From positions 1 to 57,961 of the forward strand of contig JAFZUS010000116.1 of assembly GCA_017618275.1 (NCBI GenBank): DNA of 57,961 nt. Reading direction: 5' to 3'. Positions 1 through 57,961 of the stretch are shown here, piece after piece (the stretch's first letter is position 1; each line of letters opens with the position of its first letter). The notes below the pieces were generated by a model, which was not told where the DNA came from, did no database searches, and worked only from the letters and a program-made list of their open reading frames with translations. A program made the translations under genes and the position numbers. Source of the stretch: Prevotella sp. GTDB taxonomy: Bacteria; Bacteroidota; Bacteroidia; Bacteroidales; Bacteroidaceae.

Positions 1-50
1 AATATAAAAATATATATAGGGTATTTTTGCCTGTTTTTCGATTTTCGCAA

Positions 51-76
51 CGGTGCGGCGGTGCGGTGGTGCGGTG
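51..76. repeat. 8-bp tandem repeat, three copies
   Basis: The unit CGGTGCGG is repeated three times, the third copy with one change, in an otherwise AT-rich gene-free stretch. A perfect 9-bp inverted repeat (AAATGTTAA, 2-nt centre) follows at 86-105. No gene is visible from 1 to 488 on either strand. Confidence 0.7.
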
Positions 77-148
77 TCTGGCTAAAAATGTTAATTTTAA
101 CATTTGAAATAAATTGGGAAAACGCTTGCAAGTATGCTGAATTTTTCG

Positions 149-156
149 TACCTTTG
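149..156 (+). promoter_or_regulatory. Orphan Bacteroidota promoter (-7 box TACCTTTG)
   Basis: TACCTTTG followed by GCAAC matches the -7 consensus TAnnTTTG. A TTG lies about 20 bp upstream at 126-128. No coding region begins downstream before the next promoter at 433-463, so the transcript would be non-coding or a very long leader. Confidence 0.55.
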
Positions 157-161
157 CAACG

Positions 162-420
162 TCAAATGAAAGGCATACAATCTCAGTTATCAAACGTAGA
201 AATTGCAAGTATTAATATTAGAAAATGCACGCATTAATAGTAGCAAGTTTTTCTATTAGTAAGCACAGATAAGCGGATTCTGGCGATACAAGGAATAATT
301 ACCAAATTAGTTTACAAAGAATTAAAATCCTACCGTTGACAAGGAAAGTGGAGGACTCCGAGTTATTTGTACCCCTGACCTACGGTCGAAGATAGGATGC
401 ATCTTGGAAATAAAAGAAAA
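162..420 (+). ncRNA. Possible untranslated RNA, family not recognised
   Basis: This 260-base stretch starts just after a convincing promoter, has no credible ORF on the plus strand and contains short self-complementary segments (GGAG/CTCC near 350, GACC/GGTC near 378-388). The next gene has its own promoter at 433-463, so this is not simply its leader. I see no clear terminator hairpin with a T run and cannot assign a family; a 6S-like RNA or a leader remnant are both possible. Confidence 0.25.
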
Positions 421-432
421 ATAACTTTTTTC

Positions 433-463
433 TTTGTATTTCGCTCGATTTTCACTACCTTTG
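433..463 (+). promoter_or_regulatory. Promoter of the DUF1846 gene
   Basis: TTTG at 433-436 and TACCTTTG at 456-463 are separated by exactly 19 bp, a textbook Bacteroidota sigma-ABfr promoter. The ATG at 489 lies 25 nt after the -7 box. Confidence 0.85.
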
Positions 464-488
464 CAGGCAAATTAAAATACACCATAAC

Positions 489-1952
489 ATGAAAATAGGA
501 TTCGACAACGAGAAATACCTCAAAATACAGAGCGAGCACATCCGGGAGCGCATCGCACAGTTTGATGGCAAACTCTATATGGAACTTGGCGGGAAACTGT
601 TTGACGACCACCACGCCTCAAGGGTACTGCCTGGCTTCAAGCCCGACTCGAAACTCCGTATGCTGGCACAACTGCGCGACTCGATAGAGATACTGATCGT
701 GATCAGCGCCGAGGACATCGAGAAGAACAAGGTGCGTGCCGACCTGGGCATCACCTACGACGAGGATGTGCTGCGCCTGCGCGACGAGTTTATGAGCCGA
801 CAGTTCATGGTGGGCTCAGTGGTCATCACCCACTACAACGGGCAGCATGCCGCCGACCAGTTCCGCCACCGCCTGGAGCGCGAAGGCATCAAGTCGTATA
901 TCCACTACCCCATCGACGGCTATCCCCACAACGTGGACCTCATTGCCAGCGACGAGGGATTCGGCAAGAACGACTATGTGGTGACCACCCGACCTCTGGT
1001 GATTGTGACGGCTCCCGGACCTGGCAGCGGCAAGATGGCCACCTGTCTCTCGCAACTCTACAACGAGAACAAACGGGGCATCCGGGCAGGCTATGCGAAG
1101 TTCGAGACTTTCCCCGTATGGAACCTGCCGCTGAAGCACCCCGTGAACATCGCCTACGAGGCAGCCACCGCCGACCTGAACGACGTGAACATGATCGACC
1201 CCTTCCATCTGGAGGCTTACGGCAAGACGGCCATCAACTACAATCGCGACATCGAGATATTCCCCGTGCTGAACGCACTCTTCGAGGGTATCTATGGCGA
1301 GAATCCCTATAAGTCGCCCACAGACATGGGCGTGAACATGGTGGGCTTCTGCATCAGCGACGACGAGGTGTGCTGCAAGGCCTCGAAGGACGAGATCATC
1401 CGCCGATACTATACAGCCACAAACAAACTGGCCGACGGCATTGACAACGAGAGTGAGGTGAGCAAGATCCGTCTGCTCTTCAACCAGGCGAAGATCACCA
1501 CCGCCTTCCGCCCTGTCACCACTGCCGCCTACGAGAAGAAGATTGAGACAGGCCACTCGGCAGCCGCCATCGAACTGGAGGACGGCACCATCATCACCGC
1601 CAAGTCGAGTCCGCTGTTGGGATGCAGCGCCGCCCTGTTGCTCAACGCCACCAAATATCTGGCAGGTATCGACCACGAGGCCAAACTGATTCCGCAGAGT
1701 CTTATCGAACCCGTACAGAAGACGAAGACGGAATACCTGGGCGCCAAGAACCCACGCCTGCATACCGACGAGGTGCTCGTGGCCCTGAGCGTACTCTCGA
1801 ACGATGACGAGAACTGTCGCAAGGCACTGGAGCAACTGCCTAAGTTGCGCGACTGTCAGGTACACTCCACAGTGATGCTGAGCGAGGTTGACCGTAAGAT
1901 ATTCAAGAAACTGGGTTGCGGCCTGACCTGCGACCCGGTGAAGAAGAAATAA
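489..1952 (+). CDS. DUF1846 (UPF0371) family protein
   Basis: This 487-aa soluble protein matches the DUF1846/UPF0371 family over its whole length. Near the N-terminus it has the family's opening (MKIGFDNEKYLKIQSEHI) and later the run VTAPGPGSGKMATCLSQL, which resembles a nucleotide-binding loop. Homologues are about 500 aa, so the gene looks complete. The biochemical role is not established in my knowledge; the family has been linked loosely to ATP-dependent or peptidase-like folds. It has no signal peptide or membrane span. It is a single-gene unit with its own promoter and a terminator at 1964-1987. A long open frame on the opposite strand (816-2036) is a codon-bias shadow. Confidence 0.85.
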   Translation: MKIGFDNEKYLKIQSEHIRERIAQFDGKLYMELGGKLFDDHHASRVLPGFKPDSKLRMLAQLRDSIEILIVISAEDIEKNKVRADLGITYDEDVLRLRDEFMSRQFMVGSVVITHYNGQHAADQFRHRLEREGIKSYIHYPIDGYPHNVDLIASDEGFGKNDYVVTTRPLVIVTAPGPGSGKMATCLSQLYNENKRGIRAGYAKFETFPVWNLPLKHPVNIAYEAATADLNDVNMIDPFHLEAYGKTAINYNRDIEIFPVLNALFEGIYGENPYKSPTDMGVNMVGFCISDDEVCCKASKDEIIRRYYTATNKLADGIDNESEVSKIRLLFNQAKITTAFRPVTTAAYEKKIETGHSAAAIELEDGTIITAKSSPLLGCSAALLLNATKYLAGIDHEAKLIPQSLIEPVQKTKTEYLGAKNPRLHTDEVLVALSVLSNDDENCRKALEQLPKLRDCQVHSTVMLSEVDRKIFKKLGCGLTCDPVKKK

Positions 1953-1963
1953 AGAAAAGAAAG

Positions 1964-1987
1964 AAAGGCAACCGCTTGGTTGCCTTT
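1964..1987 (+). terminator. Hairpin terminator of the DUF1846 gene
   Basis: AAAGGCAACC, loop GCTT, GGTTGCCTTT: a perfect 10-bp stem 11 nt after the stop codon, with a short T run. Confidence 0.75.
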
Positions 1988-1994
1988 CATTTTG

Positions 1995-2068
1995 TGTCGA
2001 CACTTGGATTCGGACCAAGGACCCCCACCATGTCAAGGTGATACTCTAACCAACTGAGCTATGCCGAC
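1995..2068 (-). tRNA. tRNA-Val (anticodon GAC)
   Basis: On the minus strand the sequence folds into a standard cloverleaf. A 7-bp acceptor stem starts GTCGGCA and pairs with TGTCGAC. The D arm contains AGCTCAGTTGG, the anticodon loop is TTGACAT (GAC) on a CACC/GGTG stem, and the T arm has GGTCCGAATCC. No CCA is encoded after the discriminator A. Its promoter box lies 16 nt upstream. Confidence 0.95.
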
Positions 2069-2084
2069 CTTTGATTTGCGGATG

Positions 2085-2092
2085 CAAAGGTA
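2085..2092 (-). promoter_or_regulatory. Promoter of tRNA-Val
   Basis: On the minus strand TACCTTTG followed by GCATCC matches the TAnnTTTG -7 box, 16 nt before the mature tRNA 5' end. Confidence 0.75.
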
Positions 2093-2148
2093 CAAATTTT
2101 AATGCACAATGCACAATGCGCAACGAATAATTAAACATTATTTAACAA

Positions 2149-3033
2149 CTAACGGGTATCTGCCCCCCACATCATCTTCTCACGGAGCGTATTGAAATAC
2201 CGATGGTCTGAGCGCTTCACCACCTTGATGTCATAAGGCGCGCGACGGAGCGTGATCTTCGTGCCTTCCTTGCATTTCTCAGAGCGTCCGTCGATGGCCA
2301 CGAGGAAATGATGGCTGCGACTCTCTACGTCGAGTTCGATAACAGACGAGTCGGGCAGCACGATGGGACGCACATTCAGGGAGTGCGGGGCAACGGCTGT
2401 CATAGAGAAGACCTTCGTGCCAGGAACGATGATAGGACCGCCATTGGAGAGGGAATAGGCCGTAGAGCCCGTGGGAGAGGATATCACCAGACCGTCGGCC
2501 TGATAGGTGTTCAGATACTGGCCGTTGATGCTGGCGCGGATGGAGATCATCGAGGCAGAGTCGCGCTTGAGGATAGCCACATCGTTGAGGGCGGTACTGT
2601 ACTCACCCAACGGCTGTCCGTCGGCCTCTACCTGAATCAGGGCTCTCGACTCTACGGCAAAGTCGTCATTATGAAGTGCCTCCAAACAATGCTCGATATC
2701 GTCGGGGTTGATGTCTGCCAAGAATCCCAGACGACCCATATTGACACCCAGGATAGGGATATTCTTCTTCCCCACCCTGCTGGCAGACTTGAGGAACGTG
2801 CCGTCACCCCCCATGGAGATCACAAAGTCGGCATCAAAGTCATCGCCTGTGATGACCTTCGTGGCGTTGACATCAAGCCGCTGGTTGTCCTTCAGGAAAT
2901 AATAATACTCCATGTCGACATAGAGGTCTGCTCCGTAGTTGGCGATACAGGAGAGCACCTTCTGGATGCTGGCCGACTTCTTGGCCTGATAGATATTGCC
3001 AAACAGGGCAAATCTGAGTTTCTGAGAATCCAT
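2149..3033 (-). CDS. nadK: NAD kinase
   Basis: This 294-aa protein phosphorylates NAD to NADP. It has the diacylglycerol-kinase-like catalytic motif GGDGTFL at residues 75-81, the ND pair at 150-151 and the conserved glycine-rich TGSTAYSLSNGGP at 188-200. I chose the ATG at 3033 (MDSQKLRF). The frame runs open to 3132, but the promoter -7 box lies at 3052-3059 and the extra codons come from an AT-rich simple repeat, so the longer form is an artefact. The protein is cytoplasmic. It is divergent from the DJ-1 gene and probably monocistronic. Confidence 0.95.
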   Translation of the reverse strand: MDSQKLRFALFGNIYQAKKSASIQKVLSCIANYGADLYVDMEYYYFLKDNQRLDVNATKVITGDDFDADFVISMGGDGTFLKSASRVGKKNIPILGVNMGRLGFLADINPDDIEHCLEALHNDDFAVESRALIQVEADGQPLGEYSTALNDVAILKRDSASMISIRASINGQYLNTYQADGLVISSPTGSTAYSLSNGGPIIVPGTKVFSMTAVAPHSLNVRPIVLPDSSVIELDVESRSHHFLVAIDGRSEKCKEGTKITLRRAPYDIKVVKRSDHRYFNTLREKMMWGADTR

Positions 3034-3051
3034 AATCATCGGTTTTGGCTG

Positions 3052-3059
3052 CAAAGATA
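3052..3059 (-). promoter_or_regulatory. Promoter of nadK
   Basis: Minus-strand TATCTTTG followed by GCAGCC lies 18 nt upstream of the ATG at 3033. This fixes the start and excludes upstream in-frame codons. Confidence 0.8.
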
Positions 3060-3066
3060 CATTATT

Positions 3067-3099
3067 AAAATGAGAAATGAGAAATGAGAAATGAGAAAT
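3067..3099. repeat. Simple repeat, unit AAATGAG
   Basis: Four near-identical copies of a 7-bp ATGAGAA unit lie between divergent nadK and the DJ-1 gene. A weakly complementary segment at about 3124-3142 (CATTTC, ACTCATTTT) could pair with it. The same repeat style recurs in spacers near 27350, 29200, 41040 and 47900. Confidence 0.75.
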
Positions 3100-3156
3100 T
3101 ATGATTACTTTACAAACTTTTTCACATTTCACTACTCATTTTCCACTTCTTTTTTG

Positions 3157-3164
3157 TATCTTTG
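3157..3164 (+). promoter_or_regulatory. Promoter of the DJ-1/PfpI gene
   Basis: TATCTTTG followed by GCGGAC matches the -7 box, 28 nt before the ATG at 3193. Confidence 0.8.
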
Positions 3165-3192
3165 CGGACAAATAAACCAAATATAGAAGATT

Positions 3193-3771
3193 ATGGCAAA
3201 AGTTTATGTATTCTTAGCAGACGGCTTCGAGGATGTCGAGGCGCTGATTCCCATCGACGTGCTGCGTCGTGGCGGTGTGGAGGTTGTAACGGTGAGCACT
3301 ACGGAGTTCCCACTCGTGGAGTCGGCTCACGGGGTGAATATCGAGGCCGACATCCAGTTTGAGCAGAGCGACTATGAAGATGCCGACCTGATCATGTTGC
3401 CTGGCGGTATGCCTGGAGCCAGCAACCTCTTCGAGCACGAGGGTGTATGCAAGGTGGTGATGGACCAGTTTGCTGCTGGCAAGAAAGTGGCTGCCATCTG
3501 TGCCGCCCCCGCCGTCGTACTGGCACAGTTGGGTATTCTCGATGGCAAGAAGGCCACCTGCTATCCCGGGTTCGAGAAAGTATTGGCAGAGGCAGGCGCT
3601 ACCTACACAGGTGACCTCTTCACGGTGGACGGCAATGTCACCACCGGTGAGGGACCAGCCGCCGCCTTCCCATACGCCTACGAACTGCTGGCACAGTTGG
3701 TAGATAAGAAGACCTCCGACCAGATTGCGGAAGGAATGCGCTTCGTGCATTTATTAAGCCCCCTAAGTTAG
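3193..3771 (+). CDS. DJ-1/PfpI family protein
   Basis: This 192-aa cytoplasmic protein belongs to the DJ-1/ThiJ/PfpI fold. The conserved glutamate is E16 (in GFEDVE), and the nucleophile-elbow cysteine is C103 in AAICAAP. Family members act as glyoxalase III-type deglycases or chaperones; which one applies cannot be read from sequence. The last residues (LLSPLS) and the stop codon are contributed by the left arm of a 33-bp inverted repeat that continues into ispD, so the native C-terminus has probably been replaced by repeat sequence. Confidence 0.9.
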   Translation: MAKVYVFLADGFEDVEALIPIDVLRRGGVEVVTVSTTEFPLVESAHGVNIEADIQFEQSDYEDADLIMLPGGMPGASNLFEHEGVCKVVMDQFAAGKKVAAICAAPAVVLAQLGILDGKKATCYPGFEKVLAEAGATYTGDLFTVDGNVTTGEGPAAAFPYAYELLAQLVDKKTSDQIAEGMRFVHLLSPLS

Positions 3772-3875
3772 GGGGATGGGGGTCTGAACAAGATAAACCC
3801 TGAGGAATATGAACAAAAAGAACAACAGAGACAAAGGTGGTCGTTCAGACCCCCAACCCCCTAACTTAGGGGGCT
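3757..3875. repeat. Inverted repeat (33-bp arms) bridging the DJ-1 stop and the ispD start
   Basis: The arms at 3757-3789 and 3843-3875 are reverse complements with one mismatch in 33. Each arm also contains its own 17-bp palindrome (CCCCCTAAGTTAGGGGG). The 53-bp centre holds the ispD start codon at 3809. The left arm supplies the last codons and stop of the upstream gene, and the right arm is translated as roughly residues 12-23 of IspD. Confidence 0.9.
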
Positions 3876-4567
3876 CTGATTATATCATTATAGTGGCAGG
3901 CGGGAAGGGACTGCGGATGGGGAGCGATATCCCCAAGCAGTTCCTACCCATCGGCGGAAAGCCAGTACTCATGCGGACCATCGAGCGGTTCCGCGAGTAC
4001 TCAGCCGACCTGCAGATTATCCTCGTATTACCAGAGGCCCAGCAGGACTATTGGCGGGAACTCTGCAAGGAGTATCACTTCGAGGTGGCGTATCAGTTGG
4101 CGAATGGTGGACAGACACGTTTCCACTCCGTGCAGAATGGACTTGCCCTTGTGCCTGACGATGCACAAGGGGTGGTAGGTGTGCATGATGGCGTACGTCC
4201 CTTCCCCAGCATCGAGGTCATCCGTACCTGCTACGAGACTGCCCGCACCGCAAAGGCCGTCATCCCTGTCATCCCCGTTGTAGAGACGGTCAGAAGGATC
4301 AATCCGGAATCTCTGGATAACCCGGTGAATATAGCATCCGTCACCGTGCCTCGCAGCGAATACCGTCTTGTGCAGACGCCACAGACATTTGATATTCAGT
4401 TGCTCAAGGCAGCGAACCGCCAGCCCTATAACGACGGTTTTACGGATGATGCCAGCGTAGTGGAGAGTTATGGCCACGCCATCACCCTCGTAGAAGGCAA
4501 CCGCGAGAACATCAAGATCACCACACCCTACGACATCGTCGTAGCGGAAGCATTGTGTAAACTATAG
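3809..4567 (+). CDS. ispD: 2-C-methyl-D-erythritol 4-phosphate cytidylyltransferase
   Basis: IspD transfers CMP to methylerythritol phosphate in the non-mevalonate isoprenoid pathway. The 252-aa product shows the nucleotide-binding loop [16 protein letters not shown] (about residues 30-45), VHDGVRPF and TDDASVVE. The conserved domain begins near residue 25 ([10 protein letters not shown]). Residues 1-24 are extra and largely encoded by an inverted repeat, so they are probably dispensable. No other in-frame start lies between 3809 and the conserved core, so the ATG at 3809 is the best choice. It is followed by recG after 9 nt and is probably cotranscribed with it. Confidence 0.93.
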
Positions 4568-4576
4568 ACAGTCCCT

Positions 4577-6748
4577 TTGGATATCTTAAGCCAAGACATC
4601 AAGTACTTGCCGGGCGTGGGGCCTCAACGCAAGAAGATGCTGAGCAACGAACTCCGCATTGAGACCTATGGCGACCTGTTGGAATATTATCCCTATAAAT
4701 ACGTGGACCGCTCGAAGGTCTACACCATCCACGAACTGACAGGCGACATGCCCTTTGTACAAGTGGTTGGTCATATCCTGAGTTTTGAGACTTTCCCCAT
4801 GGGACCACGCAAGGAAAGAGTGGTGGCCCACTTTACGGACGGTACTGCCATTGCTGACCTCACCTGGTTTAACGGGGGGAAATATGCCAAACAGAACTAC
4901 AAGATCGGCACGAAATACCTGGTGTTTGGCAAGCCCACCGTATTCAACAATCGCATCAACTTCACCCATCCCGACTTAGAAAGTTTAGAATGTAGAGTTG
5001 AGAGTGTTGAGTTTGCTACCGCCATAGATTCTGAAACTGACACAACAGCGGCAGCAAATTCAACACTCTACACTCTCAACTCTAAATTACGGTTGCAGCC
5101 TTACTACAACACGACGGAGAAGATGAAGAAGAGCGGGTTGAACTCACGGGCCATTGAACGACTGACCAAGACCCTCATCGAAAAACTCCCTCCGCTGACG
5201 GAAACGCTCCCAGACTTTATCATCGCTGAACGTCACCTGATGGGACGTGACGAGGCCTTCCGCATCGTACACTACCCCCAGAACGCCAAAGACCTGGAAC
5301 GGGCTCGCGTGCGTCTGAAATTCGAAGAACTCTTCTATATCCAACTTAATATATTAAGGTACGCGAGTGACCAACGAAGGAAATACAGGGGCTATGTCTT
5401 TTCAGTCGTCGGCAATGCATTCAACACCTTCTATAGCCAGTATCTGCCTTTCCCCCTGACGGAAGCCCAGAAAAGGGTGATCCGTGAAATCCGCAAGGAT
5501 ACGGGCAGTGGGCGCCAGATGAACCGACTGTTGCAGGGTGATGTGGGCAGCGGAAAGACCCTTGTGGCGCTGATGTCTATGCTCATCGCCATCGACAATG
5601 GCTATCAGGCCTGTATCATGGCACCCACGGAAATCCTTGCTGAACAGCACCTACAGACAATCATGGCGTTTCTCAAGGATATGGACATAAGGGTGGCACT
5701 ACTGACTGGTATCGTGAAAGGCAAGCGGCGCAAGGAAGTGTTAGACGGGCTGTTGGATGGTACTATTCATATATTGGTAGGCACCCATGCCGTGATAGAA
5801 GACACGGTGCAGTTTGCACGCTTAGGGTTTGTGGTCGTAGACGAACAGCACCGTTTTGGGGTGGCCCAGCGTGCCAAACTCTGGAGCAAAAGCGCCAATC
5901 CGCCTCATGTGCTCGTGATGACTGCCACCCCAATCCCCCGCACGTTGGCCATGACACTCTATGGTGACCTCGACGTCAGTGTGATTGACGAACTGCCACC
6001 AGGTCGTAAACCCGTGAGAACCACCCACGTCTTCGACTCCCGCATGACCTCCCTCTACGACGGTATCCGTCAGCAGATCAACGAAGGGCGACAGGTCTAT
6101 ATCGTCTTCCCCCTGATTGAAGAAAGCGAGAAGAGCGACCTGAAAAACCTTGAAGACGGCTTCGAAGTGTTAAAACAAGTCTTCCCTGAATTCCGGCTCA
6201 GCAAAGTGCATGGTAAGATGAAGCCCAAGGACAAGGAAGAGGAGATGCAGCGCTTTGTCTGCGGAGAGACACAGATCCTTGTAGCCACGACCGTGATTGA
6301 GGTGGGGGTCAACGTCCCCAATGCCTCCGTGATGGTGATTCTCGAAGCCCAGCGCTTCGGACTCTCGCAACTGCACCAACTCAGAGGACGCGTAGGACGA
6401 GGTGCCGACCAGAGTTTCTGTATCCTCGTCACCCCCTATAAACTCAGCGAGGACACCCGTAAACGCATCGACATCATGTGTGACACCAACGATGGTTTCC
6501 GTATTGCCGAAGCCGACCTGAAACTGCGTGGCCCAGGCGATTTGGAAGGTACGCAGCAGAGTGGCATGGCCTTCGACCTGAAGATAGCCGACATAGCCCG
6601 CGACGGCCAGTTGGTGCAGATGGCCCGCGACACGGCACAACCTATCATCGAGGAGGATCCTGAATGTAAATCCGACAAGTATGCAATCCTGTGGAAACGG
6701 CTACGGGAACTGCGTAAAACCAACATCAATTGGGGGGTGATTTCATAA
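4577..6748 (+). CDS. recG: ATP-dependent DNA helicase RecG
   Basis: RecG remodels stalled forks and branched DNA. The 723-aa protein has the N-terminal wedge/OB domain, Walker A GDVGSGKT at residues 321-328, the DEQH box typical of RecG near 420, and the C-terminal helicase motif HQLRGRVGRG. The start is a TTG at 4577; the ispD stop is the nearest in-frame stop upstream and no ATG lies between. Residues 136-172 are an in-frame insertion between the conserved segments INFTHPDLE and LQPYYNTTEKM, encoded by an inverted simple repeat (4982-5088). The motifs on both sides are intact, so the protein is expected to work. Confidence 0.95.
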   Translation: MDILSQDIKYLPGVGPQRKKMLSNELRIETYGDLLEYYPYKYVDRSKVYTIHELTGDMPFVQVVGHILSFETFPMGPRKERVVAHFTDGTAIADLTWFNGGKYAKQNYKIGTKYLVFGKPTVFNNRINFTHPDLESLECRVESVEFATAIDSETDTTAAANSTLYTLNSKLRLQPYYNTTEKMKKSGLNSRAIERLTKTLIEKLPPLTETLPDFIIAERHLMGRDEAFRIVHYPQNAKDLERARVRLKFEELFYIQLNILRYASDQRRKYRGYVFSVVGNAFNTFYSQYLPFPLTEAQKRVIREIRKDTGSGRQMNRLLQGDVGSGKTLVALMSMLIAIDNGYQACIMAPTEILAEQHLQTIMAFLKDMDIRVALLTGIVKGKRRKEVLDGLLDGTIHILVGTHAVIEDTVQFARLGFVVVDEQHRFGVAQRAKLWSKSANPPHVLVMTATPIPRTLAMTLYGDLDVSVIDELPPGRKPVRTTHVFDSRMTSLYDGIRQQINEGRQVYIVFPLIEESEKSDLKNLEDGFEVLKQVFPEFRLSKVHGKMKPKDKEEEMQRFVCGETQILVATTVIEVGVNVPNASVMVILEAQRFGLSQLHQLRGRVGRGADQSFCILVTPYKLSEDTRKRIDIMCDTNDGFRIAEADLKLRGPGDLEGTQQSGMAFDLKIADIARDGQLVQMARDTAQPIIEEDPECKSDKYAILWKRLRELRKTNINWGVIS
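4982..5088. repeat. Inverted simple repeat inserted in frame into recG
   Basis: The arms 4982-5015 and 5055-5088 match as reverse complements at 27 of 34 positions and consist of degenerate units such as TTTAGAGTTGAGAGTGTTGA. They flank a 39-bp centre. The whole segment is translated without disturbing the RecG frame. Confidence 0.85.
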
Positions 6749-6817
6749 CATATTGAAGTTGCCTGCTTTACAATTGAGTGTTAAAACAAACCTAAACTTT
6801 GTTAACGTACACAACTT

Positions 6818-6852
6818 TTTGGCTCGTTTTCAGAATCTTTTTATTACCTTTG
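6818..6852 (+). promoter_or_regulatory. Promoter of the M23 peptidase gene
   Basis: TACCTTTG at 6845-6852 followed by GCACC is the -7 box; TTTG at 6818-6821 could be the -33 box with a long 23-bp spacer. The ATG at 6895 is 42 nt downstream. Confidence 0.75.
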
Positions 6853-6894
6853 CACCGTAGTTTTCGCATTTGCGAAGTAAACTCTAACAAAATA

Positions 6895-7863
6895 ATGATG
6901 ATAAAGACCATTAAAACTACATTGATATTAGTCGTGATGTCGCTATCAGCCACCTCTTTGCAGGCTCAGGATCTGTTGGCACGTCAGGCTCCCGTAGATA
7001 AGAAAATGAAACAGGTTGACTCAGTTGCACTCAACCAGTTGATATATCAGGAGATGCTCGACAATCCTGCATCTGACCTGTATGACGAGTTTGATAATAT
7101 CTCGACACATTATCGTGCCAATACGCCATTGCCCGATGAGGCAACCATCGACCTGCGCGGTTTCTGTATGCCGACACCCAGTCGCGTGATCACCTCGAAC
7201 TTCGGTGCTCGTTGGGGACGTCAGCACAAGGGACTCGACATCAAGGTCTATATCGGTGACACCATCCGTGCTGCATTCAGCGGAAAGGTGCGTGTCGTGA
7301 GAAACGAAGGCGCTCGCAAGGGTTACGGTAAATATATCGTCATCCGCCACTATAACGGACTGGAGACCTACTATGGTCACCTGTCAAAGTGGCTTGTGGA
7401 AGAGAATCAGGAAGTGCGCGCTGGCGACCCCATCGCCCTTGGCGGTAATACAGGACGCAGTACAGGTTCGCACCTGCATTTCGAGACACGCCTCTGTGGT
7501 GTGGCCCTCAACCCAGCCCTGATGTTTGACTTCCGTAATCAGGACGTGACAGGCGACTTCTACACCTTCAAGCGCAGCAAGTATGCAGCAGAGTCGGCAC
7601 AGGCTACCCGTCTGCGTGGTGCCAATGCCAGCACAAGTGGCGCAGGCCGTTTAGAGACTGCTGATGACGACGATACAGAAATGGCCATTGCCGCACCGGA
7701 GGTTTCCTTTGCACCTGAAGTACACTTCCACAAGGTGAAGAAGGGTGAGACCCTGCAGGCTATTGCCAAGAAGCGTGGTATGACTATCGACGCACTTTGC
7801 AAACTGAACCACATCGGGAAAAACATTCGCCTGATGCCTGGTCAGATTCTGAAATACAACTAA
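6895..7863 (+). CDS. Secreted M23 family metallopeptidase with LysM domain
   Basis: This 322-aa exported protein is likely to cleave or bind peptidoglycan. A signal peptide spans about residues 1-25 (ending LQAQ). The M23 domain has zinc ligands H111 and D115 (HKGLDIKV) and HLH at 193-195, which is the full LytM set, so activity is plausible. A LysM peptidoglycan-binding domain occupies about residues 275-322 (KVKKGETLQAIAKK). I used the ATG at 6895 because the promoter lies between it and earlier in-frame codons; the adjacent ATG at 6898 is equally possible. Confidence 0.9.
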   Translation: MMIKTIKTTLILVVMSLSATSLQAQDLLARQAPVDKKMKQVDSVALNQLIYQEMLDNPASDLYDEFDNISTHYRANTPLPDEATIDLRGFCMPTPSRVITSNFGARWGRQHKGLDIKVYIGDTIRAAFSGKVRVVRNEGARKGYGKYIVIRHYNGLETYYGHLSKWLVEENQEVRAGDPIALGGNTGRSTGSHLHFETRLCGVALNPALMFDFRNQDVTGDFYTFKRSKYAAESAQATRLRGANASTSGAGRLETADDDDTEMAIAAPEVSFAPEVHFHKVKKGETLQAIAKKRGMTIDALCKLNHIGKNIRLMPGQILKYN

Positions 7864-7954
7864 AGTTGAAGGTCATTAATTGACCTATCTTAACTACATC
7901 GCGGATTTATCTAATTTTCTGGAGAGAAATGTGATATAATCCGCGACTTTTTAT

Positions 7955-7962
7955 TATCTTTG
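7955..7962 (+). promoter_or_regulatory. Promoter of the IMP cyclohydrolase gene
   Basis: TATCTTTG followed by GCACCC lies 39 nt upstream of the ATG at 8002. A TTG inside this box opens the same frame but cannot be the start. Confidence 0.8.
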
Positions 7963-8001
7963 CACCCTAAATGCATTTATTATAACGTTATAAGAAAGAA
8001 T

Positions 8002-8598
8002 ATGGCTGACAGTAAGAAGATTAAGACCGCTTTGGTATCGGTCTTTCACAAGGACGGACTGGACGAATTGCTCAAGAAACTGAATGAGGAAGGCGTCAAG
8101 TTCCTGTCGACAGGTGGTACACAGAAATTTATAGAGTCACTGGGCTATGAGTGCCAGAAGGTGGAGGAAGTGACAACCTATCCTTCCATTTTAGGCGGAC
8201 GCGTGAAGACGCTCCATCCGAAGGTGTTCGGAGGAATCCTGGGACGCCGTGACAATGAAGGCGACCTGGAGCAGATGAAGCGTTACGAGATTCCTGAGAT
8301 TGATCTCGTCATCGTGGATCTGTATCCGTTTGAACAGACCGTTGCCAGCGGAGCATCAGAAGATGAAATCATCGAGAAGATTGATATTGGCGGTATCTCG
8401 CTCATCCGTGCAGGTGCCAAGAACTTCAACGATGTGGTGATTGTACCCAGCAAGGCAGAATACAGCGTACTGCTGGACATCCTGAACAAACAGGGTGCCG
8501 AGACGACGAAGGAGCAGCGCCGTATGTTCGCCACCCGTGCCTTTGGTGTCAGCAGCCACTATGACACCGCCATCCACGGTTGGTTCGACAAAAAGTAA
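8002..8598 (+). CDS. purH: IMP cyclohydrolase (PurH N-terminal domain only)
   Basis: This 198-aa protein corresponds only to the MGS-like IMP cyclohydrolase half of PurH, the last step of purine synthesis (FAICAR to IMP). Motifs seen are STGGTQKFIESLG, GRVKTLHPKVFGGIL and IDIGGISLIRAGAKN. The AICAR transformylase half, about 300 aa in bifunctional PurH, is absent and not present elsewhere in the window, and the gene ends with a clean stop. The split is therefore natural or the other half is a separate gene. It precedes mreB by 28 bp and may be cotranscribed with the elongation operon. Confidence 0.88.
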   Translation: MADSKKIKTALVSVFHKDGLDELLKKLNEEGVKFLSTGGTQKFIESLGYECQKVEEVTTYPSILGGRVKTLHPKVFGGILGRRDNEGDLEQMKRYEIPEIDLVIVDLYPFEQTVASGASEDEIIEKIDIGGISLIRAGAKNFNDVVIVPSKAEYSVLLDILNKQGAETTKEQRRMFATRAFGVSSHYDTAIHGWFDKK

Positions 8599-8626
8599 AA
8601 AGGATAATAGGTAAAAAAGTAAAAAC

Positions 8627-9649
8627 ATGGGATTTTTTAGTTTCGTCCAGGAGATTGCGATGGACCTGGGCACAGCAAACACTATCATCATCAGCGACGA
8701 CAAAATCGTGGTAGACGAGCCATCTGTCGTTGCCCTTGACCGTCATACCGACAAGATGATTGCCGTAGGTGCGAAGGCTAAGATGATGTATGAAAAGACG
8801 CACGACAACATCCGTACCATCCGTCCGCTGCGCGACGGCGTGATTGCCGACTTCTCTGCCTGTGAGCAGATGATGCGCGGACTGATCAAGATGGTACACA
8901 CGGGTTCACGCCTGTTCTCACCTTCACTCCGTATGGTGATTGGCGTACCTTCTGGTTCTACTGAGGTGGAACTCCGTGCCGTTCGCGACTCTGCAGAGCA
9001 CGCTGACGGACGTGATGTCTACCTGATCTTCGAGCCGATGGCTGCTGCCATTGGTATCGGTATCGACGTAGAGGCCCCGGAGGGCAATATGATTGTAGAT
9101 ATCGGCGGTGGTTCCACTGAGATTGCAGTGATCTCACTGGGCGGTATCGTCAGCAACAACTCCATCCGTACGGCTGGTGACGACCTGACGGCAGATATCC
9201 AGGAGTATATGAGTCGTCAGCACAATGTGAAGGTCAGTGAGCGTATGGCTGAGCGTATCAAGATCAACGTGGGTTCTGCCCTTACCGATCTGGGCGACGA
9301 GGCACCAGAGGACTTCATCGTGCATGGCCCGAACCGTATCACTGCCCTCCCCATGGAGGTTCCCGTATGTTATCAGGAGATAGCACACTGTCTGGACAAG
9401 ACGGTGGCAAAGATTGAGAACGCCGTTCTCTCTGCCCTTGAGAACACCCCGCCAGAACTGTATGCAGACATCGTGAAGAACGGTATCTACCTCTCAGGAG
9501 GCGGAGCCCTGCTTCGTGGTCTTGACCGTCGTCTGGAAGAAAAGATCAACATTCCTTTCCACGTTCCCGAGGATCCTCTCCACAGCGTGGCAAAGGGTGC
9601 AGGTATCGCCCTTAAAAACGTAAACCGTTTCACTTTCCTGATGAGATAA
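8627..9649 (+). CDS. mreB: Rod shape-determining protein MreB
   Basis: This 340-aa bacterial actin organises lateral cell-wall synthesis at the inner membrane. It has the phosphate-1 motif MDLGTANTII near the N-terminus, phosphate-2 MIVDIGGGSTEIAVISLGGIV in the middle, and the adenosine motif LSGGGALLRGLD near 290. The N-terminal MGFFSFVQE is an amphipathic membrane-binding-like start. It is the first gene of mreBCD-mrdA-rodA, with 14 bp to mreC. Confidence 0.97.
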   Translation: MGFFSFVQEIAMDLGTANTIIISDDKIVVDEPSVVALDRHTDKMIAVGAKAKMMYEKTHDNIRTIRPLRDGVIADFSACEQMMRGLIKMVHTGSRLFSPSLRMVIGVPSGSTEVELRAVRDSAEHADGRDVYLIFEPMAAAIGIGIDVEAPEGNMIVDIGGGSTEIAVISLGGIVSNNSIRTAGDDLTADIQEYMSRQHNVKVSERMAERIKINVGSALTDLGDEAPEDFIVHGPNRITALPMEVPVCYQEIAHCLDKTVAKIENAVLSALENTPPELYADIVKNGIYLSGGGALLRGLDRRLEEKINIPFHVPEDPLHSVAKGAGIALKNVNRFTFLMR

Positions 9650-9663
9650 TCAAGCAAGGTTAG

Positions 9664-10530
9664 ATGCACAACCTACTCGATTTCCTACAGAAATATCATC
9701 ACTGGTTCCTCTTCGTGTTTTTGGAGGTAATCAGTGGTGTTATGCTGTTCAGATACAACAGTTATCAGGGAAGCGTGTGGTTGTCGTCTGCCAATGTGAT
9801 GGCTGGCAAGGTCTACGAGGTGGAAAGCGGTATCACCTCTTTTTTCTCGATGACCAGAGCCAATGAGGAACTTACACTTCGCAACTTCTACCTGGAAAGA
9901 CAGGTGGCACAGTTGCGAAGGCTCTACACTGATGCCACCAAGGACACGACGGTGGCTCAGCGCAATGAACTGCAGTTTCTGAGTCAGTTCAAGTTGATTC
10001 CCGCAAAGGTAGTATCCAACACCGTGAACAAACCCGACAACCTGATCACCATCAACAAGGGAAAGGCTGATGGCGTGGAGGTAGATATGGGTGTTGCCTG
10101 CGGCAACGGTATCGTGGGAGTGGTCTATCTTGTGTCCGACCATTATGCTGTGGTCATTCCCGTCTTAAACGCCAATTCGTCACGTATCAGTTGTGCCATC
10201 CGCAACCGCGACTATTTCGGTTATCTGCACTGGACGGGCGGAGACCCGACGATTGCTTACGTGGAAGATATCCCCCGTCATGCACATTTCAAGAAAGGCG
10301 AATGGATTGTCACCAGCGGTTACTCCTCTATCTTCCCCCCAGGCATTCTGGTAGGACAGATTGAGAAGGTATTCAACTCGAACGACGGACTGTCGTATAA
10401 ACTGCAGACACGCCTGAGTACAGACTTCAGTTGTCTTCGGGATGTGATTGTCATCAGTGACAAGCATATACCGGAACGCGTCAGGTTGCTGGAAGCAGCC
10501 CGTGACTCTATCAGATTGAAAGGTAATTAG
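9664..10530 (+). CDS. mreC: Rod shape-determining protein MreC
   Basis: This 288-aa protein has one N-terminal transmembrane helix (about residues 13-32), a coiled-coil stretch (NEELTLRNFYLERQVAQLRR) and a periplasmic beta-barrel MreC domain (PAKVVSNTVNKPDNLITINKG onward). It links MreB to the periplasmic synthases in the elongasome. Spacing is 14 bp from mreB and 5 bp to mreD, consistent with one operon. Confidence 0.95.
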   Translation: MHNLLDFLQKYHHWFLFVFLEVISGVMLFRYNSYQGSVWLSSANVMAGKVYEVESGITSFFSMTRANEELTLRNFYLERQVAQLRRLYTDATKDTTVAQRNELQFLSQFKLIPAKVVSNTVNKPDNLITINKGKADGVEVDMGVACGNGIVGVVYLVSDHYAVVIPVLNANSSRISCAIRNRDYFGYLHWTGGDPTIAYVEDIPRHAHFKKGEWIVTSGYSSIFPPGILVGQIEKVFNSNDGLSYKLQTRLSTDFSCLRDVIVISDKHIPERVRLLEAARDSIRLKGN

Positions 10531-10535
10531 AGACT

Positions 10536-11036
10536 ATGTCATTAGACCTGTTAAAACGGTTGGGGCTGTTTCTCGGCCTGTGTGTGGCTCAGATACTGAT
10601 TCTGAATCATATACATCTCTTTGGCGTGGCCATCCCACTGTTGTATGTCTACTTTGTCATTACCTTTCATCGTAACACGCCGAAATGGGCCATCCTGCTC
10701 TGGAGTTTTGCCTTAGGACTGGCCATCGACGTATTCTCAAACACCCCCGGACTGGCGGCAGGCTGTCTGACCCTTATTGCCGTCCTACAGCCCTATCTGC
10801 TGGAACTGTTTGTCCCACGGGATTCTTTTGATGAACTTGAGGTGTCTGTCAAGATTCTGGGATGGGGTAATTTCACCCTCTTCAGTGCGATATTGATCCT
10901 CATCTTCTGTCTGGCATTCTTTGCCGTAGAGGCCTTTACTTTCTACAACTGGATACACTGGCTGCTCTGTGCAGGCAGTAGTGCCATCCTGACCTTGATA
11001 TTGATTCTTGCCATTGAAAGTGTTCGTACGAAGTGA
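10536..11036 (+). CDS. mreD: Rod shape-determining protein MreD
   Basis: This small polytopic inner-membrane protein of 166 aa has about five hydrophobic helices and no other motif. The assignment rests on its size, topology and fixed position between mreC and the PBP2 gene. Its stop codon overlaps the GTG start of the next gene (GTGA), implying translational coupling. Confidence 0.9.
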   Translation: MSLDLLKRLGLFLGLCVAQILILNHIHLFGVAIPLLYVYFVITFHRNTPKWAILLWSFALGLAIDVFSNTPGLAAGCLTLIAVLQPYLLELFVPRDSFDELEVSVKILGWGNFTLFSAILILIFCLAFFAVEAFTFYNWIHWLLCAGSSAILTLILILAIESVRTK

Positions 11037-12886
11037 AGGACTATAATCTTGGAAACAGAAAATATGTGATTGGTGGGGTGGCTACATTGATTGTAGTCAT
11101 CTATATTATCCGTCTGTTTACACTCCAGATTACCAGTGACGACTATAAGAAAAGCGCCGACTCGAATGCTTTCCTGAAAAAAGTGGAGTTTCCCTCAAGA
11201 GGTGTCATCTCAGACCGCAACGGCAAGTTGCTGGTGTATAACCAGCCCTCGTATGACATCATGGTTGTCATGAACGAGGCTAACGGACGACTGGACACCC
11301 TGGATTTCTGTCAGGCTCTGGATATCAGCAAGGAGGAATTCGATAAGCGCATGGCCACCATCAAGGACCGCAACCGGAATCCCGGCTATTCAAGATTCAC
11401 CCAGCAGTTGTTTATGAGTCAGTTGTCTGACAAGGATTTCAGCATCTTCCAAGAGAAGATGTACCGTTTCCCAGGCTTCTACGTCCAGAAGCGCAGCGTC
11501 CGCCAGTACCAGTATAATATGGGAGCCCACATCTTGGGTGATGTGGCAGAGGTATCGCCAGCCGACATTGAGGAAGACGACTACTACCAGCCTGGTGACT
11601 ATATCGGCAAACTCGGTGTGGAGCGTTCCTACGAGAAGCAGTTACGTGGCGAGAAGGGTATGCAAATCCTGCTGCGTGATGCCCACGGACGGATTCAGGG
11701 CAGATATCAGAATGGTGCCTTCGACAAGCGTCCTATTCCCGGCAAGAATCTCACCCTGAGCATCGATTATGATTTACAGGCTCTGGGCGAGCGACTGATG
11801 GAAGGAAAGATCGGCAGTATCGTGGCCATCGAGCCTTCCACAGGTGAGGTATTGTGCATGGTGTCTTCTCCCTCATATGATCCACGACTGATGGTGGGTC
11901 GTGAACGAAGCAAGAACCATAAGATCCTGAGTCAGGATGTATGGAAGCCCCTGCTGAATCGCAGTATCATGGGTCTCTATCCTCCTGGTTCCACCTTCAA
12001 GACCTCTCAGGGTCTGACCTTCCTTTCAGAAGGCATCATCACACCCTCGACCCCCTATCCCTGTGGTCACGGATTCAATTTCAAAGGTCTGCATGTAGGT
12101 TGTCACGGACATGCTGCACCCCTACCCCTCGTCCCTGCACTGAGTACCTCCTGTAACGGTTTCTTCTGCTGGGGACTCTACCACATGATCAATACCAACA
12201 TCTCCAAGTATGGTTCTGTGCAAAACGCTATGAATACCTGGCGCGACTATATGGTCAGTATGGGATTCGGCTACAAATTGGGCATTGACCTTCCAGGTGA
12301 GAAGCGAGGCCTGATTCCCAATGCCCAATTCTACGACAAGGCTTATAAAGGCTCGTGGAACGGTTTGACGGTTATCTCCATCGCCATCGGACAGGGCGAG
12401 GTGTTGCTCACCCCCCTCCAGATAGCCAATCTTGGTGCCACCATCGCCAACAGAGGGTATTATTATGTGCCTCACGTGGTCAGGAAAGTACAGGGAGAAC
12501 CGCTTGACACCACCTTCACCCGTCGGCATTTCACCAAGGCCAATCGCGAAGCCTACGAGTATATCGTGAAGGGTATGCGTTCATCGGCTTTGGGTGGAAC
12601 CTGTAAGGAATTGTCAAGACACAGTTTTGTACCCTGCGGAAAGACTGGTACAGCCCAGAACCGCGGACACGACCACTCTGTGTTTATGGGTTTTGCCCCG
12701 ATGGACAACCCGAAGATTGCTGTTGCCGTCTATGTGGAGAACGGCGGATGGGGTGCCACCTACGGTGTACCTATCGGTGGTCTGATTATGGAACAGTTTA
12801 TCAATGGAAAACTTTCCCCCGCATCAGAGGCAAAGGCCCTGACTATCCAAAACAAGAGAATTGCGTATGGCTCGACAGACAGATAA
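11033..12886 (+). CDS. mrdA: Penicillin-binding protein 2 (elongation transpeptidase)
   Basis: This 617-aa class B PBP forms peptide cross-links during lateral growth. It has an N-terminal membrane helix (about residues 12-30), the PBP dimerisation domain, and a transpeptidase domain with the catalytic S320 in STFK, the STSCN segment and K537-T-G. The start is GTG at 11033, overlapping the mreD stop by 3 nt. Its 3' end overlaps rodA by 20 nt, the usual arrangement for this synthase/transpeptidase pair. Confidence 0.95.
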   Translation: MKDYNLGNRKYVIGGVATLIVVIYIIRLFTLQITSDDYKKSADSNAFLKKVEFPSRGVISDRNGKLLVYNQPSYDIMVVMNEANGRLDTLDFCQALDISKEEFDKRMATIKDRNRNPGYSRFTQQLFMSQLSDKDFSIFQEKMYRFPGFYVQKRSVRQYQYNMGAHILGDVAEVSPADIEEDDYYQPGDYIGKLGVERSYEKQLRGEKGMQILLRDAHGRIQGRYQNGAFDKRPIPGKNLTLSIDYDLQALGERLMEGKIGSIVAIEPSTGEVLCMVSSPSYDPRLMVGRERSKNHKILSQDVWKPLLNRSIMGLYPPGSTFKTSQGLTFLSEGIITPSTPYPCGHGFNFKGLHVGCHGHAAPLPLVPALSTSCNGFFCWGLYHMINTNISKYGSVQNAMNTWRDYMVSMGFGYKLGIDLPGEKRGLIPNAQFYDKAYKGSWNGLTVISIAIGQGEVLLTPLQIANLGATIANRGYYYVPHVVRKVQGEPLDTTFTRRHFTKANREAYEYIVKGMRSSALGGTCKELSRHSFVPCGKTGTAQNRGHDHSVFMGFAPMDNPKIAVAVYVENGGWGATYGVPIGGLIMEQFINGKLSPASEAKALTIQNKRIAYGSTDR

Positions 12887-14336
12887 ACAACCCAGTGTGC
12901 TCCGTTCCATCGACTGGTGGACAATCCTCATCTACCTGGCTCTTCTGACCTTAGGATGGATGAGCGTCTGCGGTGCGAGTTATACCTATGGCGAGACGGA
13001 TATTCTCAGCCTCGACAGCCGCTCTGGTATGCAGATTGTCTGGATAGGTACCTCGATTGTTCTGGGACTGGTTATCCTGTTGCTTGACGACCGTTTCTAC
13101 GACACCTTTGCCTACGTCATCTTCGGTGTGATGCTGACACTGCTGTTTGTGACCATCTTCAATACCCACACCATCAAAGGCTCCCGATCATGGCTCGTGT
13201 TAGGTCCTCTGCGCCTTCAGCCTGCTGAGTTTGCGAAGTTCGCCACAGCATTGGCCCTATCAAAGTTTATGAGCATCTACGGCTATAACATCCACCAATG
13301 GAAGTATTTTGGCGCCACACTGGGCATTATCCTGTTTCCGATGCTGTTCATTATCTTGCAACGGGAAACGGGTTCCGCCCTTGTCTATCTGGCCTTCTTC
13401 CTCATGCTCTATCGGGAAGGTATGCCTGGCAGTATTCTGTTTACGGGAGTGGCTATGGTACTCTATTTCGTGGTGGGTATCCGCTTTGCTGATACCATGC
13501 TTCTATACACACCAACCTCGGTGGGTAAATTCGTCGTCCTGCTACTGATACACATTTTCTCAGGAGCCATGGTATTGGTCTATTGCGAAAACAAGAAAGA
13601 TGCCATTCGCATACTGTTAGCCACTATCGGCATTACACTGGTATTCCTGCTGTTCTCGCTCTACGTCATCCCGTTTGATGTGGTTTTCGTACAATTGGTG
13701 GTGACGGCCCTTCTGATAGGCTATCTGCTTTGGCAGGCGGTAGTGAGTAGAATCAGGAACTACATGTGGATAGCGCTCTTCGCTCTTGGTTCCGTTGTCT
13801 TCTTCAATGCTGCCGACTATGTGCTGAATCACCTAATGGAACCTCACCAGCGGGTACGTATCAATGTGCTACTGGGTCTGGAAGAAGACCTAAAAGGAGC
13901 AGGCTATAATGTGCATCAGAGTCAGATTGCCATTGGTTCTGGAGGTATTGAGGGTAAAGGATTCCTGAATGGCACCCAGACAAAACTGAAGTACGTACCT
14001 GAACAAGATACTGATTTCATCTTCTGCACTGTCGGTGAGGAAGAGGGATTCATCGGGTCAGCATCAGTCCTGTTGCTGTTCCTGTTCTTGATTCTGCGCC
14101 TCATCCATCTGGCAGAACGACAACCCTACCGCTTTGGACGGGTATATGGCTATTCTGTGCTGAGCATTTTCCTATTCCATGTGTTTATCAATGTCGGCAT
14201 GGTATTAGGTCTGACACCTGTTATCGGTATTCCTCTGCCATTCTTCAGTTACGGAGGCTCCTCATTATGGGGATTCACCATTCTGCTCTTCATCTTCCTG
14301 AGAATTGATGCAGGCAGGAACCTCGCGCGTTCCTAA
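12867..14336 (+). CDS. rodA: Rod shape-determining protein RodA (SEDS glycosyltransferase)
   Basis: This 489-aa SEDS-family integral membrane protein polymerises lipid II with PBP2. It has about ten hydrophobic helices and the family signatures KGSRSWLVLGPLRLQPAEFAK and, at the C-terminus, PFFSYGGSSLW. At 489 aa it is longer than proteobacterial RodA (about 370 aa), with the extra length in the middle loops and helices, as is common in Bacteroidota. I used the ATG at 12867 rather than the TTG at 12861; either overlaps the mrdA end. Confidence 0.95.
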   Translation: MARQTDKQPSVLRSIDWWTILIYLALLTLGWMSVCGASYTYGETDILSLDSRSGMQIVWIGTSIVLGLVILLLDDRFYDTFAYVIFGVMLTLLFVTIFNTHTIKGSRSWLVLGPLRLQPAEFAKFATALALSKFMSIYGYNIHQWKYFGATLGIILFPMLFIILQRETGSALVYLAFFLMLYREGMPGSILFTGVAMVLYFVVGIRFADTMLLYTPTSVGKFVVLLLIHIFSGAMVLVYCENKKDAIRILLATIGITLVFLLFSLYVIPFDVVFVQLVVTALLIGYLLWQAVVSRIRNYMWIALFALGSVVFFNAADYVLNHLMEPHQRVRINVLLGLEEDLKGAGYNVHQSQIAIGSGGIEGKGFLNGTQTKLKYVPEQDTDFIFCTVGEEEGFIGSASVLLLFLFLILRLIHLAERQPYRFGRVYGYSVLSIFLFHVFINVGMVLGLTPVIGIPLPFFSYGGSSLWGFTILLFIFLRIDAGRNLARS

Positions 14337-14344
14337 TAATTATA

Positions 14345-14815
14345 TTATTGTCTGTCTAATCGGATTCCGACATCGGCGACCCCAGGCATAATCTCCCGCT
14401 TCATATTGTGTCTCACGGTGATATGCAGCGAATCACCCTCATGCAGTCTCAGCGTATTGACATGGAAATTATATTGATAGAAACTGATGCCCGTCCCTTT
14501 ATGATTACCGTCCTTATCCACCAGATTGCAGTTCAGGGTATCATGATGCACATAGCCTGATGGCAGGATGGTCTGTTTGATGACAAGACTGAGCCCCATG
14601 AAGGGATATCTGGAATCAATTCGCAACCCCAGTTCCTCGCGGTACAAGCCTGCACTGACGGGAGGAATATCAAAGCATAGTGTGTCATTCTTCTCCCAAC
14701 CCGCAACCGGTGCATGCTCATAGTGATAATAAATCGTCTTACGGTCACAAGAGGCCAGGCCTATTGCAACCGCAAGCATGATACCGAGACATATCCATCT
14801 CTTATTCCTTCGCAT
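14345..14815 (-). CDS. gldH: GldH-type lipoprotein
   Basis: This 156-aa lipoprotein has a signal peptide ending LASC (lipobox) near residue 23 and a beta-rich remainder matching the gliding-motility lipoprotein GldH. GldH is present in many non-gliding Bacteroidales, where its role is unclear. I used the ATG at 14815 (MRRNKRW), since the upstream codons lie inside ricT in another frame and would bury the signal peptide. It overlaps ricT by 14 nt, so the two are coupled. It is convergent with rodA, 8 bp away. Confidence 0.8.
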   Translation of the reverse strand: MRRNKRWICLGIMLAVAIGLASCDRKTIYYHYEHAPVAGWEKNDTLCFDIPPVSAGLYREELGLRIDSRYPFMGLSLVIKQTILPSGYVHHDTLNCNLVDKDGNHKGTGISFYQYNFHVNTLRLHEGDSLHITVRHNMKREIMPGVADVGIRLDRQ

Positions 14816-15938
14816 GGTTGTCCTGAGGAGCATCCGATGGTTTCTTCTTCTTTTTCTTCTTTTTCTTCGACTTATCGAATCTGCTGATATCACCTCCAGC
14901 CAAATCCACATGTTGTTTGACAGGCTTCTGATGACTATCCTCCTGAAGCGAGAGAGGCTTTTCACCCTGTTTGTTCATCTCGATGATCTCCTTGGCACGG
15001 ACAGCGGTGATGGTCTCCACATTTGCAGCGATATTCTTATCTGTGGAATAAGACACGAGACCAGCCAGGATGTCACTCTTGAAGAGATAATAGTCGGCAT
15101 CCTGCGTCTGAAGAACGATATCTTTGCCCGGCAGACGCTTACTGGCCTCCACATAATCGTCAACCTCATAGTTCAGGCAACATTTCAGTTTGGCACACAT
15201 ACCCGCCAGTTTCTGCGGATTAAGCGAGATATCCTGGAATCGGGCCGCATTGGTGCTGACACTGGAGAAGTTCTTTATCCAAGTGGCACAACAGAGTTCC
15301 CTTCCGCAGGGACCCGTACCGCCAATACGTCCAGCCTCCTGACGCGCACCAATCTGTTTCATCTCGATACGTACATGGAAGGCGGCTGCCAGATCCTTGA
15401 TCAACTGTCGGAAGTCCACACGCTCGTCTGCGATATAGTAGAAGATAGCCTTATTGCCGTCGCCCTGATACTCCACATCGCCGATCTTCATCTGCAGACC
15501 GAGTCCCTTGGCAATCATACGACTCTCAATCATCGTAGAATGTTCACGGGCCTTAGCCTCGCGGAACTTCTGCATGTCAATCTCCCGTGCAATGCGGTAG
15601 ATGCGCTTGATATCGTCAGCCGATTTCAGGTTGGCCTTCTTGATCTGTAGTTTCACCAGTCGACCAGTCAGTGTCACCACACCGATATCATGTCCCGGAC
15701 TGGCTTCCACCGCCACAATATCTCCTTTCTTCAACGGCAGATTATTCACATTGTGATAATAGCCCTTACGGGTATGCTTGAACTGCACCTCCACCAAGTC
15801 GGTATCTTCGGCATTACCAGGAACATCGGCCAGCCAGTCGTATGTATTCAACTGACGGTCCTGACGCCCTACGGCCTGATGACAAAATCCTCGGTCACAG
15901 CCTACCACGATGGGCAATTCTTTTGTTTTGTCTGTCAT
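14802..15938 (-). CDS. ricT: PSP1 domain protein, RicT/YaaT homologue
   Basis: This 378-aa protein has the PSP1 C-terminal domain with its conserved cysteine clusters CGRELCCATW and CAKLKCCLNY. In Bacillus the homologue RicT belongs to an Fe-S complex that stimulates RNase Y, but whether that role holds here is unknown. The C-terminal tail ends in a run of lysines, which is low complexity. It starts 2 nt after holB; holB next to yaaT/ricT is also the order in Firmicutes, supporting the assignment. Confidence 0.85.
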   Translation of the reverse strand: MTDKTKELPIVVGCDRGFCHQAVGRQDRQLNTYDWLADVPGNAEDTDLVEVQFKHTRKGYYHNVNNLPLKKGDIVAVEASPGHDIGVVTLTGRLVKLQIKKANLKSADDIKRIYRIAREIDMQKFREAKAREHSTMIESRMIAKGLGLQMKIGDVEYQGDGNKAIFYYIADERVDFRQLIKDLAAAFHVRIEMKQIGARQEAGRIGGTGPCGRELCCATWIKNFSSVSTNAARFQDISLNPQKLAGMCAKLKCCLNYEVDDYVEASKRLPGKDIVLQTQDADYYLFKSDILAGLVSYSTDKNIAANVETITAVRAKEIIEMNKQGEKPLSLQEDSHQKPVKQHVDLAGGDISRFDKSKKKKKKKKKPSDAPQDNHAKE

Positions 15939-15940
15939 AT

Positions 15941-17053
15941 CTATTTTTGTATCAATAATACTATCATTTGCAGCGAAAAGTCGAAAAAGACAATCTTTGC
16001 ATTGGCATTCTGTCCGATATCACGAATGGCGAGATTTGCCAGATCGCTAATGGGCAGGATATTCCCTTCGTTCACGAAACGGGCAAAGTTACGGGCAAAA
16101 TTCTCTTCCTTCTCCGTCATATAGACCAACTCCTCCTGCTGGAAGTTATACATGAAGTTCTCACGGATCATCCTGAGGAAATAGGTCAGCCAGCGCTTTT
16201 GCTTCTCACGTCCGAATCCAGCCATCACCTCACTCCACTTGCGCAGGTCCTTGATCTTCCGTTGGTAAGCAAGACGCATCAGCGAGATGAACATATCCAG
16301 GAACTGCTCGTTCTCTGAGCCTACCTGCAACTCTTCCATCGCCTTCAACCAACTGCCATTGGCGAGTCTGGCTATACGGTGGGCTGCCTCTTCGCTGATA
16401 CCACGTCGCTCCACGAGGGCCTGCTCGATACAGGCATCATCGATCTTCTTTACATCGATGCGCTGCACGCGACTGCGAATAGTTTCCAATAGTTTATCGG
16501 GGTCCTCACAAACCATGATGAACACAGTCTGCTGTGGCGGTTCCTCGATGAGTTTCAGCAATTTGTTGGCGCACTCGATATTCATACGCTCCGGTAGCCA
16601 GATGATGCTCACCTTATAACCGCCCTGACTCGACTTCAAGGAGAGTTTCCGCACCAGGTCGTCACTCTCGCCAGCGGTAATGATGGCCTGTTGGTTCTCA
16701 CCACCCATTGCCTGCATCCAGTCGTCCATCGTGAAGTATGGGCCTCCCATCATCAACTCATGCCACTCTCTCGCAAAATCATCGCTCACAGGCTTGTGGT
16801 CAGTCGACATAGAAGGAAGTTTGATGGTCGGATAGGTAAAGTGAAGGTCTGGGTGCTCTAACTTGTCGAGCATGGCCTTCGACGATGTTCTGCCATCATC
16901 AAGCAACTGACAGCCAAAGGCCGTTGCCAACGCCATCTTCCCGACTCCTTGTGGTCCACAGAGCATCAAGGCATGTGGCAGGCGGTCTTCGCTAACCATC
17001 TGCATCAGGCGCTCCTGCACCTCCTTCTGCCCAATCACTTCACTCCAATGCAT
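15941..17053 (-). CDS. holB: DNA polymerase III subunit delta'
   Basis: This 370-aa AAA+ clamp-loader subunit has the P-loop-like sequence GPQGVGKMALATAFG near residues 33-47 and the sensor segment RSRVQRIDVKK. The zinc-module cysteines of many delta' proteins are not obvious. It lies 23 bp downstream of metF and 2 bp upstream of ricT on the minus strand, in a probable metF-holB-ricT-gldH operon. Confidence 0.88.
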   Translation of the reverse strand: MHWSEVIGQKEVQERLMQMVSEDRLPHALMLCGPQGVGKMALATAFGCQLLDDGRTSSKAMLDKLEHPDLHFTYPTIKLPSMSTDHKPVSDDFAREWHELMMGGPYFTMDDWMQAMGGENQQAIITAGESDDLVRKLSLKSSQGGYKVSIIWLPERMNIECANKLLKLIEEPPQQTVFIMVCEDPDKLLETIRSRVQRIDVKKIDDACIEQALVERRGISEEAAHRIARLANGSWLKAMEELQVGSENEQFLDMFISLMRLAYQRKIKDLRKWSEVMAGFGREKQKRWLTYFLRMIRENFMYNFQQEELVYMTEKEENFARNFARFVNEGNILPISDLANLAIRDIGQNANAKIVFFDFSLQMIVLLIQK

Positions 17054-17076
17054 AATTCATAATGCACAATTCACAA
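17050..17076. repeat. AT-rich simple repeat in the holB/metF junction
   Basis: Copies of CATAATTCATAATGCACAAT-type sequence fill the 23-bp gap and run into the holB start codon. The same repeat style is seen at 2100-2130 and 51127-51165. Confidence 0.6.
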
Positions 17077-18024
17077 TTAAAGAAGTCGCTTTGCTACTTC
17101 TGCCACGCTATCCACCGCCGACACAGTATAGAAGTGAATGTTATTCACCCCATGCTGATACAGGTCGCGACACTGTTCTGTGGTCCATTCGATACCCAAC
17201 TGCCGGGCATCCTCGTCAGTCTTGCACTTCACGATTTCCTTAGCCAACGGTTCTGGGATGTCACAATGGAATGTCTTCGGTACTACCGTCAACTGCGTCA
17301 GTTTCGCCAAAGGCTTGATGCCAGGGATGATGGGAATGGTGATGCCCATCGTGCGGGCTTTCTCCACGAAGGAGAAATATTTCTCATTGTCAAAGAACAA
17401 CTGCGTCACAGCATACTGAGCCCCCAGATCCTGCTTCTGCTTCAGATATTCCATATCCATCTCCAGATTGGGTGCCTCCTCATGCTTTTCAGGATAGCAG
17501 GCAACGCCATAGTCGAAAGGACGACCCGGGTTCTTGATGGGTGAGCCATCTGCAAAGAATCCCTCATTGAAACGCTTCACCTGCTTCATCAGGTCTGTCG
17601 TATGGGCGTGACCTCCTGGAGTAGGTACAAACCGACTGTCCTCCTTCGCCTTGTCACCACGTAACAGCAACAGGTCGCTGATACCCAGGAACTGCAAGTC
17701 GAGCAGTTCATACTCGATATCCTCCACGGTGGCTCCGCTGCAAATCACATGGGGCTGTACGGGAATATGATAACGCTGCTGGATGGCAGCAGCAATGGCA
17801 ATCGTACCAGGACGACGACGGATTCTGCTCCGTTCAAACTGTCCGTTTGCCAGTTCCCTGTAGACGAACTCTGAGTGATGGGTCGTGATATTAATATATG
17901 CAGGATCGAACTCCTTCAACTTGTCGATGTCGGCAAAGAGTCTGTCCGTACCCGTCCCCTTCAAAGGGGGCAGCACCTCAAAGGAGAACCGCCTACGGTC
18001 TTTATCTAAGTTCAGTATACTCAT
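17077..18024 (-). CDS. metF: Methylenetetrahydrofolate reductase
   Basis: MetF reduces 5,10-methylene-THF to 5-methyl-THF for methionine synthesis. The 315-aa TIM-barrel protein carries FSFEVLPPLKGTG near the N-terminus, the folate-site run YINITTHHS and the FAD-site region LLLLRGDKAKED. The ATG at 18024 is used; an in-frame TTG at 18036 lies inside the promoter. Only 9 nt separate the -7 box from the ATG, so the mRNA leader must be very short. Confidence 0.95.
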   Translation of the reverse strand: MSILNLDKDRRRFSFEVLPPLKGTGTDRLFADIDKLKEFDPAYINITTHHSEFVYRELANGQFERSRIRRRPGTIAIAAAIQQRYHIPVQPHVICSGATVEDIEYELLDLQFLGISDLLLLRGDKAKEDSRFVPTPGGHAHTTDLMKQVKRFNEGFFADGSPIKNPGRPFDYGVACYPEKHEEAPNLEMDMEYLKQKQDLGAQYAVTQLFFDNEKYFSFVEKARTMGITIPIIPGIKPLAKLTQLTVVPKTFHCDIPEPLAKEIVKCKTDEDARQLGIEWTTEQCRDLYQHGVNNIHFYTVSAVDSVAEVAKRLL

Positions 18025-18033
18025 ATTTCGGTG

Positions 18034-18041
18034 CAAAATTA
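18034..18041 (-). promoter_or_regulatory. Promoter of metF
   Basis: Minus-strand TAATTTTG followed by GCACC ends 9 nt before the metF ATG. The -33 region falls within the terminator of the upstream gene. Confidence 0.75.
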
Positions 18042-18045
18042 ATTA

Positions 18046-18080
18046 AAAATCCCCGAACTGCCAAGCAATTCGGGGATTTT
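18046..18080 (-). terminator. Terminator of the TlpA-like gene
   Basis: AAAATCCCCGAA pairs perfectly with TTCGGGGATTTT (12 bp) around an 11-nt loop. On the minus strand it follows the stop codon at 18082 and has a T run. Its stem and loop are nearly identical to the terminator at 53565-53596. Confidence 0.9.
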
Positions 18081-18081
18081 C

Positions 18082-19167
18082 TTATTCGCCAAAGACTTCT
18101 TTCAGTTTATCATGCAATGCCTTTGCCCTAAGCCCACGAGCCACGATCTTACCCTGCGGGTCAATCAACAGGTTGTCAGGAATGCTGTTCACGCCATAGA
18201 CCTCTGAAGCCACCGTATTCCAGCCCTTCAAGTCGGAGAGGTGCGTCCAAGGCATCTTCAACTCGGCGATATCCTTCACCCACGGTTCCTTCTTATTGTC
18301 GAACGACAGACCCACGATATCGAAACCTTTGTCGTGATATTTCTCGTATGCAGCCACCACATTCGGCATCTCAGCCTTACAGGGTCCGCACCAAGAGGCC
18401 CAGAAGTCCACGAGCACCCATTTGCCCTTGCCCACATACTCGCTCAGTTTGTGCATCTTACCGTCTGGGTCAGCCTCCTCCAAGTCGATGAACTGTTTCC
18501 CAACGAAAGCGTTCTTCCTCTCTTCCAGAGCCTTCTGATAGGCCTTTTCCCTCAGGCTTTCCTGCACGATGGGATGACTGGCCCAGACAGGCTTGGTGGC
18601 AAGGACGCTGTCAAGTTTCGCTTGTCCTAAATAACTCCGGTACTCGCTGAAAAAAGCCACGGGTATCATCGTCTCGCGTTCATCCTTGAAGACTTTCTCC
18701 ACGCCCTCCATCATTTTCATCATGGCAATCATCAGTCCGCCAGCCAATTCCAGTTCCTTGGATTTGCGTTCCTCTTCCGACATAGTCTGAATCTTCATCA
18801 TAAAATTGCTGTAAGGTGCATTGATATCTATGTCGTAGCGTGTGAGACGCTCGTTCTGGGGAGAGCCTTTCAACGTGCTGTCATTCAGGTTGATGGTCAC
18901 GGGCGTACCATCATTAAAGAGCATCACACTCCACATGGCATCCTTTGTTGAAACGCCCATAAAGGCGTTCTTATCTGCATTGCCGCTCATCGAGAACTTG
19001 CCATTGGCAACGACCGTGCTATCGACTATCGAGCGGGTCAAACGGTCACGAAGATACACCGTCTTACCGTTTTCCTTACTGATTCCGTCAATGGAATACT
19101 TTACCTGTTGTGCCTCTGTGGGCAACGTTGCTGCGATAAGGGCAGCCATAAACAATACCTTTTTCAT
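18082..19167 (-). CDS. TlpA/ResA-like thiol-disulfide protein with DUF4369-type N-terminus
   Basis: This 361-aa exported protein has a signal peptide (about residues 1-19, ending TEAQ), an N-terminal beta domain of the DUF4369 type (YSIDGISKENGKTVYLRD), and a C-terminal AhpC/TSA thioredoxin domain with the redox pair C260-GP-C263 in WASWCGPCK. It probably reduces or isomerises disulfides, or acts as a peroxidase, in the periplasm. It has its own strong promoter, and two phased dyads lie just upstream of that promoter. Confidence 0.9.
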   Translation of the reverse strand: MKKVLFMAALIAATLPTEAQQVKYSIDGISKENGKTVYLRDRLTRSIVDSTVVANGKFSMSGNADKNAFMGVSTKDAMWSVMLFNDGTPVTINLNDSTLKGSPQNERLTRYDIDINAPYSNFMMKIQTMSEEERKSKELELAGGLMIAMMKMMEGVEKVFKDERETMIPVAFFSEYRSYLGQAKLDSVLATKPVWASHPIVQESLREKAYQKALEERKNAFVGKQFIDLEEADPDGKMHKLSEYVGKGKWVLVDFWASWCGPCKAEMPNVVAAYEKYHDKGFDIVGLSFDNKKEPWVKDIAELKMPWTHLSDLKGWNTVASEVYGVNSIPDNLLIDPQGKIVARGLRAKALHDKLKEVFGE

Positions 19168-19195
19168 ATTTGTGATAATTTAAAATTTTCGGTTG

Positions 19196-19227
19196 CAAAG
19201 TTAAGACTTTTTTCCCAAGCCTCCAAA
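19196..19227 (-). promoter_or_regulatory. Promoter of the TlpA-like gene
   Basis: On the minus strand TTTG (19224-19227) and TAACTTTG (19196-19203) are separated by 20 bp. Confidence 0.8.
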
Positions 19228-19232
19228 CTTTT

Positions 19233-19271
19233 CTATTCTCAATAGTTCGCGTCCTATTCGCAATAGTTCGC
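19233..19271. promoter_or_regulatory. Two phased dyads upstream of the TlpA-like promoter
   Basis: Units at 19233-19250 and 19254-19271 are 18 bp, differ at one base and are offset by 21 bp, two helical turns. Each contains a dyad CTATT-N3-AATAG followed by TTCGC. They start 5 bp upstream of the -33 box, a position suited to an activator. Confidence 0.5.
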
Positions 19272-19274
19272 ACC

Positions 19275-20240
19275 TCATGCATTCTTGTAGAAGTAATAGG
19301 CTAAGAATGACAAGCCAACAATCTTTACTAACATGTCGGGGTTGCCGGATGCAGCAATGTTCAGATTCATCGAAACTACGACAACTACCACAGCCATGAG
19401 CACTACAAATGCAAGAAGTGAATCAAACAGTTTTTGAGGAATCCTTATGACATTGATCACGTGAAGCAGTGCCAGTATTAAGACGATCCCTACTGCAACG
19501 TCTGAGGCATGGTACATATAGACCATCAAGTCGGTCATATTATCGATGTAGGAAAATCCGACGAAAACGGGGATGTTGGCAAGTATTGTAAGAATACTAT
19601 AAAGGCTTATCAGCAAAATGAAGACTCCTTTGTGTTTTTTTGCAATCTTGACAGGCCCGCCTGTTTCCGGATCTATATCTATACCATGATGTTCCTTCTT
19701 GATGATATTGCGTCGGTACGAAGAACCTACGAAGTAACCTATCCCCAAAGGAATGGCCAATAGACAGAAGAAAATGATTCCCACGCCCCATCGGCCTTCT
19801 GCGACATAACTCATAAAGAAATATAAGGGGATAAACAGCACGATGATCGGAACGAACCATTTCGTCAACTTTTGGTACAAAGAATTCTTTTCACACAGCG
19901 TTTTTACATCCGATGTGGAATAATCATCTGTACGTGCCAATCTCAAAAGATACATTCCGAACAGCAATGTTGTAATCCAGTCAACGCCGAGCACGATGCT
20001 GCCCAACCCATTCAGTCGGTCATTGTAGTATTCTACAAATGCAATCAACGGCAATAACACCAGATTAATCATTAGAACCAGTTCTTTGGCATCCTTTCGT
20101 ATGAAATTCATCCTACGACCCATTACCACACGGAGTTGCTCATCCGACACAATCTCCTGACCATCCAACCTTTCATCCATCAGGTTATAAGCGGCCTTCA
20201 GTTCATCCAACTCATGGAGTTCTAAAATATTCTCGTTCAT
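19275..20240 (-). CDS. Multi-span membrane protein next to an ECF sigma factor
   Basis: This 321-aa protein has a soluble N-terminal segment of about 55 residues (acidic, helical), then about eight hydrophobic helices, with a charged loop RRNIIKKEHHGIDIDPETGGPV in the middle. I do not recognise a family. It starts 12 nt after the sigma-factor stop, so the two are cotranscribed. By position it could be a membrane partner (anti-sigma-like) for the sigma factor, but it lacks a recognisable zinc or FecR-type anti-sigma motif. That role is inference only. Confidence 0.7.
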   Translation of the reverse strand: MNENILELHELDELKAAYNLMDERLDGQEIVSDEQLRVVMGRRMNFIRKDAKELVLMINLVLLPLIAFVEYYNDRLNGLGSIVLGVDWITTLLFGMYLLRLARTDDYSTSDVKTLCEKNSLYQKLTKWFVPIIVLFIPLYFFMSYVAEGRWGVGIIFFCLLAIPLGIGYFVGSSYRRNIIKKEHHGIDIDPETGGPVKIAKKHKGVFILLISLYSILTILANIPVFVGFSYIDNMTDLMVYMYHASDVAVGIVLILALLHVINVIRIPQKLFDSLLAFVVLMAVVVVVVSMNLNIAASGNPDMLVKIVGLSFLAYYFYKNA

Positions 20241-20252
20241 AACTTTTACATT

Positions 20253-20735
20253 TTAATTGTTAGACATTGACTTGAGTTGTTCCTTGATGCGGAACAGACG
20301 ACTGGTGACAGCAGCGGTAGAGAGACCCACAATCGCAGCGATCTCGTCGTACGGCATGCTCTCCAGCCAAAGAAGAATGATGGCGCGATCGAACAACTCA
20401 AGGCGATTGATCCTGTCGTACAGCATCTTGATCTGCCGACCACCTTCATCAGAAACACTCATCACATCCTTGTCGATCAGGAGCGGAACGGTTGGTACAT
20501 TCCGTTTCTTGCCTCGCTCAATGTTGCAGCAGGTGTTCAGGCTCACACGCCAGATCCACGTCTTCGGGCTGCTGTCGCCACGGAACTTGGCAAAACCTTT
20601 CCAGAGGTTGACCAACACTTCCTGGAACAGGTCTTCCACATCGGTAGGATTGTCTGAGAAAAAGTAACATACCGTGTAAATCGTCTTACGGTATTCTCGG
20701 ACCAGTTTTGTGAATTCTAATTCGATTTCTTTCAT
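20253..20735 (-). CDS. ECF-type RNA polymerase sigma factor
   Basis: This 160-aa sigma-70 family protein has region 2 (residues about 10-75, with DVEDLFQEVLVNLWKGFAKF and TWIWRVSLNTC) and region 4 (about 105-155, with PYDEIAAIVGLSTAAVTSRLFR). There is no region 1 or 3, as expected for ECF sigmas. It leads an operon with the membrane protein at 19275-20240. The leader is about 100 nt from its promoter. Confidence 0.92.
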   Translation of the reverse strand: MKEIELEFTKLVREYRKTIYTVCYFFSDNPTDVEDLFQEVLVNLWKGFAKFRGDSSPKTWIWRVSLNTCCNIERGKKRNVPTVPLLIDKDVMSVSDEGGRQIKMLYDRINRLELFDRAIILLWLESMPYDEIAAIVGLSTAAVTSRLFRIKEQLKSMSNN

Positions 20736-20837
20736 CTTTTTGGGAGTTTATTCAACCATTTAGTACCCAAAGTTTCAGATTCCTTTCAAGAAAATATCTA
20801 AAATAATGTTAAAGTCATGATTTCCTTCATTCAGTTG

Positions 20838-20845
20838 CAAATATA
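20838..20845 (-). promoter_or_regulatory. Probable promoter of the ECF sigma operon
   Basis: Minus-strand TATATTTG followed by GCAACTG matches the -7 box 102 nt upstream of the start codon. Confidence 0.6.
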
Positions 20846-20896
20846 CAAACTATTTATGAAATACAATGCGTAAAAGCAGAAAAATTCCGAAATTCC

Positions 20897-20927
20897 TTGG
20901 TTTTTACACGCTTTTTTCCTATCTTTG
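20897..20927 (+). promoter_or_regulatory. Promoter of the arabinan-locus regulator
   Basis: TTGG at 20897-20900 and TATCTTTG at 20920-20927 are separated by 19 bp. The ATG at 20945 is 17 nt downstream. Confidence 0.8.
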
Positions 20928-20944
20928 CACCTGAAACAAAAAGT

Positions 20945-23884
20945 ATGCGACGTATAACAATCCTACTCTTATCCCTGTGGTGGACTATTGTAAGTACGGC
21001 ACACGGTGCTATGCTTACGGAGCGTTATAACGTGTCGTATATTGACCTGAAGAATGGACTGCCCCACAATAATGTTAGTGCTGTATTCGTCGATTCCAAC
21101 GGATTCCTGTGGGTAGGCACCTACGGCGGCGGCCTTGTGCGCTATGACGGTTATGGGATGATGATGCCTGTGATGTGGCTTAAAAGTAACTCCTGTAAGG
21201 GTATTGCAGAGGATCGTTTCAAGCGTCTCTGGGTGGCATTCGACGAAGGAACGAACATCATCAACCTGAACACGATGATGGGCATTACGCCTGAGTCCTT
21301 GCCCGATTCTGTCAGGACACTGCTGCGTGAGCCAAGCACCAAGGCATTTTGCGACGCACTGGGTCGCATCTGGCTGGTCACTTATTCGTCGGTGAATCTG
21401 CTGACTTTCGATGAGCAGGGACACATCAGTAAAGTGAGCGCCTATCGCTACCAGGGGAATACGCCCGATGTTTGCATACGTGATGTTGAGGGTAACGGCA
21501 AGCCCTGGATCGGCATTGACGGTGGACTCTACCGATTAGTGGAGAAAAACGGCAGTCTGATGCGCGAGGAGATCTCTCCGTTGTTCCGTTCCCTAAACGG
21601 TCTATATATCACGGATATGTTGAAACGGGGGAATGTTTTCTGGATCACGACGAACCACGGTCTTTACCGATATGACCCATACCAGCACAAGTTGGACCAT
21701 TACGTGCATACTGCTATCGGAGGAGGTACATTGTCGCACGAATTCCTGTCGGCTCTTGCCCTGATGCCTGATAATACGCTACTCGTGGGTTCCCTCTCTG
21801 GTGTGAATGTCTATGACGACGCAACGGATCGCTTCTCCGTGTGGAATTCCGCCAGTCCACATCCGCTACAAAGCGATTTCGTGCATTGTCTCCTGGTGGA
21901 CAAAGGACTGATTTGGATTGGTACGGAGTCAGGGGGCGTTGCCAAACTGGTACCGAGACAATTGCTACTGCAGAACTATGTCCACACCACATCGCCTACA
22001 TCTATTTCTCCTAATCCAGTGAATGCAATGTATGTCGAACCCGACGGTACCCTCTGGGTGGGTACGGTGGAAGGTGGATTGAACATGAAGAAACAGGGAC
22101 AGACAGGTTTTGTCCACATAACAAAGGGAAACTCAGCCCTGTCGCACAACAGCGTCTCAGTCCTGGAGGCTGATGACAAGGGACGTTTGTGGACAGGAAC
22201 ATGGGGCGGAGGTCTGAACATGGTAGATCTCGCTACAGGTGCTGTCCATCGGATGGAGATGACGGCAGAGGAGGCCCGCCTGACCAATTTCATCGGCGCT
22301 CTGGCATACGACGCGCGGAACAATGGGTTGTGGATAGGCAGCAACGATGGCATTTTCCTATATGATCTCAAAACAAGACAACTCGTGGAGCCTTTTGAAG
22401 GATGTGGGTTGATACGTGGGTGTATTGGCTCCGTGATCGACAGGGACGGAGTGCTCTGGATGGGGTGCATGCGAGGGGTTTGTGCAATAGACCTCAAATC
22501 GAAGAAAGGAGCGCAGTTTAGTTTCCGCAATCTCATGTATCGCCTGAACGACCCTGACTCACATATCTATGAAAAGATTTCATCCTTCTGCGAGAGCAGC
22601 GACGGCACACTCTGGTTAGGCAGCAACGGCTATGGCATATATCACCGGATTGTCGGAAAAGACGGTAAGGAATCTTTTGAGGTACTGACACAGGAGGACG
22701 GACTGGTGAACAATGCCGTAAAGGGTATTGTGGAGGATCAGAACGGGAAACTATGGATCACTACCCTGAACGGACTCTCAGTCTACGACCCACACATTAA
22801 GACTTTCACGAACTACTCCCAAGCAGACGGTCTGGCAAGTTCACAGTTCTATTGGAATTCGGCAGCAATCGCCAAATCAGGTATGATCTATTTGGGCAGT
22901 GAGGCTGGGCTGATAGAAGTGACCAGCGAGAATCCTGAGGCAACCTATCAAGGTCATCTCGTGTTTACCCACCTGATGGTGGACAATCAGGACATTCAAG
23001 CGGGGAGCAGTTATCTCGACGAAGACATCTCCATTGCAAAGGTCATCACACTTAGTGAGGGGAACCGCTCATTCTCAATCGATTTCGCTGCCCTGAACTA
23101 TGGCTACGAGACACAAGGTTCTTTCAGTTACAGGATGAAGGGGTTCGACAACGAATGGACACTCCTGAAACCAGGCCAGCACTCCGTGAGATACAGCGTC
23201 CTTCCTGTGGGTAATTATTCCTTTGAGGTGAAATATGAGTCGTCTCTGTCATCAGTCGAAGAAGAAACCATCACAATAGATATCGTGGTGAAACCGCATT
23301 TCTGGAACAGTTGGTGGTTCCGTCTGCTGCTGGCATTTCTCTTCATAGGTCTGATAGTATATATTTATAATAGGTGGGTCACCGAGTTGAAACGTCGTGA
23401 AGCCGAACAGTTGCTCAGTCCCATACGGAAGGTATTGGAGGAATCGAGCAATCCCAAACATCTTCAGCAGCGCATTAGCAATATCCTCGACAATCAGGAA
23501 CGCTATCAGAAAAGCGTAACCAAAAGTATGGAGGCAGACAAGGAGGAGGTACTCAGAAATACTCGTCCTATGATGGAACGAGTGATGGAGATTCTGGAAC
23601 AAAACTATACCGATTCTGAATTTGGCGTTCAGGAGTTTTGTGATGCCTTAGGTATGAGCCGTAGTGTGGTCAGCAAGCATCTGAACGTAGAGGTTGGTCT
23701 TCCTGCAGGACAGTTTATCCGTAACTACAGATTGAATATGGCAAAGGAAATGCTTTCATCCAAAACAGGCAACCGCAATATTACTGAGATTGCCTATGCC
23801 GTTGGATTCAATGATCCGAAGTACTTCACTCGATGCTTTACTAAGATGTTCGGTGTGAGTCCGAGCACCTATAATGACAATTGA
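20945..23884 (+). CDS. Membrane-anchored AraC-type regulator with two-component-style propeller sensor
   Basis: This 979-aa protein has a signal peptide or first membrane segment, a long periplasmic beta-propeller of regulator-propeller repeats (many DGTLWVGT/GLWIGS-type blades), a Y_Y_Y domain (about residues 715-780), one transmembrane helix (about 790-812), a cytoplasmic helical linker of about 70 residues and a C-terminal AraC HTH domain (about 880-979, NITEIAYAVGFNDPKYFTRCFTKMFG). Hybrid two-component regulators of glycan loci normally carry a histidine kinase, ATPase and receiver between membrane and HTH; all three are missing here without any frameshift. It probably senses arabino-oligosaccharides and activates susC directly. 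Confidence 0.9.
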   Translation: MRRITILLLSLWWTIVSTAHGAMLTERYNVSYIDLKNGLPHNNVSAVFVDSNGFLWVGTYGGGLVRYDGYGMMMPVMWLKSNSCKGIAEDRFKRLWVAFDEGTNIINLNTMMGITPESLPDSVRTLLREPSTKAFCDALGRIWLVTYSSVNLLTFDEQGHISKVSAYRYQGNTPDVCIRDVEGNGKPWIGIDGGLYRLVEKNGSLMREEISPLFRSLNGLYITDMLKRGNVFWITTNHGLYRYDPYQHKLDHYVHTAIGGGTLSHEFLSALALMPDNTLLVGSLSGVNVYDDATDRFSVWNSASPHPLQSDFVHCLLVDKGLIWIGTESGGVAKLVPRQLLLQNYVHTTSPTSISPNPVNAMYVEPDGTLWVGTVEGGLNMKKQGQTGFVHITKGNSALSHNSVSVLEADDKGRLWTGTWGGGLNMVDLATGAVHRMEMTAEEARLTNFIGALAYDARNNGLWIGSNDGIFLYDLKTRQLVEPFEGCGLIRGCIGSVIDRDGVLWMGCMRGVCAIDLKSKKGAQFSFRNLMYRLNDPDSHIYEKISSFCESSDGTLWLGSNGYGIYHRIVGKDGKESFEVLTQEDGLVNNAVKGIVEDQNGKLWITTLNGLSVYDPHIKTFTNYSQADGLASSQFYWNSAAIAKSGMIYLGSEAGLIEVTSENPEATYQGHLVFTHLMVDNQDIQAGSSYLDEDISIAKVITLSEGNRSFSIDFAALNYGYETQGSFSYRMKGFDNEWTLLKPGQHSVRYSVLPVGNYSFEVKYESSLSSVEEETITIDIVVKPHFWNSWWFRLLLAFLFIGLIVYIYNRWVTELKRREAEQLLSPIRKVLEESSNPKHLQQRISNILDNQERYQKSVTKSMEADKEEVLRNTRPMMERVMEILEQNYTDSEFGVQEFCDALGMSRSVVSKHLNVEVGLPAGQFIRNYRLNMAKEMLSSKTGNRNITEIAYAVGFNDPKYFTRCFTKMFGVSPSTYNDN

Positions 23885-23906
23885 CATATATCATTGACAT
23901 ATCTCA
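23881..23906. repeat. 13-bp direct repeat after the regulator gene
   Basis: TTGACATATATCA and TTGACATATCTCA are adjacent and begin at the stop codon of the regulator. The function is unknown. Confidence 0.6.
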
Positions 23907-23930
23907 AGAAGTGGAAAAAACACACATAAA

Positions 23931-23975
23931 TGGATAAAAAGCGTTTTGTCCACCATATAAATTGTTTTATCCACC
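23931..23975 (+). promoter_or_regulatory. Likely operator for the AraC regulator upstream of susC
   Basis: TTTTGTCCACC (23944-23954) and TTTTATCCACC (23965-23975) form a direct repeat with a 21-bp period. A reverse-oriented copy, TGGATAAAA, sits at 23931-23939. The proximal copy ends 20 bp before the -7 box, over the normal -33 position, where no TTTG is present. That layout fits an AraC-type activator replacing -33 contacts. Confidence 0.6.
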
Positions 23976-23995
23976 CAACCAATACTGCTTATTAC

Positions 23996-24003
23996 TAATT
24001 TTG
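23996..24003 (+). promoter_or_regulatory. Promoter of the susC operon
   Basis: TAATTTTG followed by GCCTCC matches the -7 box. The ATG at 24057 is 53 nt downstream. A canonical -33 box is lacking. Confidence 0.7.
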
Positions 24004-24056
24004 CCTCCAGATTTTACTGATTACAAATTTTAATTTAACTTTCTAAACTAACAATT

Positions 24057-27000
24057 ATGATGAGAAAACAAGTATTATTCTCTGTGATGTTCATCTTTGG
24101 TTTGCTGGGAGGACTGATCGTCTGTCCGGTTCCTGCGATGGCATCAGTGGCACAGCAGACTATCAAGGTCAGCGGCCAGGTTGTTGACCAAGATGGTGAG
24201 GGGCTTATTGGCGCTACCGTCAAGGTAAAGGGATCTCAGACTGGAGTGGTGACCGACTATGAAGGCAACTTCACTATCGACGCTCCCTCCAATGCCACAC
24301 TTGTGGTGAGTTATGTGGGTTACAAGGATCGTGAGATTGCCGTACGTGGACGTGCGATCATTGAACAAATTCAACTTGAAGCAGATGCACAAGTGCTCGA
24401 CCAGGTAGTGGTTGTGGGTTATGGTACTCAGAAGAAAGCCGACCTAACCGGTTCCGTGTCTGTTGTAAATGCTGAGGAACTGAAGCGCGTATCTCATTCC
24501 AACGTATCCACGATGCTCGAAGGTAAAGTGGCTGGTGTACAGATTACCTCTGACGGTCAGCCTGGTGCAGATCCATTGGTTCGTATCCGTGGTATCGGTA
24601 CTTTGAATGGAAACCAGGCGCCTCTGTATGTTATCGACGGTGTACCTATGGGTACAACAATCCGCGATTTCTCTCCGAATGACATTGAGAGCATTCAAGT
24701 GCTGAAGGATGCTTCCGCCGGTGCCATCTACGGTTCGCGTGCAGCCAACGGTGTGGTAATTATCACCACTAAGAACGGTAAGAAAGAGCAGCCCCTGAAG
24801 GTCGAATATAAAGGCTATTTCGGTGTAGACCAGATTAAGAAGAATGTTTATGACCTGACGAATGCAGAGCAGTACAGCCAGTATCTCGGCATAGCCGCTG
24901 AGAATTCCGGCATCCCCGTTCCCGGCGGTTACAGCAAGGGCACAGATGGGAAATACCATTTCATGGATAACACCGATACTGATTGGCTTAGTGAGGCTTT
25001 TAAGACTGGTATTCGTCAGAACCACAGTGTGAATTTGAGTGGTGGCGGTGTGAATAATACCTATAACATTAGTCTTGATTATTATAATCAGAAAGGAACA
25101 CTTGAGGGTGCTGGTCCTAACTTTGAGCGTTATACCGCTCGCGTGAACAACACGATGGACGTCAAGTTCATCAAGTTCCGCACCAGTCTTGTTTATTCAC
25201 ATTCCAACCAGGACAACCTTGCTGTATCGAATGCCAATGAGTACGTCCAGGGGCTTTATGGCAATCTGGGCAATGTACTGGGTGGTGTACTGAACATGCA
25301 GCCCACCATCAAGCCATACGACAGTTCCACATGGGTGCTCGATGACAAGGTTGGCAGTGCCAGCAGTTACCGCTACGACGCTTATGGCTATGGTGTGTAT
25401 TACGATACGATCCATGGTGATATCTCAGCCATGAACCCCCTGCTGATTAATGAAATGCTGACACGAAACACGATCGTAGATCGTTTCTTAGGTACGGCTT
25501 CAGCCGATGTCGATTTGCTTGATATGCTGGGTGTCAAGAGCAAGAACCACAAACTGAATTACAAGATCAATCTCTCCTATAGCATGACCTCTTGTAACGA
25601 CAAAACTTGGATTCCTGCCTGGATACAGAGTAATCGTGTCTATCTCGCCAAGGAGAACGAGCGTCTGACGAAGGCTCATCGTAAATATACCGATGCCCTG
25701 ATTGAGAACACATTGACATACGATGGCAACATTGGTCTGCATCATATTAACCTTGTGGCCGGTCAGACCTACGAGCAGGAGAACACTAACACGCTGTCTG
25801 CAACAGGTGTCAACCTGTCGGAGCCCTATTTCCTGCAATTGCAGAATGCCAGTTCATGGAGTGCTGATAGTTATGAGTACAAGCATTCTCTGGCATCCTA
25901 TCTGGCCCGTCTGAACTACGACTACGATGGCAAATACTTGCTCTCTGCCATCATCCGTCGCGATGGCAGTTCTCGTCTAACCAAGGATATCCGCTGGGAT
26001 ACCTTCACCTCTATTTCTTTAGGATGGCGTTTTGATAAGGAAGAGTTCTTCCCCATCGACCGCGACATCGTCAATATGTTCAAACTTCGTGCCAGTTATG
26101 GTGAACTTGGAAACGAGGCCTCTGTAGCCGACTATGCCATCTCTACCACCATGGCCCGCAACAACATGACCTATAGTTTCGGCAATCAGGCCGTTACGGG
26201 TTCAGCCGTTTCGACCTTCGTCAATGAGAACCTTGCCTGGGAAAAGAGAAAGACCATGAATATCGGTCTCGACCTGGCATTCTTTAATAATCGTATCGAG
26301 TTTACTGCTGAGTGGTACAAAAACAAGTCAGAGGATCTACTCTATGCTGTTCCCGTTCCAGCCAGTGCTGGTGTGGCCAACACGACTGTCACCATGAATG
26401 CCGCCTCATTGGAAAATAGCGGTTTTGAGTTCTCGGTAACCTACCGTAATCGCGACCATGCCTTGAAACATGAGATTAGCGCAAACTTGAGCACCCTGAA
26501 AAACAAGGTGACCTCGCTCGGTTTCGGGAAAGATCAGTATGTCACTGGTTCCTATATTACTCAGGTCGGTCAGGAAGTGGGTAAGTTCTATGGTTGGGAC
26601 TATCAGGGTATTATCCGTACACAGAGCCAACTTGACCAGTTGAACGAGGCCGGTAGAATAAGACATAACGAACTCGAAATGGAAAAGCAGGCTGCCGATC
26701 CGGATTATACGCCAAATATAGTGGCAGAAGGCGGGTGGTCATACCAGCAGGGTGCCAATGTAGGTGACTGCTACTATGCTGATATCAATAACGATGGACA
26801 GATCAATGGCGAGGACCAGACCACTCTTGGCAGCGGTCTGCCAAAAGTGAACTTCGGTCTGAGCGCTCACCTGGAGTATAAGATCTTCGACCTGAGCATC
26901 TCAACGTTCGGTGCGCTTGGCTACCATGTGACCGATTATCTGTACAACACACTGAACTCCAGTTACGGCTATGGCAATAAGGATGTGAATATCCTCAATG

Positions 27001-27344
27001 CGAATCAGTGGGATGGTTCGACCTACGTCAGCAGCATCCCACGCACTTATCTGTCGAACGGTGGAACACTGGCATGGAACGACCTGTTCAGCGAACGTCA
27101 GATCCAAAATGCCGCCTATTGGAAGATTGCGAACATTGAACTTGGCTGCAATTTGCCTAACAAATGGTTCGGCAATTATGTGTCAGGTGTACGCGTCTAT
27201 GTCTCTGCACAGAACCTCTTCACCATTACTGGCTACAAAGGCTACAATGTCGATTATGCCGGCGGTACCTTCACCCCAGGCTACAACTACTGTTCGTACC
27301 CCACAGCACGTAGTTTCATGGCAGGTCTGAACTTCACGTTCTAA
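24057..27344 (+). CDS. SusC-like TonB-dependent outer-membrane transporter
   Basis: This 1095-aa importer takes up oligosaccharides across the outer membrane together with its SusD partner. It has a signal peptide (about 1-30), a carboxypeptidase-regulatory-like domain (VSGQVVDQDGEGLIGATVKVKG), a TonB-box region and plug (VVVGYGTQKKADLTGSVSVV, then IRGIGTLNGNQAPLYVIDGVP), and a 22-strand barrel ending in the aromatic NFTF. It is intact. It is followed after 45 bp by susD, inside the arabinan locus. Confidence 0.95.
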   Translation: MMRKQVLFSVMFIFGLLGGLIVCPVPAMASVAQQTIKVSGQVVDQDGEGLIGATVKVKGSQTGVVTDYEGNFTIDAPSNATLVVSYVGYKDREIAVRGRAIIEQIQLEADAQVLDQVVVVGYGTQKKADLTGSVSVVNAEELKRVSHSNVSTMLEGKVAGVQITSDGQPGADPLVRIRGIGTLNGNQAPLYVIDGVPMGTTIRDFSPNDIESIQVLKDASAGAIYGSRAANGVVIITTKNGKKEQPLKVEYKGYFGVDQIKKNVYDLTNAEQYSQYLGIAAENSGIPVPGGYSKGTDGKYHFMDNTDTDWLSEAFKTGIRQNHSVNLSGGGVNNTYNISLDYYNQKGTLEGAGPNFERYTARVNNTMDVKFIKFRTSLVYSHSNQDNLAVSNANEYVQGLYGNLGNVLGGVLNMQPTIKPYDSSTWVLDDKVGSASSYRYDAYGYGVYYDTIHGDISAMNPLLINEMLTRNTIVDRFLGTASADVDLLDMLGVKSKNHKLNYKINLSYSMTSCNDKTWIPAWIQSNRVYLAKENERLTKAHRKYTDALIENTLTYDGNIGLHHINLVAGQTYEQENTNTLSATGVNLSEPYFLQLQNASSWSADSYEYKHSLASYLARLNYDYDGKYLLSAIIRRDGSSRLTKDIRWDTFTSISLGWRFDKEEFFPIDRDIVNMFKLRASYGELGNEASVADYAISTTMARNNMTYSFGNQAVTGSAVSTFVNENLAWEKRKTMNIGLDLAFFNNRIEFTAEWYKNKSEDLLYAVPVPASAGVANTTVTMNAASLENSGFEFSVTYRNRDHALKHEISANLSTLKNKVTSLGFGKDQYVTGSYITQVGQEVGKFYGWDYQGIIRTQSQLDQLNEAGRIRHNELEMEKQAADPDYTPNIVAEGGWSYQQGANVGDCYYADINNDGQINGEDQTTLGSGLPKVNFGLSAHLEYKIFDLSISTFGALGYHVTDYLYNTLNSSYGYGNKDVNILNANQWDGSTYVSSIPRTYLSNGGTLAWNDLFSERQIQNAAYWKIANIELGCNLPNKWFGNYVSGVRVYVSAQNLFTITGYKGYNVDYAGGTFTPGYNYCSYPTARSFMAGLNFTF

Positions 27345-27345
27345 A

Positions 27346-27388
27346 AAGCATGAAAGAATGAAAAAATGAAGTAATGAAAAATGAAAGT
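27346..27388. repeat. ATGAAAA-type simple repeat before susD
   Basis: Repeats of ATGAAA(A/G) fill the gap and supply a spurious ATG at 27381 in frame with susD. The equivalent gap before the next gene (29196-29230) carries a related repeat. Confidence 0.65.
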
Positions 27389-27389
27389 T

Positions 27390-29192
27390 ATGAAGACAAA
27401 TATATATAATAAGGTAATAGCAGGAGTAATCTACTGTCTCCTGGCTCCTGTCTCCAGTATCCTCTTTACGTCTTGCGACGACAAGTTGGATGTGTCCAAT
27501 CCCAACCAGCAGACAACATCCACATTCGGCAATACGGCCGATGATCTGGAAGAGAACGTGATTGCTGCATACAATCACATTCGTATGGAGGGAACCTACG
27601 CCCGTGTAGGCTATACGATTGATGTATGCCGTGGTGATGAGGTGTGGAACTCCTCACAGGTATGGTATATGCCCTTCGATGACCTGAATGCACCTTTTAC
27701 TGACGAAATCGGCCAGTGGTCGTGGCGTGACTGGTATTACACGATTAATGTATGTAACTACACCCTCTCGCGCTGCGGGGAAGACAACAGTATCCTCAAC
27801 GAACAAATGAAGCGCATCAAGGGACAGATGTTGTTCCTCCGCGGTTTGGCTTACTATAATCTCACCGGATACTATCAGAACCCGATTCTGATTACCGATT
27901 ATGCAACCTATTCCACCCTTAACGGTCTATATGGTACCAACAACACCTATGATGAGGCTTGGGATCAGGTAGAGAAGGATTTCAAGGAGGCCATAGAACT
28001 GTTGCCTACACGCGCTGAGGGCGGTGAGTGGGCCAAGGGCCGTGCCACCTCTGGTGCTGCTGCAGGCTATTATGCCCGTGCGCTGATGATGCGTCATAAG
28101 TACAGTGAGGCACTGACTGTGTTGAAGGCAATCATCAATGGCCAGTACGGCACTTATAGGTTGATGGCCAACTACGGTGACAACTTCCGTGAAGGGCCCA
28201 ATTACGAGAACAACGAAGAGAGCCTCTTTGAGGTTCAATATCTGGACTACGGTTCTCAGGGTACCGACGACGAGTGGACACCAGTGAACACCAGTCCGAA
28301 CGCCACGCAGGGGCATGCTATCGAAAGCAACTTCGGCCCTGGCGACTGTGGCGGTTGGGCAGACCTCTCTGCATCACCTTGGCTCTATAACCTCTTTAAG
28401 GCAGAGCGCACTACCAGCGGCTCACTTGACCCCCGTCTCTACTGGACTATCGGCACCTACGAGCCCGAATGGGAAGGCTTTGAGTACGGCAATGTCTGCT
28501 ATACACTGCCGATAACAGCCGATGCCCCCTTTGTGACCAACAACAACTACGGTGGACTGCCTATCGCCAAGAACACCAATCTCCGTACAGGACTCTATGA
28601 CAAGGTAGTGACTGGTCTGCATTGCGGTATCAACCTGCGCATGATGCGCTACAGCGATGTGCTGCTACGTGCCGCAGAGTGTGAAAATGAGGTGAACGGC
28701 CCTACACAGCAGGCTATCGATTGGATCAACCAGGTACGAAACCGTGCTCAGTTGGCCAGCCTGAAACTCTCAGACTTCAACACTGCCGACAAACTGTTTG
28801 AGCAAATTGCTAATGTGGAGCGTCCAAAGGAGTTCGGTTGTGAGTATGGTCGTGGATTCGACCTCATCCGTTGGGGATTCTTCTACGACAGCAATCGTCT
28901 GCAGCAGATCAGATCTCACGCCGTGGTGTTACGCACCAACGACAGGAGTACAGTGAAGGATGCTATCGACTACGACGCTCTGCCGAAGAATGGGGACGGT
29001 ACGCTGACCAAGGAAACTAAGGAGCAGGGATACAAGACATCCTTCGACACTTGGGTTCAAGGTCATGAGTTCCTACCGATCTATCAGGGTACGCTGACCG
29101 ACAATCCAAATCTCAAGGGTAACTCTGCCAATAATGGCACAAGTAATGCCGACAAACTGTATGGCCCTGTACACCCAGTGGTGAATCTGTAA
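27390..29192 (+). CDS. SusD-like outer-membrane lipoprotein
   Basis: This 600-aa lipoprotein captures glycan at the surface as the lid of the SusC transporter. The signal peptide ends FTSC. The mature protein has the SusD/RagB helical repeats (KGQMLFLRGLAYYNLTGYYQN, then the C-terminal NVERPKEFGCEYGRGFDLIRWGFF). I prefer the ATG at 27390 (MKTNIYNKV) to the one at 27381, because the downstream paralogous leader aligns there and the upstream codons are repeat-derived. The hydrophobic core of the signal peptide is encoded by a CTGTCTCCTGGCTCC-type repeat (27433-27461). Confidence 0.93.
   Translation: MKTNIYNKVIAGVIYCLLAPVSSILFTSCDDKLDVSNPNQQTTSTFGNTADDLEENVIAAYNHIRMEGTYARVGYTIDVCRGDEVWNSSQVWYMPFDDLNAPFTDEIGQWSWRDWYYTINVCNYTLSRCGEDNSILNEQMKRIKGQMLFLRGLAYYNLTGYYQNPILITDYATYSTLNGLYGTNNTYDEAWDQVEKDFKEAIELLPTRAEGGEWAKGRATSGAAAGYYARALMMRHKYSEALTVLKAIINGQYGTYRLMANYGDNFREGPNYENNEESLFEVQYLDYGSQGTDDEWTPVNTSPNATQGHAIESNFGPGDCGGWADLSASPWLYNLFKAERTTSGSLDPRLYWTIGTYEPEWEGFEYGNVCYTLPITADAPFVTNNNYGGLPIAKNTNLRTGLYDKVVTGLHCGINLRMMRYSDVLLRAAECENEVNGPTQQAIDWINQVRNRAQLASLKLSDFNTADKLFEQIANVERPKEFGCEYGRGFDLIRWGFFYDSNRLQQIRSHAVVLRTNDRSTVKDAIDYDALPKNGDGTLTKETKEQGYKTSFDTWVQGHEFLPIYQGTLTDNPNLKGNSANNGTSNADKLYGPVHPVVNL
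27433..27461. repeat. CTCCTGTCTCCTG-type repeat within the SusD signal peptide
   Basis: Degenerate copies of CTGTCTCC/GGCTCCTGTCTCC encode the signal-peptide core of the SusD protein in frame. Confidence 0.65.
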
Positions 29193-29195
29193 TTA

Positions 29196-29230
29196 ATTGA
29201 AAAATGAAATAGATAATTGAAAATTGAAAG
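29196..29230. repeat. AATTGAAAA-type simple repeat before the surface lipoprotein gene
   Basis: Repeats of AATTGAAA(A) occupy the short gap between susD and the next gene. They supply a false in-frame TTG start at 29224. Confidence 0.6.
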
Positions 29231-29232
29231 TT

Positions 29233-31170
29233 ATGAAGACTAATATATATAATAAGGTATTGGCAGGAGCATTCTCTTACCTCTTACTTCTCACCTCTTA
29301 CTTCTTTATGACTTCCTGTGAGGGTGGTGATCTGTATGGCATCGACTCTCCCGACTGGATCTCTGCAAAGGCAGACTCCATTGCTGCCGAGAAAGCCAAG
29401 AACCAGGGAGGTGATGATGTCATCGAAGGGCTTGAAGAGGACGTTTATACTGTAGGTGCTACCGACTATTCTACTGGCTGGTGGGCCGTATTCTCTAAGT
29501 ATTATCAGATTCCCGAAGGTGGTAAGTGGATTGCTCAATTCAACCTGCATATCAATCCCAATGCCTCAAATACCTATAAGAATTTTGCGCTTATCATCTG
29601 CAATGATGCCGACCGTGGCTCAAACAAGGAGTATGGTGCTATCCGTTATGACTATCAGCCGAGTGGCAACTCAGAGTGGGGTGACTATATCGACCGTAGC
29701 CTCGCCACAAGTACACTTGAGTTTGCTACCGATACTGACAGTGGCGTAGATCAACTTGGAGGTAAGGTTACTCTGACCATCGACCGCACAGGAGGTGGTT
29801 TGATTGTGACGATGACCAATGGTAAGGTAACAAAGACCTACACGCAGACATCACCTCTGGTGAATCTTAATGATGACCAGTCTAACACCACCATCCGCGC
29901 CTTCCTTGTGCCCGAGGGATCGTTTATCGATTTCATCGGCTCTACCATTGAGCCTATCGGTGGTTTCACCTCTAAGGAAGATAAGCAGCCATTGTCGATG
30001 ACACTCAATGGCGTACCCAAAAAGGTGCTTCAGGGTACAACATTAGAAGATGCCTTTGCCAATGTCACTGCCACCGTCCAGTTCGAGCAGGAGGTTTCTG
30101 CTACCATCAAGGCAACAGACCTGACATTCCAGGCTGTTCCAGACATGAATTCATTGGGTAAGAAGACTCTAGTTGCTGCCTACGCCAAGACATACAAGGG
30201 TGAAGGTGCTAATCCTGTTATTGCTTCCGCAGAGTTTGAGGTAGTCGATAAAATGTACACTAGTCTGGGTGCCACCGACAACTCTACAGGTTGGTGGGGT
30301 GCGCATTCTGAAAATATCAAGGTCAGACCTAAGGAGACTTTCGTCAGTACTTTTACCAACTACACCAGTGGTGCCAACAACTGGAACAACTTCGTAGTAG
30401 TGCTCTGCCGTGCAGATAACACCGAGTTTGCCGTTGTACGTGCTGACAACTACGGTTGGGGCGCTGGATATGAAAACAATCCAAACCTCATACTTAGTGG
30501 CGGTCAGGCTGACTGGAGGACTTGGCTCTCTGCCATGGACGGTGCCAAGGTGAACGTAGCAGTTACGAATAACGGCGACAACACTGCCGATGTTCAGGCT
30601 GTGATGCATGGTAATGACGGTAACATTTATACGCAGGAATATAAGGGAATCATTATCGATTCTGAGGACTTCTACTTCCGCTACACTGTTGACGGTTGCC
30701 ACCTGGAGTTCGACACCGTAATTGGTGCTGACGACAACTCTACTGGCTGGTGGGGTGCGCACTCTGATGATTTCAACGTTCCTGTAGGTAAGACGGTAAG
30801 CACACGCATCAAGAACTTTACCAACGGTGCCAATAACTGGAACAACTTCGTGGTAGTTCTGACAAGCGATGGTGCTGCTGAGTATGCCGTGGTTCGTGCT
30901 GACAATTATGGCTGGGGTGCAAGTTATGAGAATAATCCCAACCTGACTACTAGTGGCGGACAGGCAGACTGGGGCGCATGGCTCTCGGCTATGGATGATG
31001 CTACCGTTACCGTATCTGTCACCAACAATGGAGGTTCTGCCGACGTGAGATGCGTCATGGTGGGCAACGATGGCCAGACCTACTATCAGGACTACCTCGG
31101 TATCAGTCCTATCTCCGATGACCTCTGGTTCCGCTTTACCGTTGACGGCTGTCACTTAGTATTTGAATAA
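29233..31170 (+). CDS. Surface lipoprotein with three repeated domains, probable glycan-binding protein
   Basis: This 645-aa lipoprotein (signal peptide ending MTSC) lies in the SusE/SGBP position of the locus. It has a diverged first domain (from about residue 74, GATDYSTGWW), an Ig-like segment (about 250-340) and two nearly identical C-terminal domains (about 343-495 and 496-645). Each of these opens GA(T/D)DNSTGWWGAHS and ends VDGCHL(E/V)F. The many aromatic residues suggest carbohydrate binding, so a role in holding arabinan for SusCD and GH43 is inferred. The signal-peptide core is encoded by a CTCTTACTTCTCACC repeat. I do not recognise a named family. Confidence 0.75.
   Translation: MKTNIYNKVLAGAFSYLLLLTSYFFMTSCEGGDLYGIDSPDWISAKADSIAAEKAKNQGGDDVIEGLEEDVYTVGATDYSTGWWAVFSKYYQIPEGGKWIAQFNLHINPNASNTYKNFALIICNDADRGSNKEYGAIRYDYQPSGNSEWGDYIDRSLATSTLEFATDTDSGVDQLGGKVTLTIDRTGGGLIVTMTNGKVTKTYTQTSPLVNLNDDQSNTTIRAFLVPEGSFIDFIGSTIEPIGGFTSKEDKQPLSMTLNGVPKKVLQGTTLEDAFANVTATVQFEQEVSATIKATDLTFQAVPDMNSLGKKTLVAAYAKTYKGEGANPVIASAEFEVVDKMYTSLGATDNSTGWWGAHSENIKVRPKETFVSTFTNYTSGANNWNNFVVVLCRADNTEFAVVRADNYGWGAGYENNPNLILSGGQADWRTWLSAMDGAKVNVAVTNNGDNTADVQAVMHGNDGNIYTQEYKGIIIDSEDFYFRYTVDGCHLEFDTVIGADDNSTGWWGAHSDDFNVPVGKTVSTRIKNFTNGANNWNNFVVVLTSDGAAEYAVVRADNYGWGASYENNPNLTTSGGQADWGAWLSAMDDATVTVSVTNNGGSADVRCVMVGNDGQTYYQDYLGISPISDDLWFRFTVDGCHLVFE
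29273..29305. repeat. CTCTTACTTCTCA-type repeat within a lipoprotein signal peptide
   Basis: Degenerate tandem copies of TCTTACCTCTTACTTC encode the hydrophobic core (SYLLLLTSYFF) of the signal peptide, at the same position as the different repeat in the SusD gene. Confidence 0.65.
30261..31167 (+). repeat. Tandem duplication of an about 150-codon domain
   Basis: The segments 30261-30719 and 30720-31167 encode two closely similar domains within the surface lipoprotein. Shared runs include STGWWGAHS, NNWNNFVVVL and VVRADNYGWGA. Confidence 0.85.
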
Positions 31171-31176
31171 TTGATA

Positions 31177-32934
31177 ATGAGAAAGTATCTGTATATACTA
31201 CTGTCTGCACTGGTTCCCATGAGTGCTGTGGCCTACACGCTGAAACGTGTCAGCGTGCATGACCCCAGCATTGTGTGGGAGCCAGTATCCCAGACGTACT
31301 ATATCTTCGGCTCTCATCGTGCAGCAGCCAAGACCACCGACCTGATGAGTTGGACAACGTTTACAGCACCTTGGGCCACAGCCACAAGCAACAATGCCGA
31401 TCCTAATGTGGCCTTCACAAAGCCAGGGATTGCCTCTTCTGCTTTTGATGCCATCAAATGGTCGGCACGTGGAGGGACACAAGGTCAAGCCAAATACGAT
31501 GTCACTGGCAACCAGTGGGCTCCTGACATCATCTGGAACAAGGCCATGAATAAGTGGTGTATGTACCTGAGCGTCAACGGAGACAACTGGTATTCTAGTA
31601 TTATCCTGCTGACCGCCGACAACATCGAGGGGCCGTACCTCTACCAAGCCCCTGTGGTGATGAGTGGGTTCCACACAGGCACAGCCTACAAGGACACCGA
31701 CTTGGAACAGGCCATCGGCACACAGGCTTCGCTGCCAGATCGTTATGCCGTAGGCAACAAGTGGGGCTCACGTTATCCTAATTGTATCGACCCGTGTGTG
31801 TTCTACGACGAGGAAGGCAAACTGTGGATGTCATACGGTTCGTGGAGCGGTGGTATATGGATGCTTGAACTCGACGAGAATACAGGTTTGCGCGATTATA
31901 ATGTCACCTACACGTTGACAGGATCAGGCGACGGTGTCACCATTGACCCCTATTTCGGAAAGAAGATTGCGGGTGGATTCTACGTGTCTGGCGAAGCCAG
32001 TTATATCGAGTACATCGGCGGCTATTACTATCTGTTTGTCACCTACGGCGGACTGGCTGCCGGTGGCAATGCCAACGACTATAACAACGGTGGTTACCAG
32101 ATGCGTGTGTTCCGCTCGGAGAAACCAGACGGACCGTATAACGACTCACGTAACAATAGCGCCGTATTCCCGTCCTATCTGTTGAACTTCGGTGTCAAGG
32201 AGAACGACAACTTCCGTGGTGTCAATATCTTTGGAGCCTACACCTCGTGGGGCAACCAGGCCAAGGGCAACTACGGCGAGCGTTCGCAAGGTCATAACTC
32301 CATCATCGCTGCCGAGGACGGACGAACTTATTTGGTCTATCACACCCGATTCCAGAACTGGGGGGAGAGCCATCAGGTACGTGTCCACCAGGTCTTCCAA
32401 AGCAAGAATGGCTGGTTGGTCGTCACTCCGTTCGAATACACGGGTGAGGAGGTAAAGAGTGCTGATATTGCCACTACCCAGCAGATAGCCACTGACCGCA
32501 TTCCTGGTAAATACAAACTGCTTATTCATAAATACAAATTGAATCACACCAAGAAAGAGGCTTCGGAACCAACCGACATTGAACTCAAAGACGACGGTTC
32601 TGTTACTGGAGGTGCTACTGGAACATGGAAGATTGAGGAAGGCACATCTTATGTCACCCTCAAGATTAACAATACCTACTATCATGGCGTGATGGTTGAG
32701 CAGACATTAGAACCTACCGACACAAAGGCTCCAGCCTTTACGGCAATTGCCGCCACAACAGGGGAAACCGTATGGGGTTACCAGACGGAAGCCTCTGCTT
32801 CGGGCATCGCAAACATGACGATAGATAACGATTCTGCAACTGGTATTATCTACAACCTGAATGGTCGTCGAATCAAAAACGCACATAGTAAAGGAATTTA
32901 TATCCGAAACGGCAAAAAATATTTAGTTAGATAA
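31177..32934 (+). CDS. GH43 family arabinan hydrolase with C-terminal accessory domain
   Basis: This 585-aa secreted enzyme has a signal peptide (about 1-19, MSAVAY), a five-bladed GH43 propeller with the catalytic-base region VHDPSIVWEP, the pKa-modulator region NCIDPCVFYD and the acid region GEASYIEYI, and a beta-sandwich C-terminal domain of the type found after endo-arabinanases (YKLLIHKYKLNH onward). The last residues (IYNLNGRRI...GIYIRNGKKYLV) resemble the C-terminal sorting tails common in Prevotella. It probably cuts alpha-1,5-L-arabinan. I used the ATG at 31177; the frame also opens at a TTG at 31171. Confidence 0.88.
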   Translation: MRKYLYILLSALVPMSAVAYTLKRVSVHDPSIVWEPVSQTYYIFGSHRAAAKTTDLMSWTTFTAPWATATSNNADPNVAFTKPGIASSAFDAIKWSARGGTQGQAKYDVTGNQWAPDIIWNKAMNKWCMYLSVNGDNWYSSIILLTADNIEGPYLYQAPVVMSGFHTGTAYKDTDLEQAIGTQASLPDRYAVGNKWGSRYPNCIDPCVFYDEEGKLWMSYGSWSGGIWMLELDENTGLRDYNVTYTLTGSGDGVTIDPYFGKKIAGGFYVSGEASYIEYIGGYYYLFVTYGGLAAGGNANDYNNGGYQMRVFRSEKPDGPYNDSRNNSAVFPSYLLNFGVKENDNFRGVNIFGAYTSWGNQAKGNYGERSQGHNSIIAAEDGRTYLVYHTRFQNWGESHQVRVHQVFQSKNGWLVVTPFEYTGEEVKSADIATTQQIATDRIPGKYKLLIHKYKLNHTKKEASEPTDIELKDDGSVTGGATGTWKIEEGTSYVTLKINNTYYHGVMVEQTLEPTDTKAPAFTAIAATTGETVWGYQTEASASGIANMTIDNDSATGIIYNLNGRRIKNAHSKGIYIRNGKKYLVR

Positions 32935-32938
32935 TCAT

Positions 32939-34006
32939 ATGAGGAAAACAGCAATTTCCTTGATGCTGTTAGCCCTGGGTGTCACTCTGATGGCGCAGGG
33001 GCAACAGCATCACTTAAGACACATGCCTTTCACAACCGAAACGCCAATGGTGCATGACCCTGTGATGGCATACGAAGATAGTACCTATTATATCTTTGCC
33101 ACTGGCATGGGTATCCAGCAGATGACCTCGCAGGATCGAAAGACATGGACGGTGAAACCAGAACCCCTGATGTCGGTGATTCCGAAGTGGACACGTGACT
33201 CCGTACCTGGTTTTACCCGTCATGTGTGGGCTCCTGATGTCATCCATTGGCATGATCGCTGGTGGCTCGCTTATAGTTGTTCTACCTTTGGACGTAATGG
33301 CTCGGCCATCGGGCTGCTCTCCACTCGATCACTGGCCTCTGGCCTGTGGGAGGATGAAGGGTGTATCGTGACCTCACAGGAGAAACGTGACAACTGGAAC
33401 GCCATCGATCCAAATTTCATCATTGACGACAATGACCAGCCCTGGTTGGTGTGGGGATCTTTCTGGGATGGAATCCAACTGGTTCGTCTCGATACGACGA
33501 TGCATATCGTCTCTTCCGTTCGGGCGGATTTGCAATCTGCCCGTCCCCGCACAATAGCCCGTCGCTATAATCTGAATAGTCAGGATGCCAGGGCTGCATT
33601 ACCTATCAATCCGAATCCGCCCAAGAACCCCACTTCAGATTTCGCAGGTCCGAATGCCATTGAGGCACCGTTTATCTTCAAGCATGACGGCTGGTACTAT
33701 CTGTTCGTCTCTTGGGACTATTGCTGTCAGGGCGCGAAGAGCAACTACCGCGTGGCTGTAGGCCGCAGCAGATATGTTGAGGGGCCATATCTCGACAGCA
33801 AAGGCTTTGATATGCGTTATGGAGGAGGTAATCTTTTCCTTGAAGGAGACAAGAAAGAGTATGAGGCTGCTGGTCATTGTGCCGTCTACCACATGGATGG
33901 TCAAGACATTTTTATCTGTCATGGCTACAGCGTTGCTCAGGAAGGCGCCTCTGTGCTTATCCAACGTCCCATCCATTGGACTCCTGATGGTTGGCCAGAA
34001 CTGTAA
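32939..34006 (+). CDS. GH43 family endo-arabinanase-like enzyme
   Basis: This 355-aa secreted GH43 has a signal peptide (about 1-20, LMAQG), the base region MVHDPVMAYED, AIDPNFIIDDNDQPWLVWGS for the pKa modulator, and NAIEAPFIFKHDGWYYLF for the acid. It probably has arabinan endo-1,5-alpha-L-arabinosidase activity. It starts 4 bp after the previous GH43 stop. The peptide VRADLQSARP in the middle is encoded by a 23-bp palindrome (33521-33543), an apparent in-frame repeat insertion in a surface loop. The locus ends at a strong bidirectional terminator. Confidence 0.9.
   Translation: MRKTAISLMLLALGVTLMAQGQQHHLRHMPFTTETPMVHDPVMAYEDSTYYIFATGMGIQQMTSQDRKTWTVKPEPLMSVIPKWTRDSVPGFTRHVWAPDVIHWHDRWWLAYSCSTFGRNGSAIGLLSTRSLASGLWEDEGCIVTSQEKRDNWNAIDPNFIIDDNDQPWLVWGSFWDGIQLVRLDTTMHIVSSVRADLQSARPRTIARRYNLNSQDARAALPINPNPPKNPTSDFAGPNAIEAPFIFKHDGWYYLFVSWDYCCQGAKSNYRVAVGRSRYVEGPYLDSKGFDMRYGGGNLFLEGDKKEYEAAGHCAVYHMDGQDIFICHGYSVAQEGASVLIQRPIHWTPDGWPEL
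33521..33543. repeat. Palindromic repeat inserted in the second GH43 gene
   Basis: CGGGCGGATT, centre TGC, AATCTGCCCG: a palindrome with one mismatch. It is read as RADLQSAR on the plus strand and as RADCKSAR on the minus strand, so it is open in both directions. Confidence 0.85.
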
Positions 34007-34020
34007 GATAGGCAAGTGAG

Positions 34021-34073
34021 AAATAATAAGGCAAGGGGGCTGGCAAAACGCCAGCCCCCTTGCCTTATTATTT
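34021..34073. terminator. Bidirectional terminator between the GH43 and GH51 genes
   Basis: A perfect 23-bp inverted repeat (34021-34043 with 34051-34073, 7-nt loop) with a GC-rich inner stem and A/T ends serves both convergent genes. The GH51 stop codon lies inside the right arm. Confidence 0.92.
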
Positions 34074-36086
34074 CTTCACCTTATACAATCGGAACGACAT
34101 AGCGGGAATATCGTCAAGGAGCAGGGTAGTCCCCTTGCCAGCATCCAATCTCAGCGTGCCGTTCTTCGGCGTGATGCGCTCAGGATTATCAAGGGTATTC
34201 TCATCGTCCATACCGTTGTGGCTGAGAGTGATTGTCTGAGCCATACGTTCGCCCTTCATGCCAGTCAACTGAATGCTAACGGGCTGCGACTGCTTCGAGG
34301 TATTGATGACCTTGATGATGACCTCGTCTGTATTCTTGTCGAAGACGGAAGAAGCGAAGAGACCGTCCTGCCCCTCCTGACCTGCTATAGGCTGTTTGTT
34401 CATCGTCATTTGCAGGACGTTGGTGCCCTTGTTGGCTGCATACATCTGCTGCACGTAGTAACTGCACGACTTGAACATACGAAGATTGTCGAACCAGATG
34501 GCATCAGGACGCCACTGCCAACCTTCGACATGAGCAAAGAGAGGGGCATAGGTGGCCATGTGGACGATATCGGCATTACGTTCGATACCCGTCATGTGGG
34601 CTGCTTCATAGAGCGATGTCTCGAAGTGGTTCCACTTTTTGCCCTTGCCGTGACAGGCATATTCGCCAGCAAACACCTTCGGGCCCTTGCGGTCGTAACT
34701 GTCGTAACGCAATCCATGCGAGAGAAACCACTCCTCGTTGCGATAGTAGTGCTCGTCATAGAGATCTACCTTCAACTCCTTCATACGAGGTTGCAGCAGG
34801 TCGAAATCCCATCCCTCAGAGTTGGGTCCTGTGGTGCCGATAAGTTTCAGATAGGGATACTTGGCACGCAGGGCGGCATTGAACTTCTTCAGGCGCTCAG
34901 TAAATACGGGACCATAGCCACCGTGCTGCTCATCATAGTCCCACTGCTCATTACCTACAGCGAGGAATTTCAGGTTGAAGGGCTCTGGATGGCCCATGTC
35001 GGCACGTACCTTGCCCCATTTTGAGTCAACGGGACCATTGGCAAATTCCACCAGATCGAGAGCATCCTGAATATAGTTGTCAAGGTCGTCGACAGCCACA
35101 TGTACTCCTGGTTTCGTGGGGTCTGGATTCTGGAACTGACAACTCAGTCCACAACTGATGACGGGCAGAGCCTCACAGCCGAAATCCTCGCAGAGTTGGA
35201 AGAACTCATAGAAACCAAGACCGTAACTCTGGTAGTAATCAGGGAAGAAACGATGACCGAAGGTATAGTGCCAGCGGTTCTCGTTCAGTGGACGGTTCTC
35301 AACTGGACCTACGCTGTTTTTCCACTGGTAGCGGGTATCCAAGTCGGTTCCTTCTACGATACATCCGCCAGGGAAGCGGAACACGCCGGGCTTCATATCA
35401 TAGAGTGCCTGTGCCAAGTCTTTGCGCATACCGTTCTCGCGACCTTTCCACGTGTCGGTGGGAAAGAGGGATATATGTTCTACATCCGTCGTCTTCTTGT
35501 CACCGGCAAGGAAAATGCGCAAAGCGCCTTTGGTCTCCGTGCGGGGTGATTTCAGTTCTGCAGTGTATTTCTTCCAGTCCTTGCCGCTGATATTCACTTT
35601 AACCGTCGCGAAGCGCTGGTCTTCTTCCATCGTATCATTGTCGACGAAACTCACTTCAAGGGTGGACTTACCACCTTCTGGGCAACGTGCCCAGACAGAA
35701 AAACGGTAGGTAGCGCCTTTCTTGACGGCAATACCGAAGAATCCTTCATTCTCCAAACCTGTGAACTTATCGTTGTGGCCAGAGTAGGAAAGGCGTACAT
35801 AGTGAGGATTGCGGTCGAAGGGTCCATCGTTACGTACCTCGAACTTGCCATAGGCACGCCACCCCATCAGTCTTTGGGGAAATTCAAACGAACGGTTCTT
35901 CACCATTTCTGCATACAGGCCGCCGTCGGCAGCATAGTTGATGTCTTCAAAGAAGATGCCATACATCGTTGACTGAACAGGGGCACCAAGTTTCTTTGTG
36001 TTCACTTCCATCACGTGGCTCTGAGCCGACATCGTGAGGCTGATCATCAGTGCAAAAGCACCTGCAAAAGTTCTTAATTTCATCAT
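34068..36086 (-). CDS. GH51 alpha-L-arabinofuranosidase
   Basis: This 672-aa exported enzyme removes terminal arabinofuranosyl residues from arabinan and arabinoxylan. It has a signal peptide (about 1-20, TMSAQS), a CBM-like beta-sandwich insert (about 80-200), and a TIM barrel with acid/base E380 in VGNEQWDYDE and nucleophile E475 in FAGEYACHG, followed by a C-terminal beta domain. I used the ATG at 36086 (MMKLRTF); the first ATG at 36119 is only 7 nt past the promoter box and would add a non-signal extension. It is convergent with the susC operon and completes the arabinan pathway. Confidence 0.93.
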   Translation of the reverse strand: MMKLRTFAGAFALMISLTMSAQSHVMEVNTKKLGAPVQSTMYGIFFEDINYAADGGLYAEMVKNRSFEFPQRLMGWRAYGKFEVRNDGPFDRNPHYVRLSYSGHNDKFTGLENEGFFGIAVKKGATYRFSVWARCPEGGKSTLEVSFVDNDTMEEDQRFATVKVNISGKDWKKYTAELKSPRTETKGALRIFLAGDKKTTDVEHISLFPTDTWKGRENGMRKDLAQALYDMKPGVFRFPGGCIVEGTDLDTRYQWKNSVGPVENRPLNENRWHYTFGHRFFPDYYQSYGLGFYEFFQLCEDFGCEALPVISCGLSCQFQNPDPTKPGVHVAVDDLDNYIQDALDLVEFANGPVDSKWGKVRADMGHPEPFNLKFLAVGNEQWDYDEQHGGYGPVFTERLKKFNAALRAKYPYLKLIGTTGPNSEGWDFDLLQPRMKELKVDLYDEHYYRNEEWFLSHGLRYDSYDRKGPKVFAGEYACHGKGKKWNHFETSLYEAAHMTGIERNADIVHMATYAPLFAHVEGWQWRPDAIWFDNLRMFKSCSYYVQQMYAANKGTNVLQMTMNKQPIAGQEGQDGLFASSVFDKNTDEVIIKVINTSKQSQPVSIQLTGMKGERMAQTITLSHNGMDDENTLDNPERITPKNGTLRLDAGKGTTLLLDDIPAMSFRLYKVKK

Positions 36087-36126
36087 TATTTTAGTATATC
36101 TGTTATTAGTTTTATTCATTCTGATG

Positions 36127-36134
36127 CAAAATTA
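36127..36134 (-). promoter_or_regulatory. Promoter of the GH51 gene
   Basis: Minus-strand TAATTTTG followed by GCATCAG is the -7 box. It is divergent from the receiver-gene promoter. I see no copy of the susC operator motif here. Confidence 0.7.
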
Positions 36135-36154
36135 GTTAAAAAATGCGTGATTCA

Positions 36155-36185
36155 TTTGTTTTTTCAAAGAAAAGATGTAATTTTG
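36155..36185 (+). promoter_or_regulatory. Promoter of the receiver-domain gene
   Basis: TTTG at 36155-36158 and TAATTTTG at 36178-36185 are separated by 19 bp. Confidence 0.85.
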
Positions 36186-36210
36186 TGAATTATTAATATT
36201 TTGGTAAGAA

Positions 36211-36567
36211 ATGAAGAGAATTTTAATTGCAGAAGACAATGACAGTAACTTTATTCTGATGACGTATATCTTGAAGAAATACTATCAGTTTGATCGTGCC
36301 AAGAACGGGCAGGAGGCTGTTGACATGGTTGATAAAAACGACTATGATTTAGTTTTAATGGATATCAAGATGCCTGTCATGGATGGAATGGAAGCGACCA
36401 GACTGATCAAGGAGAAACGCCCCGACCTCCCAATCATTGCCCTGACAGCCAATGCTTTTGACAGCGACCGTCAGTTGGCATTCGAGGCCGGATGCGACGA
36501 GTTCCTGCCCAAGCCCATCAGTAGTGATACCTGTCTGAAGACCATCTCCAAGTTTATTGATGATTGA
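36211..36567 (+). CDS. Stand-alone response-regulator receiver domain
   Basis: This 118-aa CheY-like protein has the acidic pair near residues 8-9, phospho-acceptor D51 (LVLMDIKMPVMDG), the conserved T in ALTANAF and K near 101 (LPKPIS). There is no output domain. It resembles receivers that take part in phosphorelays with hybrid kinases. No kinase is adjacent, so its partner is elsewhere. It is separated by 36 bp from the DUF853 gene and may be cotranscribed with it. Confidence 0.92.
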   Translation: MKRILIAEDNDSNFILMTYILKKYYQFDRAKNGQEAVDMVDKNDYDLVLMDIKMPVMDGMEATRLIKEKRPDLPIIALTANAFDSDRQLAFEAGCDEFLPKPISSDTCLKTISKFIDD

Positions 36568-36603
36568 AAATAGTGAATCATAAACCTTCAAAAGTGAACA
36601 ATT

Positions 36604-38196
36604 ATGCTTGACAAAGATAGAGGGTTGTATATAGCCCACTGCGCCAATGGTGCGCTTAGCATTACAGGTAAGATGGCCAACCGCCACGGACTCATTGCGG
36701 GAGCCACAGGTACAGGTAAGACCGTTACCCTGCAGGTGATGGCAGAGACATTCTGTCAGGCAGGTGTACCCTGTTTCATGGCAGACATGAAAGGTGACCT
36801 CAGTGGTATCTCACAGGTAGGTCGCCTGAGTGGTTTCATTGAGAAACGCCTCCCCGAGTTCGGTATCGAGAATCCTGAGTTCCAGGCTTGTCCCGTTCGT
36901 CTATATGATGTCTATGGCGAACAAGGTCATCCCATGCGGGCTACCATCTCTCAGATGGGGCCGCTACTGCTCTCACGCCTGATGCAACTCAATGAGACAC
37001 AGGCTGGCGTACTCACCATCGTCTTCCGCATTGCCGACGAACGTGGCCTACAACTTATCGATGTCAAGGACCTGCGAGCCATGCTCGACTGGGTGTCACA
37101 GCATGCGAAGGAATACAGGACCAAATATGGAACGGTGACCAGCATGACCGTTGGTTCTATCCAACGAGCCCTGCTGCAACTGGAGGCTCAAGGAGCCGAC
37201 AAGTTCTTTGGCGAGCCCTCATTCGACATCTACGACCTGATGCAATGCGAAGGTGGCAAGGGTGTGATGAGCGTATTGGCTGCCGATAAACTGATGATGC
37301 AGCCGAAACTCTATTCTACCTTCCTCTTGTGGTTGATGAGCGAACTCTACTCCACCCTACCCGAGGTGGGCGACCTGCCTCTGCCGAAACTCGTGTTCTT
37401 CTTCGACGAGGCTCACATGCTCTTCACAGATACCAGCAAAGCCCTGCTCGATAAGATTGAACAGGTGATTCGTCTCATCCGCTCGAAGGGTGTGGGTATC
37501 TATTTCATCACCCAGAGTCCGACAGACATTCCTGAGAACATTCTCGGACAACTCGGTAACCGTGTGCAGCATGCCCTACGTGCCTATACACCAAAGGATC
37601 AGAAGGCCGTGAAGACTGCTGCCGATACCTTCCGCACCAATCCGGAGTTCAAGACCGACGAAGCCATCATGAACCTGGAAACAGGTGAGGCACTTGTCAG
37701 TTTCCTCGACGAGAAGGGTGCGCCCTCTGTCGTGGAACGTGCCAAGATACTCTTCCCGTTGTCACAGATTGGAGCCATCACAGACGGACAGCGTCTCGAT
37801 CTCATCAAGCAGAGCCGCATCTATGGCAAATACGATACACCTATCGATCGTGAAAGTGCCTTCGAGGTGCTGGTGGCTGAAGCAGAGAGACAACTGGCAG
37901 AACAGGAACAGCAAACAGAGATTGAGATTCCCAAACCAGGAAAGGCCACCAAGGCAGAAAAAGCCGAGAAGAAAAAGCCCGGTATGATGAGTAAGGTGGG
38001 CAAGGCTATCATGACAGCGCTTACCTCTACCCTTGCTGCTCTCCTCGGTACTTGGGTCAGCGATAAGATATCCGGCAAAAAGACAAAGTCTAAAACCTCC
38101 GCTAAAGAGAAAGTCGTGAAGAATGCCACCAGTGCAGCCACCCGTACCATCACCAGGGAACTGACGCGTGACATCCTCGGCAACCTCGTCAAATAG
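36604..38196 (+). CDS. DUF853/HerA-like ATPase
   Basis: This 530-aa protein of the DUF853 family (YjgR-type, HerA/FtsK-like ATPase) has Walker A GATGTGKT at residues 33-40, a Walker B LVFFFDEAHML near 260 and a sensor region YFITQSPTDIPENILGQLGNRVQH. After the ATPase core comes a lysine- and glutamate-rich tail (about 440-480) and a hydrophobic patch. The exact function in the cell is unknown; DNA or protein translocation is the general expectation for the fold. Confidence 0.88.
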   Translation: MLDKDRGLYIAHCANGALSITGKMANRHGLIAGATGTGKTVTLQVMAETFCQAGVPCFMADMKGDLSGISQVGRLSGFIEKRLPEFGIENPEFQACPVRLYDVYGEQGHPMRATISQMGPLLLSRLMQLNETQAGVLTIVFRIADERGLQLIDVKDLRAMLDWVSQHAKEYRTKYGTVTSMTVGSIQRALLQLEAQGADKFFGEPSFDIYDLMQCEGGKGVMSVLAADKLMMQPKLYSTFLLWLMSELYSTLPEVGDLPLPKLVFFFDEAHMLFTDTSKALLDKIEQVIRLIRSKGVGIYFITQSPTDIPENILGQLGNRVQHALRAYTPKDQKAVKTAADTFRTNPEFKTDEAIMNLETGEALVSFLDEKGAPSVVERAKILFPLSQIGAITDGQRLDLIKQSRIYGKYDTPIDRESAFEVLVAEAERQLAEQEQQTEIEIPKPGKATKAEKAEKKKPGMMSKVGKAIMTALTSTLAALLGTWVSDKISGKKTKSKTSAKEKVVKNATSAATRTITRELTRDILGNLVK

Positions 38197-38225
38197 ACCA
38201 TCAGTTGCCACGACAATCATTAGCC

Positions 38226-40478
38226 ATGGATTTTGTAAGAGCGTTAACGACTACTCTTCTTTGCATCACGACGGCCATTGTTGTAGTGGCTCAGGAGGTT
38301 GTTGCCGATAGTGCCATCAGCACTTCAGGCGACAAGAACAGAAATGTGCTGATGAATGCGGCTTCGGCCTCGCAGCCACGCCAGATATCCTTGGGGCTGC
38401 CCATCTCCGGCCACGCCTATCTCTATGAAGACGGTCTGCCGGTATCCTACTATAATTACCAGGTCTATCCCTACAAGTCGTGGCATAGCGGCGTCAGTCA
38501 TGAGTCCGTACAGACCACAGGTCCGCAGGATATGGTCCTGAAATATGGTGTCATCACCTACAGCGTGGACAGTTATTCCAAACTGGCTGGCGATACCTTC
38601 GAGGGCAAGGTCAATTACACTTTCAATCACTTCGGTCGTCATGCGGTGGATGCGAATGTCTCAACACCCATCGGGAAGGGTTGGGGCCTCAGCATCGGCA
38701 CGTATCATAACATGGATCCGGGCAGTAACCATCTCGACATGACAACCCTGCAGGAGAGCGTGCATTTCTACAAGGCTGCCGTCTCGAAGACCTGGAATGA
38801 AGGCAGGGGCAAGGCGGGTCTCGTCTACCAGTATTCGCATAACAAGGAAATCACCGAGAACTACGGTCCCTTTATCTTCGTGGGCGACGGTAGCGTAAAG
38901 GAGTACGACGGTTTTAAGTTAGGCATAGACCAATACCGCCCCGCCAACAGGATGGTGAAATATCTGGATGTGGCGACAGGGAAGATGACGGAACAGGACA
39001 TCGACGATGCGAACATCAATCAGGTGCATAATGTGAACTTCCTGCTGAACTACAAATGGGACAGTGGTGTAAGACTGGCCATCCACAGCAAGTTCAAACA
39101 CGGTCACTCGTTCCGTGCCAACCCCAACATGATGGGCGTGAGCGAGGCGACTGCCGAAAGCGGATACACCTATGAGGACGGCACCATCTATACGGGAAAG
39201 GTACAGACGCGCAGGATGCTGCATTTCGACGGCTTCGAACACTCGTGGATGACCAATGCCGAACTGACGGGCAAGTCCAAAGACCATCGGCATAGTTGGC
39301 GCGCAGAGGTAGACTACTGGCTCAATGCCGGCGGCACGGAAACCTCCATGTATCTCTATGGCCACGAGGCGAAGAAAGACCCGAAACTGTTGCTGCACAA
39401 TGGCCACGAGGGCTATTCCTACAACTCCTATGCCGAGTATTACGACGGACATGAGCACAAACTGTTCGGTCTGGCATCCGACGAGTGGAACGTCTCCAAC
39501 CGTCTGTGGCTCTATGCAGGCGCGAGGCTGGAATACCTGAATGTACGGGGCTGGGCTGCCAACGAGCCACATAAGGACAATGCCCGTCACCCAGGGTTCA
39601 GTCTGGCGGATCAGGGTGTTGAGAGGAATCACTTCAACAACAACCACTTTAATTACGCCTTCATCGGCAGCGCCCGCTATGCGTTACTCCCCGGCTTTGG
39701 CCTGCAGGCCGAATTCTCTTCCGCCATCATCCACTCCCAACTGTTCCATTACGGCACCTACAACTATCCCACGCAGGAGAGTATGCCCACGAACTATTTC
39801 CGAGGCGGCATCTACTGGAAGAACAGGTGGATAGACCTCACCTCGCAGATGACCTATATCAGCATGAAGAACTCGCAGGAGCGCCCCAATTTCAGCCATG
39901 TATTGACGAAAGACGTCGGTGACATGAAGGCTGGCATGAGCGAGTCGTTCACCACACCTTTCTTCTACGATATGGCAACGCTCGGATGGCTCACCGATGC
40001 CATGATCACCCCGATAGAGGGTCTGAACATCCACGTGATGTTCACCATCCGCGACCCGAGGTACAAGAACTTCAAGATCACCCCGACCTTCAGCGACGGC
40101 GTGACGGAGGAATACGACTTCACGGACAAGACCATCACCGCCCTCTCGAAGACTGAACTGGAGATTGAGCCCTCCTACCGTTTCGGCGACTGGCGCGTGT
40201 GGCTGAGTGCCCGCTATTTCAGCAAGCAATACATCAACAAGACCAACTCGCTCTATTTCAACGGGCGTTGGGAGACTTTCGGGGGCGTGGACTTCAAACT
40301 GAACCGTTATGTGAGTTTTTCGGCAAGCGTGGTGAACATCCTCAACCAGAAAGGTGCCAGCGGCTCCATCCCCGCCGCAGACCTGATCACAGACCCCTCG
40401 CGTTATAAGGACTACGTGATGTCAGGCACATTCATCCGCCCCTTCACGTTTGAGTTCACCACAAAACTAAGTTACTGA
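38226..40478 (+). CDS. TonB-dependent receptor-like outer-membrane protein
   Basis: This 750-aa protein has a signal peptide (about 1-23, VVVAQE), a reduced plug-like N-terminal region (QTTGPQDMVLKYGVITYSVDSYSKL) and a long beta-barrel of alternating hydrophobic residues ending in aromatic tyrosine (FTTKLSY). There is no SusD partner and no obvious carboxypeptidase-like N-terminal extension. The substrate is unknown. The ATG at 38226 was chosen because the upstream TTG (38205) gives no signal peptide at the N-terminus. It is convergent with the PPTase gene, 2 bp apart. Confidence 0.8.
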   Translation: MDFVRALTTTLLCITTAIVVVAQEVVADSAISTSGDKNRNVLMNAASASQPRQISLGLPISGHAYLYEDGLPVSYYNYQVYPYKSWHSGVSHESVQTTGPQDMVLKYGVITYSVDSYSKLAGDTFEGKVNYTFNHFGRHAVDANVSTPIGKGWGLSIGTYHNMDPGSNHLDMTTLQESVHFYKAAVSKTWNEGRGKAGLVYQYSHNKEITENYGPFIFVGDGSVKEYDGFKLGIDQYRPANRMVKYLDVATGKMTEQDIDDANINQVHNVNFLLNYKWDSGVRLAIHSKFKHGHSFRANPNMMGVSEATAESGYTYEDGTIYTGKVQTRRMLHFDGFEHSWMTNAELTGKSKDHRHSWRAEVDYWLNAGGTETSMYLYGHEAKKDPKLLLHNGHEGYSYNSYAEYYDGHEHKLFGLASDEWNVSNRLWLYAGARLEYLNVRGWAANEPHKDNARHPGFSLADQGVERNHFNNNHFNYAFIGSARYALLPGFGLQAEFSSAIIHSQLFHYGTYNYPTQESMPTNYFRGGIYWKNRWIDLTSQMTYISMKNSQERPNFSHVLTKDVGDMKAGMSESFTTPFFYDMATLGWLTDAMITPIEGLNIHVMFTIRDPRYKNFKITPTFSDGVTEEYDFTDKTITALSKTELEIEPSYRFGDWRVWLSARYFSKQYINKTNSLYFNGRWETFGGVDFKLNRYVSFSASVVNILNQKGASGSIPAADLITDPSRYKDYVMSGTFIRPFTFEFTTKLSY

Positions 40479-40480
40479 TT

Positions 40481-41035
40481 TTATTCGCACACCGTATAGA
40501 CATACCGCTGTCGTTCGACGGTGGTATATTTATATCTGGTGGTGTCGATGACGGATTTCATGCCGTCGCTGATACCTACACCCATCATTTTGATTGTAGC
40601 CTCCTTCATCGTCCAGAGGCGGATGAAGGTCGTGGCTGGATCATCGGAAGATTCTATCTCACGGATTTCATTATCATTCATCGTATAACGAATGAGCGAC
40701 TCCCTGTATTCACGCATGCTCTCCACATCAATACCGACAGGATGGTTGCTGATAACGCAAGCCACCGCCTCCTTGCAATGGCTCAGGTTGAAAAAGATGT
40801 CCGGATGTCCGACGATGGCAGGTTTGCCGTGCTCATTATATTCAAAAATAGGGTTCTCCGTGATACCGTACTCCTTGCGCAGACCCTGCTTCAGAAGTTG
40901 GTAGGCGAGCACACAGAGCCGCTGCCCTAGTTCATGTCTGAACTTGAGTGCCTGCTCCCTCCGCTGCGCCGATATCTCCTTCAGCGCTGCCTCCAGATCA
41001 AGCCCCCATACCTCCTCCGATACCAAAGTAATCAT
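40481..41035 (-). CDS. 4'-phosphopantetheinyl transferase superfamily protein
   Basis: This 184-aa Sfp-type enzyme attaches phosphopantetheine to carrier proteins. The magnesium-binding motif GIDVE has D103 and E105, and the second motif is WTMKEATIK near 141-149. The N-terminal half is short compared with Sfp (about 225 aa). It is probably used for acyl carrier protein, as no NRPS or PKS is nearby. It is followed upstream on the minus strand by rmuC, 30 bp away with an AT-rich repeat between. Confidence 0.85.
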   Translation of the reverse strand: MITLVSEEVWGLDLEAALKEISAQRREQALKFRHELGQRLCVLAYQLLKQGLRKEYGITENPIFEYNEHGKPAIVGHPDIFFNLSHCKEAVACVISNHPVGIDVESMREYRESLIRYTMNDNEIREIESSDDPATTFIRLWTMKEATIKMMGVGISDGMKSVIDTTRYKYTTVERQRYVYTVCE

Positions 41036-41072
41036 AATTACTAATTACTCATTACTCATTATTAATTACTCT
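41034..41072. repeat. AATTACTCATTACTC-type simple repeat
   Basis: Degenerate copies of TAATTACTCATTACTCATTA fill the gap between rmuC and the PPTase gene, and overlap the first codon of the latter and last codons of the former. Confidence 0.65.
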
Positions 41073-42370
41073 ATCCCCACCTCCGGCATCGGAATCTTAC
41101 GGTTCGCATTTTCCTTCGCACCGAGATCCACCAGTTCGCGACCCTTCTGCACCACGCTCTGCCTTCCAGAGATCAGTTTGTTGTTTGTGCTGTCGTACGC
41201 CTCCTGCACCTTGCGCAACTTCTCGCCCAAATCGTTGTAGCGTTGCACAAAGTCGCCCAGACGGTCCAGCAACTGCTCTGCCAACCCGAACACCTTCTGC
41301 TGGTTCTCCGCTTGCTGGTTCTGCACCCACGCGATATGAATCATGTGTAGGATGCCTAAGAGATTCTGTTCTCCAGTCACAAAGACCTTCTTTTCAAAAG
41401 CCTCACGCCAGAGTGTGGGATCATTGGCCAGCGCCAACTGCAACGACGACTCGAAAGGCACGAACATGATAACAAAATCCACGGCATCGCGGCCGTTCTT
41501 GATATACTTCGAGTAGTCCTTGCGGGCGAGTTCATTCACGTGCTGACGCACGCTCTTGATATGATCCTGCAAGTAGCGCTCCTTTTCCTCAGGCGTCTCG
41601 GCATTGACATATTTCTCGTAGGCCACGAGTGACACCTTCGAGTCGACGATGGCGTCCTGTCCCTGGGGATAGTGCAATATCACGTCGGGCTGCATCTCCT
41701 TGCCCGTCTCGTCGTTCTTCAACGGACGACCCAGTTCGTCGCGGAGGCGCGCCTGCACCTCATAGTGGATACCCTCCGTCAGTCCCTGACTGGCCAACAG
41801 GTCGCCGAGGATGATCTCACCCATATTGCCGCTCACCTTGTTGTCGCGACGCAACACGTTCGTCAGACTGTCTGTCTTCTCGCCCAACTGCTGCGTCTGC
41901 TGCATCATCTGGAGCATCTGCTCGCGGAACGAGGCCGAATGGGCAGCCGACTCTTTCTGCGTATCGTTGATGGCCTTCTGCATATTGCTGATAGCCTCCT
42001 TCAAGGGCTGCGTGATGCCTGTCATCGCCTCCGTATTCTGCTCCTTCAATTTCGTGGCGCTGGTCTCGAGCAGTTGCTGGGCCATGTTCTTGAAACGCTC
42101 CTCATGGCGCTTCAGTTCCTCGTCCATCTGCTGGCGAACGAGTTCCAACTCCCTGCCCTGACTCTCGGCCTTGGCGTTGAGCGACTTGTTCTCCGCCTCC
42201 AAGTGCTGCACACGACTATTGGCAGCGTTGAGCAGTTCCGAGCGCATCGAGAGTTCGATATCCTTCTTGCCGCCCTCGATGCGGAGCGTGTCCATCCGGC
42301 GGTCCATCAGCAGGTAGAGCACCACGGCTCCTACCGCCACACCTATTATTATATATAATGCAATCATCAT
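41066..42370 (-). CDS. rmuC: DNA recombination protein RmuC
   Basis: This 434-aa protein has an N-terminal membrane helix (about 2-22), a long coiled coil (about 35-150) and the RmuC nuclease-like domain (NMGEIILGDLLASQGL, PDVILHYPQGQDAIVDSKVSL, DFVIMFVPFE). It limits DNA inversion or rearrangement between inverted repeats, which fits a repeat-rich genome though no causal link is shown. The start is one of two adjacent ATGs at 42370/42367. It is transcribed divergently from the DUF4332 gene out of a duplicated promoter cassette. Confidence 0.93.
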   Translation of the reverse strand: MMIALYIIIGVAVGAVVLYLLMDRRMDTLRIEGGKKDIELSMRSELLNAANSRVQHLEAENKSLNAKAESQGRELELVRQQMDEELKRHEERFKNMAQQLLETSATKLKEQNTEAMTGITQPLKEAISNMQKAINDTQKESAAHSASFREQMLQMMQQTQQLGEKTDSLTNVLRRDNKVSGNMGEIILGDLLASQGLTEGIHYEVQARLRDELGRPLKNDETGKEMQPDVILHYPQGQDAIVDSKVSLVAYEKYVNAETPEEKERYLQDHIKSVRQHVNELARKDYSKYIKNGRDAVDFVIMFVPFESSLQLALANDPTLWREAFEKKVFVTGEQNLLGILHMIHIAWVQNQQAENQQKVFGLAEQLLDRLGDFVQRYNDLGEKLRKVQEAYDSTNNKLISGRQSVVQKGRELVDLGAKENANRKIPMPEVGIE

Positions 42371-42386
42371 ATTCTGTTAATTTTGC

Positions 42387-42449
42387 TGCAAAAGTAAAAA
42401 AAATCTGCGAAAATCTGTGTAATCTGTGGCTTTTTTTATATCTTTGCAC
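42387..42449. promoter_or_regulatory. Divergent promoter cassette, copy 1 (rmuC / DUF4332 gene)
   Basis: This 63-bp segment carries TACTTTTG on the minus strand (42389-42396) and TATCTTTG on the plus strand (42439-42446), with a core TCTGCG...AATCTGTGTAAT...GTGGC between. It matches the segment at 46555-46617 (opposite orientation) at all but about five positions, with no gaps. Confidence 0.88.
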
Positions 42450-42486
42450 CAAGAAATCATTTTATGAATCATTAAAAACTATCATT

Positions 42487-42894
42487 ATGGATTACAAGAT
42501 TATCGACATCGAAGGTGTAGGCGACGTTTATGCAGAGAAACTGGTTGCCGTTGGTATCAACAAAGTGAGCGAACTGCTCGAGAAGTGTGCTGCCCCCAAG
42601 GGCCGCAAGGAACTGGCTGAGGCCACAGGTATCAGCGAGAAACTGATCCTCCGCTGGACCAATCATGCCGACCTGTTCCGCATCAACGGCGTAGGACCCC
42701 AGTTCTCCGAGTTGCTCGAGAAGGCTGGCGTCGACACCGTGAAGGAGTTCCGTCACCGTGTAGCAGAGAACCTGCAGCCGAAACTGGAAGAGATCAACGA
42801 GCAGTTCCACATCTGCGGCCGTGTGCCCGCCGTGAGCGAAGTGCAGAAGATGATCGACCAGGCCAAGGAACTCGAGCCGAAGATGACTTATTAA
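42487..42894 (+). CDS. DUF4332 domain protein (helix-hairpin-helix type)
   Basis: This 135-aa soluble protein consists of two helix-hairpin-helix-like repeats (IEGVGDVYAEKLVAVGI, INGVGPQFSELLEKAGV), the pattern of DUF4332. A nucleic-acid-binding role is possible but not shown. I used the ATG at 42487; the longer open frame from 42358 runs through the promoter cassette and is an artefact. It is a single-gene unit with a clear terminator. Confidence 0.88.
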   Translation: MDYKIIDIEGVGDVYAEKLVAVGINKVSELLEKCAAPKGRKELAEATGISEKLILRWTNHADLFRINGVGPQFSELLEKAGVDTVKEFRHRVAENLQPKLEEINEQFHICGRVPAVSEVQKMIDQAKELEPKMTY

Positions 42895-42912
42895 AATCTA
42901 CACAAACGAAAA

Positions 42913-42948
42913 GCGGGCACCTCCTATTGAGAATGCCCGCCTTTTTTT
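42913..42948 (+). terminator. Terminator of the DUF4332 gene
   Basis: GCGGGCA pairs with TGCCCGC (42934-42940), followed by a run of T residues. Confidence 0.9.
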
Positions 42949-42997
42949 TGCTTTAGCCCTCGTCGAAACTCGTGCCGCCGCCGCCATTGCCAACTCC

Positions 42998-43066
42998 GGA
43001 GTCTGCACGTGTTGGTCCTGGGAGTCTGCAAGTGTTGCCTCGAGGAGTCAGAACCATGGGTTCTTG
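42998..43066. repeat. Degenerate 23-bp tandem repeat, about three units
   Basis: Units begin GGAGTCTGCA at 42998 and 43021 and GGAGTCAGAA at 43044, a constant 23-bp period. They lie in the gene-free spacer 42949-43382. Confidence 0.55.
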
Positions 43067-43203
43067 CATGTTTTCTGATACCTGCTAGAGCAGGATTTTG
43101 ATGTTTTTGTCCCACGGCCAAGTGCTATCATCTTAGTGGCAGAGGGTTTTGAAATATCGTATCTCATTGATTTTCTGCTTTTTAGATGAATTATGAATGG
43201 ACT

Positions 43204-43355
43204 GTGTGACAGATGACAGTTGTGACAGTTGTTTTTTGAGAGGGTACCACTCTCTTGTATTATATATATAACTATCTATATATCAATTATTTATAAGTAT
43301 TATAAAGGGTAGCGTACCCCTCTTTTTTTAATTGTCACAACTGTAACTGTCACAC
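43204..43355. repeat. About 150-bp imperfect inverted-repeat element with AT-rich centre
   Basis: The outer arm GTGTGACAGATGACAGTTGT (43204 on) pairs with its complement ending at 43355. Inner arms contain GAGAGGGTACC (43238 on) and GGGTACGCTACCC (complement near 43307-43322). The centre is almost pure A/T. It has no coding capacity and lies between convergent genes. Confidence 0.75.
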
Positions 43356-43382
43356 CCGACCGTTTTGTCGCTTGTTGGCGAT

Positions 43383-44702
43383 TTACTTCAGGATCAGATA
43401 CTGGAATGGTTCGAGTTCGAGGGAGGCGTTGAGTTGATACTCCTTTTCTGTCGCTTGGTCTATGGCCTTACGACCCTTCCAGTGGTCTGGAATCTGAATG
43501 GTCTTGGCCTTGTTGCGGACATTGACAACGACGAGGAGAGTCTCTTTCTTGTCTTTCTTCTCGAAGATAAACACATCCTTGTCTTTCCAGGTCTTAATCG
43601 TACCCTTGCGCAGGGCGGAATGCTTGTTGTAGATCTCTATCAGTTTCTTGTATTCCTGGTAGATCTCGGGCTTGGCCGTCCAATCCACGGGTACATATTT
43701 GAAGAAGTTGATAGGCTCAGGATAGCCTACCTCCTGCGAACCGTAGATCAGGGCTCCGCCGTGGGGGTAGATGCTGGCTACGTAGGCCGCCATGGCACCA
43801 CGGTCGTTGGTGAACTCTACGCAGGGAGTCACCTCGGTGGAGTGGTCGTGGTTGGTGGTGAAGCGCAACTTGATCTTGCCAGCGGGCAGGTCGTGGTATT
43901 CCAACATGTCGGCATTGATGAGTTCATTGGCCGGAGCACCCTTGAATACCTTCACGAGTCCGTCCTTATAATCCCAGCCGTAATTCATGTCGAAACCGCC
44001 AACGGTGAAGTTATCGAGGTTCTTGCCCTCTGCCAGCATCACGATTCTACGCGGGGCAGCAGCCTTGCGCAACTGACTGATGGCATCCTTCCAGAAGTCG
44101 GCAGGCACGCCGTCGGCCACATCGCAGCGGAAACCGTCGATACCAACGTCTACAATCCAGTACTTCATGGCGTCGATCATGGCGGCACGCATGTCTTTGT
44201 TGTCATAGTTCAGGTCGGCCACATCGAACCAGTCCCAAGGACGTGGGTGGATGATGGTGTCGGCCTTCTCGTCGTGGGTGTACCAGTCGGGATGTTCCTT
44301 CACCCAGGGGTGATCCCATGCCGTATGGTTGGCCACCCAGTCGAGGATGAGACCCATGCCGTGCTCATGGCAGACTTTGGCGAGGTTCTTGAGGTCGTCG
44401 ATGGTACCAAACTCAGGGGCGATGGCCTTGTAGTCGCGGATACAGTAAGGAGAGTTCTTGCCCTTCTCGATACCGATGGGATAGATAGGCATCACCCACA
44501 TCATGTTGACACCCAGATCGCTGATGGAGTCGATGCGTGCTGCCACGGCATTCAGGGAATTCTCTGGTGCAAACACACGGGGATTGACCTGATACATGGC
44601 GATGTCGTCTACTGCTGGCATCTTGAATGCCACTTGCTCTTGTGCCGGTCTGCAGCCAACGACTGCAGCCACGATACTAATGGATAGAATCAGTTTTTTC
44701 AT
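43383..44702 (-). CDS. GH13 alpha-amylase family lipoprotein
   Basis: This 439-aa lipoprotein (lipobox AAVVGC, cysteine at about 17) belongs to GH13. It has the barrel motifs DWVANHTAWDHP, nucleophile D194 in GFRCDVAD, acid/base E225 in MLAEGK and the transition-state aspartate in TTNHDHS. The family cleaves or transfers alpha-glucans; the exact specificity is not clear from sequence. It lies outside any Sus cluster and has its own promoter, making it a lone periplasmic or surface amylase. Confidence 0.9.
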   Translation of the reverse strand: MKKLILSISIVAAVVGCRPAQEQVAFKMPAVDDIAMYQVNPRVFAPENSLNAVAARIDSISDLGVNMMWVMPIYPIGIEKGKNSPYCIRDYKAIAPEFGTIDDLKNLAKVCHEHGMGLILDWVANHTAWDHPWVKEHPDWYTHDEKADTIIHPRPWDWFDVADLNYDNKDMRAAMIDAMKYWIVDVGIDGFRCDVADGVPADFWKDAISQLRKAAAPRRIVMLAEGKNLDNFTVGGFDMNYGWDYKDGLVKVFKGAPANELINADMLEYHDLPAGKIKLRFTTNHDHSTEVTPCVEFTNDRGAMAAYVASIYPHGGALIYGSQEVGYPEPINFFKYVPVDWTAKPEIYQEYKKLIEIYNKHSALRKGTIKTWKDKDVFIFEKKDKKETLLVVVNVRNKAKTIQIPDHWKGRKAIDQATEKEYQLNASLELEPFQYLILK

Positions 44703-44724
44703 AAATGGTTGTTATAATTCTCTG

Positions 44725-44756
44725 CAAAGATACGAACCTTTTCGTTGATTTCCAAA
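44725..44756 (-). promoter_or_regulatory. Promoter of the GH13 gene
   Basis: On the minus strand TTTG (44753-44756) and TATCTTTG (44725-44732) are separated by 20 bp. Confidence 0.8.
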
Positions 44757-44793
44757 AAAATATAAAAAAGAAAAGTTAAAATGTAGTTTTTAG

Positions 44794-44892
44794 TTACAGG
44801 AATACTTCCTATTCGGCGCAGCCGATGTGGATAGAGATGGAAAAATCACATCCGCCGATGTCGTCGGAGTCACGGATGCCATGTTGAAGTGA
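44794..44892 (+). pseudogene. Remnant of a dockerin-like gene (3' end only)
   Basis: The plus strand encodes 32 codons ending FGAADVDRDGKITSADVV followed by GVTDAMLK and a stop. This is a clear dockerin/EF-hand-type calcium loop (DVDRDGKIT) as found at the C-terminus of secreted Bacteroidales proteins. A stop codon lies just upstream at 44791-44793 and no start or body remains. The terminator right after it is intact, so this looks like the tail of a deleted gene. Confidence 0.65.
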
Positions 44893-44898
44893 GAAACG

Positions 44899-44926
44899 AA
44901 AAAGCCCGCCAATCGGCGGGCTTTTT
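44899..44926. terminator. Bidirectional terminator after nadB and the gene remnant
   Basis: AAAAAGCCCGCC, loop AATC, GGCGGGCTTTTT: a perfect 12-bp stem with A and T tails, usable in both directions. Confidence 0.92.
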
Positions 44927-44947
44927 AATTGAATAGGCAGATGGAAC

Positions 44948-46534
44948 CTATTTGTCGTAGGCGTGGACGGGATAGTCGATGGTGAAGTGGAGGCCTCGGC
45001 ACTCCTTGCGCTCGAGGGCCCAGCGGGTGATGAGGTAGCCCACGTTGATCATATTGCGCAGTTCGCAGATATCCTTCGATGCCTTGACGCGCTTGAAGAG
45101 GCGCTCGGTCTCCTCATAGAGCATGTCGAGACGGTCCCAGGCACGGTGCAGACGCAGGTCGCTACGCACGATACCCACATAGTTGGCCATGATCTGGTTC
45201 ACCTCCTTGACGCTCTGCGTGATGAGCACCTTCTCCTCGTTGGTCATCGTGCCTTCGTCGTTCCATTCCGGCACGCGCTCGTTCCAGTCGTAGAGGTCGA
45301 CGTGCAGGATGGAGTCCTTGGCAGCAGCATCGGCATAGACCACAGCCTCGATGAGTGAGTTGGAGGCGAGTCGGTTGCCGCCGTGCAGACCCGTGCAGGA
45401 ACATTCGCCGAGGGCATAGAGGCGTTCGATGCTCGACTGGCCGTTGAGGTCGACCTTGATGCCGCCGCACATATAGTGGGCAGCCGGGCGCACGGGGATA
45501 TAATCGGTGGTGATGTCGATACCCATCGAAAGACATTTCTGGTAGATATTGGGGAAGTGGTGGCGCGTCTCGTCAGGGTCCTTGTGGGTGACGTCGAGGC
45601 AGACGTGGTCGATACCGTGGATCTTCATCTCCTTGTCGATGGCACGGGCCACGATGTCACGTGGGGCAAGCGACAGGCGCTCGTCGTACTTCTGCATGAA
45701 CTCCTCGCCATTGGGCAGTTTCAGGATGCCGCCGTAGCCGCGCATGGCCTCGGTGATGAGGTAGGCGGGGTGCGTTTCCTTCGGGTTGTGCAGCACCGTG
45801 GGGTGGAACTGCACGAACTCCATGTCGGCCACCGTGCCCTTGGCGCGATAGACCATGGCGATGCCGTCGCCCGTAGCGATGACGGGGTTCGAGGTAGTCA
45901 GATAGACGGCTCCGCAACCACCGGTACACATCACGGTGATCTTGCTGAGATACGTGTCCACTTTCTGCGTGTCGGGATTGAGCACGTAGGCTCCGTAACA
46001 CTGGATATTCGGCGAACGGCGGGTCACGCGGACACCCAGGTGGTGCTGCGTGATGATCTCCACGGCGAAGTGGTTCTCCTTCACCTCGATGTCGGGATTG
46101 TTACGCACAGCCTCCATCAGTCCGCGCTGGATCTCTGCGCCCGTATCGTCGGCGTGGTGCAGGATGCGGAACTCGGAGTGGCCGCCCTCGCGGTGCAGGT
46201 CGAACGAGCCGTCGTCCTGCCTGTCGAAGTTCACGCCCCAATTCACGAGTTCCTGAATCTGTTCAGGAGCCTTCGTAACCACCTGTTCCACAGCCTTGGG
46301 GTCGCTGATGTAGTCGCCCGCAATCATCGTGTCCTCGATATGCTTGTCGAAGTTGTCTACCGCCAGGTTCGTCACCGATGCCACGCCGCCCTGTGCAAAC
46401 GACGTGTTGGCCTCGTCGAGCGAGGTCTTGCAGATCATACAGATTTTGCCTTTCTTGGCTCTTGCCACCTTCAGGGCGTAACTCATGCCAGCCACCCCGG
46501 CACCGATAATCAGGAAGTCGTACTTGTAAACCAT
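44948..46534 (-). CDS. nadB: L-aspartate oxidase
   Basis: This 528-aa flavoprotein oxidises L-aspartate to iminoaspartate, the first step of NAD synthesis. Features are the FAD dinucleotide fold IIGAGVAGMSYALKVA at the N-terminus, SFAQGGVASV, the active-site run HPTVLHNP and RPAAHYMCGGIKVD, and the C-terminal succinate-dehydrogenase-like helical domain. The ATG at 46534 is used; the frame stays open to 46771 but crosses the promoter cassette and the divergent gene. nadA and nadC are not in the window. Confidence 0.95.
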   Translation of the reverse strand: MVYKYDFLIIGAGVAGMSYALKVARAKKGKICMICKTSLDEANTSFAQGGVASVTNLAVDNFDKHIEDTMIAGDYISDPKAVEQVVTKAPEQIQELVNWGVNFDRQDDGSFDLHREGGHSEFRILHHADDTGAEIQRGLMEAVRNNPDIEVKENHFAVEIITQHHLGVRVTRRSPNIQCYGAYVLNPDTQKVDTYLSKITVMCTGGCGAVYLTTSNPVIATGDGIAMVYRAKGTVADMEFVQFHPTVLHNPKETHPAYLITEAMRGYGGILKLPNGEEFMQKYDERLSLAPRDIVARAIDKEMKIHGIDHVCLDVTHKDPDETRHHFPNIYQKCLSMGIDITTDYIPVRPAAHYMCGGIKVDLNGQSSIERLYALGECSCTGLHGGNRLASNSLIEAVVYADAAAKDSILHVDLYDWNERVPEWNDEGTMTNEEKVLITQSVKEVNQIMANYVGIVRSDLRLHRAWDRLDMLYEETERLFKRVKASKDICELRNMINVGYLITRWALERKECRGLHFTIDYPVHAYDK

Positions 46535-46554
46535 AATCGAAATCAATAATCTGC

Positions 46555-46617
46555 TGCAAAGATATAAAAAAAGCCACATATTACACAGATTATCGCAGAA
46601 TATTTGTACTTTTGCAG
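46555..46617. promoter_or_regulatory. Divergent promoter cassette, copy 2 (nadB / PBP4 gene)
   Basis: TATCTTTG on the minus strand (46557-46564) drives nadB. TACTTTTG on the plus strand (46607-46614) drives the carboxypeptidase gene, 9 nt before its ATG. Read on the minus strand, the 63 bp align gap-free with 42387-42449 at about 58 positions. Confidence 0.88.
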
Positions 46618-46623
46618 TGGAAT

Positions 46624-47895
46624 ATGAAAAAATTATTGCTGATATCCTATATTTTGTGCCTCGTAGTGGGACTACAGGCACAGACGGAGCCGCAGGAGGT
46701 GGGCAACTACAAGGTGGCCTTCGTGGAACCCGTCGACTCCACTCTCCTCTCTCCAGACAGTCTTCTGGCAACCGATCCTATGGACCTCCCCTGGCCGGAG
46801 AATGTCATCACGCGCCTCGACAAACTGCTCGACGAACCCCTGCTGAGAAGGTCACAAGTAGGCTTGATGGTCTACGACCTCACCGCCGATACCATCATCT
46901 TCCGCTATGGTGAGCGTCAGACCATGCGCCCTGCCTCCGTGATGAAACTGGTGACGGCCATCACCGCCCTCGACAAGTTGGGCAGCAACTACCAGTTCCG
47001 CACCTCTTTATATTATACTGGGCAACTGATTGGCAACGTGCTCAACGGCGACCTCTACTGCGTGGGTGGCATGGACCCGCGCTTCAACAACGATGATATG
47101 AGTGCCTTTGTAGACCGGGTGCTTGGCATGGGGGTCGACACCATCCGCGGACGCATCATCGGCGACTACTCGATGAAGGATGACACACGCCTGGGCGAGG
47201 GCTGGTGCTGGGACGACGACAATCCCATCCTCTCGCCGCTGCTCATCTCAAAGAAGGCCGACTTCCTCCGCAACTTCGTCGACGAGATGCGCAACAAGAA
47301 CATCGTGGTAGGCGACAATTTCGCCGAGGGGGCGCTCCCCAACGGTGCCTACGTGGTAGGTTCGCGCTTCCATGCCATCGACCAGATACTGACGCGGATG
47401 CTCAAGGAGAGCGACAACCTCTACGCCGAGTCGATGTTCTATCAGGTGGCTGCTTCGGGCGGTACCAAACATGCCTCGGCAGCGAATGCCAGGACACACA
47501 TCAAGAAACTCATCAGCAAGATAGGACTCAACCCCGACAACTATAAGATTGCCGATGGCAGCGGACTCTCGCTCTACAACTATGTCAGTCCGGAACTGAT
47601 GGTGCGCCTGCTGCGCTACGCCTACCGCAACTCCGAGATTTACAGCAGTCTCTACCCTGCCCTGCCGATAGCCGGCGAGGATGGTACACTTAGCAAACGG
47701 ATGAAGGGGAAATACACCATAGGGAATGTGCGCGCCAAGACGGGTACGCTGACGGGTATCTCATCACTGGCAGGCTATTGTCACTCTGCCAACAACCATC
47801 TGCTGGCCTTCTGCATCATCAACCAGGGTGTGATGCGCAATGCCGACGGAAAGGCTTTCCAAGACAAGGTCTGCACCGCCCTCTGTCAACCATAA
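46624..47895 (+). CDS. dacB: D-alanyl-D-alanine carboxypeptidase/endopeptidase (PBP4 type)
   Basis: This 423-aa exported class C PBP has a signal peptide (about 1-20, VVGLQAQ), the catalytic S105-V-M-K108 motif, an S-D-N second motif (LKESDNLYAESMFYQ) and K-T-G (VRAKTGTLTG). It trims peptidoglycan peptides and opens cross-links in the periplasm. I used the ATG at 46624; the upstream TTG (46612) lies in the promoter box. The mRNA leader would be only a few bases. Confidence 0.93.
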   Translation: MKKLLLISYILCLVVGLQAQTEPQEVGNYKVAFVEPVDSTLLSPDSLLATDPMDLPWPENVITRLDKLLDEPLLRRSQVGLMVYDLTADTIIFRYGERQTMRPASVMKLVTAITALDKLGSNYQFRTSLYYTGQLIGNVLNGDLYCVGGMDPRFNNDDMSAFVDRVLGMGVDTIRGRIIGDYSMKDDTRLGEGWCWDDDNPILSPLLISKKADFLRNFVDEMRNKNIVVGDNFAEGALPNGAYVVGSRFHAIDQILTRMLKESDNLYAESMFYQVAASGGTKHASAANARTHIKKLISKIGLNPDNYKIADGSGLSLYNYVSPELMVRLLRYAYRNSEIYSSLYPALPIAGEDGTLSKRMKGKYTIGNVRAKTGTLTGISSLAGYCHSANNHLLAFCIINQGVMRNADGKAFQDKVCTALCQP

Positions 47896-47900
47896 TTTTA

Positions 47901-48032
47901 ATGAGAAATGAGTAATTAGAAATGAGTAATTATGATTACTCTGTAGGCAGAAAAGTAGGTCGCATTTCTTTGCACTATTTCTCGGCTTGCAAGGTAATCA
48001 TAATTACTAATTACTAATTTCTAATTACTAAT
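47901..48032. repeat. Inverted simple repeat (39-bp arms, 54-bp core) between convergent genes
   Basis: The arms 47901-47939 and 47994-48032 are reverse complements at 33 of 39 positions and are built from AATGAGTAATTAG-type units. The core contains no ORF. The right arm touches the stop codon of the FAD oxidoreductase gene. Confidence 0.85.
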
Positions 48033-51000
48033 TAATTCTTAGCAGTCGTACATTCGTTCACCAAGTAAACGATACTCATATACGGTATGCCCGTGTTCGT
48101 CTCCAAACCGATTTCACAAGTTCGGCTATTGCTGTAGCCCACCTCGATATGGTTTGCCTCGATTTGCGGACGGAGTTTCCTTAATCCGTACTTATTCAGT
48201 TCCGGGAAGGTGAAGCCTCTGTCACCCGCGAAGCCGCAACACCCCACACCTTCGGGCAGATAGACTTTCGTAGAACACATCTTGGCGAGATTGATCAGAT
48301 CGTCAGCCACACCCATCTGTCGTGTGGAACAGGTGATGTGCAGGGCGATAGGACGATCAATAGGATGGAAGTCAAGTCGATCCACGAGGTACTTCATGAT
48401 AAACTCCGCCGGCTCGTAAAGGTGCATTTTATGCATCACCTTGCGCATACGGTGCAGACACGGGCTCTGGGCACAGAGCACAGGATACTTGCCCTGTTCT
48501 GAGGCTTCCCAAAGGGCTTTCTCCAGTTCACCGCTCTTGCGGTCCGCGATATCAAGCATACCCTTGCTCTCCCAGATCTGGCCGCAGCACATCTTCTCCA
48601 TCCCCTTCGGGAAGATGACCTCGTAACCAGCCTTCGCCATCAACTGGATGACCTCGTCCACAAGGTCGTGCTTCATCTTGCCTTGCTTCGACTGTCCCAT
48701 TGTCTGGTTGATACAACTGGGGAAGTAGACCACTTTGAGTTGAGAGTTTAGAGTGTTGAGTTTAGAGTTCTCAGTTCTAGACTCTACACTATTGATGATG
48801 AACTGTGTGAGGTCGGAGGGCTTGGGCTGACGGCGCTTCTTCGGCATGGCCGTGGTCCAGAGCGGCAGACCCATCTTGTTCATCGTCCGACAGACATTCG
48901 TCATCAGCGTAGGCCCAAGGGTGACGTGGGCGGCATGCGCCACATCGAGCACCACGCGCAGGCCCGACTTGATGCCTGCCATGTGGTTGGCGGCAAACTC
49001 TCCCACCTGATAGCCCAACGTGCTCTTGTTCATATCCAACTGACGGATCAGATGGGTCAGTTCACCCGTATTGATCTTCATCGGACAAGAGGTAGAACAG
49101 AGTCCGTCCGTCGCACAGGTCTGGTCACCATAATACTTATATTGCTTGCGCAGTTTGGCGGCCCGCTCGGGATTCTCTCCCGTTGCCTCGAGATAACAGA
49201 TCTCACGCTGCACGGCAATACGCATCCTCGAAGAGAGCGTCAAGCCGCACGACATACAGTTGACCTCACAGAATCCGCACTCGATACACTTGTTGGCACG
49301 CTTCACCTGTTCGATGGTCTCATGGGCCGTCGAGAGTTTCGAATCCATCAGATACTTCCCGCCGTCAGGCACGCTGTCGAAGTCGTAGTCGAGCACAGGC
49401 AACGGTTTCAGGCACTTGATGAAGCACTCGGGATCATCGTTGAAGATCACGCCCTGGTTCAGCAGACCATCAGGATCGAAGATGGCCTTCAACTCCTTCA
49501 TCACCTCATAAGCCTTGTCGCGCCACTCGTACTTGACAAACGGGGCCATATTACGACCTGTGCCGTGCTCAGCCTTCAGCGAACCATCGTATTCCTCGAC
49601 GACGAGCCGAGCCACGTCACGCATCATCTCCGCATAACGGGCCACCTCATGCTCATCCGCAAAACTCTGGTTCAGGATGAAGTGGTAGTTGCCCTCAAAG
49701 GCATGTCCGTAGATACAGGCATCGTCGTAACCATGGTCGGCGATGAGTTTTTGCAACTTCACCGTCGCCTCCGGCAACGACTCGATGGGGAAGGCCACAT
49801 CCTCGATAAGACAGGAGGTACCGATGGGCCTTGTGCCTCCCACGCTGGGGAAGATACCGCTTCGGATGGCCCAGTACTTGCCGTAAACAGCAGGATCTTC
49901 CGTAAACTCTGCCGGTATATAGAGGCGGAACTGTCCCAGACACTCCTTGATCTTCTCAATCTTTTCGAGCAGTTGCTCGTGGGTAATCCCCTTGGTCTCA
50001 GTCAGGATGGCCGTCAGGTTATGATAGTCGCCTGGTGCGACGCCCTCGATCTTACCGGCATCCACATCTTTCTGGTACTGCAGATAGACGGGATCATCCA
50101 CACTACTCAAAGACTTGTAGTCGAGCATCTCAGCACTCTTCACCATCAAGTCTTCGGCACTCATCTTCAAATCCTCTTCACCGGCCTTTAACTTCTTCAT
50201 GGCGACCACCGCCTCGCAACTCTCCTTCATCGTGAGGAAATAGACCATCGCCGATGCTTTGTAGGGATAATCATGAAGGGTCTTCATCGTTACCTCGGAG
50301 AGGAAGGCCAACGTTCCTTCCGAACCTACCATTGAGTGGGCGATGATGTCGAACGGATCATCATAGGCGATGAGCGGACGGATGTTCAGACCCGTCACAT
50401 TCTTAATAGAATATTTGGTACGTATGCGCGAGGCCAGTTCCTCATCGGCTCTCACCTTGTCGCGCAGGGCCTCGATCTTCTTCAGAAACTCCGGATGTGT
50501 TTCCCGGAATTTCCGGCGACTCCCTTCATCGCCTGTGTCGAGGATCGTACCATCGGTGAGGATAATACGTGCGGAGACCATCATTCGGTCGCTGTTCGCA
50601 TGCACGCCGCAGTTCATGCCCGAGGCATTGTTGATGACGATACCACCCACCATCGCACTTCCTATCGAGGCAGGATCAGGCGGGAACACACGACCATAGG
50701 GTTTCAATATCTCATTCACCCTCGCCCCCACTATACCAGGCTGCAGACGGATATTCAACTCTGCACTCTCAGTTCTACACTCTACACTCTGTATTTCGTA
50801 TTTCTCCCAATGCTTGCCTGCCACGATGAGCACACTGTCCGTACAACTCTGTCCGGAGAGCGACGTACCAGCCGCACGGAAGGTAAAGGGCAATTTATAC
50901 TTCCGGCACAGCCCGACAATTTTCGAGATTTCCTCTTCGCCATCGCTGCGGATGACGACCTTCGGAATCTGGCGATAGAAACTGGCATCCGTTCCCCAGC

Positions 51001-51079
51001 CAAGGGTACGGAGTTCATCGGTATAAATACGGTCAGACGGAAGGAATTGTCTGAGATCGGAAAGGAAACTATTCAGCAT
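48032..51079 (-). CDS. FAD-linked oxidase / Fe-S fusion protein (D-lactate dehydrogenase type)
   Basis: This 1015-aa protein fuses an FAD_binding_4 domain (FRAAGTSLSGQSCTDSVLI; VFPPDPASIGSAMVGGIVINN), an FAD-oxidase C domain, a ferredoxin-like module (CIECGFCEVNCMSCG and GLCSTSCPMK) and two CCG domains (CCGQIWESKG; GVGCCGFAGDRGF). Such GlcD/YdiJ-type fusions oxidise D-lactate, 2-hydroxyglutarate or similar acids at the membrane. Its divergent neighbour is a lactate permease, so D-lactate is the best guess. Two in-frame simple-repeat insertions are present (near 48735-48795 and 50753-50800). The ATG at 51079 is used. Confidence 0.9.
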   Translation of the reverse strand: MLNSFLSDLRQFLPSDRIYTDELRTLGWGTDASFYRQIPKVVIRSDGEEEISKIVGLCRKYKLPFTFRAAGTSLSGQSCTDSVLIVAGKHWEKYEIQSVECRTESAELNIRLQPGIVGARVNEILKPYGRVFPPDPASIGSAMVGGIVINNASGMNCGVHANSDRMMVSARIILTDGTILDTGDEGSRRKFRETHPEFLKKIEALRDKVRADEELASRIRTKYSIKNVTGLNIRPLIAYDDPFDIIAHSMVGSEGTLAFLSEVTMKTLHDYPYKASAMVYFLTMKESCEAVVAMKKLKAGEEDLKMSAEDLMVKSAEMLDYKSLSSVDDPVYLQYQKDVDAGKIEGVAPGDYHNLTAILTETKGITHEQLLEKIEKIKECLGQFRLYIPAEFTEDPAVYGKYWAIRSGIFPSVGGTRPIGTSCLIEDVAFPIESLPEATVKLQKLIADHGYDDACIYGHAFEGNYHFILNQSFADEHEVARYAEMMRDVARLVVEEYDGSLKAEHGTGRNMAPFVKYEWRDKAYEVMKELKAIFDPDGLLNQGVIFNDDPECFIKCLKPLPVLDYDFDSVPDGGKYLMDSKLSTAHETIEQVKRANKCIECGFCEVNCMSCGLTLSSRMRIAVQREICYLEATGENPERAAKLRKQYKYYGDQTCATDGLCSTSCPMKINTGELTHLIRQLDMNKSTLGYQVGEFAANHMAGIKSGLRVVLDVAHAAHVTLGPTLMTNVCRTMNKMGLPLWTTAMPKKRRQPKPSDLTQFIINSVESRTENSKLNTLNSQLKVVYFPSCINQTMGQSKQGKMKHDLVDEVIQLMAKAGYEVIFPKGMEKMCCGQIWESKGMLDIADRKSGELEKALWEASEQGKYPVLCAQSPCLHRMRKVMHKMHLYEPAEFIMKYLVDRLDFHPIDRPIALHITCSTRQMGVADDLINLAKMCSTKVYLPEGVGCCGFAGDRGFTFPELNKYGLRKLRPQIEANHIEVGYSNSRTCEIGLETNTGIPYMSIVYLVNECTTAKN
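48735..48795. repeat. GAGTTTAGAGTGTTGAG-type repeat inserted in the FAD oxidoreductase (site 1)
   Basis: Degenerate units of the family also found in recG are read in frame as NSVESRTENSKLNTLNSQ, just before the conserved CCG segment VVYFPSCINQ. The segment could form an imperfect hairpin. Confidence 0.75.
50753..50800. repeat. CTACACTCTACACTC-type repeat inserted in the FAD oxidoreductase (site 2)
   Basis: The same family is read in frame as QSVECRTESAELNI, between GKHWEKYEI and the conserved RLQPGIVGARVNEIL. Confidence 0.75.
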
Positions 51080-51113
51080 AGGGCACAATGGGTTTTTAAT
51101 TATACTTTTGGTG

Positions 51114-51121
51114 CAAATATA
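51114..51121 (-). promoter_or_regulatory. Promoter of the FAD oxidoreductase gene
   Basis: Minus-strand TATATTTG followed by GCACC, 34 nt upstream of the ATG at 51079. The AT-rich simple repeat at about 51127-51165 lies upstream of it. Confidence 0.75.
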
Positions 51122-51217
51122 CGAAATAATTATGAATTATGCATTGTGAATGGCACATTGTTTTCACCGTTTTTGATTTTTTCACTAAAATATTATGGAT
51201 AAGTCGCAGAAAAGTCG

Positions 51218-51225
51218 TATATTTG
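51218..51225 (+). promoter_or_regulatory. Promoter of the lactate permease gene
   Basis: TATATTTG followed by TCGGC, 41 nt before the ATG at 51267. Confidence 0.65.
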
Positions 51226-51266
51226 TCGGCAAATCTTATATAATAATCACAAATAACTAGAGCCCT

Positions 51267-52871
51267 ATGACAGCATTAGTATCTGTTATCCCAATCCTGA
51301 TGCTCATTATCCTGATGATGGGTTTTAAAGTATCAGGTTACAAGAGTGCGATCATCACCCTTATCGTAACTATCATTCTGGCCTTGTTTGCCGTCCCGGC
51401 AATGGGCATCGTCCCGGAAAAGTATGCAGGTCTCTCCATCTTTGGCATTACCCTGTGGTCGGTGATCGAGGGGTTCCTGAAGGCATGCTTCCCCATCATC
51501 CTGATCATCATCTGCGCCATCTTCAGTTACAACATCCTCTGTGAGACGAAGGAGATTGAGACCATCAAGACGCAGTTCATCCAAATGACCAGCGACAAGG
51601 GTCTGCTCGTATTGTTGCTGACGTGGGGTCTGGGTGGTGTACTCGAAGGTATGGCGGGCTTCGGCACGGCTGTGGCCATTCCCGCTGCTATCCTCATCGG
51701 ACTGGGTTTCAAACCGATGTTCTCGGCTGTCATCTGTCTGGTGGCCAATACGGTGGCCGTAGGCTTCGGTGCCGTCGGTCTGCCTGCCACGACACTTGCC
51801 AACCAGGTGGCTGCCAGTGGTGTGGCTACGCCTGAGGAACTCTGCGAGGTGGCTACGTTTATCATCCTGCAACTCTCGCTGATGTTCTTCATTACACCAT
51901 TCCTCATCCTGATGATGACCGACCGCAAAAAGGTCCTGAAGAATATCTGCATCGCCCTCTTCGTGGGTACGTTCTCCATCATCGTACAGTTCTGCTGCGC
52001 CCACTTCATCGGTCCTGAGACACCTGCCATCCTCGGTTCTGTGGCAGCCATCATCGCGATGCTGATCTACAATAAACTGTTCATCCACAAAGAGAGTCCG
52101 GCAGATGAGGTACACGTGGAGAAAAAGAAATTCGGTACCGCCAAGACCCTCAAGGCTTGGAGTGTCTATGGCCTGATTATCTTCTTCATCCTCATCAGCA
52201 GTAAGATCGTGCCTCCCATCAACGAACTGCTGAACCAGACGCTCGTGACCAAGTTCGAACTGCCTGTCATCGGTAACACCTTCAAGTTTGGCTGGCTCTC
52301 GAATGCGGGACTGATGATCTTCCTCGGTGCTGTCATCGGTGGACTGATCCAGGGCATGAGTTTCGGCAAACTGATGAAACTACTCGCCAAGACCACCATC
52401 AATCTGCAGAAGACAGTTGTCACCATCTGCTGTCTCGTGGCAATGGCTATGCTGATGAACAATACGGGTATGACCAACGACATCGCCAAGGGGCTTGTCT
52501 TACTGACAGGTGCCGCCTTCCCGTTCTTCGCACCATTGATTGGTTCGATAGGTACGTTCGTCACGGGTAGTGCCACGAATGCCAATATCCTCTTCGGTAA
52601 GTTACAGGCCACCGCTGCACACGACCTCGGTCTGGTGAACCAGAGCACGTTCTTCGGTGTCAGCGGTAACGAGACCAACTGGCTGGCCGCTGCCAACTGC
52701 GCAGGCTCTGAGGGCGGTAAACTGCTCTCGCCACAGTCGATTGCCATCGCCACGGCAGCCTGCGACATGGAGGGTCAGGATGGTGACATCATGCGCAAGA
52801 CCATGCCGTTTGCCATCTTCTGGATCCTGATGAACGGCCTGATGGTCTTCCTCGGTCTACACATCATCTAA
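51267..52871 (+). CDS. lctP: L-lactate permease family transporter
   Basis: This 534-aa integral membrane protein of the LctP family has about 13 hydrophobic helices and the family run GLGGVLEGMAGFGTAVAIPAA. It imports L- or D-lactate or glycolate with protons. It is divergent from the FAD/Fe-S oxidoreductase, with 188 bp between starts, suggesting lactate uptake and oxidation as a functional pair. It is followed 18 bp later by the cytidylate kinase-like gene. Confidence 0.93.
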   Translation: MTALVSVIPILMLIILMMGFKVSGYKSAIITLIVTIILALFAVPAMGIVPEKYAGLSIFGITLWSVIEGFLKACFPIILIIICAIFSYNILCETKEIETIKTQFIQMTSDKGLLVLLLTWGLGGVLEGMAGFGTAVAIPAAILIGLGFKPMFSAVICLVANTVAVGFGAVGLPATTLANQVAASGVATPEELCEVATFIILQLSLMFFITPFLILMMTDRKKVLKNICIALFVGTFSIIVQFCCAHFIGPETPAILGSVAAIIAMLIYNKLFIHKESPADEVHVEKKKFGTAKTLKAWSVYGLIIFFILISSKIVPPINELLNQTLVTKFELPVIGNTFKFGWLSNAGLMIFLGAVIGGLIQGMSFGKLMKLLAKTTINLQKTVVTICCLVAMAMLMNNTGMTNDIAKGLVLLTGAAFPFFAPLIGSIGTFVTGSATNANILFGKLQATAAHDLGLVNQSTFFGVSGNETNWLAAANCAGSEGGKLLSPQSIAIATAACDMEGQDGDIMRKTMPFAIFWILMNGLMVFLGLHII

Positions 52872-52889
52872 ACACAAATAAAAACAATT

Positions 52890-53534
52890 ATGAATAAAAA
52901 CGAGAAATTTGTTATCACGATTAATCGTGAATTGGGTAGCGGTGGACGCACCGTTGGTGAAAAACTGGCAGAAAAGTTAGGTGTTCCATTCTACGACAAG
53001 GCCCTCATCAAGGCGCTGACGGAGAAGTACCACCTTACCGTTGAGGAGATTGAGAAACTGAAAGGCCGCAGCCACAATTGGTGGGCTGACTTCAAGCGCA
53101 TCGTAGGCATCGGCCAGATTTTTGCCAATTCCTCGCAGTACTACATGGTTAAGATGGGTGAAGAACCCGACCTGCTGACTACTGACGAGATGTATAAGGC
53201 CGAGAAGGAGATCCTGAAGGGCATTGCCGCCGAGGAGTCATGCGTCATTGCCGGCCGTACCGCGTTCTACATTCTGAAAGACCAGCCCAATCGCTTGAGT
53301 GTCCTCATCCAGGCTTCGATGGATCACCGCATTGAGCGCGTCATGAGCAAGCAGAACCTGAGCCGCGAGGAGGCTGAGAAGGCTATTAAGAAAGTAGACA
53401 AGATGCGCGAGAACTACGTCAACAAGTACACGGGCACCTCGCGTTACGATACCCGCAACTATGATCTCGTCATCTCCATGGACGGCAAGACCGAGGACGA
53501 GGTGGCCGAAATGATTTATCAATTCATCGGGTAA
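52890..53534 (+). CDS. Cytidylate kinase-like family protein
   Basis: This 214-aa protein has a P-loop variant ITINRELGSGGRTVGEKLAEKLG at its N-terminus and the cytidylate kinase-like domain (PFYDKALIKAL; CVIAGRTAFYIL; RVMSKQNLSREEAEKAIKKVDKMRENYV). It is probably a nucleoside-monophosphate kinase-like enzyme. True cmk is usually a separate gene in this group, so the substrate is uncertain. It shares a transcript with lctP, ending at a strong terminator. Confidence 0.88.
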   Translation: MNKNEKFVITINRELGSGGRTVGEKLAEKLGVPFYDKALIKALTEKYHLTVEEIEKLKGRSHNWWADFKRIVGIGQIFANSSQYYMVKMGEEPDLLTTDEMYKAEKEILKGIAAEESCVIAGRTAFYILKDQPNRLSVLIQASMDHRIERVMSKQNLSREEAEKAIKKVDKMRENYVNKYTGTSRYDTRNYDLVISMDGKTEDEVAEMIYQFIG

Positions 53535-53564
53535 CTCCCATTTATTAAAAAATGATTATCCTAT

Positions 53565-53596
53565 CCCCGAATTGCCCTGGCAGTTCGGGGTTTTTT
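53565..53596 (+). terminator. Terminator of the lctP/cytidylate kinase-like operon
   Basis: CCCCGAA pairs with TTCGGGG (53584-53590), followed by TTTTTT. It is nearly identical to the terminator at 18046-18080. Confidence 0.92.
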
Positions 53597-53616
53597 ATGT
53601 GCTTTTTTACCTTCAA

Positions 53617-53733
53617 TGCGACAGATTTTGAGGGGAAAGAGGAACTTTGTCGCAATATAGGATGAGTGTCGCATCATCTCTCAACGAAAAATACAAAAAA
53701 ACTTGGAATGTGTTCATAATCGTCATAATTTTG
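53617..53733 (+). promoter_or_regulatory. Three-box TGTCGCA module and promoter, copy 1
   Basis: TGCGACA (53617-53623), TGTCGCA (53648-53654) and TGTCGCA (53667-53673) precede TTGG (53703-53706) and TAATTTTG (53726-53733, 19-bp spacer). Every box is at exactly the same relative position in the module at 55549-55665. The 155-nt leader to the ATG at 53889 holds no other gene. Confidence 0.8.
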
Positions 53734-53888
53734 CAGTGTCAAACCGATGGAGCAGCGAGAGACATCAAGTTCACTTGAATGGCAGAGTCGCGACAGAGGA
53801 AGACGAAGTCAAAGGAACAAACAACCTCCTGACGACGCAAAAGAGACAATTAATAAAATTAATGTATAACAATTAAAATTTTACGATT

Positions 53889-55532
53889 ATGACAACAAAA
53901 AAGAATTTGGTAAAGATGGTGCTCATGAGCGCTCTTACCGCAGGAACAATGTTTGGTTTCACCGCTTGCAGTGACGACAGTGATCTCGTAAACGACAATC
54001 TCAACACCCCTTTGGAGAAAGAGTACAATGGTCCCGCTCTGGAGTCGTTAGGTCTTAACTTCCAGGACTTCGTTGCTGAGGGCGACGTGAGGATAGTGGA
54101 TGCCGACACCACACAGATTTCAGTCAGTAAGGCTTTTGCCGACAAGATGGGTATCAAGTCGTTCGCCGGTCACCCCATGGGTATCCGTCAGAGCATGGAA
54201 GAAGATGCCTATATGTGTAAGGCCACCCGCCAGAAACTCGTTGGCGACCGCTACATCATCGACGTGGCTCCCTGTTCGATGGCCGAGTTGCTGAAAGGAC
54301 AGAAGTTTAACATGAGTTCCGACCTCTATGTCAATATGAATCCTGCAGAGACCCGCACACGTGCTGCCGAGCTGAACATCCCGGAGTATTCAGCCAAGTT
54401 CGTTGATGATGACAACGTCATCCACCCCACAGCCGTTACCTACCGTCCTGCCACTGGCGAACTGGGCGTAACGCGCAGCAGCATTTCCCACTATGGTACC
54501 TACTCGGCAGAGGACATCATGATGGCACGTATGAACGACGGCACACGCTGGTGGCCAATGGACGAAATCAAAGAATGGGTTGTGGACAAGGCTAAGAAGG
54601 CTTACGAATTCGCCGACAAGAAAACCAAGTACAGTGTCAACAAGTATTATCGCGACAAGTCGCTCGTCCAGGAAAACACCACTTTCGAGAAGAAGATTGA
54701 GTTCGGTCCCAAGGCTAAGAGAAAGGGTGAGAAGCCTGATACATTCAACGTCACCGTCACGCTTCCCGTCGATTTCGCACTGACCTACAACTTCATCCTC
54801 GATGCCACTGGTTCGGCGGTCAGCCTGCCCGATGTCAGAAACTTCGAGACCAGTGTAGCCGGTACCTTCGAATTCTCGCCCCAGGTCACCCTCGGTTTCA
54901 GCAAGAAGTTCGAGATTCCCGAAGACAAGCAGCGCCTGAAGCTAGCAAAATTCCCCTCTGTATCGCTCCACTTCACGATCGGCATCATCCCCGTCACTGT
55001 CAGTATCGATCCCTACGTATTCCTGAAGTTTGAAGGTGAAGTATCAGGCAGCGCCTATACAGGCATCAAGTACCACTACGCCAGCCACTTCAAGTTGGGT
55101 TGCACCTACAAAAACGGATGGGACTTCATCAGTGAGTACCAGACTGACGACAACACGCTGAGCATGATTCCCCCGACGGCAGAGTTCAAGGCACACGCAG
55201 GCATAGGCCTCATGCTCGGAGCAGACGTCATCGTCATGAAGTTGGCAGGTCCGAAGATTGCCATCGGTCCGAAACTCACCGCCGACGCAGAACTCAGACT
55301 GAACCAAGACGTAGATCAGTGCTACTTCAAGTCATCAGTAAATGTAGGTTTCGTAGGTGAAGTCGGTGCCAAACTGAAGATCTGGGAATGGGAACTGGGT
55401 GACTTCACACAAGACTTTAAGTTCGGAGAACCCTACAACATCTTCCACTACAACTTCCCACATGAGGAGGGTGACGATAGAAACGGAAACCTCGACAGAG
55501 TCATGAAACTGTTGATGCCTTTCAAAAACTAA
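53889..55532 (+). CDS. Lipoprotein of unknown function
   Basis: This 547-aa lipoprotein has a signal peptide with lipobox FTAC (cysteine 27) followed by an acidic SDDSD stretch, a common surface-export signal in Bacteroidota. The rest is soluble, beta-rich in the second half (repeated TFEFSPQVTLGFSKKFEI-like strands), and without a family I recognise. It shares its upstream control region and signal-peptide style (KNL...VLMS...FTACSDDS) with the downstream clostripain-family protease, so the two may act together at the cell surface. Confidence 0.8.
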   Translation: MTTKKNLVKMVLMSALTAGTMFGFTACSDDSDLVNDNLNTPLEKEYNGPALESLGLNFQDFVAEGDVRIVDADTTQISVSKAFADKMGIKSFAGHPMGIRQSMEEDAYMCKATRQKLVGDRYIIDVAPCSMAELLKGQKFNMSSDLYVNMNPAETRTRAAELNIPEYSAKFVDDDNVIHPTAVTYRPATGELGVTRSSISHYGTYSAEDIMMARMNDGTRWWPMDEIKEWVVDKAKKAYEFADKKTKYSVNKYYRDKSLVQENTTFEKKIEFGPKAKRKGEKPDTFNVTVTLPVDFALTYNFILDATGSAVSLPDVRNFETSVAGTFEFSPQVTLGFSKKFEIPEDKQRLKLAKFPSVSLHFTIGIIPVTVSIDPYVFLKFEGEVSGSAYTGIKYHYASHFKLGCTYKNGWDFISEYQTDDNTLSMIPPTAEFKAHAGIGLMLGADVIVMKLAGPKIAIGPKLTADAELRLNQDVDQCYFKSSVNVGFVGEVGAKLKIWEWELGDFTQDFKFGEPYNIFHYNFPHEEGDDRNGNLDRVMKLLMPFKN

Positions 55533-55548
55533 TAACAAACAACGTCAA

Positions 55549-55665
55549 TGCGACAAATCTGGGGGCCATAAGCCCCCTTTGTCGTAAAATAAGGTATGTG
55601 TCGCAACTACTCGGAGCAAAAACCACGAAAAAAGTTGGAATCTGCCCATTATCGTCATAACTTTG
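55549..55665 (+). promoter_or_regulatory. Three-box TGTCGCA module and promoter, copy 2
   Basis: TGCGACA (55549-55555), TGTCGTA (55580-55586) and TGTCGCA (55599-55605) precede TTGG (55635-55638) and TAACTTTG (55658-55665). All offsets equal those of copy 1, exactly 1932 bp upstream. A hairpin (55561-55577) sits between the first two boxes in this copy only. Confidence 0.8.
55561..55580 (+). terminator. Probable terminator of the unknown lipoprotein gene
   Basis: GGGGGC, loop CATAA, GCCCCC, followed by TTT, 28 nt after the stop codon. Confidence 0.6.
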
Positions 55666-55703
55666 CACCAGAAACAAATAATAACAATAAAAAAGTAAGG
55701 ATT

Positions 55704-56984
55704 ATGAAGACAATGAAGAATCTGGCAGCAACGGTGCTCATGAGCATCCTGGCCACAGCAACATTCACAGCATGTTCAGACGACTCTCTGGACTACGACG
55801 TACAGTATCAGAAGGAGGCCCAAAAGGCTAACGACAATACGGGTATTCAGCGCACGGTATTGGTATATATGGCAGGACGCAACAATCTGTCGTATTATGC
55901 CTCAGCCGATCTGGAAGAGATGAAGAAAGGTTCGATGAAGATAGGCGACAACCAGGCACTGCTGGTGTTCATGCGTCGCAACTACGAGGGCGAGCCCTGG
56001 CTGGCACGCATCAAGGACGGTGAGGTGATAGACAAGGTGACAATCAGCGACCTGGGCATCAGCAAGGACGAACTATATGCCAGCGATCCTGAAGTGATGG
56101 AGCAGGTGATGCATTATGCCTTCAGACGCTACCCCTCGGTGAAGGACGACTACGGGCTGGTGCTCTGGGGACACGGCGGCGGCTGGCTGTTGCAGGACTC
56201 TCTCAGTGTGGATCGGACTCGTGGCTATGGTGTTGACGTGGGTAACTACATCTACAGCCGTAATGGCAAGTGGATCAACATCCCTACCATGAATAACGTG
56301 CTGAGGCGCATGCCTCACCTGAAGTTCATCTTCGCCGACTGCTGCAACTTCATGTGTCTGGAGACGCTCTATGAACTGCGCCACACTGCCGACTACGTCA
56401 TCGGCTCACCAGCAGAGATTCCCGCCAATGGTGCTCCCTATGAGACAGTGGTACCCGCCTTGTTTGAGCCTACGACATATTACAGTTCCATCATCGACCG
56501 CTACTATGAGGCTGAGGGAGGTTTTCTGCCCCTCTCCGTAGTGAAGGCCAGCGAGATGGAGCATGTGGCACGGGCTACAAGGGAAGTGATGCAGAGTCTC
56601 GACAACCATGGGTACGATGGATTTCCTGACATGACGGGGATGATACACTACAACTACCTCAATGAGAAGGACTCGACGTTCCATCATCCGTACAACATCT
56701 TCTACGATGCAGGCAACTTCATCCAGACCTTCGCCACCCCGTCGGAATACCAGCAGTGGAAGCAGGCGCTCGATGCTGCCGTCATCCAGAAGCGTTATGC
56801 CTCTTCATGGAAAACCGACAAGTACTGGGGCATTTTCTACACCGACTTCGAGATGACTGAGGAGAAGTATCATGGCGTGAGCATGTTCGTACCACAAGAC
56901 CCCAGCATCAAGTTTGGCGAGAGATACCTCCAAATCAATCAAGACATCACACGACTACAGTGGTTTGGTGCTGTCGCAGAATAG
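55704..56984 (+). CDS. Clostripain-family (C11) cysteine protease lipoprotein
   Basis: This 426-aa lipoprotein (lipobox FTAC, cysteine 24) matches peptidase family C11. The catalytic histidine lies in LVLWGHGGGWLL (near residue 156) and the cysteine in FADCCNFMCLE (near 213). Family members cleave after basic residues and need an internal cut for activation. The conserved Cys-His pair is present, so it is probably active. I used the ATG at 55704; the open frame upstream runs through the promoter module. Confidence 0.9.
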   Translation: MKTMKNLAATVLMSILATATFTACSDDSLDYDVQYQKEAQKANDNTGIQRTVLVYMAGRNNLSYYASADLEEMKKGSMKIGDNQALLVFMRRNYEGEPWLARIKDGEVIDKVTISDLGISKDELYASDPEVMEQVMHYAFRRYPSVKDDYGLVLWGHGGGWLLQDSLSVDRTRGYGVDVGNYIYSRNGKWINIPTMNNVLRRMPHLKFIFADCCNFMCLETLYELRHTADYVIGSPAEIPANGAPYETVVPALFEPTTYYSSIIDRYYEAEGGFLPLSVVKASEMEHVARATREVMQSLDNHGYDGFPDMTGMIHYNYLNEKDSTFHHPYNIFYDAGNFIQTFATPSEYQQWKQALDAAVIQKRYASSWKTDKYWGIFYTDFEMTEEKYHGVSMFVPQDPSIKFGERYLQINQDITRLQWFGAVAE

Positions 56985-57000
56985 CCGGATAAAAAAATTG

Positions 57001-57034
57001 CTGGAAGTTTTGGACTTCCAGTTTTTTTTTTTTA
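57001..57034 (+). terminator. Terminator of the C11 protease gene
   Basis: CTGGAAGT (57001-57008) pairs with ACTTCCAG (57014-57021) and is followed by a run of 12 T residues that runs into the next promoter. Confidence 0.9.
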
Positions 57035-57040
57035 TCTTTG
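57033..57040 (+). promoter_or_regulatory. Promoter of the terminal sensor gene
   Basis: TATCTTTG directly follows the terminator T run, 19 nt before the ATG at 57060. A TGTCGCA box lies at 56972-56978 inside the upstream gene, 54 bp before the -7 box; the gap is 52 bp in the two modules. Confidence 0.8.
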
Positions 57041-57059
57041 TCGCCAAATAAACTAAGGT

Positions 57060-57961
57060 ATGCAGAAATCCCTGTCGGCACGGCTCACTTACCGCATCAT
57101 GGCGGTGGTTCTGGTGATGATGGTTGTCATTGCCGGCGTGGTGAATTTCACCGTCAGGAAGTACATGCTCGACGAGGCCGAGGAACGCTATCTGGGCTTC
57201 CTGCTCGAGAATCATCAGGAGATACGCCGCAAACTGTCGGATGTGCATGTGGCCGCAGAGAACAACGTCCACGACATTGAACGCGACATTGACAATCCCG
57301 ACAAGATGTTCGATCACATGCAGCGTATCATCCGTCAGAACCGCTCCATCGTCTGCTGCGCCTTGTTGTTCAAGCAAGACTATTATCCCAGCAAAGGCCG
57401 GGTATTCGTACCTTGTGCCAGAAAGGACGCGGCAGACAGTATCATAGTGTCGAGGATTGACAGCACATACAACAGCTACTTCTATGGTGAGTGGTTTCTT
57501 CAGCAGCTGAAGGCAGACCAAAGCGCCTGGACAAAGCCCTACTTCGAGAGCCGGTTTTTCGCTGGCAACCAGGAACCGCGACTGCTGACCACCTACACCG
57601 TTCCCATACACGACCACGAAGGACAGCCTGTGGCATTGCTTTGTGCCGACCTGTCGTTGGAGTGGTTGAGAAACGAGGTTATGGAGGACATTAGGGAGAT
57701 TAACAATCAGTACGAGAAAGGACTCCAACACCAGTCTTACTTCTTCATCGTTAATCGGGAAGGCACCTACATCATACATCCGAATAAGGAACTCATGCTG
57801 ACGCCTTGCGACAGGAATATTGGCAAAACGATGCTGGCACACCGAGGTACCTGCGTGATGGAGATCGACGGAGTGAAGTCAAGGCTGTACTATCGTTCCT
57901 TCAATTACGTGAATTGGACAATGGTCATTGTGGCACCTGAAGACGTGATTCTGGCTAACGC
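57060..57961 (+). CDS. Membrane sensor protein with periplasmic Cache-like domain (partial)
   Basis: The gene runs off the window end; 300 codons are visible. It has an N-terminal transmembrane helix (about residues 11-31), then a large periplasmic region with the Cache/PDC pattern (WFLQQLKADQSAWTKPYFE, LLTTYTVPIHDHEGQPVALLCADLSLEWL, and a second lobe SYFFIVNREGTYIIHPNKE). Such proteins usually continue to a second membrane helix and a HAMP, kinase, SpoIIE phosphatase or cyclase domain, which is not visible. The ATG at 57060 is set by the promoter at 57033-57040. Confidence 0.8.
   Translation, partial: MQKSLSARLTYRIMAVVLVMMVVIAGVVNFTVRKYMLDEAEERYLGFLLENHQEIRRKLSDVHVAAENNVHDIERDIDNPDKMFDHMQRIIRQNRSIVCCALLFKQDYYPSKGRVFVPCARKDAADSIIVSRIDSTYNSYFYGEWFLQQLKADQSAWTKPYFESRFFAGNQEPRLLTTYTVPIHDHEGQPVALLCADLSLEWLRNEVMEDIREINNQYEKGLQHQSYFFIVNREGTYIIHPNKELMLTPCDRNIGKTMLAHRGTCVMEIDGVKSRLYYRSFNYVNWTMVIVAPEDVILAN

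Follow-up and report, generated by a model that had tools for sequence, protein, structure and literature searches.

The window (the whole stretch of DNA analysed, a complete contig of 57,961 bases from a 3.6 Mb genome that is 92% complete) carries near its end two copies of a module made of three 7-base boxes and a promoter. This module probably combines a promoter with an activator platform upstream of it, on which a small AraC-type protein would act under the control of a sensor and a STAS protein. It corresponds to the pattern TGCGACA-N24-TGTCGCA-N12-TGTCGCA-N52-TAnnTTTG, in which the box starts are located 116, 85 and 66 bases ahead of the end of the -7 box and the three boxes are followed by A-tracts and by an ordinary Bacteroidetes -33/-7 promoter. 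At its end, the contig encodes in this order a cytidylate-kinase-like protein, a lipoprotein of no known family, a member of the clostripain family and a sensor that is truncated (Table 1). The observation of the two modules is confirmed as real and it extends beyond the window.

The offsets claimed in an earlier note on this DNA (31, 19 and 59 bases between the starts of successive elements, and 52 bases from box 3 to the -7 box) are exact in both modules. That note had also described three copies of TGTCGCA, the first one inverted, in each module; this is correct for module 1, whereas box 2 of module 2 reads TGTCGTA. The divergence announced between the boxes is observed as well, since 20 of the 21 box letters agree between modules 1 and 2 against 62 of the 96 other module positions, which include the -33 and -7 boxes (Fisher p = 0.004). 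Taken by itself, the word TGTCGCA shows no enrichment in the window (12 copies against 8.95 expected), and the rarity resides in the arrangement of the boxes and not in the word. By simple arithmetic on the box centres, 31 bases correspond to about three helical turns and 19 bases to less than two.

Table 1. Features of the window related to the three-box module. Module 1 extends from 53617 to 53733 and module 2 from 55549 to 55665; their -7 boxes start at 53726 and 55658, respectively.
Feature	Position	Strand	Description
Module 1, box 1	53617..53623	-	TGTCGCA on the minus strand; in register in relatives though outside the search pattern
Module 1, box 2	53648..53654	+	TGTCGCA
Module 1, box 3	53667..53673	+	TGTCGCA
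Module 1, promoter	53703..53733	+	-33 element TTGGAAT (53703-53709); -7 element TAATTTTG (53726-53733)
Lipoprotein, 547 aa	53889..55532	+	Presumed target of module 1; its L190 orthologue carries this module too
Module 2, box 1	55549..55555	-	Box read inverted
Module 2, box 2	55580..55586	+	TGTCGTA; variant letter also in the orthologue L190
Module 2, box 3	55599..55605	+	TGTCGCA
Module 2, promoter	55635..55665	+	-33 element TTGGAAT (55635-55641); -7 element TAACTTTG (55658-55665)
Clostripain-family (Peptidase_C11) protein	55704..56984	+	Pfam PF03415, E 1.1e-46; signal of the lipoprotein type; presumed target of module 2; we chose the start at 55704, the list of open reading frames beginning at an earlier ATG
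Lone TGTCGCA	56972..56978	+	Within the last codons of the C11 gene; probably no working module
Sensor, 5' part	57060..57961	+	Periplasmic PDC/dCache; opens the sensor-STAS-AraC set; truncated where the contig ends

A search of 150 genomes of the genus with the pattern TGTCGYA-N8..16-TGTCGCA-N40..60-TAnnTTTG detected the module in 36 genomes and at 108 places, and the reversed pattern, used as control, gave no match in the same 150 genomes. The earlier note had suggested such a scan and had envisaged that no other occurrence might exist; on the contrary, the module of these 36 genomes lies ahead of unrelated genes. A looser TGTC-TGTC pattern gave 238 hits in 46 of the 150 genomes (up to 19 per genome) against two control hits. 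In the genome of the window itself, the fixed patterns with up to three mismatches recovered only modules 1 and 2; a third copy, of the TGTCGTA type and with a 13/52 spacing, is located behind the araC gene of contig C159. The pattern is present in nine genomes and four of 30 genera of a family sample (349 genomes, including the genome of the window and some genus genomes already counted), and in an order sample of 344 genomes only the genome of the window carries it. A scan of named genomes recovered at least 118 stretches; among the matches listed, the titles are Prevotella, Prevotellaceae, Bacteroidaceae, Bacteroidales and one Muribaculaceae, and many of them name ruminant gut samples. Prevotella sp. 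ne3005, a record without a metagenome-assembly label, carries at least two modules. The locus L047 (G094:C3) contains three modules inside 1.5 kb, two of them ahead of one VanX-like dipeptidase gene (at 434 and 37 bases) and the third ahead of a DUF4468 protein.

The spacing was determined in 107 copies, parsed from 99 fetched loci and the window (G025:C33, one of the 108 places, was left out), and is nearly rigid. In 77 copies, the gap from box 2 to box 3 is exactly 12 bases and that from box 3 to the -7 box exactly 52; 14 copies are at 12/53 and 14 have other values within two bases; the remaining two parses come from a single short TGTCGCA array (L125). The 77 copies with the 12/52 spacing were reduced to 70 non-redundant copies for the conservation table, where the search pattern imposes the letters of boxes 2 and 3 and of the -7 box. 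Box 1, which was not part of the search, has at least six of its seven letters in 53 of these 70 copies, and its information reaches 1.03-1.34 bits at five of seven positions. The same threshold is reached in 106 of 125 copies among the named-genome matches listed, where some genomes are the same as in the genus set. The TTG of the -33 element, also unselected, is kept at 0.90, 0.89 and 0.67 per base, the TAnnTTTG at -7 being part of the search pattern. In the spacers of the 70 copies, 51 of 85 positions are below 0.3 bits; spacer conservation is strongest just ahead of box 2, just past box 3 and in the A-tracts, about 40 and 50 bases past the start of box 2. When the window is compared with the orthologous locus L190, all box letters (42/42, including the odd TGTCGTA) and all -33/-7 letters (30/30) are identical, against 141 of 162 other positions and 34 of 48 in the first spacer. 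A profile of 121 positions, built from 62 copies, scores its training copies at 53 or more, the copies with shifted spacing at 7-41 and reversed or complemented sequence at most at -24. Much of the spacer varies between copies whereas the boxes are conserved, and the uniform divergence that the earlier note had held against its own proposal is not what the 70 copies and L190 display. Neither an absence of other occurrences nor uniform divergence is found, and the proposed regulator that reads the boxes at fixed spacing is supported by the occurrences ahead of unrelated genes, the box conservation and the near-rigid spacing.

These data also bear on other origins of the shared boxes. A neutral tandem duplication, in which the promoter and signal-peptide region of the C11 gene would have been copied from those of the lipoprotein and the boxes would be leftover identity, agrees with the resemblance of the promoters and signal-peptide coding starts of the two genes, and pairs of consecutive modules are seen in relatives. 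As a full account it deserves hardly any credence, being refuted by the genus-wide occurrences ahead of unrelated genes, by the presence of the pattern in four genera and by the unequal conservation of box letters (20/21) and other positions (62/96); a duplication may be the origin of the second copy. It is also highly improbable that boxes 1 and 2 form an RNA hairpin (terminator or attenuator) with box 3 as a side effect. The second copy folds well (-22.1 kcal/mol), as do a few others, and 37 of 63 copies fold somewhat better than with shuffled spacers, but the pairing of the N24 in the 63 copies (0.425) equals the null obtained with reassigned halves (0.431), the distance to the -7 box is fixed and the boxes lie upstream of the presumed transcription start. 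A spread of the module by a mobile promoter cassette (MITE-like) would fit the 19 loose hits of one genome; whereas the copies of such an element are expected to be alike throughout, those of the module do not share much of their spacer sequence (51/85 positions below 0.3 bits), and the word changes while the geometry stays, which makes this explanation scarcely tenable.

The best candidate reader of the activator platform is probably an AraC-type (HTH_18) protein of about 190 amino acids, encoded by the last gene of a sensor-STAS-AraC set just past the end of the window. The last 141 bases of the window match the end of contig C159 exactly, and on C159 the remainder of the sensor (SpoIIE, HATPase_c_2) is followed by the STAS and AraC genes; since this contig continues the set, the window is the first half of one locus in which two presumed targets are followed by control genes. 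The third module, behind the araC gene of C159, has the words TGTCGCA/TGTCGTA/TGTCGTA (box 1 read inverted) and precedes a 192-amino-acid protein whose match to an outer-membrane beta-barrel family is weak and stays below the cut-off. At locus L048, a module lies ahead of a 786-amino-acid sensor, followed by a STAS protein and a 190-amino-acid AraC-type protein; this sensor is of the same family as the window sensor (63% identity over the 299 residues present in the window). The AraC-type protein of the window's genome matches HTH_18 (E 6.7e-16), as do five diverged paralogs, and no N-terminal effector-binding Pfam domain was detected at E 0.01; before residue 98, there are only weak matches of the coiled-coil type. 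Judging from these domains, the candidate is an HTH_18 protein and not a classical AraC. The set brings together a SpoIIE phosphatase, a RsbW-type kinase domain and a STAS domain. The serine stretch YISSSGLR was read in the STAS protein of L048, at a position that we take to be the RsbV/SpoIIAA-type phosphorylated serine site.

A further TGTCGCA had been reported before the sensor. It is present at 56972, 54 bases ahead of TATCTTTG, but it has no partner boxes, and the best profile score upstream of the sensor is -52.7 (compared with at least 53 for the 12/52 training copies and down to 7 for those with shifted spacing). In eight of the 11 scorable relatives, no TGTCGYA was found within 500 bases upstream of the sensor. 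The sensor as a third target through this lone box was rejected, the box not being conserved in relatives. A sensor with a module of its own is found in L175 and L323, where the module is close by, and in L322, where it is about 0.4 kb upstream. It is more apt to regard the sensor as the gene that opens the probable reader's set than as a further target. Between 57000 and 57040 of the window, the -7 box of the sensor abuts the T-run behind a terminator-like hairpin (GGAAGTTTTGGACTTCC), and a similar layout is present in L168 and L326.

The AraC-type protein and the module occur together in the genus. With the AraC of L048 as query and a cut-off of at least 112 bits (in this and the other protein searches, including those of G009 and of the family sample, only part of the candidates was scored in some genomes), 29 of the 150 genomes have both AraC and module, seven the module only, seven the AraC only and 107 neither (Fisher 6e-18, the p values of this association being inflated by the shared ancestry of the positive genomes). 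Among the genomes with AraC only, G048, G099, G120 and G127 have modules with other words, and loose hits occur in G034 and G136. The loose TGTC-TGTC pattern changes the counts to 34 with both, 12 with module only, two with AraC only and 102 with neither, and 208 of the 238 loose hits fall in the 36 AraC genomes. The module is found without such an AraC in G007, G041, G071, G085, G115 and G141 (61-94% complete), and G009 (99% complete) has 14 loose modules (L106-L112) and yielded no AraC of this group; five further genomes have one hit each with the loose pattern and no AraC. In the family sample, an AraC profile at E 1e-30 detected seven of 349 genomes, all among the nine with modules, and none of the 340 others; the module genomes without AraC are G213 and G248. 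Adjacency was recorded in 50 AraC loci out of 53 hits of at least 112 bits (G020:C96, G014:C67 and G031:C131 were left out). The -7 box of a module lies within 300 bp downstream in 14 of these 50 loci, against none of eight loci of a more distant AraC class; the other 36 have no module within 300 bp downstream, and some are near contig ends.

The module geometry is also found with other words. A scan for any 7-base word in this geometry (61 loci, 812 kb, window included; at least 17 of 21 matches) gave 36 hits, compared with none in the reversed sequence and 2, 0, 0, 0, 0 and 0 with shifted geometry; a few weak hits, with A/T-rich words (L176 and L315), look like chance. The words found beside diverged AraC genes include TGTCCGA (L182), TTGGCCA (L314, L315), TGGCACA (L311), TGTCAGC (L309), TGTCATG (L322) and TGTCGCT (L302); TGTCCAT is located 1.4 kb upstream at L308 and TGACGC 0.9 kb behind L183. 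The AraC tree reveals a clade of 15 rows (100/97) that contains six of the eight loci with a non-TGTCG word and none with a TGTCG word. The other 35 rows contain 14 loci with a TGTCG word, some of them with the module in the same stretch and not adjacent, and the exceptions L322 and L183. One residue of the recognition helix of the second HTH was read by eye, its role being assumed from the alignment with AraC and AdpA. This residue is Q in nine AraC proteins with adjacent modules, eight with TGTCG words and one with TGTCATG, and N, H or Y in six others (five adjacent, and L308), never with TGTCG words. L322 (TGTCATG) and L183 (TGACGC) break the clade and residue rules, L183 being, with its Q, a further exception to the latter. 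In these sequences, the word tends to follow the AraC clade and the recognition-helix residue, with exceptions. No reader was found beside the TGTCCGA modules of G069 and G101, and the TGTCCGA module of G120 is located 3.4 kb behind an AraC of the Q type, the relatives of which are paired with TGTCGCA.

The boxes could be real and be read by another protein, either an unlinked regulator or a response regulator, the AraC gene being merely carried by the same clade. The many modules of G009 without an AraC of this group, the module genomes G213 and G248 of the family sample and the TGTCCGA modules of G069 and G101 without nearby reader all speak for this explanation. We consider it unlikely, as a module lies directly behind 14 of 50 araC genes, the words change along with the AraC clade and the seven AraC genomes of the family sample all carry modules. 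In the preferred reading, that of an activator platform read by the AraC-type protein, the 7-base word would be bound by a small protein composed of a coiled-coil-like part of about 85-100 amino acids and an HTH_18 domain. Probably a dimer via its coiled-coil-like part, this protein would recruit RNA polymerase from fixed positions on the three-box platform, and we infer that it activates rather than represses; the alpha subunit of the polymerase could make use of the A-tracts that lie between box 3 and the -33 element. The membrane sensor, with its SpoIIE-type phosphatase and RsbW-type kinase domain, would set the phosphorylation of the STAS protein, the state of which would free or capture the AraC protein, in the way that a sigma factor is controlled by RsbU/RsbV/RsbW.

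The candidate reader shares the double-HTH domain of the AraC/XylS family (HTH_18), and its profile matches the solved chains of AdpA, the arabinose operon regulatory protein and SoxS. It differs from this family by a coiled-coil-like N-terminus in which no effector-binding domain was found, by its position beside a STAS gene and a phosphatase/kinase sensor and by the three fixed boxes with paralog-specific words. SpoIIE, HATPase_c_2 and STAS are side by side as in Rsb-type partner switching (RsbU/RsbV/RsbW; SiaA-like phosphatases), but here a single membrane sensor contains both the phosphatase and the kinase domain, and the third gene scanned, at the place where a sigma factor would be expected, is of the AraC type. 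In Bordetella, partner switching by BtrU/BtrV/BtrW is tied to type III secretion (PMC8256260), whereas here the relatives present type VI secretion, by position only, and through a predicted DNA-binding protein. The TAnnTTTG and TTG elements are those of Bacteroidetes -33/-7 promoters, for which PMC12632263 gives the -7 consensus TANNTTTGY; the rigid upstream three-box platform sets the module apart from them. In the openly licensed literature, we found neither the element nor a Bacteroidetes SpoIIE-STAS operon with an AraC gene described, and no paper on type VI secretion control in these bacteria.

The presumed targets of the module were defined as the first open reading frame starting within 160 bases, which gave 61 distinct first proteins after removal of duplicates. 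A lipobox or hydrophobic signal, detected by a crude rule of our own and not by a trained predictor, is present in 55 of these 61 proteins and in 18 of 37 other window genes (Fisher 9e-6); five of the six targets without signal are of the TssC or Hcp type. The Pfam families represented are PepSY_like (7), TssD (5), OMP_b-brl (4), Peptidase_C11 (3), DUF4468 (3), DcuA_DcuB (2) and TonB-dependent (SusC-like) barrels (2), with single cases of TssC, M15 (VanX-like), MATE, RND adaptor and SpoIIE sensor. One target, presumably the sensor, matches NCBIfam SiaA. The regulon appears to consist largely of exported proteins, namely surface lipoproteins, proteases and small secreted proteins, with type VI secretion in relatives. 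The lipoprotein of the window matches no Pfam or NCBIfam family at E 0.001, and its structure prediction from three sequences is not usable (mean pLDDT 30.9, pTM 0.22).

TssC is encoded in 23 of the 150 genus genomes, and we grouped these proteins into subtypes by score. In one subtype (11 genomes), the module is located before tssC or between tssC and hcp in seven genomes and is lacking in four. No credible module was found in the other 13 TssC loci, G016 having one A/T-rich 15/21 match on the opposite strand. At L171, L302, L305, L318 and L172, the type VI genes (tssC, hcp; DUF4280 in L302) are directly behind an AraC paralog; in four of these loci the module precedes tssC, and L172 has it between tssC and hcp. 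Because these readers beside type VI genes mostly have no adjoining sensor or STAS, partner switching need not hold for every member.

We give about even chances to a wider proposal, that rumen Prevotella combine orthogonal promoter dialects with partner switching on AraC and jointly switch contact weapons, surface lipoproteins and perhaps a small RNA. One rigid three-box geometry would be used with a 7-base word that differs between AraC-type regulators, the contact weapons would be type VI secretion and GG-leader peptides, and AraC would stand in place of a sigma factor. The analysis offers a candidate regulator, a DNA word and a gene list for a group of gut and rumen bacteria difficult to investigate. 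The paired regulators and words represent a natural specificity series for AraC-type proteins and may supply orthogonal promoters for Bacteroidetes. If partner switching does act on an AraC, the scheme reaches beyond sigma factors in this phylum.

Finally, 25 modules without large open reading frame close by were read. About eleven of them precede a U-rich stretch devoid of open reading frames and mostly ended by a hairpin, and four precede small leader-peptide-like open reading frames. The U-rich stretches lie behind eleven modules (in L085, L086, L089, L103, L122, L126, L127, L116, L072 and L110) and are weaker behind two more, in L063 and L120. They usually contain UUAGGUU and are mostly closed by a strong GC hairpin that starts about 64-139 bases past the -7 box. 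An Rfam search of the noncoding-looking targets gave no match at the gathering score, and the stretches are a candidate small RNA family. The four small open reading frames (L087, L090, L117 and L128) encode 36-45 amino acids and start 66-180 bases behind the modules. Their leader is of the ELENVNGG type, with GG in three of them and GS in L117, and resembles double-glycine leaders such as those described for the bacteroidetocins (PMC6671954).
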